From assembly GCF_014191545.1 (NCBI RefSeq), contig NZ_AP023361.1:2384501-2448500 (forward strand): a stretch of 64,000 nucleotides of DNA, given 5' to 3'. Source of the DNA: Terrihabitans soli. Its GTDB lineage: Bacteria; Pseudomonadota; Alphaproteobacteria; Rhizobiales; Methylopilaceae. Position 1 is the stretch's first letter. The number at the start of each line of letters is the position of its first letter. Shown one piece after another: positions 1 to 64,000 of the stretch. A program made the translations under genes and the position numbers. The notes beneath the pieces were generated by a model. That model was not told the DNA's origin. It did not search any database and saw only the letters and a program-made list of their open reading frames with translations.

Positions 1-443
1 CGATCATCGAGGCTTTCCCGTGGATGGCGAAGCGCCTGACACTCGATATTCAGGCACCCTACTCCTCCCCGAACGTCGAGGGGATCAAGGCAGATTTTTT
101 CGACTACCGGACGCGGGAAAAATTCGATCTTGCGCTGTGTTTGCAGGTGCTTGAGCACATTCCCGACGCCGAACGCTTCGCGCAGAAGCTATTTTCGATC
201 GCTGACCGGGTTGTGATCTCGGTGCCTTACAAATGGAGCCCCACCGCCTGCAAACATCACGTCCACGATCCCGTCGATTTTGACAAACTCCGTCTATGGA
301 CCAGGCGTCAGCCGCTTGCGGCTGTCGTGATCGGGGAGCGAGACGGCGCGAAAAGAGCCGTGGCTTATTACCGGGCATCGCCTCTCAGTCCGCCCGAGCG
401 CGGACGACTGGAAGCTCTCACAGCGCGGATAGGCAAAATCTAG
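1..443 (+). CDS. Class I SAM-dependent methyltransferase, 5'-truncated by window edge
   Basis: The reading frame is open from the first bases of the window, so the start lies upstream and only the C-terminal part is seen. The stretch FDLALCLQVLEHIPD is the acidic-loop/motif IV region of class I methyltransferases, followed by VVISVPYKW, a typical strand after it. The substrate cannot be told. It is separated from the phage genes by a tRNA-His fragment at 511-561. If that fragment is an integration junction, this gene belongs to the host chromosome; if it is attP, it is a phage gene. Family call is fairly sure, ownership is not. Confidence 0.65.
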   Translation, partial: IIEAFPWMAKRLTLDIQAPYSSPNVEGIKADFFDYRTREKFDLALCLQVLEHIPDAERFAQKLFSIADRVVISVPYKWSPTACKHHVHDPVDFDKLRLWTRRQPLAAVVIGERDGAKRAVAYYRASPLSPPERGRLEALTARIGKI

Positions 444-510
444 CCCCTGCCGCGAAGAGCAGCGAGGTCCGCAAACCGGTTCCTCGCAGAGATCCGAAAC
501 GGAGAAAGAA

Positions 511-561
511 TGGTACAGCCACCCCGGCTCGAACGGGGGACCCCCAGATCCACAATCTTGG
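511..561 (-). other. Truncated 3' half of a tRNA-His (candidate att site)
   Basis: Read on the minus strand this holds the 3' side of a tRNA: anticodon loop TTGTGGA (anticodon GTG, His), the 3' anticodon-stem strand, variable loop, a complete T arm with GTTCGAG loop, the 3' acceptor strand TGGCTGT, discriminator A and encoded CCA. Sequence continuing 5' has no D arm and no acceptor partner for TGGCTGT, so it is not a whole tRNA. It is similar but not identical to the intact tRNA-His at 23801, so it is not a simple internal copy. A tRNA 3' half is the classic core recognised by tyrosine integrases. It could be attP, a prophage junction, or a decayed tRNA; no integrase gene is seen in the window. 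Confidence 0.65.
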
Positions 562-651
562 TAGTCCGAAGCAGCGCAAGAAGCCAACCCCTTGAAATAT
601 CTACAACTTCCTCAGCGTGCGTCCTCGACTTGAGATGCAGCAAGTGCAGTT

Positions 652-676
652 GAGTGTGCTTAACGCGAGCACACTC
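652..676. promoter_or_regulatory. Perfect inverted repeat upstream of the HTH regulator (operator candidate)
   Basis: Two perfect 9-nt arms, GAGTGTGCT and AGCACACTC, flank a 7-nt spacer about 30 nt before the start of the regulator at 706. Size and place fit an operator, probably for autoregulation by the neighbouring HTH protein. No convincing -35/-10 pair was found. A transcript hairpin is the alternative, but there is no U tract. Confidence 0.45.
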
Positions 677-705
677 GGGGGCACACAACGGGCTGAGAGA
701 GAAGC

Positions 706-1146
706 ATGAGTAGCTGGCACGACGAAGCGAAGGCGATGTTCATCAAAAACGCCTCATACGAGGAAATTGGCAGCAAGTTCGGTCGTCATTCGTCGACGAT
801 CTACAAGCTCTCGAAAGAGCAGAATTGGGTCAGGCCGACGAAGGCCCGAACCGGAGGCCGGAAGTCTTTCGCGGACTCCGAAGTCCTCTCTACCGTCCAC
901 CGCTCGGTCGGCATCCGTCTCGGAATGCATCGAGTGATGGAACAGGAAAACTTCTCGCAGATGGGCGATCGGCTGGGCTGCAGCCGGCTTGCCGCGAGCA
1001 ATATGGAAAAGGGGTTCTACGACTTTTCCCTCACCGAGCTGAACAAGATCGCCGACCTTCTCGGCACCGACCTCATCGAGCTGCTTACTCCGCTCCATAG
1101 CGGCGGTGTCAGCTCACCTCCGCGAGCAGCCCGCCCCTCCGTCTGA
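706..1146 (+). CDS. Two-domain helix-turn-helix transcriptional regulator
   Basis: This 146-aa protein appears to carry two DNA-binding units. Residues about 10-40 (MFIKNASYEEIGSKFGRHSS and on) look like a resolvase/GcrA-type HTH. Residues about 68-125 look like an XRE/Cro-type five-helix domain, with FSQMGDRLGCSRLAASNMEKG as its HTH and LNKIADLLGTDL as its closing helix. It is the first gene of the long rightward cluster and follows an inverted repeat at 652-676, so control of early transcription is a reasonable guess. The start has a purine-rich GAGAGAAG just upstream. Regulator by family is fairly sure; target and sign of control are unknown. Confidence 0.6.
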   Translation: MSSWHDEAKAMFIKNASYEEIGSKFGRHSSTIYKLSKEQNWVRPTKARTGGRKSFADSEVLSTVHRSVGIRLGMHRVMEQENFSQMGDRLGCSRLAASNMEKGFYDFSLTELNKIADLLGTDLIELLTPLHSGGVSSPPRAARPSV

Positions 1147-1162
1147 AGGAGCACCTCGCCCC

Positions 1163-1354
1163 GTGATTGACAGAACTCTCCTCCCCTTCTGGGAGGCGAC
1201 GAGTTTCTACCGAAGGGCAGCGCCTGAGAAAAAAGCTCAGGCGCTGCACGGGTACGTGATGCTGAAAGCGAAGAGTATTTCCGAGGCCAAAACAAAGGCC
1301 AAGCTCGACAACTTCATCGTCCAAGAACAACGAAAACTGAAAAAGGTCTCATGA
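1163..1354 (+). CDS. Small basic hypothetical protein
   Basis: A 63-aa protein if the GTG at 1163 is used, chosen because AAGGAG lies about 11 nt upstream and because the earlier ATG at 1106 would overlap the regulator gene. It is rich in Lys/Ala and predicted helical (SEAKTKAKLDNFIVQEQRKLKK). No family recognised. Its stop overlaps the start of the next gene by 4 nt, so the two are likely translationally coupled. Confidence 0.5.
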   Translation: MIDRTLLPFWEATSFYRRAAPEKKAQALHGYVMLKAKSISEAKTKAKLDNFIVQEQRKLKKVS

Positions 1355-1977
1355 TCGTCTCTCACTACGGGCTCCACTGGGGCTCTGGTGACATCGCTTT
1401 CCTGCTTCAGCAGGACAAAGCCCAGACAATCCTTCCGGTCGAAGTCGACTGCCCCTTTAGGGTCGTGCCCGCCAAGCGGTTTATCCGGTGCAACCATCGC
1501 ATCGATCTAAGTACCCCCGACCCCGATCCCTTCCACCTCCAAACCTTCGACCGCATACGAACCGACCCGTTGGTCCAGGCCATGCTGCCGACGCCGAACC
1601 CCGGCTCGGCAGTCTTGGTCCATGAAAACCAGAAACGGGCGCTGGTGGCGCTGTCCCGGCTTTCGAGCCCTATCCACCCGATCGTCCAACCCTTCTGGAC
1701 GACGGACCCCAACCGCATCGCTGACGAACTTCTGATCACGAACGTCCAGCCTTTGGTGCTGACGGACGCAAAGACGTCAGACCAAACGGCTCTGAACCGT
1801 ATCGCCCAACTCGTGCCGACCGCCCAGCGGCGGCTCGTGATTTCCTCGGGCGACTTCCTAATCGGCCGGCCGGAAATACCGACGGTCCAATCCTCCATCC
1901 AGCTTGACGACCTGCTCGCCCTTCCATTGGAGGCGATCGGCGCCTGGGTGCTTCGCCAACACATGAGGCATCGATGA
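1351..1977 (+). CDS. Hypothetical protein
   Basis: A 208-aa soluble protein with no recognised domain. It starts MIVSHYGLHWG and contains many Pro and hydrophobic beta-like segments; there is no signal peptide or membrane segment. Its start overlaps the previous stop (ATGA) and its own stop overlaps the next start, so it is in the middle of a coupled early operon. A homology or structure search would be needed to say more. Confidence 0.6.
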   Translation: MIVSHYGLHWGSGDIAFLLQQDKAQTILPVEVDCPFRVVPAKRFIRCNHRIDLSTPDPDPFHLQTFDRIRTDPLVQAMLPTPNPGSAVLVHENQKRALVALSRLSSPIHPIVQPFWTTDPNRIADELLITNVQPLVLTDAKTSDQTALNRIAQLVPTAQRRLVISSGDFLIGRPEIPTVQSSIQLDDLLALPLEAIGAWVLRQHMRHR

Positions 1978-2417
1978 GTGAAACACAGAAACTCTGGGCC
2001 AACGCTCAGATTGTTGACGGCTCCAGCATCGTCGGCAGCGGTATTTCGCTGCTGAACGAAGCTGGTGCCTGCGTCGGGATCGTCGTCGTTCTCAACGCCG
2101 AAGATCGTGAGGCGATGCTCGCCGAAGTTCACCGCGCGCTAACTGGCACGCGGATCGTCGTCGACATTGGGGAGGCGATCCAAGCTCTACGCGCCAGCCC
2201 CGAGCTGGGCGAGATGATGCACGAGTTAATCGGCGTTCCCCAACTGACCGAAGCTCACGAACAGATCGAAGATCTGCAGGCCGAATTGTCGGCAATTTCC
2301 GCAGCGATCCCGATGCGTTTCATGGACCCGCCTGACGGTGGGGACGTGCCTCTCGCTGAACAAGTTCGGCGGATGTCCAACGAGCTGACCTCTGTCGGCG
2401 GTACCCTTAACTACTGA
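1974..2417 (+). CDS. Hypothetical protein with central coiled-coil segment
   Basis: 147 aa, acidic and mostly helical. The part around residues 85-110 (LTEAHEQIEDLQAELSAISA) looks like a short coiled coil, suggesting oligomerisation or a partner. No known family recognised. It overlaps the preceding stop by 4 nt and lies just ahead of two tiny membrane-protein genes. Confidence 0.6.
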   Translation: MSETQKLWANAQIVDGSSIVGSGISLLNEAGACVGIVVVLNAEDREAMLAEVHRALTGTRIVVDIGEAIQALRASPELGEMMHELIGVPQLTEAHEQIEDLQAELSAISAAIPMRFMDPPDGGDVPLAEQVRRMSNELTSVGGTLNY

Positions 2418-2427
2418 AAGGACGCTG

Positions 2428-2529
2428 ATGTTGACTTACCCAAACCCCGAACCGCAGGCGCCGCTTGGTCTTTACATCATTGGTATGTTGCTGATCGTCG
2501 TCATCGGCGTGAAGTTGGTGACCTCATGA
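2428..2529 (+). CDS. Single-pass membrane microprotein
   Basis: A 33-codon frame whose C-terminal half (LYIIGMLLIVVIGVKLV) is one clear transmembrane segment. GAAAGGA lies about 7 nt before the ATG, a plausible ribosome site, and the stop overlaps the ATG of the next frame (ATGA). Support comes from this coupling and the membrane character; function unknown. Confidence 0.45.
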   Translation: MLTYPNPEPQAPLGLYIIGMLLIVVIGVKLVTS

Positions 2530-2705
2530 GCTGGACGCAGTTGTTGCTGCTTCTCGGCCTCACCTCCGTCGGCGCACTTCAGCGTTTCGCTGTTTCATAC
2601 GGCTACCAAGGGAAATCTTGGAGGACCGCGATAGAGGACGCTCGTTATGCCGCCATCGGCCTTTTGGTCGTTGTCGGTGCTCTCATCCTAGTGAGTAACG
2701 CATGA
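2526..2705 (+). CDS. Small two-helix membrane protein
   Basis: A 59-aa frame with two hydrophobic segments, WTQLLLLLGLTSVGAL near the N-terminus and YAAIGLLVVVGALILV near the C-terminus, separated by a charged loop. Its ATG overlaps the stop of the microprotein before it, and its stop overlaps the ATG at 2702. It may act with that microprotein. No family recognised. Confidence 0.5.
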   Translation: MSWTQLLLLLGLTSVGALQRFAVSYGYQGKSWRTAIEDARYAAIGLLVVVGALILVSNA

Positions 2706-2902
2706 CTGATCTTGACCACATTGAGGCTCTCGTCCTCGAGCGCGTGAAGTCCGCTCAACGTCAGAATGAACGTGGCTCCGACCGGGCGCGGATGAAACAG
2801 CGCGTCCGGGAGAATGAAGCATCCGAGATCCTTGGCCTGATCCGTAAACTAAAGAAGGAGATTGCGGCCGATGCAGGTGCTGATCAAGTTCACACCGGAT
2901 GA
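2702..2902 (+). CDS. Small charged helical protein
   Basis: 66 aa, very rich in Glu, Arg and Lys, predicted as long helices (LVLERVKSAQRQNERGSD, EILGLIRKLKKEIAAD). The ATG overlaps the previous stop. The 3' end overlaps the next gene by 32 nt. No recognised family. Confidence 0.5.
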   Translation: MTDLDHIEALVLERVKSAQRQNERGSDRARMKQRVRENEASEILGLIRKLKKEIAADAGADQVHTG

Positions 2903-3098
2903 CGCAGAAGCTCTCCGGCATTGTTCAGAGAGCATCACCCTAAAATCCCAACACCGAGCCCTTCTCGCACGCCTAGCCGGCGCTTTCGAGGACCGGATGA
3001 TGGACTCTCGGCCGGAATGCGACCGCACCGGCTGTCCCCACAAAAATGACTGTGGTGCCGCTAGTCGGTGCCTACTGCGATCAAGGGCAGACCAATGA
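2871..3098 (+). CDS. Small Cys-containing hypothetical protein
   Basis: 75 aa from the ATG at 2871, preceded by AAGGAG 10-11 nt upstream. The C-terminal half has Cys at CDRTGCPHKNDCGAASRC, four cysteines in about 18 residues, compatible with a small zinc site but not a pattern I can name. Ends in an ATGA overlap with the next gene. Confidence 0.5.
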   Translation: MQVLIKFTPDDAEALRHCSESITLKSQHRALLARLAGAFEDRMMDSRPECDRTGCPHKNDCGAASRCLLRSRADQ

Positions 3099-3355
3099 AG
3101 CTGTATGAGATCGAATATCAATGCACCAACTATGTGCGTGTCGAGTCTGGTTTCATGGATTCGGAGTTCTCTCACACTGAAGTCGTGACTCGAACCATGA
3201 CGATAGCAGTTGGGGATTTCGCCGCCGACCCCGTTCCTATGCTCTCGGGTTACATCTCCACCTACGGCGGCAATAAAAGTGACAAGGACTTCAAACTAAT
3301 CTCGATCACAGAAAAAGGCACACTCGCCGCAATTCTGGATGTCCGCACGCGGTGA
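3095..3355 (+). CDS. Hypothetical protein
   Basis: 86 aa from the ATG at 3095, which overlaps the previous stop. The sequence (MKLYEIEYQCTNYVRVESGF) suggests a small beta-rich fold. No family recognised. Its stop overlaps the GTG start of the helicase gene, so it may simply be a coupled early gene. Confidence 0.55.
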   Translation: MKLYEIEYQCTNYVRVESGFMDSEFSHTEVVTRTMTIAVGDFAADPVPMLSGYISTYGGNKSDKDFKLISITEKGTLAAILDVRTR

Positions 3356-4773
3356 CCGAAAAGCCGACGCTGCGATTAGATCAGGTCGCAGACCTTTCGT
3401 TCTATATCAGGACCCCGAAGTGTCTGAACCTATCTGACCCCGGCACGGGGAAGACGCCACCTACCTGCGTCGGAATCTGGTGGAAGTGGCAAGACCTCAA
3501 AATGAAGACGGCTTGGGTCATGCCCAAGTCTCTGTTTCGGAAAAACTTCGACGAACTTCTCCGATTCACCAACTTCACTCCCGATCAAATCTGCATTCTC
3601 GACGGCACCCCCGCGCAGATCGCGAAGAAGCTCAAGAGCGGGGCAATTGTCTTCATTATGGGCTTTACGCGCTTCGGCCTCGAAGCTCGGGAACTTTGGG
3701 CCGCAGGCGTTCGGTCGGTTGACGTCGATGAAATCCACATGGGTTTCGGCGGCGCGACTTCTCAACGGACCCAAAAGTTCATGGCGTCTGCCGGCAATGA
3801 GATGGATCGCTTCATCGCGATGACCGGCACGCTCATTGATGGTCGGTTGGATACGGCCTACCCATCGATCAAGGTCATCAATCCACGCTTCTACCCGAGT
3901 CATCACGCCTTCATGGCGTACCACTCTTTGCAAGATGAAAACGGGAAACCGCTTGTCTGGCGGAACCACGAGAAACTTTCGAAGATTTTCGGCACGTATG
4001 GCATCCGTCACACGTTCGAAGAAATCCACGGCCCCGAGGCAAAAGTCATCGAGGTCGAACCGATAGAGATGCATCCCCGCCAGCGGGAAATGTACGACAA
4101 GTTTCACGATGATGCTCTGCTCGAACTCGACCGGTTCTTCGTCGATGGTTCAGAGCCTGGAGTCGCCACGATCCGCGCCCGGCAGATTATGGAACATCCA
4201 AACTTCTTCCCGGACCTCACCAATCCGGGGGCGTTTACCGACATCTTGAAGGGCGAGCTTCCCGGTAAGCTTGATCGGCTGGATGTTCATCTTGCCGACC
4301 ATGAGCGGTCGGGTAAACCGCTGATCATCTTCTCGGCCCTGCAGCCTCAACAGCGGCAGATCGTGGAGATGGTGAAGGCCCGCGGAATGTCGGTCGCCCT
4401 CATAAATGGCGACGTTCCGGAAAAGCGCCGGGCTGAGATCGACCGTGATTTCCAAGCGGGCAAGATCCAGGTGGTCGTCGGCTCGCCGGCCACCGCCGCT
4501 GTCGGCTTCAACTGGCAGTTCTGGGGCTCACAGGAAGTCGAGCATATGATCTTCGTGTCGATGGACTACAAAGACACGAACTTCATCCAAGCGTACCGAC
4601 GGGCAATTCGCGGCAAGAGAAAGACGTTCCTGCGAATTACGATCTTCGAATATGAGCACAGTCTCGATCAGCGGATATTCTCGATCCATCGCGAAAAATC
4701 CGAGATGGCGAAGCTGGTCGACCCTACCCGAGAGCGTCTGACGTTCTCCAGATACCGAGTAGCGGCGGCATAA
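3352..4773 (+). CDS. SNF2-like superfamily 2 DNA helicase/ATPase
   Basis: 473 aa from a GTG start overlapping the preceding stop. Helicase motifs occur in order: Walker A DPGTGKT near residue 28, motif II as VDEIH near 125 (a DEAH-type variant), motif III AMTGT near 159, and a C-terminal motif VI, QAYRRAIRGKRKT, near 415. Phages often carry a short SNF2-type ATPase like this for remodelling DNA at forks or during recombination; the exact step here is inferred. A strong terminator follows at 4801-4833, ending this transcription unit. Confidence 0.85.
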   Translation: MTEKPTLRLDQVADLSFYIRTPKCLNLSDPGTGKTPPTCVGIWWKWQDLKMKTAWVMPKSLFRKNFDELLRFTNFTPDQICILDGTPAQIAKKLKSGAIVFIMGFTRFGLEARELWAAGVRSVDVDEIHMGFGGATSQRTQKFMASAGNEMDRFIAMTGTLIDGRLDTAYPSIKVINPRFYPSHHAFMAYHSLQDENGKPLVWRNHEKLSKIFGTYGIRHTFEEIHGPEAKVIEVEPIEMHPRQREMYDKFHDDALLELDRFFVDGSEPGVATIRARQIMEHPNFFPDLTNPGAFTDILKGELPGKLDRLDVHLADHERSGKPLIIFSALQPQQRQIVEMVKARGMSVALINGDVPEKRRAEIDRDFQAGKIQVVVGSPATAAVGFNWQFWGSQEVEHMIFVSMDYKDTNFIQAYRRAIRGKRKTFLRITIFEYEHSLDQRIFSIHREKSEMAKLVDPTRERLTFSRYRVAAA

Positions 4774-4800
4774 ACGTCATTACTCTTTAGGAAGTACAAC

Positions 4801-4833
4801 AGGGCCGCTCTTTTCGGAGAGCGGCCCTTTCTT
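4801..4833 (+). terminator. Rho-independent terminator after the helicase gene
   Basis: GGGCCGCTCT (4802-4811) pairs perfectly with AGAGCGGCCC (4818-4827) around a 6-nt loop, followed by a U-rich tail TTTCTT. It closes the first early unit. The next gene starts about 30 nt further on with its own AGGAG. Confidence 0.85.
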
Positions 4834-4863
4834 ATGTCTCGATAGTCAAAACAAGTAGGAGTC

Positions 4864-5535
4864 ATGATGTCAAATTCTATCGATGAAGCCATTGCCAAGG
4901 CGAAGGAAGCGGCCAGCAATCTCCCTGCGGAGACCGTTGCGGGCGCTGTCCAGGTTCAGGGCCTCGGTCGTGCTCTCACGCTCGAGGACATGGAAATCGG
5001 CGGTCTTGCCGATATTGCGGCGTGGCTCAAGGTCACCGAGTTCGGGATGACCATCGGCGCGGACAAGACTCTGTTCGACGAGATCGAACTGATCCTGCCG
5101 CTCGCCGACGTGGCCTATAGCGAAGTCGTTCGCTACGGCAATCCGGCCAAGTACGAGAAGACCTACAATCGTGAGACGACTGTGGAGGGCGATACGTGGC
5201 CCAACGCGATCCTCCGCGCCAAGAAGGTCGACCCGAAGGCCAATCCGTACCGCGCTGCGGACCTTCCGTTCATTGTGGTCGCCGATCTCGTGAACAAGAA
5301 GAAGGAAGTGCTGGTCGAGGCCGGCAAGCGTATCGGTCATTCCACATCGGTGACCAACTTCAAGAAGTTCCTCGCGTTTACGAAGGAACTTCGTTCCAAG
5401 GGCGTCGATCCGACCCGCGACACCATCAAGGTGACGATCGGCTTCGAGGAACAGAAGAACGACAAAGGGACCTGGGGTGTCATCACCTTCGGTGCCTGGG
5501 AGCGTTACGAGGGTGAGCTTCCCGTAGCCGCCTGA
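4864..5535 (+). CDS. Conserved-type phage protein, possible single-strand DNA-binding role
   Basis: 223 aa, or 222 if the second ATG is used; TAGGAG lies about 5 nt upstream. It is bracketed by hairpins on both sides, so it is probably made at its own, perhaps high, level, as expected for a stoichiometric DNA-binding protein. The middle (residues 60-200) is beta-rich with many Lys and aromatic residues. There is no OB-fold signature I can prove and no acidic SSB tail. The SSB idea rests only on context next to a helicase and replication genes. Confidence 0.6.
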   Translation: MMSNSIDEAIAKAKEAASNLPAETVAGAVQVQGLGRALTLEDMEIGGLADIAAWLKVTEFGMTIGADKTLFDEIELILPLADVAYSEVVRYGNPAKYEKTYNRETTVEGDTWPNAILRAKKVDPKANPYRAADLPFIVVADLVNKKKEVLVEAGKRIGHSTSVTNFKKFLAFTKELRSKGVDPTRDTIKVTIGFEEQKNDKGTWGVITFGAWERYEGELPVAA

Positions 5536-5543
5536 CGACTAAC

Positions 5544-5565
5544 GGGGGAGGTTCGCGCCTCCCCC
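5544..5565 (+). terminator. GC-rich hairpin, weak terminator or attenuator
   Basis: GGGGGAGG and CCTCCCCC form a perfect 8-bp stem with a 6-nt loop just after the stop of the preceding gene. Only a mixed ACCTTTCC follows rather than a U tract, so partial termination or mRNA 3'-end protection is more likely than a full stop. Confidence 0.45.
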
Positions 5566-5588
5566 ACCTTTCCTGAGAGACACACGAC

Positions 5589-5870
5589 ATGCTGCAAATT
5601 TTCAGACCGCGTTCGGTCGACACCATCCTGCGTCCGATTACCAAGATCGTCGACCAGCTCGACAAACTCGAGAACGACGAACTTTCTCGCGCCGAACGTG
5701 ACAAGGCCGGCGCCAAGCGTCTCCGTGATGCCGCCGATGCGAAGGCGAAGAGCCTTCGGGATCGCGCCGAGTTGAAGAACAACCGCGCCAGCGGACGTAT
5801 CGACGAAGCTTCCAAGGCCGCGAAGACGGCACAGGGCCTTCGCAAGCAGTACGGCATCGGTAACGCCTGA
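5589..5870 (+). CDS. Coiled-coil hypothetical protein
   Basis: 93 aa, almost fully helical with heptad-like Leu/Ala spacing (VDQLDKLENDELSRAERDK) and alternating charge, so probably a coiled coil. No catalytic motif. Its stop overlaps the next ATG (TGATG), a coupling used repeatedly here. Confidence 0.6.
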   Translation: MLQIFRPRSVDTILRPITKIVDQLDKLENDELSRAERDKAGAKRLRDAADAKAKSLRDRAELKNNRASGRIDEASKAAKTAQGLRKQYGIGNA

Positions 5871-6004
5871 TGTACTGGTTCCTCTACGGCGTCGGCCTCG
5901 TTGTCGTCTCTGTGGCCATCGTGCAGGCCCTCTGGGGCCGCACGACGTTCATCGTCAACGGAGACGAGATCGTCTTCACCGGTCTTTTCTATAAAGGCGA
6001 GTAA
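5870..6004 (+). CDS. Small single-pass membrane protein
   Basis: A 44-aa frame beginning [21 protein letters not shown], one transmembrane helix, then a short polar tail. Its ATG overlaps the preceding TGA, and its TAA overlaps the ATG of the GapR gene, so it is probably translated in a chain with its neighbours. Function unknown. Confidence 0.5.
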
Positions 6005-6252
6005 TGTCCGACGCCCATCAGGTCGCAAAAGATCAGCTGCTCTCGATCATCGAGCGGATCGAAAACCTCGAAGAGGAAAAGAAGGGCATCTCCGACGACA
6101 TCAAGGAGGTCTATGCCGAGGCGAAAGCCAATGGCTTCGACACCAAGGTTCTTCGAGCGGTCGTCACGATCCGCAAACAGGACGCTTCGGAGCGTGAGGA
6201 ACAGGACGCAATCCTCGACCTCTACCTGACCGCCCTTGGGATGGTGAAATGA
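6004..6252 (+). CDS. gapR: GapR-family (DUF2312) nucleoid-associated protein
   Basis: 82 aa. The first 45 residues form a charged helix containing [18 protein letters not shown], followed by [19 protein letters not shown] and a C-terminal helix containing [17 protein letters not shown]. This layout and length match the DUF2312/GapR family. GapR proteins of Alphaproteobacteria clamp around overtwisted DNA ahead of forks and RNA polymerase and stimulate type II topoisomerases. A phage copy could ease supercoil stress during phage replication or compete with the host protein. The first is usual role by family, the second is inference. Family call is strong. Confidence 0.88.
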
Positions 6253-6419
6253 GGAAATTCCAAGTCCTCGCCCATCTCGAACAGCAGCGGCAATCGTTCC
6301 TTTGGAACCGATTGATCCCCGAGTCCTCAGTGAGCATCCGGGATACCGGTACGCACATTGAGTATCTCCATCCCGGTAAGGGATGGAAACGAGTTTCCAA
6401 GCAGCGTCTCGGTCTCTGA
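6249..6419 (+). CDS. Small basic hypothetical protein
   Basis: 56 aa, basic, starting [19 protein letters not shown] and ending in a Lys/Arg-rich tail. The ATG overlaps the stop of the GapR gene (ATGA). No family recognised. It is the last gene before the terminator at 6436-6466. Confidence 0.5.
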
Positions 6420-6435
6420 CCGGCGCCAACTAAAC

Positions 6436-6466
6436 GGCCCGAGGCCCCCGGCTCTCGGGCCTTTTT
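6436..6466 (+). terminator. Rho-independent terminator
   Basis: GGCCCGAG (6436-6443) pairs with CTCGGGCC (6454-6461) around a 10-nt loop, followed by five U. It ends the GapR unit and separates it from the replication genes starting at 6487. Confidence 0.85.
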
Positions 6467-6486
6467 CCGTTTCAAGCGAGGTCCAG

Positions 6487-7242
6487 ATGATCCGCATCTA
6501 TGATGGCAACAACTACTTCCGAGTAGCCGTGGAGCGCGACCCAACCGGTCTGGCGCCCCGGCAAATTCTCGAAGAGATCAAGGCGACAAAAGACGTCGTG
6601 ATCTGGGTGTGGGACGGCAAGAACGGCAACTCGAAACGCCGCGAACTATATCCTGAATACAAACGCAATCGGCCACCGATGGCCGAAGATTTTCGGCACG
6701 CCATGCAGCTCATGAAAGACTTGCTGGCACACTCTACGGCAATCCAGATTGAAGTGCCGGGGTATGAAGGTGACGACGTGATCGCCACCCTGGCCCGACG
6801 ATACTCGCCGGTTTCGATCTATTCGAATGACTTCGACTACATGCAACTCGTCGCCGAACGACCGGGCAAGGTCTTCTGTGGCGCCAACCTGAAGGCCGGC
6901 GTTGAACCGAAGTATGTGCGGCTATTCAAGACCCTCGTTGGCGATCCGAGCGACAATATCAAGGGCGTGAAGCTCTTCGGCAAAAAGACTTGGGATGAGG
7001 CCGACAAAGAGAAGCTTCTCGAAGCTGTCCTTCGTTGGGTTCACCAAGGAGTTCTCTTGGAGAGCGACCTGCCCCGGTCTTCGATGGTCGACTGGGTCGA
7101 AGACAACCTCACTCTTGTTCGCACCTACTGGCAGATCGTCGGCTTCTACGACGTCCCCATAGACCTCATTGAGGAACACACACAACGCGGCAGCGGCGAT
7201 TGGTATCGCGCCGAGAATTTGCTTTCGGAGTTTATGCTTTGA
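6487..7242 (+). CDS. 5'-3' exonuclease (FEN/Pol I N-terminal-like)
   Basis: 251 aa from the ATG at 6487, which has GCGAGG upstream; a longer open frame runs back through the terminator and is rejected. Features match the FEN superfamily: IYDGNNYFRVA near the N-terminus, VWDGKNGNSKRRELYPEYK near residue 40, EGDDVIATLA near 94, SNDFDYMQL near 113, and the helix-hairpin-helix GDPSDNIKGVKLFG near 150. Such enzymes remove primers and flaps. The phage polymerase downstream lacks this domain, so the two probably work together. Confidence 0.88.
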   Translation: MIRIYDGNNYFRVAVERDPTGLAPRQILEEIKATKDVVIWVWDGKNGNSKRRELYPEYKRNRPPMAEDFRHAMQLMKDLLAHSTAIQIEVPGYEGDDVIATLARRYSPVSIYSNDFDYMQLVAERPGKVFCGANLKAGVEPKYVRLFKTLVGDPSDNIKGVKLFGKKTWDEADKEKLLEAVLRWVHQGVLLESDLPRSSMVDWVEDNLTLVRTYWQIVGFYDVPIDLIEEHTQRGSGDWYRAENLLSEFML

Positions 7243-7598
7243 CGAACTACTTCAAGGCCGCGGCATTCGCGGCCGTCTCCCATTCTTTGATCGCTGCTGG
7301 ATTGACGATGGCGGTGTTCGCTGCGGGTTACCACCAGTTTGGCGTGCTTCAGATCACCTCTCTCGATCTTCTGATGGTCATTGTGCCGACGGCCCTCTTC
7401 GGCAGCGTACTCGGAACTATGATGTTTTTCCCTTCTCGGGACGACCGCATCAATGAGCTGTTCCGGGTGATCAATCGAGAAGTAACCCTTCGCCGGAAGG
7501 CTGAGCGGAAAGTCGCTCTAACTCTCGCCAACGTCCAGGAACCGTTGAGTTGGATACTGCCCAACGAGTTCGCCGAAATTGATGCGAGCGTCGAATGA
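7239..7598 (+). CDS. Two-helix membrane protein with charged C-terminal tail
   Basis: 119 aa from a TTG at 7239 that overlaps the stop of the exonuclease gene; upstream in-frame starts lie inside that gene. Two transmembrane segments are evident, about residues 7-30 (AAFAAVSHSLIAAGLTMAVF) and 38-62 (LDLLMVIVPTALFGSVLG), followed by a cytosol-type basic tail. No family recognised. Confidence 0.6.
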   Translation: MTNYFKAAAFAAVSHSLIAAGLTMAVFAAGYHQFGVLQITSLDLLMVIVPTALFGSVLGTMMFFPSRDDRINELFRVINREVTLRRKAERKVALTLANVQEPLSWILPNEFAEIDASVE

Positions 7599-7966
7599 AC
7601 CCTGATCTGCTGAACGCGGCCTTCGAGGCCGCAGCGGCGTTGTTCATTCTGAACCATTGCCGTGTCCTCTACCGCGATAAATCCGTCCGCGGCGTGTCCA
7701 TCACCTCGACAGTGTTCTTCACCGGTTGGGGCTTCTGGAACCTCATCTACTACCCGTCTCTCGGTCAGAGCTGGAGCTTCTACGCCGGGATGGCTGTGGT
7801 TGCCGCCAACGCCCTCTGGCTCGGATTGATGCTCTTCTACCTGAGCAAGGAACGGAAGGCGGCGGCTTCCTTCGAAAAGCTTCAGCGCTTCCTCGAAAAT
7901 CCCCCTCCACCCTCCCCAGCGTTCGTCGAATTGATGAAGCACAAACCAAATTGGGTGAAAAATTGA
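7595..7966 (+). CDS. PQ-loop/SemiSWEET-like three-helix membrane protein
   Basis: 123 aa with three hydrophobic helices, near residues 5-24, 37-53 and 60-83. The turn KSVRGVS before helix 2 is typical of SemiSWEET and PQ-loop repeats, and size and spacing fit a single half-transporter repeat. The Pro-Gln pair of helix 1 is replaced, so transport of sugar or amino acid is not assured. The C-terminal tail is Pro-rich. The gene is wedged between replication genes with 4-nt overlaps on both sides. Membrane protein is sure; the SemiSWEET link is tentative. Confidence 0.6.
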   Translation: MNPDLLNAAFEAAAALFILNHCRVLYRDKSVRGVSITSTVFFTGWGFWNLIYYPSLGQSWSFYAGMAVVAANALWLGLMLFYLSKERKAAASFEKLQRFLENPPPPSPAFVELMKHKPNWVKN

Positions 7967-10617
7967 CGATCACCAAAACTCTCGTTGATGCCCGCAACAT
8001 CGACCAGTTGGCGCCGCAGATTATCGCTGCCATTGCGGGGGCGTCGTTCAGCGGGTTGGACGTCGAAACTCACGACGACAATCGTCACGACGGTCTCAAC
8101 ACCCTGTGTGGTTATGACCCTGTTACCCGTAAGAAGTCGGCCGGCAAAAAGCTGGTCTTCGACATGCGTCGTACGGTCATGACCGGCTTCTCGCTCTATC
8201 CCGATAAGCACGATCAGGCCTACTACATTAATCTGAACCACGAAGACACAGAGAACCGTGTCTCTTGGGAGAAGGCCAAGCAGCTGCTCGATGCCCTGCC
8301 GGCCGACGGCTACTGGATCGCTCATAACGCACCCTATGAACTGGTTGCGTTCGCATCCTGCTATCTGCTGCCCCTCCCGCGGATCATCTGCACTCTGCAG
8401 ATGGCGACCTGTGCTTACGGTCCCGACGAGTACGCGAAGGAGCGTTTCCACAACGCCGGCAAAGGCGGCATTGCCGCTCTAGTCCCCGCCTTGCTGGAGA
8501 AGGCGCACCAGTTCAGTCCCGATAAGGGGGAAATGGGTCCGGAACTCAGCGAGTTGGTTCAGAAGATTATCGCGAAGGAGTCCTCTGCGGGTCACTCCTA
8601 CAACGGCTATGTCAGCGATATTTGCTACGGGTACGGTCTCAAGAAGGCGGTCAAGTCGTGGTTTGACTACGACATGATGACGTTTGAGGAGTGCCTCCGC
8701 GGCCGCGCTCATATGGGCCAGCTAACTGGTGCCGAGACAGTCGAATACGGCGCTGATGACGCTTACTGGGCCGTGCAGCTCTTCCATAAGCTGCTCGGTT
8801 ATATGGCGCAGGAATGCCCGACGACCATCGATACGTTCTTCAATCAGGAGAACCCTATGGTCCAGATCTTCGCCGACATCTGGAAGGACGGCATGAAGGT
8901 CAACACCGACGCGATCTTCGAGCGTCGGGCCTATGAGCGTGATCAGGCGGCGGCAACTCTCCGTCGAATGAAAGAGATCGTTCTGCAGCTCTTGCCGTTC
9001 GATGATGAGCCTCACGCCAAGCTCGCTGAATATGAGAAGTGGTACGTCAAAGGTTTTGGTCGCTATCGCAAGCTGATCGAAGACTGGGCGATGTCACCGG
9101 ATAGCGAAGACTCGTTCGAACAGGTCTATCAGGTTCGCGGCGCGGTCACGAATGCTTGGGCCGAGGAGTTGGGCAAGCCGGAAAGCAACGGGCCTAACCT
9201 GTCGCATTATATGCCGATGCGGGTCATGCTTTACGACCTGCTGCGGGAAAAACCGCTGGTCTCGGACGGTAAGATTCAGAGCGACGGCGAGTTCCGCGGG
9301 AAGCTCAAGGATCGGATCGGCAAGGGTCTCGGCGCCGATATGATCGACTGCATCACGGAGCTGGCCGGCATCGAGCAGCGCATGAAGCTGTATTTGACGC
9401 CGTACACCCTGCTAATGGACCCAGAAACAGGCCGACTCTACCCAATCGTTTCATCGGAACTGGCAACGCACCGCATGGCGGCGCGCGACCCGAACCCGAT
9501 GCAGTTGGCCAAGCGCGGCAACTCCACTTACGTTCGTGGCTTCTTCGAAGCCGACGAAGAAGACGAAGTGTTGGTGTCGATCGACTGGTCGGCCATCGAG
9601 CTGGTAATCATCGGCGAACAGTCTGGCGATCCGGAGTTCTTGAAAGCCTATTCACAAATCCCGCACGAGGACCTGCATCTCGGCGCCGCCGCGGACGTTC
9701 TATCGGCCGAAGTTCCGGAGCTTACGGAAGAGATATTCCGCGAGTTGAAGGACACCGACAAGGCCCGTTCCTTCTTGGAGCGTTACAGCGATATGCAGAA
9801 CGTCAATCGTCTCTTCACCAACATCAAGGGTGAGACGATCGAGCCGGAGAAGGCTCTCAAGTACTGGCGAACCGAAGTCGGAAAAGGTGCCAACTTCAAC
9901 TATTGGTACTCAGGCTTCCTCGGCACCATCGGCGACCGAATGGGTTGGTCGCTCGACAAGACGGCTGAAGCCACCGACCGTTACCGCACCCGCTTCTCGG
10001 TCGCGGAAGATTGGCGAACAAATCTGATCAGTCAGGGGCAGCGCGACGGTTATATCATCCTTCCCGATGGTCACCGCCGCGTTCGCTACGAGGCCACCTA
10101 CCAGTGGTTTGATCAGTTCTTAGCTAAGTTCCATATCGATCAGCCTGCGGCGAAGAACTACAACGCGATGTGGCACTGGATTGCCCGCAAAATTCAAAAG
10201 CGGGCGAACAACCAGCTCGTCAACGCGATGGTGCAGGGAACTTGCGCCACCGTCGCGAAGCGCTCGGTGATCAGGATCGACAAGGAAATCAAGAACGGTG
10301 GCTACAAGGCCAAGTTCAAGATGCCGATCCACGACGAACTTCTGTACTCGGTCAATCGTCGGGAGGTTTCGTCGTTCATCAACATGGCCCGAGGGATCAT
10401 GCTCGATCACCCGGACCTCTTCAAGAACTGCAAGCTCGATGCGAGCCCGTCCGTCGGACTCACCTTCGAGCCTTGGCACGATCACAAAGCCCCGATTGGT
10501 CAGGTCGAACTCTTCGAACTGCCTAATATCGGAATCGGCGAAGTCAATGGACGCGCCAACGACAACGATGTCCAGGACGTCGTCGAATATCTCTTCGATC
10601 AGAGGAAGGCGGCGTGA
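7963..10617 (+). CDS. Family A DNA polymerase with 3'-5' exonuclease domain
   Basis: 884 aa from a TTG at 7963 that overlaps the preceding stop; earlier in-frame codons lie inside the membrane-protein gene. Proofreading motifs: SGLDVETHD (Exo I) near residue 26, IAHNAPYELVAF (Exo II) near 120, YGADDAYWAV (Exo III) near 263. Polymerase motifs: A as SIDWSAIEL near 540, B as GKGANFNYWYSG near 645, C as IHDELLYS near 790. About 100 residues lie between motifs A and B. There is no 5'-3' exonuclease domain; that activity is encoded at 6487. This is the likely replicative enzyme. Confidence 0.93.
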   Translation: MTITKTLVDARNIDQLAPQIIAAIAGASFSGLDVETHDDNRHDGLNTLCGYDPVTRKKSAGKKLVFDMRRTVMTGFSLYPDKHDQAYYINLNHEDTENRVSWEKAKQLLDALPADGYWIAHNAPYELVAFASCYLLPLPRIICTLQMATCAYGPDEYAKERFHNAGKGGIAALVPALLEKAHQFSPDKGEMGPELSELVQKIIAKESSAGHSYNGYVSDICYGYGLKKAVKSWFDYDMMTFEECLRGRAHMGQLTGAETVEYGADDAYWAVQLFHKLLGYMAQECPTTIDTFFNQENPMVQIFADIWKDGMKVNTDAIFERRAYERDQAAATLRRMKEIVLQLLPFDDEPHAKLAEYEKWYVKGFGRYRKLIEDWAMSPDSEDSFEQVYQVRGAVTNAWAEELGKPESNGPNLSHYMPMRVMLYDLLREKPLVSDGKIQSDGEFRGKLKDRIGKGLGADMIDCITELAGIEQRMKLYLTPYTLLMDPETGRLYPIVSSELATHRMAARDPNPMQLAKRGNSTYVRGFFEADEEDEVLVSIDWSAIELVIIGEQSGDPEFLKAYSQIPHEDLHLGAAADVLSAEVPELTEEIFRELKDTDKARSFLERYSDMQNVNRLFTNIKGETIEPEKALKYWRTEVGKGANFNYWYSGFLGTIGDRMGWSLDKTAEATDRYRTRFSVAEDWRTNLISQGQRDGYIILPDGHRRVRYEATYQWFDQFLAKFHIDQPAAKNYNAMWHWIARKIQKRANNQLVNAMVQGTCATVAKRSVIRIDKEIKNGGYKAKFKMPIHDELLYSVNRREVSSFINMARGIMLDHPDLFKNCKLDASPSVGLTFEPWHDHKAPIGQVELFELPNIGIGEVNGRANDNDVQDVVEYLFDQRKAA

Positions 10618-11837
10618 CCGCCGTACTCTGTCAAGACAAACCGTGGCCACACAAGTTCGCACCGGCTCCCTACGGGGCCGTGTGCGAAACTTGCGGCCTT
10701 CCGGTCGAAGAGGCTTTGGCCCTACCTATAAACCAGCGAGAATCCGTTTTGATTAAACACGACACCCTCTACACCATCGACTCGACCGGCAACGTCCGAG
10801 TCTGGTGGATGGAGCGCGATGGCGCTCAGTACCGCTCTCATAGCGGCATCGAAGGTGGAGAAATCACCTGCTCGGCGTGGACCGTAGCCAAGCCCAAGAA
10901 TGTCGGTCGCTCCAATGAGACAAGCGCCGAGAAACAGGCCGAGCTTGAGGTCGTCGCCGAATACAAAAAGAAAACCGATCGTAAGTATCATACCGACCGC
11001 AACGCTGTTGGCGGCGCAAAGTTCTATGCCCCAATGCTCGCCTATAAGTACGAGGACGATCTCAGCGATCAGTTTGCCTTTAGCCAGCCTAAGCTGGATG
11101 GCATTCGCTGCGTGTCAGAGCCCGGGAAATTGTCCTCACGTCAGGGCAAGCCGATCACCGGTGTGCCACATATTGCCGAAGCTTTGGCTCCGATCTTCGA
11201 GAAGTACCCCGATCTGGTTCTGGACGGCGAGCTTTACAACCACGATCTGAAGGACGACTTCAACACCATCGTTTCGGCGGTGAAGAAGCAAAATCCGACT
11301 TCGGAGCAGTTGGAAGCCGCAAAACAGATTCAGTACTGGCTTTATGATGTGCCCGGTTTCGACATCTTTTCGATCCGTCGCCGACGGCTCGAAGCAATCC
11401 TGCAGGAGTTCCCGAACCCGGCACTGGTATATGTCCCAACCACCCGCGTTCATGACCTCGAACACCTGAACATTTTGTACGGCGAATATCTCGCCGACGG
11501 GTTCGAAGGGCAGATGATCCGCTACGATCTTCCATACGAGAACAAGCGTTCTCGTGCTCTGCTCAAACGGAAGGAGTTCGTTGATGTCGAGTTCCCGGTC
11601 GTTCGGCTCGAAGAAGGTGTCGGTAACTGGGCCGGCTACGCCAAGGCTGCGATCTGTCGCCTACCCGATGGGCGTGAGTTTGGAGCAGGTATCAAAGGCA
11701 ATCAGGAATTTTGCCGAGGCTTGCTCAATGGTCCGGTCCCTGCCGAAGCAACCATCCGGTACTTCGCGCTGACACCGGATGGCATTCCTCGGTTCCCGAT
11801 CGCCACCAGTTTCCATGAAGGTAAGCGGGACCTGTGA
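10614..11837 (+). CDS. ATP-dependent DNA ligase
   Basis: 407 aa from a GTG overlapping the polymerase stop. Residues about 10-30 hold HKF...CETCGLP, a small Cys/His patch. Residues about 45-125 form a WGR-like domain found ahead of several phage ligases. The nucleotidyltransferase core has the adenylated lysine in SQPKLDGIRCV near 165, LDGELYN near 203, a DGFEGQMIRY segment near 295, and RALLKRKEF near 318. It seals nicks after polymerase and flap removal, and sits in the operon with both. Confidence 0.88.
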   Translation: MTAVLCQDKPWPHKFAPAPYGAVCETCGLPVEEALALPINQRESVLIKHDTLYTIDSTGNVRVWWMERDGAQYRSHSGIEGGEITCSAWTVAKPKNVGRSNETSAEKQAELEVVAEYKKKTDRKYHTDRNAVGGAKFYAPMLAYKYEDDLSDQFAFSQPKLDGIRCVSEPGKLSSRQGKPITGVPHIAEALAPIFEKYPDLVLDGELYNHDLKDDFNTIVSAVKKQNPTSEQLEAAKQIQYWLYDVPGFDIFSIRRRRLEAILQEFPNPALVYVPTTRVHDLEHLNILYGEYLADGFEGQMIRYDLPYENKRSRALLKRKEFVDVEFPVVRLEEGVGNWAGYAKAAICRLPDGREFGAGIKGNQEFCRGLLNGPVPAEATIRYFALTPDGIPRFPIATSFHEGKRDL

Positions 11838-12103
11838 CGCATCACACACTGAGGTCGTGGCCTCAGTTCTTTCAAGCCATCAAAGCCGGGAAGAAGACCC
11901 ACGACCTCCGGGAGACCGACCGCGACTTCGCGGTCGGTGATACCGCCACTCTCGAAGAATTCAACCCGATTACGGGCACCTATACCGGAGATAGATGCGA
12001 CGTGGAAATCACGTACATCACCGATCGAGATCACGCCTGCGCCTTTTCAAGCGCGGTTTTAGATCGCCGGTTCTGCATTCTTTCCATTCAGAAGACGGCA
12101 TAA
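11834..12103 (+). CDS. DUF3850/ASCH-like RNA-binding domain protein
   Basis: 89 aa from a GTG overlapping the ligase stop. The pattern of THHTLRSWPQFFQAIKAGKK, DLRETDRDFAVGD and YITDRDHAC near the end matches the DUF3850 branch of the ASCH fold: a conserved W-x-F-x-A-I-x-x-GxK start and a Gly-Asp turn. ASCH domains bind RNA or modified bases; the role in phages is not settled. Family call moderately sure. Confidence 0.65.
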   Translation: MTHHTLRSWPQFFQAIKAGKKTHDLRETDRDFAVGDTATLEEFNPITGTYTGDRCDVEITYITDRDHACAFSSAVLDRRFCILSIQKTA

Positions 12104-12501
12104 TGCAACTGACTTTCTCGGAACGCTGTTACGACTGGGCCATTCGCGCCCTCGGTCACGCCGTGGCCTCTAACCCGCGAGAGCGGGTCCTTCGTGTCCT
12201 CGAAGAAGCGATCGAACTCGCTCAGACTGAGGGCGTCAATCAGGATGTAATCGACGCCACAGTCAACCGAGTCTATTCGCGGCCTGTTGGTCATGCACCC
12301 CAGGAATCGGCTCAGGTACTTCTGACACTTTCGAGCTACGCCGCTTGCAAGGGCTACCACCTCGAAGCGATGGCGGAAGCCGAACTCGCGATGGTCGAAG
12401 ACAAACTCTCCAGCGATCCCCACTACTTTGCCCATCGTCAGGCGAAGAAGGCCGGTCTCGGCATCGGAATGAAACCCCAAACAGAAGGTTACGTTCAGTG
12501 A
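12103..12501 (+). CDS. MazG-like all-alpha NTP pyrophosphohydrolase, divergent
   Basis: 132 aa from the ATG at 12103 (TAATG overlap). The segment ERVLRVLEEAIELAQTEG near residue 25 carries the EExxE-type helix of the MazG/phosphoribosyl-ATP pyrophosphohydrolase fold, and the rest is helical. The second acidic motif is weak, so activity is uncertain. It lies among nucleotide-metabolism genes. A second, more typical MazG gene is at 20101. Confidence 0.55.
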   Translation: MQLTFSERCYDWAIRALGHAVASNPRERVLRVLEEAIELAQTEGVNQDVIDATVNRVYSRPVGHAPQESAQVLLTLSSYAACKGYHLEAMAEAELAMVEDKLSSDPHYFAHRQAKKAGLGIGMKPQTEGYVQ

Positions 12502-12767
12502 GCAATCCCCGTAGGAATGATGTTTATCGCGCCATCGATTCGGAGCGCGATTACCAAGACGCCGGCCGTGGCAACGCGAAGCGTCATGAAGGCCAGCCCG
12601 AAATGACACCGGGTGAATACATTCTCTGCATGGAGAAGTGTCTGGCTGATGCCCGTACAGCTTGGTATGCGCCCGACGGCGGGGTGGCGTGCCTTGATCA
12701 CATCCGCAAGGTCTCGGCCTTGGGTGTGGCTTCTATGGAGCTTTATGGAGCGCCGCTTCGGGTATGA
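12498..12767 (+). CDS. Phage conserved-type small protein (YRAIDSERDYQD family)
   Basis: 89 aa from a GTG at 12498 overlapping the previous stop. The N-terminal block VYRAIDSERDYQDAG followed by a central TPGEYILCMEKCLADA resembles a small protein family seen in many phage early regions, usually annotated as hypothetical. The C-terminal part ALDHIRKVSALGVASME-type helix also fits. No biochemical role known to me. Confidence 0.6.
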   Translation: MSNPRRNDVYRAIDSERDYQDAGRGNAKRHEGQPEMTPGEYILCMEKCLADARTAWYAPDGGVACLDHIRKVSALGVASMELYGAPLRV

Positions 12768-12931
12768 CAAAACCCAATCTTCTCGATTTCGAGAGCTGCG
12801 CCAAAACCGTTGCAAAACGGCTTCTTGAGAGCCATGACGCGGGCAACCGCTGCGCTCTCGACTTTCAACGAAACCTCGGGTGGGACGCTGCTAAGCTTCT
12901 CGCCCGTGCTCGGGAGTTGAACCTGAATTGA
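12764..12931 (+). CDS. Small hypothetical protein
   Basis: 55 aa, basic and helical, ATG overlapping the preceding stop (ATGA) and stop overlapping the TTG of the next frame. Two Cys are present. No family recognised; support comes from the coupling chain. Confidence 0.45.
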   Translation: MTKPNLLDFESCAKTVAKRLLESHDAGNRCALDFQRNLGWDAAKLLARARELNLN

Positions 12932-13065
12932 TCATTCGCATCTTCGCGGCCCTTGCGGTCGCGTTGGTGCTTGCCGCGTGCCAGACCGCCGGCAACACCT
13001 GCTACGACCGTTATATCACGACGGTAGATCGTTATGGCGTCCCGACCACCGCCTTCCGCTGCTGA
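12928..13065 (+). CDS. Small phage lipoprotein
   Basis: 45 aa from a TTG overlapping the previous stop. It starts with a hydrophobic signal MIIRIFAALAVALVLAAC, ending in a clear lipobox LAAC, so the Cys near residue 18 would be lipidated after export. The mature part is only about 28 residues with two more Cys that could form a disulfide. Such small phage lipoproteins can act in superinfection exclusion or lysis; neither is shown here. Confidence 0.6.
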   Translation: MIIRIFAALAVALVLAACQTAGNTCYDRYITTVDRYGVPTTAFRC

Positions 13066-13072
13066 GGGCTCC

Positions 13073-14002
13073 ATGACCACAATCAGCGCCAAAATAATCG
13101 CAGATAGCGTTAGCCAGGCCGGTATCCGGCTGACGTCTCTGCAGCTCCGCTATCCGCGGTTCATTCATGCCGAATTGATGACGCACCGGGCGTTCTCTCG
13201 GAACGCTTCCAGCTCTCGCGCCATCCCAGTCTCGAGATTGATCGACGACATGCGTCGAGATCCGGCCATGCCGATCCACTGGGGAAAGAACCAGAAGGGA
13301 ATGCAGGCTGATGAAGAGTGCAACGAGCGCGTAAACCTTGGCCCGTCGATGGGCCTAGCTCACGAGTTCCTGGCCTCGAGCAGCGAAGCTTGGATTCATG
13401 CGATGAATCAAGCGATAGCTGTCGCTGAAGCGTTTGATGCAGCCGGGTTTCACAAACAGGTCGTGAACCGGCTTCTGGAACCCTTCTCCCACATCAACGT
13501 CCTGGTGACGGCCACGGATTTCGCCAACTTCTTCGCTCTGCGTCTTCACAAGGACGCCGAACCCCACATTCGCATCCTCGCCGGTGAGATGAAGGCGGCG
13601 ATGGATACCTCCATCCCGACGGAGTTGCACCCTGGTGAATGGCACCTCCCTTACGTCACCAAGGAGGACTGGGCGCAGTTCCCGCCCGACCTCATCGAGG
13701 GTGGAGATGGGTACAGCTATGACGAGGCGCTCGAAAATCTTATGAAGGTTTCGGTCGCTCGTTGCGCTCGCCTTTCCTATCTCACCTATGAAGGAAAACG
13801 GAGTTGGCTCTCCGACGACATCGCGCTTTACGAAAAGCTGGTCGTTGCCGAACCGATGCACGCCTCGCCGGCCGAACATCAGGCGACTCCTGACACCTAC
13901 AGTCAGGAATATCAGGATTGGGACACTCCCAGTCAGCACGGCAACCTGCGGGGCTGGCGCCAGCATCGAAAGATGCTCGCTAACGAAGCGGTGCCGGGAT
14001 GA
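13073..14002 (+). CDS. thyX: Flavin-dependent thymidylate synthase ThyX
   Basis: 309 aa from the ATG at 13073 (GAGGGCTCC upstream). The N-terminal THRAFSRNASSSRAIP corresponds to the ThyX signature RHRx7S, in the divergent form common in large phages. Helical core with FHKQVVNRLLEPFSHINVLVTATDFANFFALR carries the second conserved Arg/His set. ThyX converts dUMP to dTMP using FAD, NADPH and methylene-tetrahydrofolate. The protein is longer than the usual 220-250 aa, with a C-terminal extension. It supports DNA synthesis together with the RNR genes. Confidence 0.85.
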   Translation: MTTISAKIIADSVSQAGIRLTSLQLRYPRFIHAELMTHRAFSRNASSSRAIPVSRLIDDMRRDPAMPIHWGKNQKGMQADEECNERVNLGPSMGLAHEFLASSSEAWIHAMNQAIAVAEAFDAAGFHKQVVNRLLEPFSHINVLVTATDFANFFALRLHKDAEPHIRILAGEMKAAMDTSIPTELHPGEWHLPYVTKEDWAQFPPDLIEGGDGYSYDEALENLMKVSVARCARLSYLTYEGKRSWLSDDIALYEKLVVAEPMHASPAEHQATPDTYSQEYQDWDTPSQHGNLRGWRQHRKMLANEAVPG

Positions 14003-14256
14003 TCCCGGCACCGATTATCTTCCGCTACGACCAGATGCTGATCTCTCATCCGATCGTCTGCGAACCTGACCCAGGAACATCGCTTCCGCATCTCCGGTGG
14101 ATGCTTCAGCAAATTTATATGGGCCATCTTCCTTTCGACAAGCAGCAGCGGTGGTTGGGGTTCATTCAAGGAATCCTCATCGCCAAAGGGTTGACGACCG
14201 TTCCGGTGGAACGTGAATGGACCCGGCCCTACCTCAATGAAGGGTTTCCGCCGTAA
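13999..14256 (+). CDS. Hypothetical protein
   Basis: 85 aa, ATG overlapping the thyX stop (ATGA). Mixed hydrophobic and aromatic sequence containing LRWMLQQIYMGHLPFDKQQR. No family recognised. Stop overlaps the next ATG (TAATG). Confidence 0.55.
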   Translation: MIPAPIIFRYDQMLISHPIVCEPDPGTSLPHLRWMLQQIYMGHLPFDKQQRWLGFIQGILIAKGLTTVPVEREWTRPYLNEGFPP

Positions 14257-14429
14257 TGGATCTCAACTGGCATACCGTAGTGAAGTCGCTGAAGGATCAG
14301 GCTTCGGAAAGCGAAGCTAAGCTGCGGCTCAACAACCTTTCGACTGAAAAGCAATTGCTGCTGGCGATCGAGATCAACATCTTACGATCCTTCGCCAAGG
14401 CTCTTAACGATGGACTGAACGACAGGTGA
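14256..14429 (+). CDS. Small helical protein
   Basis: A 57-aa frame starting MDLNWHTVVKSLKDQ, charged and fully helical, with ATG overlapping the previous stop. Function unknown. A 7-bp hairpin (arms CGGACGT at 14452-14458 and ACGTCCG at 14471-14477) follows shortly after and could be a weak attenuator. Confidence 0.45.
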   Translation: MDLNWHTVVKSLKDQASESEAKLRLNNLSTEKQLLLAIEINILRSFAKALNDGLNDR

Positions 14430-14500
14430 AAGATCTAGTTCCATAGGAACCCGGACGTTTCGCTAGAGACACGTCCGTACTTTCTCACCATCTAGCGTGC

Positions 14501-14935
14501 ATGGCGAGAAACCGTGGATCAGAGGCCGAGGATGACTTCAGCGACCTTTGGGCCAAGGTGGGCAAGCGAGCGTATCTCTGCTGGCTAGTAGATGCCGCAG
14601 AGATCAAAGGCCGAACCGGAAGGATCGGCCTTGCTCGTGCCCAACCTTCAGACGCGCTTCTCGTTTTCGACGGTCGAACTGAGTTCGCCGAGGTCAAGTC
14701 GACCGAGGATCATTCCGCTTTCCACTTCAAACTGCTTCGTAAGTCGCAGTCGGCGGCAGCGACGATGATCCTCGCTGCAGGTGGCACGTACATCGTGTAC
14801 CTCCGATCTTGGGTGCAGGGTTGCTGGTATCGCGTCCCCTACACTCAGATCACGGCTACCAAGGCAACCGGCAAAGCCTCTATCCCTTGGCACGAACTAG
14901 AGCCGTTCAAATGGAATCTTCCTACACCGACGTGA
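14501..14935 (+). CDS. Holliday-junction-resolvase-like PD-(D/E)XK nuclease
   Basis: 144 aa. GSEAEDDFSDLWAKVGK starts the protein like the helix with catalytic Glu in archaeal-type resolvases. The core motif is PSDALLVFDGRTEFAEVKST near residues 48-68, giving the D...ExK triad, followed by a helix with LLRKSQSAAATMILAAGG and a strand YIVYLR. It would cut branched DNA before packaging or during recombination. Alternatively it is another DNA nuclease of the same fold. No clear ribosome site is seen before the ATG. Confidence 0.75.
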   Translation: MARNRGSEAEDDFSDLWAKVGKRAYLCWLVDAAEIKGRTGRIGLARAQPSDALLVFDGRTEFAEVKSTEDHSAFHFKLLRKSQSAAATMILAAGGTYIVYLRSWVQGCWYRVPYTQITATKATGKASIPWHELEPFKWNLPTPT

Positions 14936-15474
14936 TGGTCGACATCGAGACGACAGGCGTTGCGCCCGACGACTCCGCGATCATCCAAATTGCTGCTGTC
15001 CGCTTCAATCTTGAGGAGCGCACCGTCGACTCGACGGATATGTTCAATCGCTGCCTGTCCATCCCTCCGAAGCGGTTCTGGGACGAAGGTACACGACACT
15101 GGTGGTCAAAGCAGAAAGCTTCCGTGTTTCAGGAGATCACCTCTCGTGCGGAAGACCCGGCCACCGTCGTCCAGGCGCTCGCCGACTGGGCTGGCTACAA
15201 GGGCCTGACCTTCTGGGCGAAGCCGAGCCACTTCGACTTCATGTTCGTCGAGAGCTACTTCAAACAGTTCAACATTCCGTCGCCGTTCCACTTCCGGAAC
15301 ACAATCGACCAGAACTCCTTCATCCGCGGTCTTGGTCGGTCGTCGAATCTGCCGAAGGTTCAGGTCGAGATGGCCGGCGATGCTCATAACGCGATCTTCG
15401 ACGTGCTCAACCAAATCGGCACCGTGTTTGCCGCAATGGATCAGGTCCATCCCTACGTGCCCGAAGCGGCATAA
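14935..15474 (+). CDS. DnaQ-like DEDDh 3'-5' exonuclease
   Basis: About 179 aa from the ATG at 14935, which overlaps the nuclease stop (TGATG); an ATG at 14911 would add eight residues. Motifs: VDIETTGVAPDDSAIIQIAAV (Exo I, D and E), HFDFMFVESYF (Exo II), DAHNAIFDV (Exo III, H and D). These are the metal-binding residues of the DEDDh class. It may process DNA ends or RNA, as T4 DexA-like enzymes do. It lies just before the SbcD/SbcC pair. Confidence 0.82.
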   Translation: MVDIETTGVAPDDSAIIQIAAVRFNLEERTVDSTDMFNRCLSIPPKRFWDEGTRHWWSKQKASVFQEITSRAEDPATVVQALADWAGYKGLTFWAKPSHFDFMFVESYFKQFNIPSPFHFRNTIDQNSFIRGLGRSSNLPKVQVEMAGDAHNAIFDVLNQIGTVFAAMDQVHPYVPEAA

Positions 15475-15489
15475 TTCCCGGAGCACTAA

Positions 15490-16416
15490 ATGAATATCGA
15501 CTGGTTGGGTGATCCCCATCTCGGTCGCTCGTTCATCAACGGTGTCCCGCTCCACCGAAGGGGGGAGCGGGAAGCGTTGGTGCGAGCGGCTTTTCGTCGT
15601 TCTCTCATCGAGACGACCGCCCGTTTTCACGTCTGCGTTGGCGATCTCTTCGACAAGCCGATTGTCTCTTACGACACTATTATGTTTGCGGTGGAGACTT
15701 ATCGCGAGGCTGCAGCAAAGAATCGAGGGACCGCGTTTGTCGTAATTCGCGGCAACCACGATGCAAGTCGCGACTTAGAGCGCGTCTCCGCTTTCGACCT
15801 CTTCAAGGCTATGATGGCGGGCGTTCCTAATGTTTCCGTCTTGACAGACCAGACGAACATCGGCGGCATCAGCTTCTGCCCCTGGCATCCGACGAAGACC
15901 GCTGCCGAAGTGGCCGCTCAGGTCAGCTCTTGTAATGTTGCCGTGGGACATTGGGACGTTGATGGCCAGGGCTCGAACCTGATCCCGACGGACGTCCTTG
16001 CTGACCGCGGGATCGTACAAGCCTTCACTGGCCATGTTCACAAACCCGACCAGTTCAAGCGTCACGGCGTCGACGTTACTGTTGTTGGCTCCATGCTTCC
16101 TTACGCTCACGGCGAAGAGATAAACGACGATCTATACGTCACGACGAACCTAGAAGCCGTGAAGGCCGATCCGGGGTCGTTCCGAAATAAAATCGTCCGC
16201 ATCGATCTTAAGCCGGGCGAGCTTTTCGACATTCAGCTCGACTGTTTGCAGTTGCAGGTTCGTCGACCGGAAGAGGTTGAAGAAGCACTGACCGTGGAGT
16301 TTGACGGCTTCGACATGCAGGCGCTTTTCACCAAGGCGTTCGATGCTGAAGGCGTTCCGGCGCCGCTGCGCGAAATGGTCTTGGGAAAATATGAAGAGCT
16401 GAGGAGTAAGGGATGA
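15490..16416 (+). CDS. SbcD/gp47-like DNA repair exonuclease subunit
   Basis: 308 aa calcineurin-like phosphoesterase. Metal ligands appear in order: GDPHLGR near residue 7, VGDLFD near 51, RGNHD near 90, GHWD near 155, GHVHKPD near 180. The layout and the SbcC homologue 230 nt downstream mark it as the nuclease half of an SbcCD/Mre11-Rad50 (T4 gp47/gp46) complex that trims DNA ends for recombination. The C-terminal cap domain is short. Confidence 0.88.
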   Translation: MNIDWLGDPHLGRSFINGVPLHRRGEREALVRAAFRRSLIETTARFHVCVGDLFDKPIVSYDTIMFAVETYREAAAKNRGTAFVVIRGNHDASRDLERVSAFDLFKAMMAGVPNVSVLTDQTNIGGISFCPWHPTKTAAEVAAQVSSCNVAVGHWDVDGQGSNLIPTDVLADRGIVQAFTGHVHKPDQFKRHGVDVTVVGSMLPYAHGEEINDDLYVTTNLEAVKADPGSFRNKIVRIDLKPGELFDIQLDCLQLQVRRPEEVEEALTVEFDGFDMQALFTKAFDAEGVPAPLREMVLGKYEELRSKG

Positions 16417-16667
16417 CCGTACAGCGGCGAACGCAGGCTGAACTTATTTGGGCGATGAATGAGTGGCTGAAGACCACGTCGCTAAGCACGTTCCAGAGAA
16501 GTCTGATTTCCGACTTGAAGGCGTGCGCCGAACGAGGTGCGGATGAGTTCTACGACCGCGCGGTCGAGTTCTTTGAATTCTTCGAAGGTCACATGATCAA
16601 CGCAATCTTCAGAGCCCGCCGCGAGGGCGTGGGTAGGAGCTGGCCAGCCAATGCTGAAGCATCTTGA
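16413..16667 (+). CDS. Small helical protein between sbcD and sbcC homologues
   Basis: 84 aa, start overlapping the SbcD-like stop (ATGA) and end overlapping the SbcC-like start by 17 nt. Strongly helical with an acidic/aromatic centre (YDRAVEFFEFFEGH). Not recognised; its position suggests a partner of the exonuclease complex. Confidence 0.55.
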   Translation: MTVQRRTQAELIWAMNEWLKTTSLSTFQRSLISDLKACAERGADEFYDRAVEFFEFFEGHMINAIFRARREGVGRSWPANAEAS

Positions 16668-18741
16668 GTATTTCAACGAATTCCCGACCACGGGCCGGAA
16701 GCTCTCCGGCGCCGTCGAATTCGAGCGCGGTCTAGGGGCCATCACCGGCCCCAACGAGGCCGGCAAATCCTTTATCATCGAGATGATCCGCTTCTCACTG
16801 TTCGGCACTTCGGCTCTTCGTGGATCGTCCGACGACTATCCGAAGCTGAAGACAAGTTTGTCGTTCGCCTCGAAGGGGGTTGATTATCGGGTCGACAGAA
16901 CGCTGCGGAACGCCAAGGTCTACCGCGGTGAAACCGAGATCGCCGTCGGCGTCACTCCGGTCAATATCAAGATCGTTGAAATTCTCGGCTTCGGCCTGAC
17001 CGTCTTCGACACGACGTGCGTGGCGAACCAAGGTGACATTGAGAAGCTCGGCTCTATGAAGCCAACCGAGCGCAAGAAGATGGTCGACTCGGTGATCGGC
17101 CTCGGCGTGATCGATGAGATTGCCAAGTGGGCCGGAGACGAAGCCAATGGTCTTTCACGAGAAGCGGATGCTCTTTCTCGAAACCTAGCCAAACCCATCG
17201 AGCCGTTCATCCCCAAGAATTATACGCCAGCGACGGACCTTCAGATTGAAGTCGATGAGCTGCAGGTGAAGAAGTCTGAGCTGGATCGTCTTGAAGGCTA
17301 TTTGACCGTTACCAAACTCGAACCGCTGCGGCCCACCTGCCGGATCGATATGGATGCTTCGGTCCTTAAGGGCTTCGCGGACGACCAAGACTCGCGGAAA
17401 GGCGAGATCGCGGCTCTGGAAACGCAGATCGCGGCTCTCCCGACGTCGTCCCCCTATTCGTCCTTGCAGATCGAGAAGATGCTTGCAGACCATGAGGCAT
17501 ACGACCTCTGGCTCGAGCGGGAACGGTTCGAGAGAACTCACCCGGCACCGCGGTTCTCCGTCGAGAAGCTCGACGAGATGGGGCGGCAATGGGGCGACCT
17601 GGAACTCTGGCACGAGTTCGAAGCCGCTGAGAAACGGTTCGAAGAGCTGTCGGCCCGCGGTCACCACGAGTGCCCAGCCTGTCAGCATAAGTGGGCAGTA
17701 GCCGGCGCCGAGATTGAAAGCTGCGAGCAGCAACTGTCTGCTCTCCGTGACCGGATCAAGTGTGCACCGGTACTTCCGGAGCTGACCCGTAACGGCATCA
17801 TCGGGGATCGTGCACTGCACGAGGCTCGTTCCGGTGAAGATTGGAGTCGCCTGAGTGCCATTCCAAAGGTCGACCGCCCTGCCGCATCCCGACAGGAGAT
17901 CGCCCGCTGGCAAGCCTCTCTGGGCGTTGCTGAGGATCGCAAACTGCTCCAGGACCAGCTCGCAGGTGCACAGAAGAAGCTTCAGCAGCAACCTGACTAC
18001 CGGGCGATGTTCAATGAGCGGGAGCGTTTCGAGATTGATCTGGAACGCTATCACGACCAGATCGTGATCTTCCGCGAATGGGAAGCCGATAGAAACCTGA
18101 AACTGGCTCAGGCTGCTCTGCTACGTGAGCAGGTGCAGGGTCTGAACCGATTACAGGATCGGCTCGTTGAAGCTCGAAACTATGAGCGCGATCTTTCGAC
18201 GTGGGTCGTGGCCGCACAGTCCTATGAGCTGCAGCTGCAAGAAGTAGAAGATCTTCGGACCCGTTCCGAGGATTGGAAAAAAGCCCGAACCTCGCTCACG
18301 ACGCTCCGCTCGCTCGTGAAGCAGCATCTGGTTCCGAGTTTGAACCGTGTCGCCAGCCATCTTCTCAATGGGATGACCGGCGGGCAGCGAAGTTCGATCG
18401 TTGTCGACGACGAGTTCGACATCACGGTCGACGGCCAACCTCTGAATACGCTCTCAGGGTCAGGTAAAGCCGTTGCGAACCTGTCTCTGCGGTTGGCTTT
18501 GGGCCGAGTTCTTACGGATAACGTCATGTCGATTTTCATTGGTGATGAGATCGACGCAAGTATGGACGATGACCGGGCTACCAAAACGTCCGACATCCTA
18601 CGGAACTTGGCCGAATCGTTATCGCAAATACTGATCGTCACCCACAAGTGTCCGAGTGCTGATTACCACATCGCACTGGAACCTTGTAATGACAATCAAA
18701 GCGATTGCCAACGAAGAGCTTCTTCGGGAGACGTTGGCTGA
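16651..18741 (+). CDS. SbcC/Rad50/gp46-like ATPase
   Basis: 696 aa. Walker A GPNEAGKS at residues 33-40, long central coiled coils, and a zinc hook CPAC at about 341-344 in the middle. The C-terminal ATPase half has the ABC signature as LSGSGKAVANLSLRLAL and Walker B SIFIGDEID with the catalytic acid near 632. These parts in this order define the Rad50/SbcC family. With the SbcD-like protein it should form an ATP-driven DNA-end processing machine for phage recombination and replication. Confidence 0.92.
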   Translation: MLKHLEYFNEFPTTGRKLSGAVEFERGLGAITGPNEAGKSFIIEMIRFSLFGTSALRGSSDDYPKLKTSLSFASKGVDYRVDRTLRNAKVYRGETEIAVGVTPVNIKIVEILGFGLTVFDTTCVANQGDIEKLGSMKPTERKKMVDSVIGLGVIDEIAKWAGDEANGLSREADALSRNLAKPIEPFIPKNYTPATDLQIEVDELQVKKSELDRLEGYLTVTKLEPLRPTCRIDMDASVLKGFADDQDSRKGEIAALETQIAALPTSSPYSSLQIEKMLADHEAYDLWLERERFERTHPAPRFSVEKLDEMGRQWGDLELWHEFEAAEKRFEELSARGHHECPACQHKWAVAGAEIESCEQQLSALRDRIKCAPVLPELTRNGIIGDRALHEARSGEDWSRLSAIPKVDRPAASRQEIARWQASLGVAEDRKLLQDQLAGAQKKLQQQPDYRAMFNERERFEIDLERYHDQIVIFREWEADRNLKLAQAALLREQVQGLNRLQDRLVEARNYERDLSTWVVAAQSYELQLQEVEDLRTRSEDWKKARTSLTTLRSLVKQHLVPSLNRVASHLLNGMTGGQRSSIVVDDEFDITVDGQPLNTLSGSGKAVANLSLRLALGRVLTDNVMSIFIGDEIDASMDDDRATKTSDILRNLAESLSQILIVTHKCPSADYHIALEPCNDNQSDCQRRASSGDVG

Positions 18742-19102
18742 GACGGGGTTCAACCCGTCGAAGACCGCTCGCCGACTCGGCATTGACTACGGTCAGCTGA
18801 TCTCGGCGTTAAAGCTCCAGTCCGGACGGCCATTTGTAATGGCTACCGGGCCGGAGCCGGTCGACATTCGAACGCTGGGGCGCCCTGGCCTCCAGCCGTT
18901 CGTTGTGGCGCTCAAGCGCTGCGGCGGGGAATGGCCCGCCAAATATCGGAGTATCATTGAAATTGCCCGCTCGGCCTACGACGCGGGTACGCACGAGATG
19001 TGCCAGCAGACCACCGAAGGTTGGGTGGTTCTGTATTCGATCCCCCGCAAGACGCCGACCAAGCCGCGGACGTACTTCGCCACTATGGGGGCGATCGACT
19101 GA
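18689..19102 (+). CDS. Fis-type HTH hypothetical protein
   Basis: 137 aa from the ATG at 18689, overlapping the end of the SbcC-like gene. The N-terminal 35 residues (LAETGFNPSKTARRLGIDYG) have the spacing of a Fis/HTH_8 helix-turn-helix. The rest contains a mixed alpha/beta domain with ALKRCGGEWPAKYRSIIEIA. It may be a DNA-binding regulator or replication accessory. Moderate confidence in the HTH only. Confidence 0.55.
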   Translation: MTIKAIANEELLRETLAETGFNPSKTARRLGIDYGQLISALKLQSGRPFVMATGPEPVDIRTLGRPGLQPFVVALKRCGGEWPAKYRSIIEIARSAYDAGTHEMCQQTTEGWVVLYSIPRKTPTKPRTYFATMGAID

Positions 19103-19620
19103 TGTCCAGCCAAATCCTGACTTTCTCGGGAAAGATGGTCGATCCCTTCGACCTGAAGCGCGGTGACATCGAGCCTCTCTCGGTCGCACACAGCCTCTCC
19201 CTCCTCAACCGGTATACCGGTCACACCAAGGTGCCCTACTCGGTCGCCCAGCACACGGTGCTTCTAGTCAAGAAAGTGCCGCGTGAGCTTCGTCGCGCTG
19301 CGTTCCTCCACGACTGGAACGAAAGCCTGATGAACGATCTGGCTCGCCCAGTGAAGACGAAGCTTCCGGAGTACACGACTCAGGAACGTATCGTTCAGAA
19401 GCAGATCTTCGAGCTGTTCAACGAACCGTTCGAGAACCTCGATGCCATCGCGAGTTACGACCTGCGTATCTGCGTCGACGAGATGCAGCAGCTTATGACC
19501 AACGGCTGGCAGTACGCCCCGGACGTTGAGCCGCTCGGCATCATTATCGAACCGTGGGAGTGGCAGGTCGCCCGCAAGAACTTCATCGATATGTATCAGG
19601 TGCTCTTCGGCCATGACTGA
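19102..19620 (+). CDS. HD-domain nucleotide phosphohydrolase (YfbR-like)
   Basis: 172 aa; ATG overlaps the preceding stop (TGATG). The HD signature is intact: H in VAQHTVLL near residue 53, HD in AAFLHDWNESLMNDLARPVK near 73, and a later D in ICVDEMQQL near 125. YfbR-like enzymes remove phosphate from dNMPs; the related DatZ enzymes hydrolyse dATP. With the two neighbours it forms a nucleotide-clearing or salvage set. The exact substrate is not deducible. Confidence 0.8.
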   Translation: MSSQILTFSGKMVDPFDLKRGDIEPLSVAHSLSLLNRYTGHTKVPYSVAQHTVLLVKKVPRELRRAAFLHDWNESLMNDLARPVKTKLPEYTTQERIVQKQIFELFNEPFENLDAIASYDLRICVDEMQQLMTNGWQYAPDVEPLGIIIEPWEWQVARKNFIDMYQVLFGHD

Positions 19621-20098
19621 GAAAGCTCTTCGCCACAACGCAGGTAAGATCAAGATGTCTTACGCCCCTGCCTGTCTCTCCCGTGCGGCCGCTCGCGGCT
19701 TTCAGTACGGTGCCGAGTTCAAGCCCAACCCATATCCGCGCGACAACTGGCGCAAAGGGTTCCCCTTCTCCGACGTGATCAACAGCTTCACTCGCCATCT
19801 CGATGCGTGGCGTGAAGGTGAGGACATCGATCCGGAGACCGCCGAAGCCGGCCACCCGTTGAACCACCTCGACCTCATGGCGTGCAATCTCGCTATGTTG
19901 ATCGACATGGTCGAACGTGGAGTTGGTGTCGACGACCGTTCGCGCTTCAAGAAGACGCCGAAGGACTACGGGCTTGATGGTCCGCAATCCCCTCCCGCGG
20001 CCCCGGCCCCCGAGGCGCCACCCTACCGGCCTGTAACCGGAATTCCTGAAGAGCTGCCTCCTCTCCCGGAGAGCTTCGTCCCCGTACAGGTTCATTGA
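19613..20098 (+). CDS. DUF5664 / dATP-dGTP diphosphohydrolase-like protein
   Basis: 161 aa from the ATG at 19613. It starts with the typical RHNAGKIKMSYAP block, followed by DVINSFTRHLDAWREGEDID and GHPLNHLDLMACNLAMLID, the conserved parts of a phage family annotated as DUF5664 or dATP/dGTP diphosphohydrolase. The C-terminal 40 residues are Pro-rich and probably disordered. It would act on deoxynucleotides. The function rests on family annotation, not on a visible catalytic motif. Confidence 0.72.
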   Translation: MTEKALRHNAGKIKMSYAPACLSRAAARGFQYGAEFKPNPYPRDNWRKGFPFSDVINSFTRHLDAWREGEDIDPETAEAGHPLNHLDLMACNLAMLIDMVERGVGVDDRSRFKKTPKDYGLDGPQSPPAAPAPEAPPYRPVTGIPEELPPLPESFVPVQVH

Positions 20099-20100
20099 TC

Positions 20101-20625
20101 ATGCAGAACTACATCCAAGAGGCCCTCCGCACCGCTGCGGGGGGCACGCCTCACACCGACAAGGTGCCGGCGTTCGTCCTGCTCGAGCTTCTGCTCGCCC
20201 GCGTGGATACCAACACCGACATTGATGCGGCCAAGAAATCGCTGTTCTACGGCAAGGCTCCCACCCTGAACATGGAGAGCATCCGGAGCAGCGGACCATA
20301 TCAGGATACGGAGAACGCCAGCTATGCGCCGGTTGATTTTAATGTTCTACACGGCGTGGTCGGTATCGACACAGAAGCTGCCGAACTCGTTGAACTTCTG
20401 GCGACCGCCATTCAGACCGGAGAACCGATCGACAGCGGTCGCGTTGTCGATGAGTCCGGAGACCTCCTCTGGTATCTCGCGATCCTCTTCGACGCCGTTG
20501 GCATCAACTTCGAAGAAGTGATGGAGAAGAACATCCAGAAGCTTCGGGTCCGCTACCCGGAGAAGTTCTCGGAGCACCTCGCTTTAAATCGAAACGAAGC
20601 GCAGGAAACCGCGCACTTCCATTAG
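20101..20625 (+). CDS. MazG-type nucleotide pyrophosphohydrolase
   Basis: 174 aa from the ATG at 20101; a TTG at 20095 overlapping the previous stop is an alternative start. The MazG motif is clear: GIDTEAAELVELL with Glu spacing, then DESGDLLWYLAILFD about 45 residues later. MazG enzymes hydrolyse NTP/dNTPs to monophosphates; in phages they help dNTP balance or lower ppGpp. A terminator hairpin follows at 20659. Confidence 0.85.
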   Translation: MQNYIQEALRTAAGGTPHTDKVPAFVLLELLLARVDTNTDIDAAKKSLFYGKAPTLNMESIRSSGPYQDTENASYAPVDFNVLHGVVGIDTEAAELVELLATAIQTGEPIDSGRVVDESGDLLWYLAILFDAVGINFEEVMEKNIQKLRVRYPEKFSEHLALNRNEAQETAHFH

Positions 20626-20658
20626 AAGTTCGTTCGACTGAAATGCCCTTCGTAATTA

Positions 20659-20691
20659 CCTCACGGGTCCTGCCGATCCGTGAGGTTTTTT
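20659..20691 (+). promoter_or_regulatory. Terminator-like hairpin whose 3' arm contains the nrdB Shine-Dalgarno
   Basis: CCTCACGG (20659-20666) pairs with CCGTGAGG (20678-20685) and is followed by six U. The nrdB ATG is at 20693, so GTGAGG in the 3' arm is the only good ribosome site, about 8 nt before the start codon. The same element can end transcription of the upstream operon and mask nrdB translation. No clear ligand-binding aptamer is visible. Confidence 0.7.
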
Positions 20692-20692
20692 A

Positions 20693-21685
20693 ATGCCCGT
20701 AGATAATACGAGCCGACCGCGTCTATTCGACCATCAGGTTGCTCGGAAGCCCAACTATTATCCGTGGACCGAGTCCATCAAGGAAGCCATGTGGCACAAT
20801 CCTTGGACCGCGTTCAAATTCAAGTTCGATACCGACGTCACTGATTTCCGTCTGAACCTCTCGGACGAAGAGCGGCAAGTTATTGTCCGCTGTCTGGCCG
20901 CAATCGCCCAGATCGAAGTCGCCGTGAAGACGTTCTGGTCCCGCCTCGGCGACAACCTCCCCCACCCCTCAATCGCAGGTCTCGGCACCGTCATGGCCGG
21001 GATCGAAGAAATCCATAACCACGCTTACGAACGGCTGCTCGACAAGCTTGGCCTCGACGACATCCAGGCAGGTCTTCTTGACGTGCCCGCCATCGCAGGC
21101 CGCGTATCGTATCTCAACAAGCACAACACCAAGGTCTATGGAGACGATCGTAAGCAGTACATCTACTCGCTGATCCTCTTCACGCTGTTCGTCGAGAACG
21201 TCAGCCTCTTCAGCCAGTTTTACATCATCCTCTGGTTCAACCGGTTCGAGAACCGTCTGAAGGATGCCGCCCAGCAGGTGAAATACACCCGCAACGAGGA
21301 ACTGCTGCACGCCCTCGCCGGCATGAAGATCATCAACACGCTGCGCGAAGAGTATCCGGAACTCTTCGACGAGGACCTCGAAGCCAAAATCTGCGAGGAA
21401 ACCGAAGTCGCGTTTCAAGCAGAAGCCGCGTTAATCGATTGGATGGTGGGCGACTACGACCGGCCCCGTCTCAATGCCTCACTTCTGAAATCTTATGTAG
21501 CTCAGCGTCTCAATGAGAGCCTGATCGGCATCGGCTACGCGCCCCAGTTCGACGTCTCCGAAGAGGACAAGCAGGCGACGTTCTGGATGACCGAGGGGCT
21601 GCTCGCGCCGCCCAAGGTCGACTTCTTCCATTCCGAGCCCACCGGCTACTCCGAGGGCGATATGCCCGTTGATGACGATTTCTGA
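20693..21685 (+). CDS. nrdB: Ribonucleotide reductase class I small subunit
   Basis: 330 aa ferritin-like radical subunit. Metal ligands: Glu in IAQIEVAV near residue 67, EEIH near 104, Glu in FVENVS near 166, EELLH near 203. The Tyr in EEIHNHAY sits four residues after the His, the place of the radical tyrosine in Escherichia coli NrdB. The first ligand appears to be Glu instead of Asp. The C-terminus ends VDDDF, the tail that docks on NrdA. Product feeds dNTP supply. Translation start lies next to an SD-masking hairpin. Confidence 0.92.
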   Translation: MPVDNTSRPRLFDHQVARKPNYYPWTESIKEAMWHNPWTAFKFKFDTDVTDFRLNLSDEERQVIVRCLAAIAQIEVAVKTFWSRLGDNLPHPSIAGLGTVMAGIEEIHNHAYERLLDKLGLDDIQAGLLDVPAIAGRVSYLNKHNTKVYGDDRKQYIYSLILFTLFVENVSLFSQFYIILWFNRFENRLKDAAQQVKYTRNEELLHALAGMKIINTLREEYPELFDEDLEAKICEETEVAFQAEAALIDWMVGDYDRPRLNASLLKSYVAQRLNESLIGIGYAPQFDVSEEDKQATFWMTEGLLAPPKVDFFHSEPTGYSEGDMPVDDDF

Positions 21686-23387
21686 GGACCTGCAAAAGAT
21701 GCGCGCCGACTACGCTTACCTGAATGAAGACTCGTTGAAGACCCTCTCTCGTGGCTATTTGGCCGAGGGCATCCCCGACAGCGAATTGAAGGCCGCGGCG
21801 ATCCTCCGCAGTCAGGAAATCGTCAATACCGCAGAGAAGATTCTAGGCCGGCCCTTGCCCGCCGTTCGTCTTGGCATCCGTCGGGGTTGGGTCTCCCCGG
21901 CCTCGCCGGTATGGGCAAACTTCGGTCTGCCGCGTGGCCTGCCGATCTCCTGCAACAACTCACACTTCGACGACACTACAGCGTCCATCATCTTCAAAAC
22001 CGCCGAGATCGGGATGATGACCAAGTTCGGTGCTGGTACGTCGGCGTGGCTCGGTGAGCTTCGCCCGGAAGGTTCACCGATCACGGGCGGCGGGAAGTCG
22101 CTAGGCCCGCTTCACTTCGCCCGGCTCATTCAGGAACAGGTTGGCGTTATCAGTCAGGCCAACACTCGCCGCGGCAATGCCGCGATCTATCTCGGCATCC
22201 GGCACCCGGACATTCACGAGTGGCTCAAGATCAAGGATAAGGGCCATCCGATCGAGCATCTGTCTTTCGGCGTCTGCATCGACGACGAGTGGATGGAGGA
22301 ATTTCTTGCGGAAGGCAAAGGCGGTGAAAAGCGGCTCCTTATGGCGAAGATCGTCACCAAGCGGCGGGCGAAGGGCTATCCCTACATCTTCTTCTCTGGC
22401 AATGCCAACAAGGCACGTCCTGACGTCCTGAAGCGGCTCGGTATCGAGATCAAGGCGACGAACCTCTGCACGGAGATCATGCTTCCGTCGACGACGGACG
22501 AGAGCTTCGTGTGCGATCTATCATCGGTCAACTTGCTCTATTACGATGAGTGGAAGGACACTCGTCTCGTCGAAGAAATGGTCTATCTGCTTGACGCGGT
22601 CATGACCGAGTACGTCGAGAAGATCGAGAACCTGGACGATGCTCAGGCTCGTCTCCTCATGAACTCACCGCTGAAGTTTGCCAAACGCTGGCGCGCAGTC
22701 GGCCTTGGTACGCTTGGTTATCACTCCATGCTTCAGTCGAAGATGATCCCCTTCGAGTCCGAAGAAGCGCGGGCGTTGAACATTGAGGTCCACAAGCTCG
22801 TCGGCGAACGGTCGGTCGCCGCCTCTCGCGAGATGGCGGTGATCTACGGCGAACCGGAAGGAATGAAAGGCACCGGGCTGCGTCACCTGTGCGTCAACGC
22901 GATCGCTCCTACCCGTAGCTCATCGGTCATCCTCGGTCAGGTTTCTCAGGGCATCGAGCCGATCACCGGCAATGTGTTCGAGAACGATAACGCCAAGGGC
23001 GTCTTCACGGACACGAACCAGATTCTGAAAGCCTTCCTCTTTTCCCGAGGTCTCGACACGACCAAGGTCTGGGAGGAAATCCTTCGCGCCGGCGGCTCTG
23101 TGCAGAACCTCTGCTACCTGACGGATGATGAGAAGGCGGTCTTCAAGACCTTCATCGAGATCGACCAGAAGGAAGTTATCCGGCAGGCGGCAGATCGTCA
23201 GCCGTTCGTCGACCAAGGCCAGTCTCTGAACCTGACGATCGCTCCGACGGTGTCCATGAGAGACAACGTCGATCTGATCGTGACGGCATGGAAGCTCGGC
23301 GTGAAGTCGCTCTACTACCACAACGGCCTCAACAAGGCCCAGGAACTGGCCCGTGAAATGTCCTCCTGCCAAGCATGTGAAGCATGA
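21672..23387 (+). CDS. nrdA: Ribonucleotide reductase class I large subunit, compact form
   Basis: 571 aa from the ATG at 21672, overlapping nrdB by 14 nt. Active-site pieces: SCNN near residue 97, ATNLCTEIM with radical Cys near 266 and catalytic Glu two later, and a C-terminal CQAC redox pair for re-reduction. There is no N-terminal ATP-cone, and the chain is about 190 residues shorter than E. coli NrdA, so dATP feedback inhibition at the activity site is probably absent. This suits a phage wanting uncontrolled dNTP supply. Confidence 0.93.
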   Translation: MTISEDLQKMRADYAYLNEDSLKTLSRGYLAEGIPDSELKAAAILRSQEIVNTAEKILGRPLPAVRLGIRRGWVSPASPVWANFGLPRGLPISCNNSHFDDTTASIIFKTAEIGMMTKFGAGTSAWLGELRPEGSPITGGGKSLGPLHFARLIQEQVGVISQANTRRGNAAIYLGIRHPDIHEWLKIKDKGHPIEHLSFGVCIDDEWMEEFLAEGKGGEKRLLMAKIVTKRRAKGYPYIFFSGNANKARPDVLKRLGIEIKATNLCTEIMLPSTTDESFVCDLSSVNLLYYDEWKDTRLVEEMVYLLDAVMTEYVEKIENLDDAQARLLMNSPLKFAKRWRAVGLGTLGYHSMLQSKMIPFESEEARALNIEVHKLVGERSVAASREMAVIYGEPEGMKGTGLRHLCVNAIAPTRSSSVILGQVSQGIEPITGNVFENDNAKGVFTDTNQILKAFLFSRGLDTTKVWEEILRAGGSVQNLCYLTDDEKAVFKTFIEIDQKEVIRQAADRQPFVDQGQSLNLTIAPTVSMRDNVDLIVTAWKLGVKSLYYHNGLNKAQELAREMSSCQACEA

Positions 23388-23602
23388 CCTTCGAGATCAT
23401 CACCAAGCCCGGCTGCATCTATTGCGATATGGCCAAGGCCCTGCTCGCGCCTTACGGCTACAAGGAAACGGTCTGTTCCACTCCGGAGCAGATCGCGGCC
23501 TTTAAGGCCGAGGGCTGGCGAAGCTTCCCCCAGATCTTCGAGAACGGGCTCCCCATCGGAGGCTACACGGAACTCGAAGCCTACCTGGAATTCGTGTTTT
23601 AA
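23384..23602 (+). CDS. Glutaredoxin / NrdH-like redoxin
   Basis: 72 aa; ATG overlaps the nrdA stop. Thioredoxin-fold start FEIITKPGCIYCDMAKALL gives the CxxC active site (residues 11-14), then a cis-Pro in SFPQIF and GG in IGGYTEL, all standard for small glutaredoxins. It should reduce the C-terminal CxxC pair of the phage NrdA. Terminator follows immediately. Confidence 0.9.
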   Translation: MTFEIITKPGCIYCDMAKALLAPYGYKETVCSTPEQIAAFKAEGWRSFPQIFENGLPIGGYTELEAYLEFVF

Positions 23603-23610
23603 GACCGAAA

Positions 23611-23637
23611 GGCGCCCTATCGGGCGCCTTTTTGTTA
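23611..23637 (+). terminator. Rho-independent terminator after the RNR operon
   Basis: AGGCGCCC (23611-23618) pairs with GGGCGCCT (23623-23630) around TATC, then five U. It ends the rightward middle genes. The next 160 nt before the tRNA hold no convincing gene; a short minus-strand frame there has no ribosome site and is rejected. Confidence 0.9.
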
Positions 23638-23800
23638 ATCCCTGAGAAATTCGAGGCCATTAGAGAGTCACTGGCGGCTATTTCGGGGTTTCCGGGTGTG
23701 GTCGTACCGAGCAACCCCCAAACGGCCGCTGGTGGACTCAAAAACGGCCTTGCCGCCCCAGACGAATTCTCTTAGGTAACGGTTTGGCCGAAAAGGCGTT

Positions 23801-23877
23801 GCCGCCATAGCTCAGTTGGTTAGAGCGCCGCATTGTGGATGCGGAGGTCCCCCGTTCGAGCCGGGGTGGCGGTACCA
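23801..23877 (+). tRNA. tRNA-His (GTG)
   Basis: Full cloverleaf: 7-bp acceptor (GCCGCCA with TGGCGGT, the first pair G-U), D arm with CTCAGTTGGTTAGAG, anticodon stem CCGCA/TGCGG with loop TTGTGGA (anticodon GTG), T arm GTTCGAG, discriminator A73 and encoded CCA. There is no G at -1 and no C73, as in the atypical tRNA-His of many Alphaproteobacteria. The gene lies between converging early and late units, and the PhoH stop follows its last base directly. Confidence 0.95.
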
Positions 23878-24549
23878 TCAGCCCTCAATGGCTTCGACCC
23901 AGAGCCGGCACAACGGCGAGCGAACAACGTCCCGGCTTGTGAAGTTGATGACCGGGACAGGAAGTCTGCGGGCCTCAATCTTCGCGATCAGGAACTGGAG
24001 GCCGCTCGTGCCCTGCCGATCGGACTGGGTCACATCCCCCGAAATGATATAGCGAGCATTCTCTCCAATCCGCGTGACCAAGGCCTTGGCCTGTTCAATG
24101 CTCATGTTCTGGGCCTCATCGATGAGGACGACAGCGTTCTTGAATGTGCGCCCCCGCATAAAGGCAAAGGGCACGATCTGGATCGCACCGTCCTTCAGAA
24201 AGTTCAGCGTCCGCTCCTGGCCGACCCGTTCGCGAAAGGCGTCGAAGATCGGCGCCGTCCAAGGCTCCATCTTTTTCTCCAGCGTCCCCGGCAGAAAGCC
24301 GATCTGCTCGTTATCGATGGTGATGGTTGGACGGCTGAGAATGATCTTGTCGATGCGCCCCGCGGCCAGCTCCTCGATTGCCCATACTGACGCGACGTAA
24401 GTCTTGCCGGTGCCGGCAGGACCTTTCGCGATGGTCATCTCACTGGTCTGAAGGGTGCGTAGAAAGTCGGCTTGAGTTCGATTACGGGGTTTGAAGGGCT
24501 TGTGACCCTCAAGGGTCAATTGGAACTTGTCGGCTTTCTGCTTCTTCAT
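23878..24549 (-). CDS. phoH: PhoH-like ATPase
   Basis: 223 aa. Walker A GPAGTGKT at residues 43-50, RPTITIDNEQIGFLPGTLEKK near 75, Walker B VVLIDEAQN near 140, and SGDVTQSD near 170, the standard PhoH/RecD-like set. Phage PhoH proteins are common with poorly known role, perhaps RNA handling. It is the last gene of the leftward run and lies beyond a terminator (24559-24591), so it needs read-through or its own promoter. Confidence 0.9.
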   Translation of the reverse strand: MKKQKADKFQLTLEGHKPFKPRNRTQADFLRTLQTSEMTIAKGPAGTGKTYVASVWAIEELAAGRIDKIILSRPTITIDNEQIGFLPGTLEKKMEPWTAPIFDAFRERVGQERTLNFLKDGAIQIVPFAFMRGRTFKNAVVLIDEAQNMSIEQAKALVTRIGENARYIISGDVTQSDRQGTSGLQFLIAKIEARRLPVPVINFTSRDVVRSPLCRLWVEAIEG

Positions 24550-24558
24550 CCTTGCCTC

Positions 24559-24591
24559 AAAAACAAAAACGACGGCTCAGGGAGCCGTCGT
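24559..24591 (-). terminator. Rho-independent terminator after the lysis genes
   Basis: On the minus strand ACGACGGCTC pairs perfectly with GAGCCGTCGT (10 bp, 3-nt loop), followed by TTTTGTTTTTG. The stem overlaps the stop of the o-spanin gene. It ends the late operon before phoH. Confidence 0.9.
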
Positions 24592-24807
24592 CGTTGGACA
24601 AATTACGCGGTGATCTTTGTTCCAGGCCTTGATCTGGTCCTGGGTTGGTTGGGTGTCGAGTTTGGAATAGGTCATGGTGTTGGGCCAAATCCGACAAACA
24701 ACCGAAGCGTCAGCAATCCCGGCAGTCGGGGTCCGGAAGCACCCCGCCAGCGGGAGGCACAACAGGATCAGCGCGGCGAGCTTCGTCGACTTTCGCAACG
24801 ACAGCAT
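24577..24807 (-). CDS. Rz1-like o-spanin lipoprotein
   Basis: 76 aa with a basic start and hydrophobic stretch LAALILLCLPLAGC; the Cys at 23 is in a good lipobox (LAGC). Mature part is about 54 residues with Pro and two further Cys. The gene begins inside the preceding i-spanin-like gene in another frame, the usual Rz/Rz1 layout. It would sit in the outer membrane and join the inner-membrane partner to fuse both membranes at lysis. Confidence 0.78.
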   Translation of the reverse strand: MLSLRKSTKLAALILLCLPLAGCFRTPTAGIADASVVCRIWPNTMTYSKLDTQPTQDQIKAWNKDHRVICPTTTAP

Positions 24808-24934
24808 CGTTAGCCTCCTTCTGCTTTACGCGCTCCTGAGCCCGCCCCACTTCCTTCATCTGCTCTTCCTTCAACCAAGACAGGAAGGAATTGCAGAACT
24901 GAAAGAAGGCCAGGGCGAGCTTCAGAAGTTTCAT
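24710..24934 (-). CDS. Rz-like i-spanin candidate
   Basis: 74 aa: N-terminal hydrophobic segment (LKLALAFFQFCNSFLSWL) then a charged helical region (KEEQMKEVGRAQERVKQKE) and a Pro-rich end. The anchor plus periplasmic helix and the overlapping Rz1-like lipoprotein frame argue for an i-spanin. ATG overlaps the holin stop (TAATG). Sequence homology to known Rz is not evident, so the call is by architecture. Confidence 0.68.
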   Translation of the reverse strand: MKLLKLALAFFQFCNSFLSWLKEEQMKEVGRAQERVKQKEANDAVVAKVDEARRADPVVPPAGGVLPDPDCRDC

Positions 24935-25143
24935 TACGCAGTGACCTTGGAGGCCTTGTACTTGCGGTACAGACCATAGAGGTAGGTGCCGTAGGTCACG
25001 ATCGAACCGAGCGCGCCAATAACGGTTTCGGTCTGAGTCAGGGCCGAAGCCGCGTCGTCAGCCGAGAGAACGCCCTTTGCCGTCAGGATGCCGAAGCCGA
25101 ACTGCAGCGCATGACGAGCAAACGGAATGAACAGAGACAACAT
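24934..25143 (-). CDS. Holin-like small membrane protein
   Basis: 69 aa with a hydrophobic start (LSLFIPFARHALQFGFGILTA) and a second segment (VIGALGSIVTYGTYLYGLY), ending in a basic KYKASK tail. It follows the endolysin gene directly and precedes the spanins. Two membrane segments and the position suit a holin or pinholin. No family signature proved. Confidence 0.68.
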   Translation of the reverse strand: MLSLFIPFARHALQFGFGILTAKGVLSADDAASALTQTETVIGALGSIVTYGTYLYGLYRKYKASKVTA

Positions 25144-25145
25144 TT

Positions 25146-25940
25146 TTATGCTCCTAAACGCACAAACTGGAAGTGCATCCAGTCGTAGTTACGGGCACGG
25201 CCGAGAGAGACCGCCCCTTCTTCCTCCACAAACCCCCAGAACGGAAGGAACTCAGGGCGAGCGAGAGTTGCGCGCTCCTTCGTCCATTTGAGCTGGTTGT
25301 TCGAGGGATCGATGTCGACCGCAGCTGCAAAGGCGTGGACCGACAAAGAGCTGCCGCCCCGCATTTTGCGGTTGTTGAAACAGCCGCCGAAGCGGTCGAG
25401 ACGCAGATTGCGAATCTGGTCGATGCCGTAATGCGCGAGCGTCTTCGAGAAGATTCGCTTGAGAGGTTCAGCGACCTTCTTGTTGCAGGTGATCTTCGTG
25501 ACCTGAGCTTTTAGATCCCAAGCCAGAACCATCGGATACGCCGTATCGATCAGCGTGTGGTTCTCGCCAGGAGCCCCAAAGAATGCGGCCGCGCCCGACT
25601 GGACCGGCCACTTCTCGGTGCCCGCCCGCATCGGCGGTTCTTTGTCTCGCCAAGTCGTGACGGCCTTTTCGGCCTTCGGACCTTTCTGACGAGCTGCCCA
25701 AACCTCGAGCGCATATCGAGTCTGCGGACCAATGCGGCCGTCGACTGCGCCGGCATCGATACCTTCGATGTGGAGCAACGCCTGGGTTGCGGCGACGAGG
25801 AGACGGGTCTTCACCCAAGCCTTGTCGACACCGGGCAGTAGCGCGATCGCGGCGGCGGTCTTGGGACCCCACTTGCCGTCGAGGTCGCCTTTGTAGAAAC
25901 CTGCTTTAGCAAGCAGGGTCTGGATTTCGAGAAGCGTCAT
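25146..25940 (-). CDS. Endolysin: peptidoglycan-binding domains plus M15 D,D-peptidase
   Basis: 264 aa. Residues about 1-90 hold two peptidoglycan-binding-like repeats (LLAKAGFYKGDLDGKWGPKT; GAVDGRIGPQTRYALEVW). The C-terminal half is an M15/VanY-type zinc peptidase: SVHAFAAAVDID near 205 supplies His and Asp, and DWMHFQF near 255 the last His. It should cleave peptide stems or cross-links. No signal peptide, so release needs the holin next door. Confidence 0.88.
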   Translation of the reverse strand: MTLLEIQTLLAKAGFYKGDLDGKWGPKTAAAIALLPGVDKAWVKTRLLVAATQALLHIEGIDAGAVDGRIGPQTRYALEVWAARQKGPKAEKAVTTWRDKEPPMRAGTEKWPVQSGAAAFFGAPGENHTLIDTAYPMVLAWDLKAQVTKITCNKKVAEPLKRIFSKTLAHYGIDQIRNLRLDRFGGCFNNRKMRGGSSLSVHAFAAAVDIDPSNNQLKWTKERATLARPEFLPFWGFVEEEGAVSLGRARNYDWMHFQFVRLGA

Positions 25941-26308
25941 TTCAGCCCCATAGAGACGGAAGCCATCTCCCAGAGCTGCTTCGCAGCGAGTCCCGCGACG
26001 GCGACGATGGCGCCGTACTTGGCTGTCAGGACAGCGATACGAGTAGCTTGGGACGCCTGCCGATCCGAAATCGTGTCCAGACGATTCCAGATCTTCTCGA
26101 AGCCCTCACGAACTTCGGCGCGAAGTTCTCGCGACGAGACGTCGTACTCGGACTTCAATTCAAGCAGGCGATTGGTGATTGCAGAATTTCGTTCCTCGAC
26201 AACAACAAGACGCTCGAAGAACGTGACGACTTTCGACACCTGATCGGCGAGACGCGCGACAGTGTTCTCAAGCGCGTCAAGACGCGGGTTGGTGTTATCG
26301 CTGGACAT
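25937..26308 (-). CDS. XhlA-like coiled-coil membrane protein (lysis accessory)
   Basis: 123 aa from the ATG at 26308. Residues about 10-90 form a long coiled coil (LDALENTVARLADQVSKVV) and the C-terminus has one membrane helix (YGAIVAVAGLAAKQLWEMA). This is the plan of XhlA-type proteins that support holins. Start of the endolysin overlaps its end. Family call by architecture. Confidence 0.6.
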   Translation of the reverse strand: MSSDNTNPRLDALENTVARLADQVSKVVTFFERLVVVEERNSAITNRLLELKSEYDVSSRELRAEVREGFEKIWNRLDTISDRQASQATRIAVLTAKYGAIVAVAGLAAKQLWEMASVSMGLK

Positions 26309-26334
26309 GCCCCGCATATGGTTGTGGGGCGAAT

Positions 26335-26505
26335 TTATTTCTGAGGCGGAACGACTCGATCCGGTTCGATGTCTCCGAAACTCTTAAAGTACAGACGGCG
26401 GATCTGATCGACGATCCACTCGGACTGAGACTTCCCTTCGAGGGTTGCAAGGACCCGGAGCTTCTCCCGGTCCAGGGGCGTGCCATAGGCAGTGATCTGG
26501 GCCAT
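26335..26505 (-). CDS. Ribbon-helix-helix-type small regulator
   Basis: 56 aa from the ATG at 26505. The pattern ITAYGTPLDREKLRVLATLEGKSQSEWIVDQIRRLY gives a short strand followed by two helices, as in CopG/RHH proteins that bind DNA as dimers. The frame continues upstream but without sensible start. It lies just before the lysis genes, so control of lysis timing is possible. Moderate confidence. Confidence 0.55.
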   Translation of the reverse strand: MAQITAYGTPLDREKLRVLATLEGKSQSEWIVDQIRRLYFKSFGDIEPDRVVPPQK

Positions 26506-26649
26506 TGACCCTATGTGGGGCCGACTGATTAAGCGCGAACCTATCCTCCTTAAGAGAAACACATGATCGGAGGGGTTGCTCTGAGGATTCTCATCTCCTA
26601 GTTCTTGCGCCTGCCGCTGGTTGTGCGGGGCCAAGAGTACAGGTCGGGG

Positions 26650-26817
26650 ATGATTGTCAGACTGGATGAGATTCGAGCCCTAAAGGCCTCGATTGAAAGC
26701 ATCAAACGGAAGCGTCAGGTTGCTGAGACCGGCGTAGCTTGGCTCATGTGCCACTGTGCCCTACAGGTCAAGAAGCGGCGCCTCAAGCGTCTCACCGGTC
26801 AGTCAGAGCAGGCTTAG
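26650..26817 (+). CDS. Possible small basic protein on the opposite strand
   Basis: A 55-aa frame from ATG 26650 with GTCGGGG upstream, rich in Lys/Arg (IESIKRKRQVAE; QVKKRRLKRL) and helical. It lies in the roughly 300-nt stretch 26506-26813 that has no minus-strand gene, and its stop overlaps the fibre-gene stop by 4 nt. It could be a small DNA-binding moron or chance. No clear promoter. Confidence 0.35.
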   Translation: MIVRLDEIRALKASIESIKRKRQVAETGVAWLMCHCALQVKKRRLKRLTGQSEQA

Positions 26818-27728
26818 AACCGCTTTGCCATGTAGGCGGCAATCCGAGCCGTCTCCGACTGGGACAACGCTCGATCTACGATACCGAGGCAAGATAGTCG
26901 GCTACCGTTCAGCAAGACGGCCGAACCAGAAGCATCAGGCGCATTACCAATGGCGAGGTTTGCGGTGCCTGCGTTGCTGGCCACGTTAGCATTGAATGCG
27001 GTGATCGTTCCGTTGATGTTGAAGTGCGAAGCATTCGCGCCCCCAGCTTCGTTGACAGAAACGATGCAGACATTCCATGCATTAAGAGTTGCCGCCGTTC
27101 CCAAAAACGATGTCCATCCCGCCGACGCGGTCTTGCAGTTGTACTCGATTAAATTCGTGGTCCCGTTCTTCTGGAAACTTATACCGCGACTGCCCGAACT
27201 CGCGGTGCTATTGCCCGTAATACGTTGCTGACTTCCGCTAGAACCAGAGGTGAAGAATATCTGCGCGATGATAGTGAAGACCGCGTTGTCTTGCGAGTAT
27301 GCATTCGCGAACGTCGTCGACGAAACCGCCGTAAAGTAATCCCCTCCGTCGAACGAATAGTAAGCACCGAGAGCGCCGACCGTACCATTGAACGTCGGAT
27401 CGGTGCTGTTCGACGCGCTCGTCGTACCCCGGTTAAAGTGATGACCATTGCCGCTAACGTCGTTCCACTGCTGGTTCGTCGACAGTGATTGGCTCGCACT
27501 ATCCGAGGCGTCAAGACACAGTCGCAGGTTGGTATTGCTAACAGTGTCCAGAATTTCCTTGAGCAGGAAATTCTTCGGGGTCTTGATCCTATAGCCCGCA
27601 TGAAGGGGCATTGCCAAAATGGGGAACTTTAGATCTCGCAGAATGGCCGGCGCCGAGAGTGTATTGGCGCGGACAATTGCCGGCTTCTCAGGGAGAATAA
27701 GACGCGGTGGCAGATCTAACGGGATCAT
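26814..27728 (-). CDS. LamG/concanavalin-type tail protein
   Basis: 304 aa. After an N-terminal linker, residues about 65-295 have the LamG-like jelly-roll pattern: RLCLDASDSAS, WNDVSGNGHHFNRG, YSFDGGDYF, FTIIAQIFFTSG, and WNVCIVSVNEAGG, ending with GIVDRALSQSE, typical of glycan-binding jelly rolls. Its place at the end of the fibre genes suggests a receptor- or glycan-binding tail appendage. Its start overlaps the previous stop by 4 nt. Confidence 0.7.
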   Translation of the reverse strand: MIPLDLPPRLILPEKPAIVRANTLSAPAILRDLKFPILAMPLHAGYRIKTPKNFLLKEILDTVSNTNLRLCLDASDSASQSLSTNQQWNDVSGNGHHFNRGTTSASNSTDPTFNGTVGALGAYYSFDGGDYFTAVSSTTFANAYSQDNAVFTIIAQIFFTSGSSGSQQRITGNSTASSGSRGISFQKNGTTNLIEYNCKTASAGWTSFLGTAATLNAWNVCIVSVNEAGGANASHFNINGTITAFNANVASNAGTANLAIGNAPDASGSAVLLNGSRLSCLGIVDRALSQSETARIAAYMAKRF

Positions 27729-28489
27729 ACCTGCAGATCCCCGAACAGCACCCAGTTGTTGCTGTCATAGGTCCAGGCTTGGAACGCGGAGTATTGACCG
27801 TTCGACCTGTACGCGGAGAGTTTTGCAACTCGACCAGCTCCGACTCCTGGGGGGGTAGAAATGATCCCCGCTCCCCACTGTACAATGTTCACGAAGGAAC
27901 CAGCCGGCAGAACGCCAGCTGGGAGTGTCATATTCTGAGCAGTGGCGGCGTCTACCAGAATGGTTTGACCAGCATCGGTCGCCAGCAAGGTTCGACCAGA
28001 CGTGATGTAAAGAATCGCCGACACCGACTTGGCCGCGAGATCAGCCGCGGCCTGTAGTGTCGAAACCGGGAAGTCTGCCAGCGGCTTCGCTTCGAAGGCG
28101 CCGGGACCTGTGAAGACAACTGCCTGATCGTCTGCACCCGTCAATCCGGCCAACGCGATAACATTCGCGTTGAGGACCACGCCTTCCTGCAGAGCCGCAG
28201 GAATGTCGTTGACGACGTCCTTCGTGACGCCGTCGAAATCGACGAGAGCATTACTGTTCGAACTTGCTTGAACGGTATCTCGCACGAGAGTGGTGGCGTC
28301 TGACATATAGCCGAGGCCGCGCTCCCACTGGTCCGAGCTTCTATTGCAGATGAAGTAATAGAATTTGTTGCCGCTTCCCGTGCCGAAGGCAGCAGAGAAG
28401 GAACGCTTCCCATTCAGGGTTACAAGGGTGAGATTCCCCGTGCCGGTTCCAACAGTGGTCTGATGAACAAGATCAGCGGCCTTTGCCAT
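27725..28489 (-). CDS. Tail fibre/appendage protein
   Basis: 254 aa, low in Cys, rich in Gly, Ser, Thr and Asn. N-terminal VHQTTVGTGTGNLTLVTLNG and FYYFICNRSSDQWERGLGYM are typical of phage tail-fibre N-terminal head domains; the C-terminal ITSGRTLLATDAGQTILVDAA resembles fibre shaft modules. Likely binds other tail proteins. Exact role unknown. Confidence 0.6.
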   Translation of the reverse strand: MAKAADLVHQTTVGTGTGNLTLVTLNGKRSFSAAFGTGSGNKFYYFICNRSSDQWERGLGYMSDATTLVRDTVQASSNSNALVDFDGVTKDVVNDIPAALQEGVVLNANVIALAGLTGADDQAVVFTGPGAFEAKPLADFPVSTLQAAADLAAKSVSAILYITSGRTLLATDAGQTILVDAATAQNMTLPAGVLPAGSFVNIVQWGAGIISTPPGVGAGRVAKLSAYRSNGQYSAFQAWTYDSNNWVLFGDLQV

Positions 28490-28500
28490 TACGTCGAGCC

Positions 28501-29733
28501 TTAATAATAAATTGCCATGATGATGCGGCGCAGGTCAGAGGTGACCGCGTCCGAGATAAGGATTGGGTCTTCGGGCTTGAGCCCTGCGATTGCGGCAATG
28601 TGTGCGAGCATCTTGCTGTCGAGCGTGGCGTCTTGGGCGTGCGCTTGAGAGACCGCTCGGATGATCGCCGCGGCTTCTCCGTCGATCACTGCAGATTGAG
28701 CTTCGATAGCCCCGCCAGCTTTGATGTGGGCCGCAACAATCGATTCAGTCTTTCCGCGAGCGGCATCCACGTTCGCCAAGACGAGCAGCATGTTGGTGGT
28801 TTGAGATCGACTGGTGATGTCGGCATTATCGGGTTGCAGCGAGCCAATCGCTCCGACCCGCGGTTTGGCTGTCGAGACCAACGCCACATCTCCGGTCTCG
28901 AGCGGCCCAGAGAAGGTCACCCACGGCGAGACTTGAGATGAGAAGTCCGGGACCTGGGTAACCAGGTCTCCCGCGGCTTTCACCCATGCAGCTACCTCAG
29001 CGGCCAAGCTAGGATCGGTAGAGACCAGCTCACCGCTCGCTGTGATGATCGCCCCAAGTGCGCTGGTAATTACAGCTACTTGACTAATCAGCGAACCCGA
29101 CAGTCCGATCCAGGGCGCCGCGCTTCCCTCCACTTGCGCCGAGGACGCCGCGAGAGCCGCGATCAGTGTCGCCCACGGTTTAACAGTCGAAAGAACCGAA
29201 GGGCTATCTGAAGCGAGAGCGGCAACAGCTTTGATCCACGAAGCAATAGTGCCTTCGAGCTGTGGCGCGGCCGGATGCAGAGACGCCGATGCGGCGACAA
29301 TTGCCGAGACCACGGAGGAAAGGTGGTCTGTCGCAACAGGTTCTAAATCGCCCGCCATAGAAACCCAAGGCGCGACGAGGCCGGCGGTGGCGGCGGTAGA
29401 CTGGATGTCCCCTACCGTCTGCATGACGCCGCTTTTGAAAATCAATCCCGAAGTTGTTGAATCTGGAGAGACGATTGCCGCTAAGGCGGAAACCCAAACC
29501 TTCGGTTGGATTTCGATCTCGACTGATTCTGGGGCCAGAGCCCCGACCGCTCGCACATACGCGGAGGCATTGACATTCAATACGAACTGCTGGCTCATAA
29601 GCTCGCCAGTCGTAAAGATCATCGAATTGATCGACGTCGCCATCAAGGACGTCGTTGGGGACAGCGCCGAACCAACAGACAGCACTGTCCGCAACGTCGC
29701 ACCAATAGGCGTGCCGATGCCCACTCCGATCAT
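28501..29733 (-). CDS. Tail-region protein built of ~21-residue tandem repeats
   Basis: 410 aa. From about residue 57 to the end the sequence divides into some sixteen degenerate units of 21 (rarely 22-23) residues, of type PWVxxxGxL, eight residues, SxV. Examples: APWVSMAGDLEPVATDHLSS, ASWIKAVAALASDSPSVLST, AAWVKAAGDLVTQVPDFSSQ. Earlier residues may be older repeats. It has no Cys and little charge. A regular solenoid or rod is expected. It lies among fibre genes, so it is probably a virion appendage, but no known repeat family was recognised. Confidence 0.65.
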   Translation of the reverse strand: MIGVGIGTPIGATLRTVLSVGSALSPTTSLMATSINSMIFTTGELMSQQFVLNVNASAYVRAVGALAPESVEIEIQPKVWVSALAAIVSPDSTTSGLIFKSGVMQTVGDIQSTAATAGLVAPWVSMAGDLEPVATDHLSSVVSAIVAASASLHPAAPQLEGTIASWIKAVAALASDSPSVLSTVKPWATLIAALAASSAQVEGSAAPWIGLSGSLISQVAVITSALGAIITASGELVSTDPSLAAEVAAWVKAAGDLVTQVPDFSSQVSPWVTFSGPLETGDVALVSTAKPRVGAIGSLQPDNADITSRSQTTNMLLVLANVDAARGKTESIVAAHIKAGGAIEAQSAVIDGEAAAIIRAVSQAHAQDATLDSKMLAHIAAIAGLKPEDPILISDAVTSDLRRIIMAIYY

Positions 29734-29735
29734 GA

Positions 29736-30113
29736 TTAGAGCGGCGAGGTGTAGGTCAGCGTTTCGAGTTCGCAGTCCTGGCCGTTGGCCACGTTGGTGT
29801 TCGTCACTTCGATGTCGCCACCCATACCGACCGCCGTCACGCTGCCGGCGAGGATCTGAGTGCCCGCCTTGTCCAGCGTGATGAAGTTGTCGATCTCACC
29901 ACTGGCGACTGCTTCAGCTTCGATCGGGAGCGAGTTCGCCGTGATCGTGCCGCTCGAAGCAGCCCCGAACGGCGTAGCCGCCAGATTGAAATCGACAACC
30001 GTGGTGGCGGAGTCACGCAGACGAAGTTTCGCCGTGCCACCACCCGTCTCGTGGGCCGTCTTAACGACGCCCGCAAGCAGATTGCGAACAGCGGTGTTAT
30101 GGGTAATGGACAT
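29736..30113 (-). CDS. Small tail-region protein
   Basis: 125 aa, beta-rich, with Gly/Thr/Ala repeats and sequences such as LRLRDSATTVVDFNLAATPF and ITANSLPIEAEAVASGEIDN. Looks like a small virion or fibre-tip protein. Its stop lies 2 nt before the repeat-protein start. No family named. Confidence 0.55.
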   Translation of the reverse strand: MSITHNTAVRNLLAGVVKTAHETGGGTAKLRLRDSATTVVDFNLAATPFGAASSGTITANSLPIEAEAVASGEIDNFITLDKAGTQILAGSVTAVGMGGDIEVTNTNVANGQDCELETLTYTSPL

Positions 30114-30117
30114 CGAC

Positions 30118-30390
30118 TTACTTCCCCTTCTTCTTGTTTGTTTTGATTGCCCCAGTCATCTTCGGCTCAGCAGCCGTGAAGTCCGTGGTGGTCGACCGAA
30201 GGCCGGCAGAGCCTTCAACCTTGACGGCCTTTCCGTCGGTGATGAGACCATTAGCGATGTCGATGTTTCGGACGGTGACGCCGTAATCGAACTGCGGAAG
30301 GTAGTTGGCGAGACGCCTGCCCTTGTCGTTACGAACCTCAAACGGTTCGGTCACGGCGAAGCGATCGCCAATGTTGACGCTCTGTGTCAT
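30118..30390 (-). CDS. Small tail-region protein with basic tail
   Basis: 90 aa, beginning MTQSVNIGDRFAVTEPFEVR and ending in a very basic TNKKKGK. Mid part may be beta. Start overlaps the preceding stop by 4 nt. Probably part of the fibre set; function unknown. Confidence 0.5.
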   Translation of the reverse strand: MTQSVNIGDRFAVTEPFEVRNDKGRRLANYLPQFDYGVTVRNIDIANGLITDGKAVKVEGSAGLRSTTTDFTAAEPKMTGAIKTNKKKGK

Positions 30391-31670
30391 CGAAGTCCTC
30401 TGATGGTGATTCCGATGTTTGCCAGAGTCGTATCGCGCGGATTTGGCGCTGTGACCGTAAGGACATCACCGGGATTGAAAGTGGTTTCGTTCAACGCGGC
30501 CATAACAGCGGTCGTCCCACTGGCTGCGAAGGTTGCGGTGCCGAACTGCACGCCGTTCTTCTTGAGAGAGAGGACGGCCGTGGCGGTTGCTGCGAGCTGC
30601 GCGACCACCCGGCTGGTTCCAAGCCCAGCAGGGAAGACCACGGCGTCGGAGAAAACGTGGGGTGGGAAGACTTCGCCGGCATGAGGGCGGTTGCTGATCC
30701 CGAACGTGACCGAGTAGACGTTGCCGATGCCGGGTTCGCCGCGAGCGGCGTAAAGCTGCCACTGGGTGGGGCTCGTGCTCGGTGTATGGCCCGTATTTGA
30801 ATCAACACGGCTGAGGTACGAGGAACCGTCATAGGCGACGAGATCGTTCTCGTCGTAGGTCACTCCGGCTGAATAAACGCCGCGTTTCGTGATCTCGCCG
30901 CTGCCGGAGCCGCCCCCGCGAAGGGTGTACAGTTGCCCCCCCGAGCAAACGAGCGTGATGCTCTCGTTTGCCCCAAGTGCCGTGCCTTCGCCGCCATCAA
31001 TCGTTTCGATGCCGTCGGGCTCGAGTTCAACCTCGACGCCATCTGATTTGATGTCGCAGTACCATCCATCACCAAGCGAGGTGACGGTCTCGATCGCGAT
31101 AGAAAGCGGAGAGGTACAGATAAAGACTTTGTTGACGTCAGCCGCTGAGAGCGTGAAGTCGGCCGTCTTGACGGTGACCGGACGACGGTTCTGGAAAAAC
31201 TTGACGCGCCCCGTAGCCGCATCGACTCTAAGGAAGACAGTCCAGTTGTCTCCGTTATCCGAGGATCGCTCTAGGACTATGTCGCCGACATCAATCCGCG
31301 TGCGGAGCTGATTGGCGCCAGAGCCGACAATCTGTTGGCCCCAAGCCTGGGTTCCATCATTGATGGCTGCGAACGTAGCTGCAGTTTGCTCGATCAGGGC
31401 TCGGACGCGGCCGGCCAGCTCAGGCGCATCGGACGGCGTATAGACGATGGCGAAGTCGCCATTCGAAACGGATGGGCCTTCCCACTCGTGCGCGAGAACG
31501 CCGGAACCTTCTCCAGTGATCGATTGAATGACACCGACGGAACCGGCGGCGACCAGCAAATAGCCGGGTTTGATTTTCTTGGTCTGCCAAACAGTGCCGG
31601 AGCCAGAGAAAGCGGCCGAGCCGGCCGTCAGGGTAATCAGACCTGTCTTATCGGTTAGGATGGTCGACAT
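30387..31670 (-). CDS. Tail fibre with chitin/cellulose-binding-like module
   Basis: 427 aa from the ATG at 31670. The N-terminal MSTILTDKTGLITLTAGSAAFSGSGT and GYLLVAAGSVGVIQSITGEG are typical for phage structural proteins. Around residues 275-310, YDENDLVAYDGSSYLSRVDS and TSPTQWQLYAARG match a CBM5/12-type carbohydrate-binding module. The C-terminal part is a beta domain (SVTFGISNRPHAGEVFPPHV). Likely recognises a cell-surface glycan. Confidence 0.7.
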   Translation of the reverse strand: MSTILTDKTGLITLTAGSAAFSGSGTVWQTKKIKPGYLLVAAGSVGVIQSITGEGSGVLAHEWEGPSVSNGDFAIVYTPSDAPELAGRVRALIEQTAATFAAINDGTQAWGQQIVGSGANQLRTRIDVGDIVLERSSDNGDNWTVFLRVDAATGRVKFFQNRRPVTVKTADFTLSAADVNKVFICTSPLSIAIETVTSLGDGWYCDIKSDGVEVELEPDGIETIDGGEGTALGANESITLVCSGGQLYTLRGGGSGSGEITKRGVYSAGVTYDENDLVAYDGSSYLSRVDSNTGHTPSTSPTQWQLYAARGEPGIGNVYSVTFGISNRPHAGEVFPPHVFSDAVVFPAGLGTSRVVAQLAATATAVLSLKKNGVQFGTATFAASGTTAVMAALNETTFNPGDVLTVTAPNPRDTTLANIGITIRGLR

Positions 31671-31725
31671 CGAGCCCAACATGGGGGCTCGATTCTGGGC
31701 TTACAAAGTTGTGCTTACCTCCTTC

Positions 31726-32205
31726 TTACGGAAGAGATATCTTCACGGCTTCGCCTACCCTCTCTCCGACTTCGAGGAATTCAGTAAAGCTTCTCGCATC
31801 CAGACTTTTCAACTGAGAGTTCTCGGGCTCGTCGAAGGAACGATGGTCCGCCAATTCAACGAAAACTTCATCGATCTCTTGAGAAGTTGTTGCGGCTCGA
31901 ACCTGTGCGACTAGGCGGCGCCGAAGGACTTCCGTCTCGTCCAACTGCCGGATCGATGCTTCGTGATTAGCCTTAATCTTCTCGGCCAGCTCTCGTACCG
32001 GGATACCAAGAGCATCCGCCTCCTCGATGAGTACCGGATGGAACTCGTCCCGAGGCGCCCTGAGACCGGATAAGGCTCGCTCATACTTGAGCCGGTAGAC
32101 CTCAGTGAAGTACGGAGACAACGGAGCTTCCGCCAGAAGGTGGTTCAGACGATCTTCGGCGACCACTTTCATGGCGTCGATTTTTATTCCGAGCATCAAT
32201 TTCAT
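31726..32205 (-). CDS. Helical hypothetical protein, possible fibre chaperone
   Basis: 159 aa from the ATG at 32205, overlapping the preceding stop (ATGA). It is nearly all helical and charged (MKLMLGIKIDAMKVVAEDRL; VLIEEADALGIPVRELAEKI), unlike its beta-rich neighbours, which fits a tail-fibre assembly chaperone. No family motif proves it. Confidence 0.5.
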   Translation of the reverse strand: MKLMLGIKIDAMKVVAEDRLNHLLAEAPLSPYFTEVYRLKYERALSGLRAPRDEFHPVLIEEADALGIPVRELAEKIKANHEASIRQLDETEVLRRRLVAQVRAATTSQEIDEVFVELADHRSFDEPENSQLKSLDARSFTEFLEVGERVGEAVKISLP

Positions 32206-32609
32206 TGGGCTTCGATCCTGATTAATGCATCCGCCCAAGGCCACAGAACCAAACGAATGTTGTAAACCGCTCGATCGGTAGAACTCACGGTCAGTTCGGA
32301 CTCATCGAAATCGCGGAGCAGATTGTTGTCGACGTAAATGGTGGACCCCTTCGGGATGCCGGTGATCCTGGCTTCGTCCTGGCCGTCGGCCAAAATCAGG
32401 GTTTTGGTTACGAGGATCGGCATAGGCTTGCGAGGAAGCAGCAAGCCATTTTCGATATAAGATCGGTCCATATCGACAGGGCCGTCCACCGTGACGTGAC
32501 GCTGACCCAAGTCAGACAACAGACCCGGCAACTCCGGTAGATATTGGGTAACCGCCCGAGTGATGCGCCCGGCAGTTTCCCCCTCATGATCATAAACAAG
32601 CAGCGTCAT
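32202..32609 (-). CDS. Tail-region hypothetical protein
   Basis: 135 aa, alternating polar and hydrophobic residues suggest beta structure with a central GIPKGSTIYVDNNLLRDFDE. It overlaps both neighbours by 4-8 nt, so it is coupled to the appendage genes. Function unknown. Confidence 0.5.
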   Translation of the reverse strand: MTLLVYDHEGETAGRITRAVTQYLPELPGLLSDLGQRHVTVDGPVDMDRSYIENGLLLPRKPMPILVTKTLILADGQDEARITGIPKGSTIYVDNNLLRDFDESELTVSSTDRAVYNIRLVLWPWADALIRIEAQ

Positions 32610-33253
32610 AGAAGTTCCAGAAGGTGATATGTGAGTTTGATTTGGTTCCCCGAATAACTGGCATGGGGGTTCGACCCGTAATAATCAAAACGAGCCGTGG
32701 TGCAGAGGGTTTGCCCGCCGCCGATGTTCTCGCAGGTCGTCACGGACTCGACGTTCCTCGGACCTCCTGAACGGAAATAGTTATTGACGATGAGCTGGTT
32801 CGAATAGACTCGCAGCCGATAGCCGCGGATCTGTTGGAGAACACCATCGTCGTACACATTCGGGCAAATTCCTCGGTGACTGATCGGCAAGGTTCTCATC
32901 ATCGTGGGCCGGGCAGAGTTCGTGCCGCCCCCGAATCTATTGTAGGGACCAATTCCCCAGAGAGCGGTAAGATCGACGTTGCCTTCGACATATGGTCTCC
33001 AAGCCATCGATAGGCAAATGGGGACGAACGGACGGTCTACCGTGTCGATTACCGTTTGGCCGGCGCTAGGGCTGAAGCTCGTACCGGTGGCCCAAGCCAA
33101 CGTGACATGCCCGGTTTCGTAGACACGCATGTTCGGGTAATCGGAGTCGAAGAGAATATCCCCGAACGCGGGGTCGTTTGGATTGGCCCCCGTTTTCAAG
33201 ATTTGCGCCTTGAAATCTCCGACCGAGTTTTTACCGAGACGGAGCCGGGTCAT
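32606..33253 (-). CDS. Tail appendage protein, third of a paralogous series
   Basis: 215 aa. It starts RLRLGKNSVGDFKAQILKTG and continues with DILFDSDYPNMRVYETGHV, a pattern (ILKTGANPN..., FDSDYP, ETG) shared in looser form with the two genes before it. The rest is beta-rich with several Cys (RGICPNV, CENIGGGQTLC). Proteins of this type lie next to J in many phages and probably form tail-tip appendages. Confidence 0.6.
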   Translation of the reverse strand: MTRLRLGKNSVGDFKAQILKTGANPNDPAFGDILFDSDYPNMRVYETGHVTLAWATGTSFSPSAGQTVIDTVDRPFVPICLSMAWRPYVEGNVDLTALWGIGPYNRFGGGTNSARPTMMRTLPISHRGICPNVYDDGVLQQIRGYRLRVYSNQLIVNNYFRSGGPRNVESVTTCENIGGGQTLCTTARFDYYGSNPHASYSGNQIKLTYHLLELL

Positions 33254-33630
33254 GCCGCTTGCCTGTTAAAAATCATGTACCAGATCCACCGATCGAACTC
33301 GGTTGTTATGCGAATTCTATCGGTGAATGGCTGGATGGTTGACTGAACCCCGGACACGTTGCCGCTGGTTCGCATGGCGGGGAACGTCACGAAGCCCTCC
33401 CCTGACTCTGCGGCGCCCTGAATGTGGAAGTGCGGTGCCCACGGCAAAACAATCCCAAACAGAATATCTACAGGTGCTGCCGTAGTTACGAAGACTGTGC
33501 CGGCTTGAAGCACCGCTTGCGGGTAATCGCCGGCGCCGATTAGGAGTTGATCCTCTGTGGCAGTATCAACATTGAATCCCGGCTTGGAAATTCGGATCGA
33601 CGTCGGTGAGAGAGTGGCGCGCTTCACCAT
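33250..33630 (-). CDS. Tail appendage protein, second of a paralogous series
   Basis: 126 aa. TSIRISKPGFNVDTATEDQL followed by GAGDYPQAVLQAGTVFV is the shared N-terminal motif of the series. It is the shortest member and seems to hold mainly the attachment domain plus a small beta domain. Overlaps its neighbours by 1-4 nt. Confidence 0.6.
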   Translation of the reverse strand: MVKRATLSPTSIRISKPGFNVDTATEDQLLIGAGDYPQAVLQAGTVFVTTAAPVDILFGIVLPWAPHFHIQGAAESGEGFVTFPAMRTSGNVSGVQSTIQPFTDRIRITTEFDRWIWYMIFNRQAA

Positions 33631-34895
33631 TACCAGTTTATCCCCAAAGACAACCCGGCGGGGACCCAGTAGCAGTGCCCTGATGGACCCTGAACAACGT
33701 TCGTTCCGGTATAAGTGACCACTTGCACCGGAGCTGAATCCAAAAAGGTATCAAGTTCTACGAGGTGCGTACTTTGAGCACCAAATCCGCTGGTAAAATG
33801 AGAGGACGGTTGACCGAAGGAAAGGTCCATCGCCGGAGATGCGTCTTGGAACTTGATAGGCTGGCCCGTTATGGAATCGACGGTCAACGCCATACTCAAA
33901 CGATCATAGCTTGACGTTACACGAATAATCCCCTTGGCAGTCTGAGCCGGAAAAGTTTGCGGCGGTGCGACGACAGCCAGAGTAGAACCGCTGCTAGGAA
34001 TGTTGGCGACACCCCAGCCACTTAGCCAGGAAATGGATGTAGCTGGTGACGGCGGTCTGAAATGGAGCAGGCATTGCGCGTTAAGCTTGATCTCACCATC
34101 CGAGCGAAGCAGATCGTTGATGCCGTTTTCCGAACCGTCAGCCAGTCGGTAGCCGATCTTATTTCGGAAGCGAGTGCTTGTGCCGCCGAACTGATCGACA
34201 AGATCGATGCCTAAAGTAAAGCCAGATAAAGTGAAGTCGCGCGCGGAGTCGTGCGAAGACGTGGCGATATAAACTAAAACGTCTCCCGGTGTGATATTCG
34301 TCGGGAACTGGAAGTTTCTGAACGTTGAGAGATAGTCATCACCCCAACGAAGATTCAACATTGGAATTGGCAGATCTTCTGGTTCCGGCGGGGGCGGCGG
34401 CGGAAGAACAGTGATCTGGTTGGCGGGAAGATCGAACACGATATATCGGAATCGCCACACGCCGGTTAGGGCATTCTCTCGACCGCGGGTGTTGCTGATG
34501 CGGATGCTCGAAGTGTTCGTAGTCACGGTTGTACCCATCCCAACCATGAACGAAGTAACGCGATCTCCGGTCGAGCCCGCAACCGACAATCGGCGCCAAT
34601 AGTCCTCGTAGATCAGATTGGAGGTTGGGTGCATGAGCTGCACCCGAACGATAGGATCGTATCCTGACCGGCGGGGGATGATGATTTCCGGCATCGCCGT
34701 TTCGCCGTTCGAGCCGAAGTCGTGACTGACGGTCCCCGCTTCTAGAATTTTATCGAACTTGTTCCAACGGGAAGAGAACCCATAACGCTCGGGGTTCAGC
34801 AGGGGATCGTTTAGGAAGGCATCGAATCCCGGATTGGAAATATCCAAGACTGGGAGCCCGTCCTTGTTCTTTCCGAAGACGAGGCGAGAGAGCAT
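33630..34895 (-). CDS. Tail appendage protein, first of a paralogous series
   Basis: 421 aa. N-terminal RLVFGKNKDGLPVLDISNPG then LEAGTVSHDFGSNG corresponds to the shared ISKPGF/AGTV motif. A run of Pro (residues about 165-175) links to a C-terminal beta domain, about residues 185-421, which probably binds receptor or another fibre. Begins at the base after the J stop. Confidence 0.62.
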   Translation of the reverse strand: MLSRLVFGKNKDGLPVLDISNPGFDAFLNDPLLNPERYGFSSRWNKFDKILEAGTVSHDFGSNGETAMPEIIIPRRSGYDPIVRVQLMHPTSNLIYEDYWRRLSVAGSTGDRVTSFMVGMGTTVTTNTSSIRISNTRGRENALTGVWRFRYIVFDLPANQITVLPPPPPPEPEDLPIPMLNLRWGDDYLSTFRNFQFPTNITPGDVLVYIATSSHDSARDFTLSGFTLGIDLVDQFGGTSTRFRNKIGYRLADGSENGINDLLRSDGEIKLNAQCLLHFRPPSPATSISWLSGWGVANIPSSGSTLAVVAPPQTFPAQTAKGIIRVTSSYDRLSMALTVDSITGQPIKFQDASPAMDLSFGQPSSHFTSGFGAQSTHLVELDTFLDSAPVQVVTYTGTNVVQGPSGHCYWVPAGLSLGINW

Positions 34896-37800
34896 TAGTC
34901 GTAGATGATCAGGTGGCCAGCGTTGAGGTTGATGATGAACTTCCCATCGGGGCTTTGAATAATGCCCGAAGTCACCGTTCCGATGTTTGCGACATCAAGT
35001 CGAACCTCCCCATCCTCGACCGCAAAAACAGGTTGGAAGACGCCGTCTTCGGTGCGACCGATCAGAAATGAATCAACGTCGATGAGCTTCCGAGCCTTTC
35101 GCTCGCCCGTGCCGACAATCTCGTAAACCTGCAGCTTCTCGCCCGCGAAGAATTGATCGGAGTCGGTCGGTTGGATTTTTACGTATTGCTCGATTTCGGC
35201 CAGGACACCGACCGGGCTGCTGACCGCGGTCATCTTGAAACGGCCGCCAGCGAGGCCCTCAGCGGCCTGAGCGGTGACGTCGGTAATCTGCTGGGCAATT
35301 GCTTCATCGGCGTCAGCACGCGCCGCAGCCTCACTGGACACGGAAGCGCTCACCTCTCCGACCGTCGCGCTGAGGCGTGTGATAGCCGCAGCGAGCGCCG
35401 AGTCACCCTCCACCGCTACCAGCCGAACATCTTCCACGAAAGAAGAGACGTCATCGATCGAGCGTGTGAGACGGGTAAGTAGGATTTGCCGATCGATTTC
35501 ATTACCGGCGTCTTGCTCGGCAACCATTGCGGCAAGGTCCTGGGCCTGCTGCAGGGCCTCGGCGAGCCGGTTCTGGAGGTCCTCGACGGCATCGGTGAGG
35601 TCGTTGCCCCCGATCACTTCCACGGTGTGGACGATAACGGCAACCGCTGTCGAGAAGGTGATGTCGTCTTTTCGGAAATTGTCGTACGGGCCGATCTTCA
35701 CGAAGTACATGCCGGCGCTTTCCACCGGGAATGTGATCGACGTGTTTCGACCGTCATAGACCAGCGTCGTCTCGTCCGGATCGAAGCTACTACCCTCCAT
35801 GCTGACGTGGAACTGAACGCCGCCAAAGTCTTCGACACTTGGCATATTGAACGCTGCGGTGATGGCGAGGACACCTCCGTCCAGCGTGAGGCCGGTTACG
35901 GTCGTGAGCTGCGGATTTTCAAACACCTCGGTGAGAGCTGCGGATTCATTTCCGAACTGGTCAACCGCTGTGACCGACAGTTTGAAGGACCGGCGTGGAG
36001 TTCCACCACCATCTGCCACCTGTCGAGTATATTCGTAGGTGTAGGTAGGTTGAGTAACCAGCTCCTCCCGGATCACCGTGTCGGTGACGGCATCGAGAAT
36101 TCTAACACGGTAGTATTGCGTGAGCGGAGCGTCCCCAATCGTCCATTCGAACGTCGGGGATCTCCGCTCGAAAATAGTATCGCTCGCCTCATCGACGAGA
36201 CGCAGAGTGTCAGGCTGGGGAACCGGTCGCTCGTCTCCGATCAGGAAGTGCGGGATGGTGACCAGCGGGGCTTCCTGGCCGAAAATGTTGAGAGCCGCCA
36301 CACCGAACACATAGTTCGCGGGGGCAAGATCCCGAACATCCATATGGAAGTTTGAAGTTTCCCCGATCGAGGCCATCGGGCCGTCATTGATGCTCTGGTA
36401 CACGCGGAAGCGAGAAGCCAGTTTGCTCGGGCTCGGGTCCCAATCAAGGGTGACGTTCTCGACTACTCGAGTGCCGACCATCGAACGACTCGGCAGAAGC
36501 CGCAGATTTCCGATTGGTTCGACAACACTGCTTCCGAGATCCGAAGACGGCAATTCTTCAGGGTCATCCACCAGACCGTCGACAAACAACCATTTGAGAC
36601 GATTGACTTCGATAGCCGTGACCGTGACGTCGTCAGGATTGTCTTCAGCTTCTTCAATATCGATTACGCGGAATGGCAATGGCGTCCCAATAACGCCTTC
36701 GGCCTCGATGCTGAAAACGGTTTGAGCCGGCAGTGTCGGGAGATCGGCGGTCACCGAGATGCTCGTTACTGCTCCACTATTGGAAATCGTTCGCTGAACG
36801 ATTCCAGTCGGGGTCTCGAAATTGATCTTGTAGGTCACACCCACTTCCAACGAGACTGGGTCTCGGAGGCTCACCGTTCGGGCGCCGGTTACTGCCTTGA
36901 TGCGGCCGGTGATGCCGCTTTCATTATCAGCATCTGCGATCAGCACGATGTCATAGGGCGTGAGATACAGCGCCTGACGATTGGTTTTGAAAGTGACCAT
37001 CGTGGTCTCGGTGGTCGCCGTGCAGAGCTTGTAGCGGCCGCGGGCAATCGCCTCCTTTTCGTAAATGCAGCCCACCGCGATGAACGGATGAGGAACCCTG
37101 CCGAACTCGGCGATCATGCTTTCATCGGAGACGCGGCGACGATCCTCTTTCCAACCAAGGTCGGGGTTGGTGAAGGTCACCGTGATGTCGTTGAACCGAG
37201 AATCCGTCTCCGTGCGGGAGAAAGTGAATACGCCGTCGACCACGTTTTCTGGCGTGAAGAGCTTCACCGCAGAGGTGTCGCGGTCGATCATAATCCGGCC
37301 GGAGCCGTTTCCGTCGTCGATCAGCCGACCACCAAAAACGCCGAAGATATACTCGGCCATCTCGCGACCAGGGCGAGGGTCGGAGATCAGAGAATTGAAC
37401 GTGAATCGTGGCTCACCGTCGGCTCGGCGGATGTCGCACCATTTTCCCGCTTCGTAGACGTCCCACTTATTCAGGACCAGCGGGTAATAGGCGTTGATAC
37501 CGTATCGAGTATTCTCGACGAGATCATTACCAACGAAGGCCGGGTTGTCCGTGAAGGCGATCTTCCACGTTCCATCCCAGACCCCCGTGTAGGTTCGCTC
37601 CACAGGGTCATAGTTCGTCGGCACTTTGACCGTCCGTCCGCAATAAATGCCAGACAGGTCAGGAAGACTTGAAAACTGATCAGAAGCGCGAGCCACCAAA
37701 TGCGCCGACGCCAAGCCGGGGAAGCGCAGGGGATCGGAAGTGATCTCCTGGAATGATTCCCAAGACACATCGAAGAAGTACTCTGTGGTGTTTTCAGGTG

Positions 37801-38824
37801 AGAGCTTCGTGACACGAATGTCGTATGGCTCATCAACCTCCTGCACCGGGAGGCGAAGCTCGACAACCGCGGCCGATGTGGTTTTCCGTTTAATGCGAAT
37901 AACACCATCGGGGGCGATCGGAGCGCCCGAAGGCTCGTAGGTCGAGCCGGCCGTGATAAACGACGCTCCATTATAAAACTTGACGGTCGAGTCATCGTCG
38001 GCCGGAAGCCAGTAATCGCTTTGGTCAGCTACCGTGGGGCGGGCGCCGAGATAGGCTCGAGCAATCTTGTCAGAACCCCACGCGCTGAGTTCCTGCCACT
38101 GCCAGTAGGTAGCAAGGCGCACGAGGCTTTGCGGCGAGAGCCACTCGCTCGTTTCATCCTTCCAAACATATGGCCGGTTATCGTCATTGGCGTCGAACCA
38201 AATGGCTTTCTCGGCGGACGGGAATGGAGCGGAGTTCTGCCGGTATGTTGCTCGGTCGCCCGGTACAGGCATCGTCAGAACAAGGTTGTCTTCCGCCAGA
38301 CCAAAGAAGATCGACGAGCCCCCGCCGCTGCTATTACTCGGCGAGTTCGACGCTACGGACCAAGTGCTGGCGCTCGCTTTCTTATATTCGATCTTGATCT
38401 CGCCCGTCGCCTCGAAGTCACCCTTCGAATTGGCAATCACGAGGCGATTGATGACGAGGCGAATATCGATAAAATTGATGTTCTCATGAGTGCCAGACCG
38501 GACAACGGGGACCGCTGAAGCGAGGTCTGTACCCACGGAAGTCGACGATCCGAAGCCACCGAGCCGGGAGACGATAAGCTCCCCGTCAGCGTGGCCCTCA
38601 TTGACCGTCAGTTCGAAGGTGTCGAAATTATTCTTACCGTCGACAGAAACGAGAGGCGTTTCCCCGATCAGGAAAGAGCGTGGACCGTTCTCAAGCCCGA
38701 GGATCGGTCCCTCAGAGAGGCCGAGAATAGCCTCGACGACATCAGTAGAAAACAGATTGTCTGGCGTCCGCTTCGGCTGCTTTGCACCTTTTGAACCCGC
38801 GAACGCCAGAACCTTTGTCGTCAT
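34895..38824 (-). CDS. Tip attachment protein J (central tail fibre)
   Basis: 1309 aa. The start TPDNLFSTDVVEAILGLSEG is the classic lambda J beginning (phage host-specificity protein). Next come the hub domains with EYFFDVSWESFQEITSDPLR and SGIYCGRTVKVPTNYDP, then fibronectin-III-like segments near residues 800-1040 (NVTLDWDPSPSKLASRFRVY), a coiled coil near 1100-1200, and the C-terminal AEIEQYVKIQPTD...FLIGRTEDGVFQPVFAVED...IIQSPDGKFIINLNAGHL. It joins the tail tube to host recognition. Confidence 0.92.
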   Translation of the reverse strand: MTTKVLAFAGSKGAKQPKRTPDNLFSTDVVEAILGLSEGPILGLENGPRSFLIGETPLVSVDGKNNFDTFELTVNEGHADGELIVSRLGGFGSSTSVGTDLASAVPVVRSGTHENINFIDIRLVINRLVIANSKGDFEATGEIKIEYKKASASTWSVASNSPSNSSGGGSSIFFGLAEDNLVLTMPVPGDRATYRQNSAPFPSAEKAIWFDANDDNRPYVWKDETSEWLSPQSLVRLATYWQWQELSAWGSDKIARAYLGARPTVADQSDYWLPADDDSTVKFYNGASFITAGSTYEPSGAPIAPDGVIRIKRKTTSAAVVELRLPVQEVDEPYDIRVTKLSPENTTEYFFDVSWESFQEITSDPLRFPGLASAHLVARASDQFSSLPDLSGIYCGRTVKVPTNYDPVERTYTGVWDGTWKIAFTDNPAFVGNDLVENTRYGINAYYPLVLNKWDVYEAGKWCDIRRADGEPRFTFNSLISDPRPGREMAEYIFGVFGGRLIDDGNGSGRIMIDRDTSAVKLFTPENVVDGVFTFSRTETDSRFNDITVTFTNPDLGWKEDRRRVSDESMIAEFGRVPHPFIAVGCIYEKEAIARGRYKLCTATTETTMVTFKTNRQALYLTPYDIVLIADADNESGITGRIKAVTGARTVSLRDPVSLEVGVTYKINFETPTGIVQRTISNSGAVTSISVTADLPTLPAQTVFSIEAEGVIGTPLPFRVIDIEEAEDNPDDVTVTAIEVNRLKWLFVDGLVDDPEELPSSDLGSSVVEPIGNLRLLPSRSMVGTRVVENVTLDWDPSPSKLASRFRVYQSINDGPMASIGETSNFHMDVRDLAPANYVFGVAALNIFGQEAPLVTIPHFLIGDERPVPQPDTLRLVDEASDTIFERRSPTFEWTIGDAPLTQYYRVRILDAVTDTVIREELVTQPTYTYEYTRQVADGGGTPRRSFKLSVTAVDQFGNESAALTEVFENPQLTTVTGLTLDGGVLAITAAFNMPSVEDFGGVQFHVSMEGSSFDPDETTLVYDGRNTSITFPVESAGMYFVKIGPYDNFRKDDITFSTAVAVIVHTVEVIGGNDLTDAVEDLQNRLAEALQQAQDLAAMVAEQDAGNEIDRQILLTRLTRSIDDVSSFVEDVRLVAVEGDSALAAAITRLSATVGEVSASVSSEAAARADADEAIAQQITDVTAQAAEGLAGGRFKMTAVSSPVGVLAEIEQYVKIQPTDSDQFFAGEKLQVYEIVGTGERKARKLIDVDSFLIGRTEDGVFQPVFAVEDGEVRLDVANIGTVTSGIIQSPDGKFIINLNAGHLIIYD

Positions 38825-39876
38825 GAGGCTGATTTGCCGCTTTCAAATCTCGAGCGCATCCATTTGAGGCGCTCGGCTCCTTCTTCGGGATCGAACTCCC
38901 ACCGTATATAGTTGATCGGATTGGAAGCGGAAGGGTCGATCAGAGCGACCGGACACTGGTACGGGTCCTGTCGTTCCGCGCCGATCTCATCCGCGTAATC
39001 GTCGATCTTCTTATAGGCCGCAACTTGGATCGCGTGCCACATACGGTCGTTTCCGTCGTGCCACCCGTGTGTGTACCCACTGATATGCTTATCGGCGCCC
39101 ACGTAAATATCGTTCGTGCCGTCGAGCTGAGCCTTCTTGGCCACACCGAAAACTGTCGACCACTGAGAATTACCCTGGAAGCGGTGCGCGGCATAGATCT
39201 TAACCGTGCGGCCGTTCGGAAGCCTCAGACCAACTTTGACGCGCCAATCCTTCTTGATCGGAGACTGCGCTCCGATCATTTCCGTAAGAAGTTCCTGACG
39301 GCCCTTCCACAGATCGTGGTTGCCATAGATGAAGAACAGCCAGTTGACGCGGCTGACGAAATTCCGAACCAACGCGATGGCTTCCGCGTCCGACATGGAA
39401 CGCTTAGCATAGAGAGACTGCAGCCGGCCGACCCAGTTGTCCCATACGTCACCCATACAGCCGACAAACAGGCCGGGGTTGCGCCCATCGAACAGAGCCG
39501 CGTGGCGAAACACCGTCTCCACGTCGCAACCGGGAGAGTCGAGATGCGGGTCGCCGAGGAAGCCAATACCGATCGGCCCGTCAAGTTTGACAGAGATCGG
39601 GATAACCTTTTCCGCCTGATGCTGTCGCCAGCTCTTTGCGAACTCTTCTTTACGTCGCTCGATAAGAGCGTCAACGTCGACCTCGTCGAACGAAGGTAGT
39701 TCCACTTCGAATTCCGGGTGACCCCCGCCAAGCGGGTTGAGTTTCAGCTTTTCAAGATGACGCCGAATGGTGTCCCGTGAAATGTCATGTCCCTGATCTT
39801 TAAGAAAGCGTGAGGCCTGGGTGTATCCACCCGTAGCTTTCACGGCTTCGAACAGGATTTGAGGGCTAATCTGCAC
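38821..39876 (-). CDS. HTH-metallophosphoesterase fusion in the tail-tip operon
   Basis: 351 aa. Residues 5-45 look like a resolvase-type HTH (LFEAVKATGGYTQASRFLKD, DTIRRHLEKLKLNP). Residues about 95-330 form a calcineurin-like phosphoesterase: GFLGDPHLDSPG, GCMGDVWDNW, FIYGNHDLW, AAHRFQGNSQW, SGYTHGWHDG. Metal ligands are present. Such a domain acts on phosphodiesters of DNA, RNA or nucleotides, odd between genes I and J. It overlaps J by 4 nt, so it is made with the tail. Activity inferred from motifs; role unknown. Confidence 0.8.
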   Translation of the reverse strand: MQISPQILFEAVKATGGYTQASRFLKDQGHDISRDTIRRHLEKLKLNPLGGGHPEFEVELPSFDEVDVDALIERRKEEFAKSWRQHQAEKVIPISVKLDGPIGIGFLGDPHLDSPGCDVETVFRHAALFDGRNPGLFVGCMGDVWDNWVGRLQSLYAKRSMSDAEAIALVRNFVSRVNWLFFIYGNHDLWKGRQELLTEMIGAQSPIKKDWRVKVGLRLPNGRTVKIYAAHRFQGNSQWSTVFGVAKKAQLDGTNDIYVGADKHISGYTHGWHDGNDRMWHAIQVAAYKKIDDYADEIGAERQDPYQCPVALIDPSASNPINYIRWEFDPEEGAERLKWMRSRFESGKSAS

Positions 39877-39885
39877 GTCGAGTCC

Positions 39886-40440
39886 TCATATCGCGGTTCC
39901 CGCGCGAGAGTTGATGTCGAAGGAGAGGAAGTGACCATACACTCGGAAACGCCCGTAAAGGATCGGAATACGGGTTCCGATTTGGACGGTGTTGCGAGGG
40001 CTTCCAAGATAGCGGGACCTATCTTGTTCGGACTGATCGTCCAGTGGGGCCGGTGCGAGCATCTGAGCGAGACCGCCCAAAATCAGCAACGCACCGACTT
40101 TCATAATCATCCCTGCTGCAACTGCGTTGATGCCGGGGATGAAGGAGGCAGCGACAAGCGCGGCGCCGATGAGGATCTGAACAAACCCTCCGGATTTACC
40201 GCCAGTCAGCTGGGGAAGGATATGAAGGTCGTCAGCCTGGAGAGATTTGTAGAGGTCTTCCAAGGTCTCGCATCCCGCCACCTGAATTCGATGACGACCG
40301 CGGGTTGGATCAGGCGCGAAACCAGGAAGTTGCCGAGAGATCGCTTCAACTGCTTCGGCCGCAGTCTGACACTCGATCTCGATCGGACCTTCAGAGAATT
40401 TCGATAAGTAGCCGTGGAGATGGACTCGGACCCTACGCAA
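39886..40440 (-). CDS. Tail assembly protein I-like
   Basis: 184 aa. VRVHLHGYLSKFSEGPIEIE with later ISRQLPGF and the glycine-rich hydrophobic middle (ILIGAALVAASFIPGINAVA) is typical of lambda tail assembly protein I. The protein is needed for tail-tip assembly but is usually not in the virion. Overlaps the JAMM gene by 8 nt. Confidence 0.85.
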   Translation of the reverse strand: MRRVRVHLHGYLSKFSEGPIEIECQTAAEAVEAISRQLPGFAPDPTRGRHRIQVAGCETLEDLYKSLQADDLHILPQLTGGKSGGFVQILIGAALVAASFIPGINAVAAGMIMKVGALLILGGLAQMLAPAPLDDQSEQDRSRYLGSPRNTVQIGTRIPILYGRFRVYGHFLSFDINSRAGTAI

Positions 40441-40747
40441 CGAGAAGGTCCCCTTCAGAGACGACGTATCTCGTAACTCCGTCTTGACCGACGATGAAGT
40501 GCTCCCAATCGGGCCAATTCAGAAACCCGGCCATGTCTTCCATAGACAGATTGCTCGATCCTGATGGGTGGGTGTGCCACGTACCTACGATTTCAGGGAG
40601 ATGTTTGAGAAGGTCGTCGCCGCTTACTTCGAAGCCCTCTTCCGGCTTCTCACAAACATTCTTTACTTCGACGATTTCGCCGCTGCGGAGGATAAAGCCG
40701 ACGCGCTCTTCACCGGGCGTCAGATACTCTCGCAGCTGCGGCATCAA
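40433..40747 (-). CDS. JAMM/MPN metallopeptidase (lambda K N-domain-like)
   Basis: 104 aa. The JAMM motif is complete: an upstream Glu (GFILRSGEIVEV), then GTWHTHPSGSSNLSMEDM giving HxHx7Sx2D for zinc. In lambda protein K this domain is fused in front of an NlpC/P60 domain; here it is a separate gene after the NlpC gene. Probably processes or shapes the tail tip. Confidence 0.85.
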   Translation of the reverse strand: MMPQLREYLTPGEERVGFILRSGEIVEVKNVCEKPEEGFEVSGDDLLKHLPEIVGTWHTHPSGSSNLSMEDMAGFLNWPDWEHFIVGQDGVTRYVVSEGDLLVA

Positions 40748-41204
40748 TCTTCTCGCGAATGTTTTGAGGCAGATGTTCCATCAGATTGGAAGTCGCGTTT
40801 TCAGGCACGAAATCCACGTCTTTGTGACGGAACACGCCTACGGTGAGGTCGCGCCAGCGCCCCGTGTAGGGTTCGACGCACGATGTTCTATAGGCGAAGT
40901 GGTGGAGGAAGTTTCCGCCTTCAAGCAAAACACCGGCGTGGTTCGCGACTTTCGACCGGAATGCCATAAGAATAAGGTCGCCAGGACGGTATTCTGAAGG
41001 ATGAGTATGGACAGCGCGGAACCCCAATCTATGGTAGTTCTGCCCATACAGATCCAATCCGTGGTTCCACCAGTTCTCCGGACGGGCAAAATTCGGGATT
41101 GGGATGTCAAAGTTGTCCCAATAGAATCGACGAATCGTCGTCAGACAATCCACTTTCCCATGATTAAACTCGAAGCCGACGAGATGATCGACCTTCAGGT
41201 TCAC
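40710..41204 (-). CDS. NlpC/P60 peptidase tail protein (lambda K C-domain-like)
   Basis: 164 aa from a GTG at 41204 that overlaps the stop of gene L; the frame is open further upstream but within L. Catalytic Cys in HGKVDCLTTIRRFYWD near residue 20, His in NHAGVLLEGGNFLHHF near 107. Together with the JAMM gene it equals a split lambda K, in reversed domain order. It may open cell-wall peptides during DNA entry or be needed for tip assembly. Confidence 0.85.
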   Translation of the reverse strand: MNLKVDHLVGFEFNHGKVDCLTTIRRFYWDNFDIPIPNFARPENWWNHGLDLYGQNYHRLGFRAVHTHPSEYRPGDLILMAFRSKVANHAGVLLEGGNFLHHFAYRTSCVEPYTGRWRDLTVGVFRHKDVDFVPENATSNLMEHLPQNIREKIDAAAARVSDAR

Positions 41205-41686
41205 AAGGTCACCGTCGGAAATTCCGGTGGGGTATACATCCGAACCGGAAGTTGGAAATTTGGCCCGTCGATCATGCTTCTCAGCTCGAGGGTGATGGTC
41301 TGGTTCGTGATCCACTCCGGCACGCGGGCGACGTACCACATACGTTGCTCGAAGAGATTTACGTCGGCATCCAGATTGCTGCGGAGTACCCGTTTTCTGA
41401 CAACGGTCGCTCGCTCCAACTTGCCTTCACGGGCCGGCTTATTGAAAACACCGGCAGGGTTGACGAGGACAAGACGGGGCCGACTTTCCTCTTCATTGGC
41501 TGAACGCTTATCACCGGTTAGGCGACATGCCGCCCCTTCCCACTCCACTCCTTGCCAAGTAACCGTATCGTTATTCTTGAACCGGACGATTGTCGTCTGG
41601 TCGCGCAATCGCAGTTCGAACAGGTCAACGAGCGCACCAGCGTCCAGTTTGTAGGCTTCATCGATATGGCTCGGGGGTGTCGTCAC
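41201..41686 (-). CDS. Minor tail protein L-like
   Basis: 161 aa. LVDLFELRLRDQTTIVRFKN, WQGVEWEGAACRLTGDK and EQRMWYVARVPEWITNQTIT follow the pattern of lambda minor tail protein L. Lambda L ends with a Cys-rich iron-sulfur domain; this protein stops before it and has only one Cys. Position between M- and K-like genes supports the call. Confidence 0.82.
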   Translation of the reverse strand: MTTPPSHIDEAYKLDAGALVDLFELRLRDQTTIVRFKNNDTVTWQGVEWEGAACRLTGDKRSANEEESRPRLVLVNPAGVFNKPAREGKLERATVVRKRVLRSNLDADVNLFEQRMWYVARVPEWITNQTITLELRSMIDGPNFQLPVRMYTPPEFPTVTL

Positions 41687-42066
41687 GGCTGCTGGATAAG
41701 CTTCACTTCGAACGCCTGGACGAGCCCGTTCTCATTCGGCAGCGGATCAGGAGTTTCGAGGGGATCGGCGAAGCGCACGACAACAACCCCGCGGCGGGGA
41801 TGATCATACTCAAATCTCTTCCAGAGTCGGTGGCGTTCATAGAACGCCTCCAGCGCAGCCATATTCCGCTGGAGATTGACCTCTTTGTCGAGGTCTCCGC
41901 TTCCGTCGGTGAAGTACCACATGGCGGGGAATCGAAGGGTGAACGTCAACTGGTCAGGGGCACGAGGCTCGGACGCGAACTGATAGCCGCCACCGAACTG
42001 AACCCGAACACTGCTCTCAGGGTACTTGTCGCTAACGCGATGATATGGGAAGTCGAACTCTTCCAC
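41683..42066 (-). CDS. Minor tail protein M-like
   Basis: 127 aa, with FDFPYHRVSDKYPESSVRVQ and a central DQLTFTLRFPAMWYFTDGSG, then a helix of NMAALEAFYERHRLWKRFE and final beta strands; these are features of lambda M-type proteins that join tape-measure initiator to the tip. Stop overlaps the L start by 4 nt. Confidence 0.78.
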   Translation of the reverse strand: MEEFDFPYHRVSDKYPESSVRVQFGGGYQFASEPRAPDQLTFTLRFPAMWYFTDGSGDLDKEVNLQRNMAALEAFYERHRLWKRFEYDHPRRGVVVVRFADPLETPDPLPNENGLVQAFEVKLIQQP

Positions 42067-42074
42067 CTGTGCCC

Positions 42075-42104
42075 TTGACGCGGGAATCTAGTCTCAAGCA
42101 TAGA
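42075..42104 (+). promoter_or_regulatory. Candidate promoter for the exported plus-strand protein
   Basis: CTTGACG has a strong -35 form (TTGACG at 42075), and a weak -10 (CATAGA at 42099) follows after 18 nt. A GGGGAGG-rich leader leads to the ATG at 42131. The -10 match is poor, so this is tentative. Confidence 0.4.
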
Positions 42105-42130
42105 TGGGGGGAGGTCAGAGGGGGACCAAC

Positions 42131-42532
42131 ATGAATTCTATGGGAATTGCCGTAGTTGCGGTGGTGTTGTTGGCCACGTCGGCAGCAGCCAAGGAAAACT
42201 ACGAGGTCCAGCTGGATCGGGAGACGGTCGTGTCCTACCGACAGCAAATCTCCGATTACATCCTAGAGAACTTCCACGATCCCGAGTCCGTTCAGGATGT
42301 GGTGGTGTCCCTTCCCTACCGACCACTCAATTCCGCTTATCCCGACAGCACCGCGATCTGCCTTCAGTTTCGCGCAAGGGTTCCGGCTGGAGGGTTGATG
42401 CTTTCGAACTACATTGGTTATTTCAAGAACGACAAGCTCGTGAAGTTCATGGGTGGGCCAGGACGGACGCCCTGCTATGGCATCGCCAGCCCGGTCATTC
42501 CGATCTCGGCGCCAACGCAGCAGCAGTACTAG
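42131..42532 (+). CDS. Exported (signal-peptide) protein, probable moron
   Basis: 133 aa from ATG 42131, chosen because it begins the signal peptide MNSMGIAVVAVVLLATSAAA, cleaved probably before KENYEV. The mature part has YRQQISDYILENFHDPESVQ, a central beta region and two Cys (AICLQF; TPCYG) that may pair. It lies on the opposite strand inside the tail operon, between the tape measure and gene M, overlapping the tape measure stop by 4 nt. A periplasmic phage protein such as a superinfection-exclusion factor is possible. No family named. Confidence 0.7.
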   Translation: MNSMGIAVVAVVLLATSAAAKENYEVQLDRETVVSYRQQISDYILENFHDPESVQDVVVSLPYRPLNSAYPDSTAICLQFRARVPAGGLMLSNYIGYFKNDKLVKFMGGPGRTPCYGIASPVIPISAPTQQQY

Positions 42533-45500
42533 CCGCCGATTGCGATCTGCTTCACCAGCTGCTTGAGGACGCCCTTACGCTGCAGATTATCCGCGACCGT
42601 CGCGACGATGTCGTTCGGGCCGGGAGGTGGCACTTGGTCAGGCGACACCACCCACACGTTGAGCGTGCCCATACCAGCTTTGTTGTCGTTCGCGGCCATA
42701 GATTCCGACATACGGCGGTTGCCTTGATTGTTCAGGCCGGTCAAGCTGTCGACGCCGATGGCATCCACGGCCGACTTTCGCAGGATGAACTCACCCGGCA
42801 TGACCTTCCGTAGTGTGCTGTCGCGGCCGGGAATGCCGGTGTTGATGTGCTCGCCGAGGGCCGAACCCTTGGTCGTGCCGAACAGCTGGCTGAGCCAGCC
42901 CCCACTACCGCCTCCACTACCCGGAACACCGTCGAGGCCGAGTACGCTCATAATAATCTGGTTCGCGAGCGCCGTCGCGATGATCTGCATCAGGTTGTCG
43001 ATGACGCTGAGCGCCATGTCACGGAAGGATTCCTTGATCGTCTTCGTGCCGTTAGCGATGCTGACGAAGAAACCAGAGAAGCTCGTCGTCAGGTTATTCA
43101 GAACGCTGTTCCACGCCACGCCGACCTGCTCGGCCGCGGAGACCATCTGGCCGTTGGCGTGCATTAGTCCCTGCTGGACCTGCCATAACTGGAAACCATC
43201 GTTCATGGCCTGACCAACAGTGGGGCCACCAGACGTCGCGTACTCGGCTTTCTTCCGCTGGGCTTCGGCGATCTTTTCTTCAAGAACCAAACGCTGGCCG
43301 GCAATCTCGACCAGACGTTCTCCCGTCGCCTTCTCCTTGTTCAGCTCGGCAAGCTGCTTCTGGAAGTAACCAAGTTTGTCTTCATTGGCCTTCTTCTCGG
43401 CCTGGAGAAGCTCGGCGTCCAAGCCGCGGATTGTGCTCGGCAGAGCATTTGAATTCCGGGCAGCTTCCAGACGGAATTTAACGTCCTCGGCAGGACGGTC
43501 AAATTCCTTCTCCACCGCCTCGTACTGACGTTCGAGAATTTGGAAGATCTTCCGCTGACCTTCCTCGCGGATGCGACGGACCTCTTCCTTCAGCTCTTCG
43601 TCAATCGAGAGGTCGCCATCCAACCGACGCTTGGTGCGCTCTGGATCAGAGTTGAAGTCTTTCGTCGCCGCAATGACCATATTCTCGACGATAGAATTGA
43701 CCTCGTCGGCGATCTCTTGAATGCGTGCGCCAGGGATATTCGGCGATCGGGACTGCGTGACCAGAGCGTTGATCTGCGTATTGTAGCCGGCCATCTCGGT
43801 CTGGAAACCGGCGGTCTGGAATTTGTAGTCCTTCTTGTCCTTCTTCTCTCTGGCTTCGCCAGAAGAAGCGATGACCTTTCCAATTTCAGAATCCAGGGGG
43901 CTGACGTTCTTGTGGAACTCCGCAAGAAGATAGGTCTTGATGTCTTCAAGATCTCCCGCGCCCTGCTGCGCCAGCTCGGTGGCGAGTTTGGTGATCTGAG
44001 CTTCGATGCCAGACTTATAGAGTTGCAAATAACCTTCGAGATTCTTAGCCGCTTCCTCACGCTCAGTGGGGTCCTTGATGCCGGACAACTGTGAGGTCGG
44101 GTAAAGACGCGAGACGTTGCGACCAAGAAGACCGCGCTCGGCCCCCTCCTTGAGGGCGATTGCCTGACCGAGACGGTAAGTGTTTCCATCGATCGCGTAC
44201 TTGGTCGACTCGAGATTGTTGATGTTGGCGTTCTGGGTCTTGATGAGCCCGTAAGCCAGCTTCAGCTGCTCGGTCGCGTACTCGTCGGCTTTGTTACGTT
44301 CAATCGCCTCATTCAGTTTGACGAGCAAACCGCTTAGGACATTGAAACCTTCACCGGCTTTTTCCTTACCGGAGAGGATAGAGACAGCCTGTCCGAAGGC
44401 CGGTTCGGAGCTTGCGAGACGACGCGCCTTGATGCTCTGGAAACGGTTAAGGTCGCCGATGTTGGACGACCGGTCTCCGAGCTGCTGTCGCTCAAGGGCC
44501 AGCTTATTCTGCAGCTCCTGCTGCTGAAGCATCAGCTGGTCAGGAAGCGCCTTTCGCTGGGCCTCTTCGAGACGGGTCAATGCGCCGATCAGCTCCTCGA
44601 CGCCGTCTGTGGTCGTGCTAAGGGAAAGGCCCCACTCGGAATAAGCAGCTTTAAGTTCGAGAACCATGCTTCGCCGCGCGGCGTCGTCATTGTCCAATTC
44701 ATCGTACCGATCGTAAAGGACCTTCATCCTCTCCGAGATCGAGCTGATGCGGCTCTCTGTTTCGGACGCCGCTCCACCGAGTTCGTTGACTTTCCCAGAG
44801 ACCTCGTCAATTGCCTTCGCAGTCGACTGTGCGGCCGTCTCCCACACGGCAAAGGCCGTGACAGCGGCCGCGGCCAGCCCCGCAATCATCAGCGCCGGGT
44901 GGCCCTTCACAAACGACAGCAGGCCTCCCAGGCCACCAACCGCGCCGACCGCCGATCCGCCGGCCATCGTAGCCATGAGAACGCGCGCTGCGACGGTGGT
45001 GCTGAGAAGAACAGTCCGAAGCTGGCCGAAATTCTTCACCAGGAAAACAAGAGGAGACACCACGGCCCAAGTGCCGAGACCAGCCAGCGCTGCGGAGAGC
45101 GGGATCGTAAACCAGGTTGCGTCCTGCATTCCTCGGGCGAGTGCCGTCGCGCCTTTCAGAATCTCCTTCAGGATACTGATGGTCGGCCGGAAGGCAGTGT
45201 ATGCCGAGCTGGCAACCGTCGAAGCGAAGTTGTCCCAGATATTACCGAGAGCCTCCATCTGGGTGGCATTGGCCTTGGCCGCTGCCTCCGTAACGACAAT
45301 GCCATCATGGAGCTGATGGATGTACGTGAGGTTCTTGCTGATTGCCGAGAAGGCGGAAACAGCACGAACCTCGAACGCTTCAACGGCATCTGCCGTCGTA
45401 AACCCAGCATCTCTGAGGGTATGCATCACCCCCGTGAACCCTTTGGTTTTGATGTCGACGTCGGCGGTCGTCAAACCAATACGAGTAAGAATTTTGAGGA

Positions 45501-46812
45501 ATTCCTTACTCGGATTCATGATGTCGATCATCAACTGCCGGAGGCCGGTGCCCAGCGTCGAACCCGACTTAATACCTGCGTTTGAGAGACCGGCGAGGAC
45601 CGCCGTAAGTTCGGTGTAAGTGACCCCCGCGTCGGCTGCGATGTTGGCAGAATACTGGATGCCGAGTGACAGCTTCTCCATCGTCAGCTTCGACAGGTTC
45701 AGCGCGGACGTCATGACATTCGCGATGTTGGCCGTCTCGGAGGCTTCAAGATTAAACACACCAAGAGTCGAAGTGACCACGTCCACCGAGGTCTGAAGAT
45801 CGGTACCCGAGGCCGTGGCGAGCAAGACTACTGACTCGATGGACTTCTTAACCTGCGCGGTCGACAGACCCGCCTGACCGAGGACGGTTGCGGCTTTGGC
45901 AACTTCTAGAGCTGAGAACTTAGATCCGCTGGCAACAGCAAACAGCTGCTGCTCGAAGCCTTCCATTTCCGAATTCGTGGTCTGGGTGATAGCCTGGAAC
46001 TGCTTCAGCTCTCGGTCGATCTCCACGATTTGGTTTTTGAGATAGTTTGCGGCTCCAATACCGGCGCCGAGAACCAGGTAGTTGCGGAGGATCGCGCCCT
46101 GAATTTGCAGGAAGTCCGATCCACCGTTGTTTGTTATCCGGCCGAGTGTGCCAGCGTTGCGAACTGTGTCATCCCCATATCGCAGCCTGGCTCGTGAATT
46201 TGCCTCGGACTGAGCCGCTCCCGTAAGCCGAGCACGGAGAGATTCGGGGTCTGAACGTAGGGTTTTAATTTGCCTCTGCAGATCAGCCGTTGCGCGGCGA
46301 ATATCCAACTGCTCGGCAGATGAGTCCTTGATCAACTGGCTAAGGCGGAAACTTTCATTGGCATCCTTCGCACGAATGACGCCGGGTGAAGAGTTTCGAA
46401 GACGGGACGCCAGACGCTGCTGTGTCAGATTGGCGCCTGCCTCAACCTGCGCCTTCGATGTCTTCATCACCCTCTCAGCGGCCCTGGTGTGCGCCTCAAC
46501 TAGACGAGCGGTGACCTGCTCCATCGATGTATTAAGTTCGAGGATCTTCCTCTTCACCAAAGCTTCGGTGCGCTGGGTTTCCTTGGAGCCACGGGAGAGG
46601 CTGTCGAGTAGCGATCGGTCACCCTTCGTATACTTCGAAGCAATGACCTGACCATCGATGTTGATTTTGGAGAGCTGATTGAGCTGCTTTTGAGCGCCGG
46701 CTACCGACTTGATAACGCCGTCGATGGATGCCTTGAGCTGGTCAAACTCTTTACGGGCCTGCTCAGCTTGAGCGAATACATTTAAACCAATCGACCCGTT
46801 TTCACCGGCCAC
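42529..46812 (-). CDS. Tail tape measure protein
   Basis: 1427 aa. N-terminal 250 residues helical; residues about 250-480 match the phage tail tape measure core (AQIVQ-like ATVLGQAGLSTAQVKKSIES, SETANIANVMTSALNLSKL, NAGIKSGSTLGTGLRQLMID). Hydrophobic segments near 590-660 probably cross the membrane on injection. Long coiled coils follow, and the end MPGEFILRKSAVDAIGVDSL is typical. Length fixes the tail; by analogy to other tape measures about 0.15 nm per residue, a tail near 200 nm is expected. Confidence 0.93.
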   Translation of the reverse strand: MAGENGSIGLNVFAQAEQARKEFDQLKASIDGVIKSVAGAQKQLNQLSKINIDGQVIASKYTKGDRSLLDSLSRGSKETQRTEALVKRKILELNTSMEQVTARLVEAHTRAAERVMKTSKAQVEAGANLTQQRLASRLRNSSPGVIRAKDANESFRLSQLIKDSSAEQLDIRRATADLQRQIKTLRSDPESLRARLTGAAQSEANSRARLRYGDDTVRNAGTLGRITNNGGSDFLQIQGAILRNYLVLGAGIGAANYLKNQIVEIDRELKQFQAITQTTNSEMEGFEQQLFAVASGSKFSALEVAKAATVLGQAGLSTAQVKKSIESVVLLATASGTDLQTSVDVVTSTLGVFNLEASETANIANVMTSALNLSKLTMEKLSLGIQYSANIAADAGVTYTELTAVLAGLSNAGIKSGSTLGTGLRQLMIDIMNPSKEFLKILTRIGLTTADVDIKTKGFTGVMHTLRDAGFTTADAVEAFEVRAVSAFSAISKNLTYIHQLHDGIVVTEAAAKANATQMEALGNIWDNFASTVASSAYTAFRPTISILKEILKGATALARGMQDATWFTIPLSAALAGLGTWAVVSPLVFLVKNFGQLRTVLLSTTVAARVLMATMAGGSAVGAVGGLGGLLSFVKGHPALMIAGLAAAAVTAFAVWETAAQSTAKAIDEVSGKVNELGGAASETESRISSISERMKVLYDRYDELDNDDAARRSMVLELKAAYSEWGLSLSTTTDGVEELIGALTRLEEAQRKALPDQLMLQQQELQNKLALERQQLGDRSSNIGDLNRFQSIKARRLASSEPAFGQAVSILSGKEKAGEGFNVLSGLLVKLNEAIERNKADEYATEQLKLAYGLIKTQNANINNLESTKYAIDGNTYRLGQAIALKEGAERGLLGRNVSRLYPTSQLSGIKDPTEREEAAKNLEGYLQLYKSGIEAQITKLATELAQQGAGDLEDIKTYLLAEFHKNVSPLDSEIGKVIASSGEAREKKDKKDYKFQTAGFQTEMAGYNTQINALVTQSRSPNIPGARIQEIADEVNSIVENMVIAATKDFNSDPERTKRRLDGDLSIDEELKEEVRRIREEGQRKIFQILERQYEAVEKEFDRPAEDVKFRLEAARNSNALPSTIRGLDAELLQAEKKANEDKLGYFQKQLAELNKEKATGERLVEIAGQRLVLEEKIAEAQRKKAEYATSGGPTVGQAMNDGFQLWQVQQGLMHANGQMVSAAEQVGVAWNSVLNNLTTSFSGFFVSIANGTKTIKESFRDMALSVIDNLMQIIATALANQIIMSVLGLDGVPGSGGGSGGWLSQLFGTTKGSALGEHINTGIPGRDSTLRKVMPGEFILRKSAVDAIGVDSLTGLNNQGNRRMSESMAANDNKAGMGTLNVWVVSPDQVPPPGPNDIVATVADNLQRKGVLKQLVKQIAIGG

Positions 46813-47445
46813 TTAAAGCATCCACCGCGCCTAAGAACTCGGAGAAGGTTTCAGGTTGATGGACCTCCTCCTTCCCGCCGCCCAGCGCTTGGGCGGCGAC
46901 GAGGGCGAAGTTCTCTAATTGCTGAGAGGACTTCGCCAATTCGTACTGCATTTGGATTCTCACCAACGAGGTGAGATCCTCGTAGGTGTGACTCCAGTAA
47001 ACTTCTGTGAGAGAGCTTGGGCGGCAGTTAAGCGCCCATACAATACTCTCCTGAAATGTTAAGCCGGCGAACCATCCGATGAGGACTGAGGGGCCAGCTC
47101 CCTGAAGTCCTTTTCGTACTTCTTCTGGTTGGCCAGCGTTCGCTGGGTGGAACGAAGAAAAAAAGCGATCAGATGATCCTGCACCCAAGCCAGCAGATCT
47201 TCGATCTTCTCAAGCTCGGCATCGATGTCTTCCGCGTCGAATTCTTTCGTCACCTTACCGCTGGGTTTACGTTCCGCGAGAGTCGCGGCGAGGACTTTGT
47301 TACGAAGTTCCGGGTCCAGCTGAATCATGGAAGCTTCGGTCGGGTCCTGGCAGAGCGAGGTCAATGCATTCAGCAGACCGTAGCTCATCAGGATTTCTCG
47401 ATCTTTGGAATTCACCTTGATCGAGAACTTGGGTTCAATGCTCAC
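46802..47445 (-). CDS. Tail assembly chaperone GT-type frameshift product
   Basis: The downstream frame ending at 46802 has no good start of its own and overlaps the G-like gene in the -1 frame. A -1 slip at the T7 run (47158-47164) fuses 96 codons of the upstream frame to 118 codons of the second, giving about 214 aa. The second half has SSLTEVYWSHTYEDLTSLVR and a helical end. This is the lambda G/GT or TAC layout found directly before the tape measure gene in long-tailed phages. Both products should chaperone the tape measure. Confidence 0.82.
47059..47445 (-). CDS. Tail assembly chaperone G-type, unshifted product
   Basis: 128 aa ending at 47059 without frameshift. It is helical and acidic, starting IEPKFSIKVNSKDREILMSY. 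Its sequence is not strongly similar to a named family, but place (after tail tube and terminator, before tape measure) and the slippery run leave little doubt. Confidence 0.82.
   Translation of the reverse strand: MSIEPKFSIKVNSKDREILMSYGLLNALTSLCQDPTEASMIQLDPELRNKVLAATLAERKPSGKVTKEFDAEDIDAELEKIEDLLAWVQDHLIAFFLRSTQRTLANQKKYEKDFRELAPQSSSDGSPA
47158..47164 (-). other. Programmed -1 ribosomal frameshift site (T TTT TTT)
   Basis: On the minus strand the heptamer is seven T read in zero frame as GC-T TTT TTT-CTT, so both tRNAs can re-pair after a -1 slip. It is the only good slippery run in the 130-nt overlap of the two frames. A downstream stimulatory structure could not be proven by eye. Confidence 0.75.
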
Positions 47446-47460
47446 GCTGTGAGTTTCTCC

Positions 47461-47498
47461 AAAAGAAAAAGGCCTCCGTCATGTAATGACGGAGGCCT
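47461..47498 (-). terminator. Strong terminator after the tail tube gene
   Basis: On the minus strand AGGCCTCCGTCAT pairs with ATGACGGAGGCCT (13 bp, 3-nt loop), followed by TTTTTC TTTT. It should reduce transcription into the chaperone, tape measure and tip genes, keeping the tube protein much more abundant. Confidence 0.88.
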
Positions 47499-47524
47499 AA
47501 GTGAGCAAGCGTACTATTCGGCTC

Positions 47525-48325
47525 TTACTTACCCGAGAGGCCGATCATTACCTTTGTTCCATAGGTGGAATAGAACGGATCACCGGGGACGCCGGCGTAA
47601 GGCGTAAACTCGAACGGAAGGTTCGAGAAGTTCTCGGTGTCGAAGCTGACAGAGAAGCCCTTGGTGATCTTGATCTTCGGGAAAAGCAGCACGACAGGCG
47701 AGCCATCTTTCGGAAGAGTACCAACCACTTTGGCCGCGAGGGTCGCCTGAACGACGGAGCCGCCAATCTCAACCTTGTTGGCCTTGGCCACCTTGGACCC
47801 GGCGGCGAAGGTCACACCCGTCGGGACCGAGAAACCGGTGGCGATACCGATCGTAGTCTTACCGGTGTTGAGTGCGACGGACGACGCCTTGACGACGTGA
47901 ACCTTGTCGTCTGCTTCCTGGATGTAAACGAATTCGCCAACGTCGATCTCGGCATCAAGATCGCCGTTCACGACGAAGGTCGTGTCGGACGAATCGACTT
48001 CAGCATCGAGCGGAAGGATCGTGCTCGCGTTTTCGAACGTCGCGCCAGAGGCGTCGAGGCCGGCCGCGTAAGCCAGGTTTCGGGAGGTGAACTCGTAACC
48101 TTCGAAAGAGGCTTTCAGACCGTGTGAGTTCTTGACCGACATCACGACATCATTGGTGATGCCCTGCGTCAGTTCAACGAACGTCGGGTCTGCGGTCACG
48201 ACGAAACGCTTCACCAGACCGAGCGAATGCTTATCGGGCTGAAGCTTGTGGAGGTCGGCCATCGGACCAACCATGACGGTCGCGTTGGCGAGCAGAAAAG
48301 AGTCTGTACGGGCGGTGCCGGCCAT
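47525..48325 (-). CDS. Major tail (tube) protein
   Basis: 266 aa, beta-rich, almost no Cys. AGTARTDSFLLANATVMVGP and VVTADPTFVELTQGITNDVV at the start and FSNLPFEFTPYAGVPGDPFY near the end match the usual tail-tube protein plan. A possible Ig-like insertion lies near 105-165 (DTTFVVNGDLDAEIDVGEFV). Flanked by a strong terminator as expected for an abundant protein. Confidence 0.8.
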   Translation of the reverse strand: MAGTARTDSFLLANATVMVGPMADLHKLQPDKHSLGLVKRFVVTADPTFVELTQGITNDVVMSVKNSHGLKASFEGYEFTSRNLAYAAGLDASGATFENASTILPLDAEVDSSDTTFVVNGDLDAEIDVGEFVYIQEADDKVHVVKASSVALNTGKTTIGIATGFSVPTGVTFAAGSKVAKANKVEIGGSVVQATLAAKVVGTLPKDGSPVVLLFPKIKITKGFSVSFDTENFSNLPFEFTPYAGVPGDPFYSTYGTKVMIGLSGK

Positions 48326-48361
48326 AATGATCAGGTCCTTTTGGCGTAGAAATTCGGACCC

Positions 48362-48389
48362 TTGATACGTCGGCTCTTGTACTTATATT
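48362..48389 (+). promoter_or_regulatory. Sigma70-type promoter for the Arc-like gene
   Basis: TTGATA (48362-48367), 16-nt spacer, TATATT (48384-48389), about 33 nt before the ATG at 48422. This is one of the best promoter matches in the window and faces against the late operon. Confidence 0.6.
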
Positions 48390-48421
48390 TGCTATGTAGT
48401 ACCGCCTCGGAAAGATTCGGA

Positions 48422-48640
48422 ATGAATCGTACAGCTCAACACACCATCAGAATGACAGAAGACTTGGCCGACTGCTTGAAAACGAGAGCACGGCACAACA
48501 ACAGGTCCATCAGCGCCGAATGCGTTTTTCTTATAGAAGCCGCATTGGCCGCGGAGTTCGAAGCTCCTATCGGTCTGCTTCGTGCTCTTATGCTTGAATC
48601 TCAAGCAGCGCAGTCGCCTGAACAAACTGCCAAGGCCTGA
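48422..48640 (+). CDS. Arc-like ribbon-helix-helix regulator, antisense to the late operon
   Basis: 72 aa from the ATG at 48422; a longer frame from TTG 48362 begins in the promoter and is rejected. AQHTIRMTEDLADCLKTRAR and NNRSISAECVFLIEAALAAE follow the Arc fold: beta strand, helix, turn with NRS, second helix. Arc-type proteins bind DNA as dimers. The 3' end overlaps the tail terminator gene by 53 nt in convergent orientation. It probably represses a phage or host promoter; which is unknown. Confidence 0.75.
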   Translation: MNRTAQHTIRMTEDLADCLKTRARHNNRSISAECVFLIEAALAAEFEAPIGLLRALMLESQAAQSPEQTAKA

Positions 48641-49028
48641 TCGTCGCTCGGCCTACAGGCGCCAGCATGGTGCCTGAAGCAATGACCATCTTATTCAGCA
48701 ACGAAGTCGTTGCGGCGTCGTAATACTCGACCGTCTTAGTCGGTCGCATCTTCTCGAATGCCATGTTCAGACCATCGCGCAGACGAAAAAGGTTCTCGTC
48801 ACCATAGGTCGAAACCGCGATCGCGAACGTCACTTCAATCACATTCTCTGACTCGACAAACGCGAGCCCGTGCGGTCCTAAAAGGTCACTGTTCGGCAGC
48901 TCCTGCGTTTCCGCGTGAGCATCCCAATCATAGAACTGGAAAGCCCCATCCGGAATCGTGGAATTAATTTCCTCGATGAGGGCTTGAGCAAACTTCACGA
49001 CCGAGCCGTGAAGGTTTCGGTACATCAT
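48588..49028 (-). CDS. Tail terminator-like protein
   Basis: 146 aa between connector genes and the tube gene. The first helix (VVKFAQALIEEINSTIPDGA) and central beta part (VIEVTFAIAVSTYGDENLFR) fit a lambda U/HK97 gp-type tail terminator, which caps the tail and joins it to the head. Assigned by place and predicted fold. Confidence 0.62.
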   Translation of the reverse strand: MMYRNLHGSVVKFAQALIEEINSTIPDGAFQFYDWDAHAETQELPNSDLLGPHGLAFVESENVIEVTFAIAVSTYGDENLFRLRDGLNMAFEKMRPTKTVEYYDAATTSLLNKMVIASGTMLAPVGRATIRPWQFVQATALLEIQA

Positions 49029-49819
49029 AGACGGCCTCTCGATCCCTGGAAGGAATTGGCAACGGCCTTCCGTAGAAGGCTTGGAATACGCTCATAGGCC
49101 CACCACGCGATGGTGGGGCCGACCAGCGGGCGGTTAACCGTGCCTCCATTAGGGAAAGACGGCCCGCGGAGTTTGAATTCAGGCGCCGACGGAAACAGCA
49201 TCCGCTCGAGCCCTTGAGTCTTGCCGGCGTCGGAGACTTCACCAGTTGATAGTGCGTGCAGTCGATATGGTGTGATCTTCGGCATGATCCGAATGATCAT
49301 CTGCCCCAGCACGTCCCGACCGAGTTGGCCACGCTCTTTGAGATTGGCCCACGACTTCTTCCCGTAGTCGGCCTTGTAGCTGATCTGTACGCCACCCGTG
49401 CGAGCCACGAGCTTTCCGTTGGCTTTCTGCATCTTCGACCGAAGCTCGCCGGTATGCAGGAATAATCTGTAGGAGTTCCGCAGATACCCGGATTTTATCT
49501 TGTGCCTTACCGTTCGAGGCGACAGCTCCTTCCAAACCATGCCACCATCAAGACCGCCGGAGATGACTGCCATAATGTCCACTCCCCCAGGCTGATCAGG
49601 AAGACCAATCAGCTTCTGGGTAATGAACGGGGTGATCTTCTCGATCTCCTGGTTGCCGGCCCGCTCCATCCGGCGCCGAAGCAGTTCGACCGCTCTAAAG
49701 GATTGAGCGCGAACGTCCTTGTCCATCGCGTCCATGATGTCCTGAGCGATATATGCAGCCGTCTCGGCATTCGGCACCATCTTGCGGTATTTGCCACCGA
49801 TACGGACCTCGATCGTCAT
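49025..49819 (-). CDS. HK97 gp10-like/minor tail completion protein
   Basis: 264 aa. Helix EKITPFITQKLIGLPDQPGG region then SYKADYGKKSWANLKERGQL, LHTGELRSKMQKANGKLVAR and a basic C-terminus are typical of gp10/Z-type proteins: a basic helix followed by a GEL-type beta hairpin. It lies in the usual place before the terminator. Longer than HK97 gp10. Confidence 0.6.
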   Translation of the reverse strand: MTIEVRIGGKYRKMVPNAETAAYIAQDIMDAMDKDVRAQSFRAVELLRRRMERAGNQEIEKITPFITQKLIGLPDQPGGVDIMAVISGGLDGGMVWKELSPRTVRHKIKSGYLRNSYRLFLHTGELRSKMQKANGKLVARTGGVQISYKADYGKKSWANLKERGQLGRDVLGQMIIRIMPKITPYRLHALSTGEVSDAGKTQGLERMLFPSAPEFKLRGPSFPNGGTVNRPLVGPTIAWWAYERIPSLLRKAVANSFQGSRGRL

Positions 49820-50349
49820 TACTGGATCTCAACCAGCTTCACACCGAGTAGCTCATCGATGCGCTTCACGATCATATTATTGAACTTGTCCCCCAACTGC
49901 AGCGCCGCGGATGTGATGACGCGGCGCGTCTCTTCGCGGGCGTTTGTTTGCCGATCAGGGAATTCACGTCCGGTGGGCTCCATGAGACACCAAACCGTGC
50001 CGAGACTTGTAAACGTGTTGCTACGGTTCAGGCCCGTCAGAAGGTCGACCACGGAAGCCGCCCGAGCCCAAGGAACCTGATGAGTCAACTGAAACAACCG
50101 GTGGACGCGATAAACATCTCCGAAGCCATGATCGGCGATCAGGAAGCGCCGGCCATTTCCATCGAGCATGATCGCCCCAATCGGGACCGAACTATCGAGC
50201 GGCAGACGGAGGAGAAGGCGGGGAGACGTGAACTCGTAGCTCGGAACCGAGCCTTCTTCCGCGGGATGAATCGTGCCGCTGAATTCGAGGCCGGTGTCGA
50301 GCTTGTAAATCGAACGGAAATTCGCGGCGACGGCGCCAAGATGAGGCAC
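49819..50349 (-). CDS. Head-tail connector/stopper protein
   Basis: 176 aa, with N-terminal beta sections (TGLEFSGTIHPAEEGSVPSY; PIGAIMLDGNGRRFLIADHG) as in head-closure stopper proteins, and a helical tail. Position third after the capsid supports this. Overlaps next start by 1 nt. Confidence 0.55.
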   Translation of the reverse strand: MPHLGAVAANFRSIYKLDTGLEFSGTIHPAEEGSVPSYEFTSPRLLLRLPLDSSVPIGAIMLDGNGRRFLIADHGFGDVYRVHRLFQLTHQVPWARAASVVDLLTGLNRSNTFTSLGTVWCLMEPTGREFPDRQTNAREETRRVITSAALQLGDKFNNMIVKRIDELLGVKLVEIQ

Positions 50350-50352
50350 GGC

Positions 50353-51072
50353 TTAGGCCCCCGTAATGGGGTCGACCGGTGTGGTGAGGACCAGCAGAGG
50401 ATTGTCCCCCTCGGAACGGCCGGTAACGAGGTTCAGAGCCTCCGTAAGAAGCGACTGGGTCTCACCATAAAGCTTGCTGAAGTCCTTGATCGGGGCACGA
50501 TCAAAGGTCAGAGGTCCGTCGGACTGGCGCTGCGCTACGCGAAGCTGGAGGCTCGGGAGAACGCTCAGAGCCGCCGCGTAGAGGATCGCCATATTGGCAG
50601 AAACCTCGACCTTAGTTCCGGCAGCGAGCGCCGCGGCGAGTTCGGTCTGACCGACGATGCTTTCGATGGTGAGAAACGCTTCGAAGATGTCGATGTCGCC
50701 GTCAGGAAGCTCACTGGCATTGACGCCACAGTAAGAGCGCACATCCGCAGGCGAAGCCGAGTAGTTGATAAAAGGCACCAGACGAACCGGAATCCGCAGA
50801 GTGTGCGGCATACCCCCGTGGACGAAACGCACGATGACAGTGAGTTTCGAGAACCGACCGGAGGAGATCGACGTATAGGTCTGGGAAATTGAGATGATCG
50901 TCCGGGTCGTTGTGGGACCCGTCGAAAGGGGGACGTCAATCAGGCCGGTGATAGGTTCACCGGCCTGATCGTAAACAGTGTAGACCGCGGTTCCGGAGTC
51001 AGGAACTTTCGGGTCGCCGCTGACGGTGAAGAAGACCGGGACGGCGATGGAAAGTCCTGCAAGGAAATCCAT
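50353..51072 (-). CDS. Head-tail connector protein with N-terminal beta domain
   Basis: 239 aa. Residues 1-125 look like an Ig-like beta domain (VPVFFTVSGDPKVPDSGTAV). The remainder is helical (ADVRSYCGVNASELPDGDID, IFEAFLTIESIVGQTELAAA) as in gp6-type adaptors. The fusion of such a beta domain to an adaptor is not common. Starts overlapping the preceding stop. Confidence 0.58.
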   Translation of the reverse strand: MDFLAGLSIAVPVFFTVSGDPKVPDSGTAVYTVYDQAGEPITGLIDVPLSTGPTTTRTIISISQTYTSISSGRFSKLTVIVRFVHGGMPHTLRIPVRLVPFINYSASPADVRSYCGVNASELPDGDIDIFEAFLTIESIVGQTELAAALAAGTKVEVSANMAILYAAALSVLPSLQLRVAQRQSDGPLTFDRAPIKDFSKLYGETQSLLTEALNLVTGRSEGDNPLLVLTTPVDPITGA

Positions 51073-51431
51073 CAGTCGGCCTTCTCTTCCTCGATCTCGG
51101 CCTTGTCTTCGTCAGCTTTGGCTTTGCCCTTGCCGCGCTTCTTCGGAGCCTTTTCAGGTTCCGGTTGGCCTTCGACTTCGACGCCGTAAGAGGCCAGGAA
51201 GCTTTCGAGAAGAAGGGTCTGGTCACCCTTACATTCTTCCGCGTATTTGCGGAGTTCCTCGTCAGTCGCCTCGTCATTGACCTGGGCGACTACCCGCACC
51301 TGACCGATGGCCGCGCGCGAGCTGAGGAAGGGGGACTCGTCGGTGACCGTCAGGCCGTCATATCGAATGACTTTTCCGTTGGTCGGATCGAGGAGTTGGA
51401 AATCACCAGTGGTTTCGACAATCAGTTTCAT
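51072..51431 (-). CDS. Small protein with charged tail downstream of capsid gene
   Basis: 119 aa. N-terminal half is a small domain (LIVETTGDFQLLDPTNGKVI); the C-terminal 35 residues are a low-complexity Lys/Glu/Ala stretch (KAPKKRGKGKAKADEDKAEI). May be a head-tail or capsid accessory. The family is common after capsid genes but unnamed to me. Confidence 0.55.
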   Translation of the reverse strand: MKLIVETTGDFQLLDPTNGKVIRYDGLTVTDESPFLSSRAAIGQVRVVAQVNDEATDEELRKYAEECKGDQTLLLESFLASYGVEVEGQPEPEKAPKKRGKGKAKADEDKAEIEEEKAD

Positions 51432-51441
51432 GAGGGATTAA

Positions 51442-51462
51442 GGGGGCGCTTTTGGCGCCCCC
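51442..51462 (-). terminator. GC hairpin after the major capsid gene (attenuator)
   Basis: GGGGGCGC pairs with GCGCCCCC around a 5-nt loop, read on the minus strand, but the downstream run is TTAATCC, a poor U tract. It probably causes partial termination or protects the capsid mRNA. Confidence 0.5.
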
Positions 51463-51470
51463 TCCTTTCC

Positions 51471-52667
51471 TTAGCCGCCGAAGTTGTAGATCGAACGGGT
51501 GTCACCGAACGGGAGGCGGTAACCGGAGTTCTCCGTCTTCACGTAGGTGATCGACTGGTTCTGGATCGACCGCTCGGACTCTTCGATCAGAGAACCGGCT
51601 TCGATCAGCTCTTCGATCGTGTCGCCACGCGAATAGCCGACGAGCTGGTTGTCCGGAACGCCGCTCGAAAGAGCGAAGTTGATCGTGCCCTGCAGGAGCG
51701 GGACACCACGGATCTGGAAGCCCATGTTGGCCAGCTGCTCGGCATCCGTGGCAACCTTATCCGACGTCGGAACGCCGAACATGATCAACCACTGAATGTA
51801 AGCGTCCCAGTTGCCGAGGACGGTGTCGATCGGCGTGCCGGCCTTCGCGCGGGCAATGAGCCAGCGGACGAGGTGCTGATACGAGATCTTACCGTTGGTG
51901 GCGTTGGTGCCGACCGCAGTGTTGAAGGACGACTGAGCCACAACGCCGGCCGCGGCGTGAACGCCGTCACCGTTGATGAGAACTTCCGTCGCCGCCCAAA
52001 CCTTCGAGCGTTCGGTTTCACGGGCCATACGGATCGCGTACGGGGTCAGCAAGTCGAGGCGAGCCCGACGGCTGAATTCGTACGAGGTACGATAACCCGA
52101 ACCATGCTTGAAGAACTGAACCGAGTTCTGCGTGGTGCGGATCGTCTTCACGCGGACGCGGGACAGTTCCGCGACGGCGTGCGAGCCCTGATAGTCGGCT
52201 TCCTTATCATCGATAACCGTCGAGATCAGCTCAACACCGGCGACGGTACGCGAAGTACCGACGATGGACTTGACGTTCTCAAAGGTATCCTGGCGGTATT
52301 TCCAGCGAACCATATCATCCACGACCTCTGGGAAGAGGGCACGGGTGCCGGGGAACGTCTGGAAGGTGTCCGACGCGAGGTCGAGCACCACACCCTGTTC
52401 GAAGTTGTCGTTGACCGGGAGGCCGAGGAACGACAGAGCGGCTTCATAGCCACCGAGGAGACCCTGGCTGTCCGCGAACTGGTCGGGGTTATCCGAACCG
52501 CGGACGTCGATACCAAGGGTCAGGAAGTCGCGCAGACCGAGACCGAACTCCTTCGCTTCCGCGACGAGTTTGATCGCCGCTTCAGCAGAAGCGGCCGGGC
52601 TGTCGCTGCGGAGCGGGGCAAGTTCCTGAACCTTGCGGCGCTTGAGCTGATGCAGTGGACGAGACAT
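51471..52667 (-). CDS. Major capsid protein
   Basis: 398 aa, HK97-fold type. After an N-terminal part of about 100 aa (LGIDVRGSDNPDQFADSQGL), domains expected for E-loop and P/A domains appear: FFKHGSGYRTSYEFSRRARL, ARETERSKVWAATEVLINGD, TVLGNWDAYIQWLIMFGVPT, GFQIRGVPLLQGTINFALSS, ending with DNQLVGYSRGDTIEELIEAG. Order after a protease/scaffold and decoration gene is standard. Followed by a hairpin. Confidence 0.85.
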   Translation of the reverse strand: MSRPLHQLKRRKVQELAPLRSDSPAASAEAAIKLVAEAKEFGLGLRDFLTLGIDVRGSDNPDQFADSQGLLGGYEAALSFLGLPVNDNFEQGVVLDLASDTFQTFPGTRALFPEVVDDMVRWKYRQDTFENVKSIVGTSRTVAGVELISTVIDDKEADYQGSHAVAELSRVRVKTIRTTQNSVQFFKHGSGYRTSYEFSRRARLDLLTPYAIRMARETERSKVWAATEVLINGDGVHAAAGVVAQSSFNTAVGTNATNGKISYQHLVRWLIARAKAGTPIDTVLGNWDAYIQWLIMFGVPTSDKVATDAEQLANMGFQIRGVPLLQGTINFALSSGVPDNQLVGYSRGDTIEELIEAGSLIEESERSIQNQSITYVKTENSGYRLPFGDTRSIYNFGG

Positions 52668-52688
52668 TTTGTTGTTTTTCCCCTTGGA

Positions 52689-53099
52689 TTAGACCTGAGC
52701 CACGACGACTTCAGTCGCCAGGACTTCGACGACGATGTTGTATTTACCGTAGTCGTCGTCAGCGACGACCTTTGCACGCACGGCGCCGGCCGTGCCGTCA
52801 CCACAGACCGACTGGCCGATGGTGATGGTTTCACCCGCGCCCTTCGGCAGAGTGTTGATGAAGCGCAGAGCCACCGTCCCGACGAGCTGGCCTTCGACCT
52901 TGCGGTCTTCAACCACTTCCAGACGGCCGATGATCGCATCGCCGTCACCGACGAGCTTCACGGTGTTCGCAGCGGCGCCAAATGCGACCGCCTTACCCTC
53001 GTCGGCCTTGGTGATGCCGTTCGCGAGCTTGAACGTGAACAGGGAGTCCTCGAAGTGGAAACCCTGCAGGGAGACTTTGTTATGAAACGACGTAGGCAT
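52689..53099 (-). CDS. Capsid decoration protein
   Basis: 136 aa, beta-rich, no Cys except one, with FGAAANTVKLVGDGDAIIGR and EVVEDRKVEGQLVGTVALRF, patterns of phage head-decoration proteins (lambda D-like, DUF2190 type). Lies between protease/scaffold and capsid as usual. Confidence 0.72.
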   Translation of the reverse strand: MPTSFHNKVSLQGFHFEDSLFTFKLANGITKADEGKAVAFGAAANTVKLVGDGDAIIGRLEVVEDRKVEGQLVGTVALRFINTLPKGAGETITIGQSVCGDGTAGAVRAKVVADDDYGKYNIVVEVLATEVVVAQV

Positions 53100-53120
53100 A
53101 TTTTTCTTTTGCTCCTGGGA

Positions 53121-54260
53121 TTACCGAGGACGGTTGGTGCGGAACGCCGACACACCCTTCGGGGTGTCAGGGGTTTTGAGAGAGTCGGCCGGCTTGGCAC
53201 GACCGCCAGCGACGAGAGCCGCTGCCAGCCCCTCGGTCGTTTCGGTGATGAGGGAGACGATCCCCTGAATATCTGCCGGAACCTCGGCATCGACTTTACC
53301 GCTGGCCGTAAGGACTTTCTGAGCAACACCCTTCAGGGCTTCCGTCGCGGCAGTCAGGTCAGCCTGGGTCGACTCGATCGTGGCGTTCGCCTCGGTGAGC
53401 TTCGCCGCAACATCATCCGCGGTGGCGGCTTCGAGCTTCGTCCGAACATCGGCCAGTTCGGCGGTCAGCGTTTCGATCTGGGCATTCGCCGACGTGGCTT
53501 CCGCCTGCGAAAGAGCCAGCTTGGACGTCTTGTCCGTCAGCTGGGTCATCAGTTTTTCAAAATCCACGGTGGGACTCCCTTCAGCTACTGCCGTCAGCAC
53601 AAGGACATTCGGGTCCAAGCCGCTGGCGGCGAGGCGCTGGAAATTTGCGGACCCGAAATGAGATTGTTCGCGCGAGACGATCTTCGCCTTCTGGGCGCCG
53701 CCACGATGGACGAGAGACATCTCGAAAAATTCTGAGAGACCAACGAGGCGCGCGAACACACCGTCCTGACCAAGCTTGTTGCCGTCCGGGTCGGTGCCGG
53801 TCCAAAGATGCTCGAACGTCGCGTCAGGGCCGTAGAAGTCGAAACCGGAGGCGCTCGAGAGCAGCTTCTTGGACAGGATCGAGACCGAGACCTGATCAAC
53901 TGTCCCGCGTTCGATCTGACCGATCAGATCCGCGTGCGTTGGGTCGACGAAAAAGAGAGTGCGAAGTTCGCTGTAGTCCCCGCGGTCGATGACCTCGCCG
54001 TGGAATACCCGGCCAACCGGGAGCACTTCGGTGTTGTGCATGATCTGCACAGGACGGCTTTCAGCGGCGAGCGCCGCGGCCATCTCAACAAGCAGATTCC
54101 GCTCGGCTTGAGCGTTCAAGAACAGAGTGTGACGTTTGCGAATTGGGAGCGTGTTAAAAGCCGCTGCCTCGAACACCACAACGTCGTCGACATTTACATC
54201 GTCACCGACGGCGGCTTTTAGCTTCGCAATGATTTCTGCCGTTTTGGCAATCTGCTTCAT
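53121..54260 (-). CDS. Prohead protease fused to scaffold
   Basis: 379 aa. N-terminal domain (about 1-200) has HNTEVLPVGRVFHGEVIDRG and VDQVSVSILSKKLLSS, suitable for the His and Ser of a phage prohead serine protease. Residues about 240-340 form a long Ala/Glu/Thr-rich coiled coil (TKLEAATADDVAAKLTEANA) as scaffold. The tail ends TNRPR. One gene with both functions just before decoration and capsid is common. Confidence 0.78.
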   Translation of the reverse strand: MKQIAKTAEIIAKLKAAVGDDVNVDDVVVFEAAAFNTLPIRKRHTLFLNAQAERNLLVEMAAALAAESRPVQIMHNTEVLPVGRVFHGEVIDRGDYSELRTLFFVDPTHADLIGQIERGTVDQVSVSILSKKLLSSASGFDFYGPDATFEHLWTGTDPDGNKLGQDGVFARLVGLSEFFEMSLVHRGGAQKAKIVSREQSHFGSANFQRLAASGLDPNVLVLTAVAEGSPTVDFEKLMTQLTDKTSKLALSQAEATSANAQIETLTAELADVRTKLEAATADDVAAKLTEANATIESTQADLTAATEALKGVAQKVLTASGKVDAEVPADIQGIVSLITETTEGLAAALVAGGRAKPADSLKTPDTPKGVSAFRTNRPR

Positions 54261-54335
54261 AGCAGACGGAACATGATCACGCCGAATTACACTTACAAAT
54301 CTGTGCAGACTCGGAACGATTCGGTTCGAGGCTAG

Positions 54336-54734
54336 TCAGGCCTTATAGGTGCCGAAAAACACATCCCAGATCGGGGACGTGACCCCGTAATTATACCGCC
54401 ACTGACGATGGTGAATGTCATGGGCGGTTGTCAGCTCGCCGAAGCTTTCCGGGTGATGATGCATCCCTTCGTGCACCAAGACGTACGCGCCATAGCCGAC
54501 TAGATGACCGGCCACGAATCCGATGCCGATCGTACCCGCCAAAAGGTAGCCGACTGTGAGGGCTGCGGTTGCGATGATACCCGCCGCCGGATATGGGATA
54601 CCCATGCCGTCGAGCGGATTTCGGTGATGAATCGCGTGATACCGAGGGAACCATCCATGTAGGATGAACCGGTGCACCAGATACTCGGCCAAGGTCCAGG
54701 AAACGAGACCAACGAGCCCCGCTACGAAGCTCAT
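54336..54734 (-). CDS. Fatty-acid hydroxylase/sterol desaturase superfamily protein
   Basis: 132 aa integral membrane di-iron-type enzyme. All histidine boxes are present: HRFILH (21-26), HAIHH (33-37), HEGMHHH (88-94), HDIHH (105-109), with hydrophobic helices near 3-18 and 45-85, and the characteristic YGVTSPIWDVFFGT end. The family hydroxylates or desaturates lipids, for example fatty acids, sterols, carotenoids, or ornithine lipid (OlsE) in rhizobia. Between portal and protease genes it looks like an auxiliary metabolic gene, coupled by ATGA to its upstream partner. Substrate unknown. Confidence 0.85.
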   Translation of the reverse strand: MSFVAGLVGLVSWTLAEYLVHRFILHGWFPRYHAIHHRNPLDGMGIPYPAAGIIATAALTVGYLLAGTIGIGFVAGHLVGYGAYVLVHEGMHHHPESFGELTTAHDIHHRQWRYNYGVTSPIWDVFFGTYKA

Positions 54735-54823
54735 TTGTATCCAAGTCCCAATAGGATAAGTGCTGCCACCACCCCGGCGCTGCCGACGAATTCGAGGACC
54801 GTGGCGAGCTGTTGTCGCGTCAC
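54731..54823 (-). CDS. Membrane microprotein coupled to the hydroxylase gene
   Basis: A 30-aa frame from a GTG at 54823, overlapping the preceding stop (GTGA), with a single hydrophobic helix (LEFVGSAGVVAALILLGLGY). Its own stop overlaps the hydroxylase ATG (ATGA). Likely translated in chain with these two. Support is architectural only. Confidence 0.5.
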   Translation of the reverse strand: MTRQQLATVLEFVGSAGVVAALILLGLGYK

Positions 54824-55047
54824 GAGATTACCCCCTCGCCGCGCTTGTTCGGCACCCAAGGGCGATCCTCGATTATTCGCTTGTTCCCCTGCACGCTTTC
54901 CATGCGAAGGATCAGACCCGACCCCTTGCAATCTCCGCAGGTATCGTAGCCGAAGGTCATCTCGGCAGCGTCAGTCCAGCTCTCGCCGCCGGCGCCTTCG
55001 CATCCAGGACAAAGATGAATTTCACCACCGTCTCTCAGCGCGCCCAT
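54820..55047 (-). CDS. DnaJ-type zinc-finger small protein
   Basis: 75 aa with two CxxCxGxG-like elements: CPGCEGAGG near residue 13 and CGDCKGSG near 36, which could bind one zinc as half of a DnaJ cysteine-rich domain. AGGAG lies 8 nt before the ATG. Overlaps the membrane microprotein by 4 nt. It may help fold a partner; role unknown. Confidence 0.65.
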   Translation of the reverse strand: MGALRDGGEIHLCPGCEGAGGESWTDAAEMTFGYDTCGDCKGSGLILRMESVQGNKRIIEDRPWVPNKRGEGVIS

Positions 55048-55058
55048 TATTCGATCTC

Positions 55059-55124
55059 CTATAGGTGTGCGATCTCGTCGCCTGATTCCTCATCGATCTC
55101 GTAAGTGTCCCAAGGAGGTGTCAT
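55059..55124 (-). CDS. Possible 21-aa acidic microprotein
   Basis: The ATG overlaps the portal stop (TAATG) and the frame MTPPWDTYEIDEESGDEIAH ends just before the SD of the next gene. It may be a real coupled microprotein or only a bridge that keeps ribosomes on the mRNA. Low certainty. Confidence 0.3.
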   Translation of the reverse strand: MTPPWDTYEIDEESGDEIAHL

Positions 55125-56632
55125 TACGGCCCACCCTGATCCATAAGGAGAAGAGCTGCCTTGATCGCCTTCGAACGACTGGCGTTCGGATTTCCCTCCG
55201 GGGAGAGACTTCGACCCAGAGGATCGCTGTTTGAGGTCGGTCCCTTGCCGCCCCCCGCCTCGCCCCCCGCCGGTGCGGGCGTGAGGAAGCCAGTACCCGA
55301 AAGTTCCGGGGCGCCGTCGGGCGGAAGACGCCCATACATAAGGAGATGATATTCTTCGTCCGTGATCAGGCCATCGGACAGGTCTTGCCGAAGACGCTGA
55401 GATTTGAGCATCAGCTGCGGCTCGAGTTCGAGATCCGGTCGCAGCTCAGCATGTCGGAAGGTAACTTCCGCCCAACCCTGAAATCCGTTCGAGTGAAGAA
55501 TGAAATTGCCGACCTTGGTCAGAATGTCAGCGATCGGCTCATTCAACTCGTCAGCATTCATCGCCGCGATACGGGCTTCGACCGACGAGGTGTTCACACC
55601 ACTCTCGCCGCGGCCGATGACCGTCGACATGGTCTTCAGGCCGGCCTGGTTCTGGGCGTTGAGGGTCTGAATCACCGAGGAGATGTCGACCGCCATGCCG
55701 GGCTGACGGTCATTGATGATTTTGGGTTCTACAGAGTCGAAATGGACGATGGCCTGATCGGCGCGCATCGTGGCGAAGGAAGACTGAATCTCCGCCAGTC
55801 GAGAGGCCATGTAACTCTTGAGCTGGACCTGATCGGCCTTGATGTTGGCCGGAGCGTTCTTGAGGAGGACCTCCTCGACGACTTTGACGTCCAGCCGCGG
55901 ATAGCCGGTGACCTGCATGATCCGATAGAGGTCATTGATGACCTGCTGACGCGCAGCGATCGTGTTGATTGCCGCGACGAAATAGGACCAGCTGTAGATG
56001 TTGGTCGGGTCTCGGCGGAAGTGCGAGACGAAGAAGGTCGGAATGTCGAGGTTGATCTCGTCGTTCGAACCCTCGGGCTTCTGGATCGGCTTATACTCTC
56101 CGGACTTCTTCTCTCGCCACTCGACATCAGCCATATCGACCTGTCGAAGCTCCGACGGCGCGAGCTTATCGCTCAGCACCAACTCAACACCGACTGACCC
56201 CCGAAGGAGAGCCATATATCGGAGGTTCTCACAAACCTGCTTCATGCTCGGCTTCAGTTGGAAACCAAGGCTGTAGTCGGTGACCGTCGAGAGCAATTTG
56301 AATGCGGTCTGGAGTTGCTTGGTCGCCTCGCGGTCAATTTGACCATCGACGGTGCGAGCGAGAAGCAGCATCTCCGTATTGGACATCGTCAGGTAGGCAT
56401 TGAGCGCCGCCGAGACATCAGGGTCCGTCTTGAACAGTTCCTGTAGAAGAACCCGGCTATCGTTAGCCTGACGAGACGAGAAAAGGTCGGTGAGGTGTTC
56501 CCGATATTGCGGGACGGTCAATACGCCATCGTTGGCGTTCGGATCAAAGGTTGCAGAAAGGCCTACCCCGCCCTTCTTTCCCTTCTTTTTAGGTAGGACC
56601 CAAGTAAAAAGGGATCCAAAGTTTAGGGCCAC
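55124..56632 (-). CDS. Portal protein
   Basis: 502 aa, second after terminase. DPDVSAALNAYLTMSNTEML, GSVGVELVLSDKLAPSELRQ, PTFFVSHFRRDPTNIYSWSY, helix YMASRLAEIQSSFATMRADQ and NAQNQAGLKTMSTVIGRGES fit phage portal proteins (wing, stem and clip regions). C-terminus is disordered (Gly/Pro/Ser rich). It forms the dodecameric DNA channel. Confidence 0.85.
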   Translation of the reverse strand: MALNFGSLFTWVLPKKKGKKGGVGLSATFDPNANDGVLTVPQYREHLTDLFSSRQANDSRVLLQELFKTDPDVSAALNAYLTMSNTEMLLLARTVDGQIDREATKQLQTAFKLLSTVTDYSLGFQLKPSMKQVCENLRYMALLRGSVGVELVLSDKLAPSELRQVDMADVEWREKKSGEYKPIQKPEGSNDEINLDIPTFFVSHFRRDPTNIYSWSYFVAAINTIAARQQVINDLYRIMQVTGYPRLDVKVVEEVLLKNAPANIKADQVQLKSYMASRLAEIQSSFATMRADQAIVHFDSVEPKIINDRQPGMAVDISSVIQTLNAQNQAGLKTMSTVIGRGESGVNTSSVEARIAAMNADELNEPIADILTKVGNFILHSNGFQGWAEVTFRHAELRPDLELEPQLMLKSQRLRQDLSDGLITDEEYHLLMYGRLPPDGAPELSGTGFLTPAPAGGEAGGGKGPTSNSDPLGRSLSPEGNPNASRSKAIKAALLLMDQGGP

Positions 56633-56635
56633 CGA

Positions 56636-58372
56636 TTAAAAGCCTTCTCGATGCAATCCGATTGATATGGGTTTCCCGCTTGGGCGTTTTAGGCCCAGGT
56701 GCGACTCGTTATGAGTCGGAATGTTCACTGTAATGACGCTGGACATAATGCGGTTCTCGGTCAGATCCTGAAAATCCTGAATTGTTTTCAGCTTGAACGC
56801 CGCCTTGAGGAAGCCGAGTGCGTGGAAGAAATGGTCGTTCCCAGTGAGCTTTTGCCATTTGGCCGGCTCCTCGGCCGACTCAATGCGGACCATGTCCTGC
56901 AAGTGCTCGATGATCAGCCGCTCGTACTGGGTATAACCGGTGAAAGCCCACTGCTTCTTACGGATGGACGACACCACGGCGTCGATGATCTGTGTCCGAT
57001 TGACCTGGACGTGGCTAAATGCTTCGAACTCGTCGAGCACTAGATTCATGGAAGCTGCACCGCGGTACTCGACCGGAGCAATCCTGCCGTGGGTCGAATC
57101 TCGCAACTCGTTGGCCGTCGGAGTGTAGGGATGGCGATCGAGAGCGCCGGTTACGATCGTGTATTGTTCACCGAGCTGCTTGATCCGCTCAACGAGCTTG
57201 TCGGCGTGGATCTGTTCCCAGCCAAAGACAACATCGGGCGTGCCGTAAACAAGATGGCAGATCTGACCGACGTCGATCCCGATACCAATTTCCTGCGGAA
57301 GAGTATCCGGCTTCGAGGCGCCGGCCATTACCGCTCGGACATCGGCCTCGCTCAGACGAGCGTTCGAGTCGTTGTAGGGTTCCCCGAGAACTGTGTTGTA
57401 CCAGCCGCGTAGATTTTCCTGCTGTTTCATCTTCAGCAGCTGGCCGACGATATAAGGAACCGTCAGTCGAGGGGTAGCAAATGGCCGTACCCGGTAGCCA
57501 CGGGCTCGCCGGCTGGGGAATTTGGCCACCCACTGGCGCAGAGAGGGATTGCCCAGGTCGAGCGGCGCCGAACACTTCTCACATCGCACATACGCTTCTT
57601 CGAGAGCAATTTTCGCTGCCATATCGACGTCGATCTCCGAAAGATCGTTCAAATCGGAGCTTAAACCCGGCAAACAGATGAATTTCGGCGTGAAAACCGG
57701 GTCGTTCCAGTGATTGCAGCGGGTGCAGCGGCAAAGATATTCGTGCTGATCGGAGGCCTTGAACTTCGCGTCGATACCAAATCCGACGAATGTTGGAGTC
57801 GAAAATCCCTGCGTGATCTTGAAATCGGAGTTCTGGAGACGCGACTGGAAGAGACCGAGCATTGCTGGGTCCGACAAGTCGACTTCATCATGCACAAGCA
57901 TGTCGGCTGAGATCGAAGTGGCGTCACCTTCGGTGTTGCCGGTGAAATATCCGAAGGACTGGTCGATTTGGTAGAGGCCCATCGACCGGATGGGTTTTTC
58001 AATGCCGCCCTGGTTAAAGACCGGCTCGCTGTCCATCAATGGTTTGAAGCGGGTCTGAGAGACGCGCTTGTACATCTTGTCATTCGGAAGGGTGAAGATG
58101 CCGGTGACGGCGGTGTTTCTCTTCAGGAACCCGCCATATTTGCGGAGCTGAACTTCGGTAAGGCCGATCTGGGAGCACTTGATGCACGACAGGTCGGGGT
58201 GCATGTCATCGGCGATCTGTCTTTGGAATTCGTACTCATGAAACGAGAACGGTCGCTTCTTCAGCGTTGTGTTTTTCTCGATCCAGTTCGACATGGACAT
58301 AGATGTCCGGTCATCGGAAAACTTCGAATCGAGGAGGTTTGAGAAATCCGAGAGAAAAGCATTTCCGGACAC
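56636..58372 (-). CDS. Terminase large subunit (GpA-like)
   Basis: 578 aa. ATPase: degenerate Walker A CSQIGLTE at 66-73 and Walker B DMLVHDEVD at 157-165. A zinc-binding insert lies near 210-265 (CRCTRCNHW ... CEKCSAPLD). The RNase H-like nuclease has IGIGIDVGQ near 365 and later acidic residues. This layout is the lambda GpA/terminase group. It cuts and packages DNA. First gene of the leftward late operon, divergent from the gene at 58494. Confidence 0.9.
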   Translation of the reverse strand: MSGNAFLSDFSNLLDSKFSDDRTSMSMSNWIEKNTTLKKRPFSFHEYEFQRQIADDMHPDLSCIKCSQIGLTEVQLRKYGGFLKRNTAVTGIFTLPNDKMYKRVSQTRFKPLMDSEPVFNQGGIEKPIRSMGLYQIDQSFGYFTGNTEGDATSISADMLVHDEVDLSDPAMLGLFQSRLQNSDFKITQGFSTPTFVGFGIDAKFKASDQHEYLCRCTRCNHWNDPVFTPKFICLPGLSSDLNDLSEIDVDMAAKIALEEAYVRCEKCSAPLDLGNPSLRQWVAKFPSRRARGYRVRPFATPRLTVPYIVGQLLKMKQQENLRGWYNTVLGEPYNDSNARLSEADVRAVMAGASKPDTLPQEIGIGIDVGQICHLVYGTPDVVFGWEQIHADKLVERIKQLGEQYTIVTGALDRHPYTPTANELRDSTHGRIAPVEYRGAASMNLVLDEFEAFSHVQVNRTQIIDAVVSSIRKKQWAFTGYTQYERLIIEHLQDMVRIESAEEPAKWQKLTGNDHFFHALGFLKAAFKLKTIQDFQDLTENRIMSSVITVNIPTHNESHLGLKRPSGKPISIGLHREGF

Positions 58373-58493
58373 TGTCGTTACATAGGAACGACTTCTTCGA
58401 ACGCAATTCAGTAGGAATGGAAGCGAAGTTGGAACGACATTTCGTTGCCTAAACCCAAGGGGAAACTATGTCAGGCTTCCAAAGAGGACCTGA

Positions 58494-58964
58494 ATGTTCT
58501 TCCCAAAGATTACCGAAGACACTTTCCGCCCATTGAAGGCGGCAGCAGACCTCGCGAGGCATCACGAGGGCTATTTAGACAGCCCAGATTGTCCCTACTC
58601 GGACGAAATCAAGGAATTTCTCCGAGCACGTCAAGTCGCAATTCAGACCCAAAAAGCCGACATTTTTGACGTTGAAGGGGACAAAAACGAGATCATCGAG
58701 CGCGAGATCACCGGCCTAATCAACGAACTGAAGCAGTTCGGCACTCAGCTGACGAACAAGGATCACTCCGAAAAGATCCAGTTCTTCAAGACCTACACGG
58801 GTGTTCTGGAGAAGCTCGTCGTTCTGAAGGAGCGGGTCTTCAACATTCAGGAAATGGCGACGTTCCAGTCGGTCGTGATCCGCCTCATGGAGGAGGTTCT
58901 CTCCAAGGATCAAATCGCTGAGCTGATGAGCCGTCTCCGCAATCTCAAATCGGTTTCCCAATGA
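58494..58964 (+). CDS. Helical protein, candidate small terminase
   Basis: 156 aa, almost all helical with a probable coiled coil (EREITGLINELKQFGTQLTN) and ending AELMSRLRNLKSVSQ. It is divergent from TerL with AAAGAGG before the ATG. Small terminases are helical, oligomeric and near TerL; none other is seen in the window. However, it is on the other strand and coupled to the primase (ATGA-type overlap), so a replication accessory is equally possible. Confidence 0.5.
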   Translation: MFFPKITEDTFRPLKAAADLARHHEGYLDSPDCPYSDEIKEFLRARQVAIQTQKADIFDVEGDKNEIIEREITGLINELKQFGTQLTNKDHSEKIQFFKTYTGVLEKLVVLKERVFNIQEMATFQSVVIRLMEEVLSKDQIAELMSRLRNLKSVSQ

Positions 58965-61408
58965 ACAATATCTTCGCGAATGAGGCGCCGCGCTATTGGG
59001 CGGCCGGCCTCCCCGTTATTCCGCTTCGTGTTCGGGACAAGATGCCTGCGATCAATCGCTGGCAGCTGTTCGCTGACACGATGCCGACCGAGGATCAGAA
59101 GGAAGAATGGCTGCTCGTTTATCATAACGGCAACATTGGCCTTCCGCTCGGCCCGCAGTCCAACATCGTCGCGATCGACATCGATACCGATGACCCGAAG
59201 GTGCTCGCCGTTCTCGAGCGCGTCCTTCCGAAGTCGCCCTGGAAGCGTATCGGACGCAAGGGCTGCGTCATGGCCTACCGCTATAATGGTCAGCGCACCT
59301 TCCGTCTGAAGTTCGCCAACGGTGAAATGCTCTGCGAGTGTCTCTCGAAAGGCACCCAGTTCGTTCTACCCCCCTCGATCCATCCGACGACCCAGCTCCC
59401 CTATCAGGCCAACGGGCACCTGCTCGACGTTTTGTCGATCCTCCCGCTCCTGCCCCGTGACATCGAGTCCATCCTTCGTGGAGCGCTCGAAGATGAGGGT
59501 ATCGAGCTATCTTCGGGCACTCAGACTCGCGTTTCGACGTTCGTCCCCTCCGGCGCCCGCGACAACGCGATGGTTGCCCACGCCGGTATCCTGGCTCGGG
59601 CGATCACCCGCGGTGAACGGACCCTGATCGAGGCCCTCGATGAGATCGGGGAATGGGTTGATAGCTTCGTCGAACGGGTGGCCGGCGACGACATCAGCCG
59701 TGAGAAGGCCCAGCAAAAGGTCATCGAGTTCCTTGTCCGAGACGTTCTCGGCGAACGAAAGCGCACACTCCCCGAAGGTTGGGACACCGGGCTGTCGGGT
59801 GAGGACAAGGAGAAGCTCGGCCTCAACTTCGAGGAAGAAAACGAGCGCTGGGAAGCAATCAAAATCCGCAATTACATGCAGGCGGAATTCCAGAAGATAA
59901 GCGAGCCCAACTCGTCGGCTTGGATGTCGACGGTCGAGTTCGTTCTGGCGCGCATCGCGGCCGCGGACCTCTCCTCACTGGAAGAGGACCAGATGCTGCA
60001 GACGATCACCAACCTGTCGAACAAGCAGATCACTCTGACCGCTCTTCGGAAGCGGCTGCGGGAACTCCGGCAGGGTGAAATCGAAGGCAACGACCACGCC
60101 GAGATCGCCAATGCCGTAATCACTGAGATGTCTCATTTCGGTGAAATCCGGTTCTTTGGCTCAAGGTTCTGGCAATGGCGGGGTGCCTGTTGGGAGCCCT
60201 TGCAGGAGGGTCATATCCTTCGGGTCATTGCCGAGGACTTCGGCCACTATCCTGCGGCCAAGAAGCAGAACGACCACCGCGGCATCGTAAAGACGATGGC
60301 CTCGTTGCTCGAAAAGGACCTGAAGCAGATTGCGCTCTCAGGCGTGAACTTCGCGAACGGCTTCCTGACCGAGGACCTCGAACTGCATCCGCATAATCCG
60401 GACCACGGCCTGACCTATGTCCTGCCATACCGGTACATGCCGGAGGACGCCGGCCGCTGCCCGCTGTTCACCCAGTATCTGCACGATGCGTGGGGCGAGA
60501 ACCCGGACTTTCAGGACAAAATCTCCTCACTGCAGGAGATGATGGCCGCGACCATGTTCGGGCTCGCCCCCAAGTTCCAGCGGGTCTGCTGCCTGCTCGG
60601 GCCGGGCGGGACCGGCAAAACGACGCTGGCAAAGATCATGATGGAGCTTCTGCCGGATGACGCGGTCTCGTATGTGCCGCCGCACGACTGGAGCGACCGC
60701 TTTCAGCCGACCATGATGCTGAACAAGATCATGAACTTCTGCGGCGAGCTATCGGAGTCGAAGCTGATTGATGGTGAGAAGTTCAAGCTCATCGTCGAAG
60801 GCGCCGAGATCAATGGCCAGCTCAAGGGTCAGCAGATCTTCAAGTTCCGGCCGATTGCGGCTCAGTGGTTCGCAGCGAACCATCTGCCCAAGAGTCGAGA
60901 CCACTCCGACGGGTTCACCCGCCGGTGGCTGTTCCTCGAATTCACTCGCGTTATTCCTCGTGAACAGCGGGACGTCGATTTTGCCGTCCGGGTGGCGAAC
61001 GAAGAACGGGAAGCGATCGCGTCATGGGCTGTACAGGCAATCCTGCGGCTGAAGGAAAATCAGGATTACACGATCCCGATGTCCCATGTCGTCCGCGTGG
61101 AAGAGGTGTCGAACTCGATCAACTCTGTCCGTTATTTTCTCACGGGCAGCAATCAGGTTCGGGTCGGGATCGCTGCCCATCAGGGATCGAAGGAGACCCG
61201 CGTTTCCGAAGCCAAGTTGCACGAAAAGTATTACAGTTTCTGTCTCGGTTCGGCGGGTGTCCAGCCTGTTGGGCTGCAGACGTTTCGGCAGCGGATGCGC
61301 GACTTAAAAGTGAGCTTGGGGTTCGACATCATCATGGGCAAGGAAACGGCCGGCCCCCCGTCGGTCGAATACGAGTTCATCACAATTGTGGAAACGAAGC
61401 GCACGTAA
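58961..61408 (+). CDS. PrimPol-SF3 helicase bifunctional replication protein
   Basis: 815 aa. N-terminal bifunctional primase-polymerase domain: GLPVIPLRVRDKMPAINRWQ, NIGLPLGPQSNIVAIDIDTD (the metal-binding D-x-D), to about residue 190. C-terminal superfamily 3 helicase: Walker A GPGGTGKTT near 547-555, Walker B with IMNFCGELSESKL near 590 and FRPIAAQWFAANHLP near 630 (sensor Asn), then arginine-rich GFTRRWLFLEF. Likely unwinds the origin and primes DNA for the phage polymerase. Confidence 0.92.
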   Translation: MNNIFANEAPRYWAAGLPVIPLRVRDKMPAINRWQLFADTMPTEDQKEEWLLVYHNGNIGLPLGPQSNIVAIDIDTDDPKVLAVLERVLPKSPWKRIGRKGCVMAYRYNGQRTFRLKFANGEMLCECLSKGTQFVLPPSIHPTTQLPYQANGHLLDVLSILPLLPRDIESILRGALEDEGIELSSGTQTRVSTFVPSGARDNAMVAHAGILARAITRGERTLIEALDEIGEWVDSFVERVAGDDISREKAQQKVIEFLVRDVLGERKRTLPEGWDTGLSGEDKEKLGLNFEEENERWEAIKIRNYMQAEFQKISEPNSSAWMSTVEFVLARIAAADLSSLEEDQMLQTITNLSNKQITLTALRKRLRELRQGEIEGNDHAEIANAVITEMSHFGEIRFFGSRFWQWRGACWEPLQEGHILRVIAEDFGHYPAAKKQNDHRGIVKTMASLLEKDLKQIALSGVNFANGFLTEDLELHPHNPDHGLTYVLPYRYMPEDAGRCPLFTQYLHDAWGENPDFQDKISSLQEMMAATMFGLAPKFQRVCCLLGPGGTGKTTLAKIMMELLPDDAVSYVPPHDWSDRFQPTMMLNKIMNFCGELSESKLIDGEKFKLIVEGAEINGQLKGQQIFKFRPIAAQWFAANHLPKSRDHSDGFTRRWLFLEFTRVIPREQRDVDFAVRVANEEREAIASWAVQAILRLKENQDYTIPMSHVVRVEEVSNSINSVRYFLTGSNQVRVGIAAHQGSKETRVSEAKLHEKYYSFCLGSAGVQPVGLQTFRQRMRDLKVSLGFDIIMGKETAGPPSVEYEFITIVETKRT

Positions 61409-61435
61409 CTGTATGGACGAGGACCTGGGAAACTT

Positions 61436-61681
61436 ATGAGTGTCATCTACGACGTGAAGGACCTGGAACAGGATCTGAGGGAGACGGTGGCTGAGGCCCT
61501 TGCCGATGAAATCCCGGCCGGCCGAGTAATCGGAGTTCTTCTTATGGAAGCGTGGCGTTTGAGGATTGCGACCTCGACGAATTTGTCAGAAGTCTACGTG
61601 GACTTCGCAAGCGCTATGGCGGATGTTTTCCGGACGGGGCCTCGAACAGAGGCCGAGATGTTCGGACACAGCATCAACTAA
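61436..61681 (+). CDS. Small acidic helical protein
   Basis: 81 aa, acidic, starting IYDVKDLEQDLRETVAEALA; no family recognised. It follows the primase by 27 nt and ends before a terminator, so it is part of that unit. Confidence 0.55.
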   Translation: MSVIYDVKDLEQDLRETVAEALADEIPAGRVIGVLLMEAWRLRIATSTNLSEVYVDFASAMADVFRTGPRTEAEMFGHSIN

Positions 61682-61684
61682 TAG

Positions 61685-61713
61685 AAAGGCCCGGCGAAAG
61701 TCGGGCCTTTTTG
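61685..61713 (+). terminator. Rho-independent terminator with GAAA loop
   Basis: AAAGGCCCGGC pairs with GTCGGGCCTTT (one G-U) around a GAAA tetraloop and is followed by TTTTTG. It separates the primase unit from the rest. Confidence 0.92.
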
Positions 61714-61859
61714 TTTGCAAGTACTAGTGCCTGGATTTTGGAAAATTTACTGGAGATAAACTTAGGGTCATTCGCACCTAAACCCCTGTAGCTCTTGAGA
61801 AAAAGGTCTACCCCTTATGCTTTTATGAGTATTTGAGGGTGGTATCTTGGTTATAGGAA

Positions 61860-61880
61860 GAGATTAGATAGTCTAATCTC
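61860..61880. repeat. Perfect inverted repeat, 9-nt arms
   Basis: GAGATTAGA and TCTAATCTC flank TAG, and part (CTAATCTCTAATA) is echoed just after. Symmetry of this size suits a dimeric repressor. It is not followed by a U tract, so it is not a terminator. Confidence 0.6.
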
Positions 61881-61920
61881 TAATATAGGAGAATTGTCTC
61901 TAGGCTATACTGTCCTTTAA

Positions 61921-61937
61921 CACCCACGTTGTGGGTG
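61921..61937. repeat. Inverted repeat, 7-nt arms
   Basis: CACCCAC and GTGGGTG with a GTT spacer. Could be a small hairpin in the leader of the gene at 62014 or an operator. No U tract. Confidence 0.5.
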
Positions 61938-61971
61938 AACGGGAGAGGTATGTCTTCAGCACAACGCTCCG

Positions 61972-61993
61972 AAATCTTACCACGGTAAGATTT
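61972..61993. repeat. Perfect inverted repeat, 10-nt arms, shared core with 62993-63008
   Basis: AAATCTTACC and GGTAAGATTT separated by AC, about 20 nt before the ATG at 62014 and overlapping TTTGACC that could serve as a -35. The core TCTTACC-N2-GGTAAGA occurs again at 62993-63008. Two occurrences of a 16-nt symmetrical site 1 kb apart suggest a common binding protein. Confidence 0.6.
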
Positions 61994-62013
61994 GACCTAG
62001 AAGGGATAAGAGA

Positions 62014-62622
62014 ATGTCCAAGGTTATTTTGACCCGCCTCGCTTCCATGATCGAAGCGGCGAACAAGGCGGAAGTGAAGGTTTCGGAGGCCACTTGCGAC
62101 GTGGCCGCCATGACGGTTGTCACGCTGAACGCCTTGGGCTTCACGTCCGACGATAAGGCTATCCGCAAAGAAGCCTCTGCCACCGTCACGGAGGCGCTTG
62201 ACGCGCTGAAGTCCGAAGGCGTCCGGGGCCAGATCATGGCTTGGGCCAAGCGTGCCGTGCTCGGCGCGTATGGTGCCGATCTTGTGGCCAATGCGAGCCA
62301 CCGTGACCAGTTCCTTGCAGTCCGGTCCCGCATGGGTGCCCGTGCATGGCGCGATGTCCGGGGTGAGTTCAGCAAGGGGACCGGCAACGGCCGCGGGGAT
62401 GAAGCCAAGGCTAAGGCCAAGGCCACCAATCCCGCCCCGGCGGATGCTTCGGATGACATCCCCGAAGCCACAAACGAAGTGCGCGCGTTGCAGGCCATTG
62501 CCGCCATGACCCTCGCGGGTGATGTCGAGGGCCTGAACCGCCTTGCCGAGAAAATCCTCTCGGCAATCGACGAAGCGGCCAAGGTTGCCGCCCCGTCCGA
62601 AGAAGTCCCCCTCGCGGCCTAA
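62014..62622 (+). CDS. Hypothetical protein with disordered acidic/Ala-rich part
   Basis: 202 aa. N-terminal 105 residues helical (LTRLASMIEAANKAEVKVSE); residues about 125-160 are low complexity (DEAKAKAKATNPAPADASDD); a second helix bundle ends the chain. AGGGATAAGAG lies upstream of the ATG. It is the first gene after the AT-rich control region. No family recognised. Confidence 0.55.
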   Translation: MSKVILTRLASMIEAANKAEVKVSEATCDVAAMTVVTLNALGFTSDDKAIRKEASATVTEALDALKSEGVRGQIMAWAKRAVLGAYGADLVANASHRDQFLAVRSRMGARAWRDVRGEFSKGTGNGRGDEAKAKAKATNPAPADASDDIPEATNEVRALQAIAAMTLAGDVEGLNRLAEKILSAIDEAAKVAAPSEEVPLAA

Positions 62623-62647
62623 CCCCTCCAAAGGGCCGCGACCCTCC

Positions 62648-62675
62648 GCCCCTCCCGTGTCTCAGCGGGAGGGGC
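62648..62675 (+). terminator. GC-rich hairpin after the 62014 gene
   Basis: GCCCCTCCCG pairs perfectly with CGGGAGGGGC (10 bp, 8-nt loop). No U tract follows (ACCCCCTCCC), so it may stabilise or attenuate the transcript. A third CCCTCCCG copy right after could compete in folding. Confidence 0.4.
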
Positions 62676-62770
62676 ACCCCCTCCCGTCTGTACATCCTAA
62701 TTCTGGCCCTGCGGCCCGAAGCTGATGGCGCGCGAGAGCAAACCCAAAATTTATTCGGGGCACGAATTCC

Positions 62771-63184
62771 ATGAACCGCCAAACCATCCGGGTCAGACCC
62801 GAAGAGAAATTCGCTTTGCCGAAAACCGAGGCGCAGGTTCTGGAACGTCTCTTCTTTGAGACGGAGCCTGGACCTCAACCGACAGACTTTGCTCTGGAGG
62901 GGTCTCGTGCCGTCTTCGATCCGCTCGTCGGCTGGGTCATCCAGCGGCGGCGCGATGGCGAGTGGCAGGACTACTACCGTCCTCCTCGCAAATCTTACCG
63001 CGGTAAGAGACCGCGCCGGGCTCCGGTCCCGGTCCAGAGCGAGGGCCGTGATTACACGGTCTTCGATAGGACGACCGGCGCACGGCTCTGGACCGTGACG
63101 GGCGATGCCTACCATGCGGCTGGCGAGATATGCCGGCTGGTCGAACGGTCGGGCGGCAATCTGGGGGACATCTATGTCCGATAG
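62771..63184 (+). CDS. Hypothetical protein
   Basis: 137 aa, basic. N-terminal half has RQTIRVRPEEKFALPKTEAQ and VGWVIQRRRDGEWQDYYRPP, and the C-terminal half DYTVFDRTTGARLWTVTGDA, perhaps two small beta hairpin units. The coding sequence holds the second palindrome (62993-63008). No family recognised. Confidence 0.5.
   Translation: MNRQTIRVRPEEKFALPKTEAQVLERLFFETEPGPQPTDFALEGSRAVFDPLVGWVIQRRRDGEWQDYYRPPRKSYRGKRPRRAPVPVQSEGRDYTVFDRTTGARLWTVTGDAYHAAGEICRLVERSGGNLGDIYVR
62993..63008. repeat. Perfect 16-nt palindrome inside the gene, copy of the 61972 element
   Basis: TCTTACCGCGGTAAGA is fully self-complementary. It falls within the coding sequence of the 62771 gene where a regulatory site is not expected, and has the same core as the 61972-61993 element. 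Confidence 0.6.
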
Positions 63185-63419
63185 ATACGCCACCGCCAAC
63201 TTGCTTCTGCAGTCGAACTCCCGTGCCGGGATCAGGCTCTGGCTCGCAGAATACGGGGCGACCTCCCGTACCGACATCGTCAAGGCGCTCGAAAAGCGCC
63301 TCGAAATTTTCGCGACCGACCGGGATGAGGTTCTGGCTCGGGCTCGAGAAAGCGCAACCCAATTCATCAACCGTCCCCGGCCTTGGCTCGGGCGAACCAT
63401 TCTGGAGGCACACCCATGA
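63174..63419 (+). CDS. Small helical protein
   Basis: 81 aa from the ATG at 63174, overlapping the previous gene by 11 nt. Rich in Ala/Arg/Leu and helical (IVKALEKRLEIFATDRDEVL). No family recognised. Stop overlaps the next ATG (ATGA). Confidence 0.5.
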   Translation: MSDRYATANLLLQSNSRAGIRLWLAEYGATSRTDIVKALEKRLEIFATDRDEVLARARESATQFINRPRPWLGRTILEAHP

Positions 63420-63649
63420 CCAATACTCCTGCTGGCATTCGTCAGCCGCGCCATTACGTGATCCTGTCTTTCGACGGCGAGCGTGAGATCGGCCACGGCA
63501 TCGTCGACTGGTCCGATAAGGAAGACCGCCGCAAATTCGCGCGCCGGTCGGACAAGGCCATGCGTGCCGGCCACATCGTCACGACCTGGAAACCGAACCA
63601 CAATCCGAACGGGGGCCATCATGGACAACACGGACACGCGGCTCGCTGA
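63416..63649 (+). CDS. Small basic protein with His-rich tail
   Basis: 77 aa from ATG 63416 (ATGA overlap). RQPRHYVILSFDGEREIGHG then charged helix and a tail rich in His, Gly and Asn (HNPNGGHHGQHGHAAR), perhaps metal binding. Not recognised. Confidence 0.5.
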   Translation: MTNTPAGIRQPRHYVILSFDGEREIGHGIVDWSDKEDRRKFARRSDKAMRAGHIVTTWKPNHNPNGGHHGQHGHAAR

Positions 63650-63710
63650 GCTGTTCGGCGTGCTCGTCGTAGTCGGGTTCTTTGTGTTCCTGAGTGCGGT
63701 GGCGCCATGA
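63621..63710 (+). CDS. Single-pass membrane microprotein
   Basis: 29 aa from the ATG at 63621 inside the end of the previous gene: MDNTDTRLAELFGVLVVVGF and on, one membrane helix. Stop overlaps the next ATG (ATGA). Support is the coupling and hydrophobicity. Confidence 0.45.
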   Translation: MDNTDTRLAELFGVLVVVGFFVFLSAVAP

Positions 63711-64000
63711 CCGGGCTCTACCTTCATCTTATGGAAGTCGGTCCAGAGCCCGTCCCGTTCTCTAACTTGCTGGTTGGAGAAACATACACCGAGGTTTCGC
63801 GCGCGATACTAATTCGGGCTCGGGACCGGGTGAAAGCGGGATGGTCGCAACAGGCTTTTGCCAGAGATGGTGAAGACCGGCCGACATCCGAATGGTCACC
63901 GACCGCCGTCCGTTGGGATGCGATGGGTTCCGTATGGGCGGTCGGTGGAACTCTGGCCGAGATCAACTTCCTACGCTCGTTCCTACCGTTAGGGAGCGGA
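63707..64000 (+). CDS. DUF6197-like protein, 3'-truncated by window edge
   Basis: Open from ATG 63707 to the end of the window without stop, at least 98 aa. AILIRARDRVKAGWSQQAFA, then SEWSPTAVRWDAMGSVWAVG, fits the DUF6197 pattern (a GW-x2-Q start helix and a W-x3-G block) known from actinobacterial and phage proteins. Function of the family is unknown. Confidence 0.55.
   Translation, partial: MTGLYLHLMEVGPEPVPFSNLLVGETYTEVSRAILIRARDRVKAGWSQQAFARDGEDRPTSEWSPTAVRWDAMGSVWAVGGTLAEINFLRSFLPLGSG

Follow-up and report, generated by a model that had tools for sequence, protein, structure and literature searches.

A prophage of Terrihabitans soli carries, inside its head module, a gene for a 132-aa protein (54336 to 54734, minus strand) that on sequence evidence is well supported as a fatty acid hydroxylase (FAH) of the PF04116 type, and relatives of this gene in viral contigs repeatedly adjoin endolysin genes. 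Positions refer to the window, the 64,000-nt stretch of DNA that was analyzed, which corresponds to bases 2384501-2448500 of the 3.11 Mb single-contig genome. We tentatively propose, with a confidence somewhat short of even, that the gene encodes a late membrane-lipid hydroxylase that may act on the host envelope around lysis. The enzyme class in this proposal comes from homology; the late action, the lipid substrate and the role in lysis are suggested by the position of the gene and by its family.

The match of the 132-aa protein to PF04116 reached 71.6 bits (curated cut-off 31, E 1.1e-19) and covered positions 2-132 of the 132-position profile. Because this cut-off is passed, the histidine boxes of the protein are not a chance pattern. 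The boxes are H21-X4-H26, H33-X2-H36-H37, H88-X3-H92 and H105-X2-H108-H109; the third reads HX3HHH in the window protein, and of its histidines only H88 and H92 are kept without exception among the relatives. All ten histidines are conserved in 13 of 13 sequences of a first alignment and in 21 of 21 phage members of a larger one, and in a sequence alignment they pair with the histidines of Scs7p, the yeast ceramide fatty acid hydroxylase. In the account of FA2H given in PMC10002949, the four histidine motifs make up the di-metal centre, and functional myxobacterial relatives are described there as well. Scs7p was the sole PDB sequence match at E <= 1, with E-values of 2.7e-7 for the single-sequence query and 5.6e-32 for a 13-row profile. 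Scans of the protein against the PHROG and NCBIfam collections gave no match at E <= 1.

The predicted fold points in the same direction. An AlphaFold2 model computed from 13 sequences had a mean pLDDT of 89.6, and Foldseek placed it on Scs7p with a TM score of 0.84 on the query and an E-value of just 2.5e-3. Alignment with VIA to residues 224-373 of 4zr0 included all 132 residues (Z 11.9, rmsd 2.2, 33% identity), while the next row was an unrelated structure with Z 6.1, so that Scs7p stands out clearly as the best fold match. For helical proteins, the fold tool cautions, a Z below about 13 can reflect a common arrangement; since the value of 11.9 falls below this level, we take the sequence and fold evidence jointly. 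The preliminary description, made from the letters of the DNA, had claimed a four-box histidine pattern for this ORF, including the HX3HHH form of the third box, and had called for a profile search against PF04116 and a structure prediction. The claim was correct in both respects, the search returned a match above the cut-off rather than no family hit, and the predicted model was confident for the core.

In the comparison with the four-helix membrane domain of Scs7p, the model aligns from residue 224 onward only. A helix at the N-terminus, present in 19 of the 21 aligned phage members, is absent from the window protein and from that of contig L069. This shortness relative to 19 of 21 members would fit a truncated, inactive passenger, as would a long branch in the tree, and the window copy is without a near relative for a selection test. 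Its reading frame is open, the ten histidines are retained and the core of the model is confident, all of which argue against such decay, and we consider an inactive passenger improbable. The relatives are under purifying selection, as indicated by dN/dS values of 0.11-0.37 across 40 non-identical within-cluster pairs, which comprise near relatives only and are not independent, 36 of them coming from one cluster. In a tree of 54 rows, the phage label requires 4 changes as compared to a shuffle mean of 18.3, in a sample that is biased because profiles of these same proteins were used to retrieve the cellular rows. The window hydroxylase is sister to that of L052 (support 100/83) on a branch of length 1.7, and its position is unsure because this branch is so long. 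Two rows labeled cellular, L079 and L081, share about 74% identity with a phage member, and L079 lies at no distance from the phage row L062; these two may be prophages.

The family was assembled mainly from predicted viral contigs. A tblastn search with the window hydroxylase in 50,697 phage records gave no match at E 0.1, in a type of search that detects portal proteins down to 26% identity. Five further phage members had no match in the same records (E 0.01 or E 0.001), so that 6 of the 28 hydroxylase proteins were covered, the window protein included, and the hydroxylase part of four members matched no family when scanned against the PHROGs. Scans of IMG/VR with successively larger profiles led from one true relative to 42 contigs, which are predicted viral sequences rather than isolates of known quality. 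After removal of L076 (the same protein as L075) and of the fragment L078, the remaining 40 proteins formed 27 clusters at 70% identity, or 28 with the window protein added. All 21 members that were scanned matched PF04116. One candidate, L002, was excluded, its match lying in what appears by eye to be a head-protein-like ORF. In the open-licence PMC literature, no description of a phage fatty acid hydroxylase was found among the matches listed. The family may have escaped notice so far since it is carried by prophages and uncultured phages.

An annotated endolysin gene was located within about 1.1 kb of the hydroxylase gene in 11 of the 28 clusters, namely L052 (GH108), L053, L056 (which shares a contig with L040), L062 (counted through its members L039 and L065), L069 (which shares a contig with L036, and where the best match of the neighbour is a tail lysozyme family), L114 (a call that rests on a peptidoglycan-binding domain), L116 (GH25), L117, L121 (M15), L123 and L125 (M15); Pfam returned nothing at E 0.01 for the endolysins in L117, L123 and L062, of which the first two were counted by PHROG. 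With chance rates of 5%, 8% and 15%, which are assumed rather than measured, the probability of finding at least 11 of 28 clusters beside an endolysin is 5e-8, 5e-6 and 1.5e-3, respectively. Three clusters are in head modules: the window, L057 (scaffold/major head protein) and L074 (terminase/portal). The link to late and lysis genes that had been suggested for the window gene is strengthened by these counts. At least five clusters appear by eye to lie among early DNA genes (L001, L061, L095, L108 and L128), with a PF10991 ssDNA-binding protein as the neighbour in L108, and a further seven (L058, L059, L060, L072, L073, L112 and L115) fit none of these settings clearly and could include some host flanks. 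Within the L062 cluster, the hydroxylase gene of L068 adjoins a terminase gene rather than an endolysin gene. The upstream genes of L055 and of L063/L077, regarded by eye as possible endolysins, matched neither Pfam nor PHROG families and were left uncounted; against the PDB, that of L077 had no match better than E 0.56.

The spacing of these genes is tight in several clusters. With the start codons that we chose, the start of the hydroxylase gene overlaps the stop of a lysis or holin-like gene in 5 of the 27 viral representatives, the partner being the endolysin gene in L069, L116, L123 and L125 and a holin-like gene in L052. The latter scored 18.1 bits against PF11351, under the cut-off of 24.8, and shares an ATGA with the hydroxylase gene, as seen at the corresponding junction in the window. 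Gaps of 2-5 nt precede the hydroxylase start in L053, L055, L114 and L117. As a separate observation, a small gene with an RlpA-like lytic transglycosylase domain (PF03330; L039:7550-7888) precedes the hydroxylase gene in several phages of the L062 cluster. A phrog_6098 protein of unknown function is fused to the hydroxylase in L114 (4854-5717) and directly follows it in L117 (5384-5704). In both cases it has a motif that, by eye, resembles phospholipase A2. A phospholipase-like reading was dropped, as Pfam supported it for neither protein and L117 had no PDB match.

In the reading that we favor, the gene product would be a small di-metal hydroxylase of the Scs7p/FA2H type, integral to the membrane and probably expressed alongside the late genes for virion and lysis. 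The enzyme would hydroxylate an acyl chain on one of the host's membrane lipids, drawing on O2 and on electrons presumably supplied by host carriers. The packing of the envelope would then be altered shortly before or during lysis, and the timing or the completeness of release might be helped. Phages breach the membrane with holins and spanins; if our reading is true, a lipid-altering enzyme coupled repeatedly to an endolysin gene would be a new step in lysis, and the small single-gene members let the lipid question be tested directly. A broader proposal, which we regard as rather doubtful, is that small O2-dependent lipid hydroxylases form an unrecognized lysis-associated class of phage genes besides holin, endolysin and spanin. 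Members of this class would be endolysin-coupled in many uncultured phages and would remodel the membrane near lysis, with release possibly tied to oxygen, and the window member would be a relocated, minimal form accompanied by two additional small partners. Late modules commonly carry cargo at their ends, and the main arguments against a role in lysis are that all sorts of cargo gather there and that the window copy lies outside the lysis cassette.

Among characterized proteins, the fatty acid 2-hydroxylases Scs7p and FA2H (PDB 4zr0, 4zr1) share with the window protein a core fold over 132 residues and the ten histidines. The window protein differs from them in the lack of a cytochrome b5 domain, in having fewer helices within its 132 aa and in being phage-borne. 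Viral fatty acid desaturases (vFAD) of cyanophages and Arctic viruses are likewise virus-carried membrane enzymes, and have been proposed to modify host lipids (PMC7300359, PMC8224337). However, they belong to a different family, Pfam keeping desaturases (PF00487) and hydroxylases (PF04116) separate within one clan, according to PMC10598087. A coupling of vFAD to lysis is not part of the descriptions considered from PMC7300359 and PMC8224337, and by comparison with these descriptions the genetic link to lysis genes is tighter in the relatives of the window hydroxylase. Proteins of PF04116 are also reported in giant viruses of eukaryotes, in the Mimiviridae and Phycodnaviridae (PMC10598087); these proteins of eukaryotic viruses gave fold matches to the window protein that were weak (best E 0.13) and weaker than that of Scs7p. 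PF04116 covers several reactions, the review PMC10598087 naming carotene hydroxylases and sterol desaturases, so the window enzyme could instead hydroxylate a carotenoid or another isoprenoid, or act as a desaturase. The sole PDB sequence match being Scs7p speaks against another substrate or reaction, and this is a weak argument since the PDB has few PF04116 members. We nevertheless judge such a substrate or reaction unlikely.

The hydroxylase gene is located in a prophage of about 82.5 kb bounded by 21-bp direct repeats, of which the left copy is at 538 to 558 and the right copy lies outside the window, at 82993-83013 on the window scale, within the 3' end of a tyrosine integrase ORF. The upstream flank of the hydroxylase region is the portal gene (55124 to 56632, minus strand; phrog_3753, E 2.7e-108), followed by the large terminase subunit (56636 to 58372, minus strand; phrog_675, E 3.5e-113), and the major head protein is encoded at 51471 to 52667 (minus strand; phrog_3922, E 2.8e-72). 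The downstream flank is a conserved head-region gene (53121 to 54260, minus strand) with a match to phrog_37797, a family of unknown function (E 2.1e-69). Its similarity to the head-protease family phrog_976 was limited to residues 236-316 (E 0.0021), and many coiled-coil families match this segment too. The presence of a PF04116-type enzyme in a head module, as noted in the preliminary description, is thus real, and of the flanks named there, portal and protease, the portal is confirmed and the protease is not. The endolysin (25146 to 25940, minus strand; phrog_17001, E 1.1e-84) and the holin (24934 to 25143, minus strand; PF23987, 51.3 bits, cut-off 27) of the prophage itself are about 28 kb away from the hydroxylase gene, which thus lies outside the lysis cassette; two ORFs that look spanin-like by eye, with no Pfam match, adjoin the endolysin and holin genes.

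A tblastn search of phage records with the portal protein related the prophage to phages JWF and Seuss. Achromobacter phage JWF, Caulobacter phage Seuss and Xylophilus phage Lumi resemble the window in head gene order, their portals are 51-53% identical to that of the window, and their genomes (81.5, 85.1 and 82.8 kb, respectively) are similar in length to the prophage. Unlike the window, they have a portal-side gap without the hydroxylase gene and its two small upstream partners, and these records contained no hydroxylase match. Altogether 11 related loci were compared, eight viral contigs and the three named phages, with 5-6 kb flanks inspected, or less at contig ends. The gap holds nothing convincing in JWF, Lumi, L009, L011 and L015, and one gene on the opposite strand in Seuss. 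In L008, L010, L012 and L014 it contains a large gene that appears by eye to be tail-fibre-like or collagen-like, preceded in L008, L012 and L014 by a gene of 114-119 aa, and the contig of L013 ends after a 118-aa gene in the gap. A portal-side gap with large tail-fibre-like genes is an unusual cargo site within a head module. Because the content of the gap differs among the 11 loci, the three genes of the window look like cargo that occupies a variable site beside the portal gene, outside the lysis cassette.

Cargo of this kind could serve lysogenic conversion or exclusion, with the hydroxylase altering a lipid of the surface or membrane, such as lipid A or an ornithine lipid, in the lysogen or infected cell; stress tolerance would then change or other phages be blocked, and the enzyme would have no role in lysis. 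Several hydroxylase clusters outside late modules fit this alternative, as does the finding that no other PF04116 gene is present in the host genome. Between 54100 and 55300, no promoter-like site was found as compared to 0.6 expected by chance, and thus there is no sign that the three genes have a promoter of their own, which speaks weakly against conversion; terminator-like sites in the same interval numbered 3 versus 1.2 expected. The stop/start overlaps with endolysin genes in four clusters are also at odds with a conversion function, and we hold it to be rather unlikely. Among the genomes surveyed, the portal occurred in 1 of 297 from the order and the hydroxylase gene in 1 of 18 from the family, in both cases in the source genome only.

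Upstream of the hydroxylase gene are an ORF of 30 aa (54731 to 54823, minus strand), with a GTG start and a single hydrophobic helix, and a gene for a 75-aa protein (54820 to 55047, minus strand). The stop of the 75-aa gene and the start of the 30-aa ORF share GTGA, and the stop of the latter and the ATG of the hydroxylase gene share ATGA; the chaining of the three genes by 4-nt overlaps is therefore as described previously, and translational coupling across them is plausible from these junctions. With a 19-residue Kyte-Doolittle peak of 2.26, the 30-aa ORF is hydrophobic; it gave no Pfam or NCBIfam match and only weak PHROG matches (E 0.11 and 0.54). The 75-aa protein contains two CXXCXGXG motifs, seen by eye, where DnaJ has four. 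It scored 20.7 bits against the DnaJ cysteine-rich domain PF00684, under the cut-off of 32.7, and matched phrog_8027, a family whose function is not known (E 8.8e-5). A search with it in the phage records gave no match at E 0.01, and one short viral match was seen (53% over 30 residues). The two small partners had been described as a membrane protein and a DnaJ-type zinc protein; the former is indeed hydrophobic, and the DnaJ assignment of the latter is below threshold.

The idea that the three genes form a conserved unit was rejected, as neither the hydroxylase nor the 75-aa protein was found near the portal in any of the 11 related loci. A heuristic for an ORF of 20-60 aa with a single helix, ending at the hydroxylase start, also found none in the 27 viral cluster representatives; outside the representatives, L065 carries a hydrophobic ORF of 54 aa that lies 54 nt upstream of its hydroxylase gene. 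The preliminary description had named absence of the block from all relatives, together with frame decay, as evidence against its proposal. In the loci examined the block is indeed absent, without decay, and this does not apply to the hydroxylase, which recurs.

The 30-aa ORF could also be the split-off first membrane helix of the hydroxylase, the three genes then encoding a two-piece enzyme and a zinc protein. Such a split would account for the ORF stopping exactly where the hydroxylase starts and for the helix found at that place in 19 of 21 aligned members, and with the larger family and a standard background only 17 of 2,000 letter shuffles of the ORF equalled its helix score. However, with the first family 110 of 2,000 shuffles reached the score, and with a membrane background the numbers rose to 597 (first family) and 212 (larger family) of 2,000. 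Control helices scored at least as high as the ORF in 30 of 372 cases with the first family (67 of 372 with the membrane background) and in 27 of 480 with the larger family (83 of 480), the last two counts being too high because some of the controls are true hydroxylase helices. In addition, L069 is without the first helix and yet has no such small partner. The two tests gave no distinction between the ORF and ordinary helices, and we consider a split enzyme very improbable.

Further genes of note were observed in the prophage. Within the repeat-bounded stretch, genes for the small and large chains of ribonucleotide reductase and for a glutaredoxin are found at 20693-23602, followed by a tRNA-His gene at 23801-23877. 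Three tRNA-like matches with an odd two-base anticodon reading are located in its right-hand part (L031:3161-5311).
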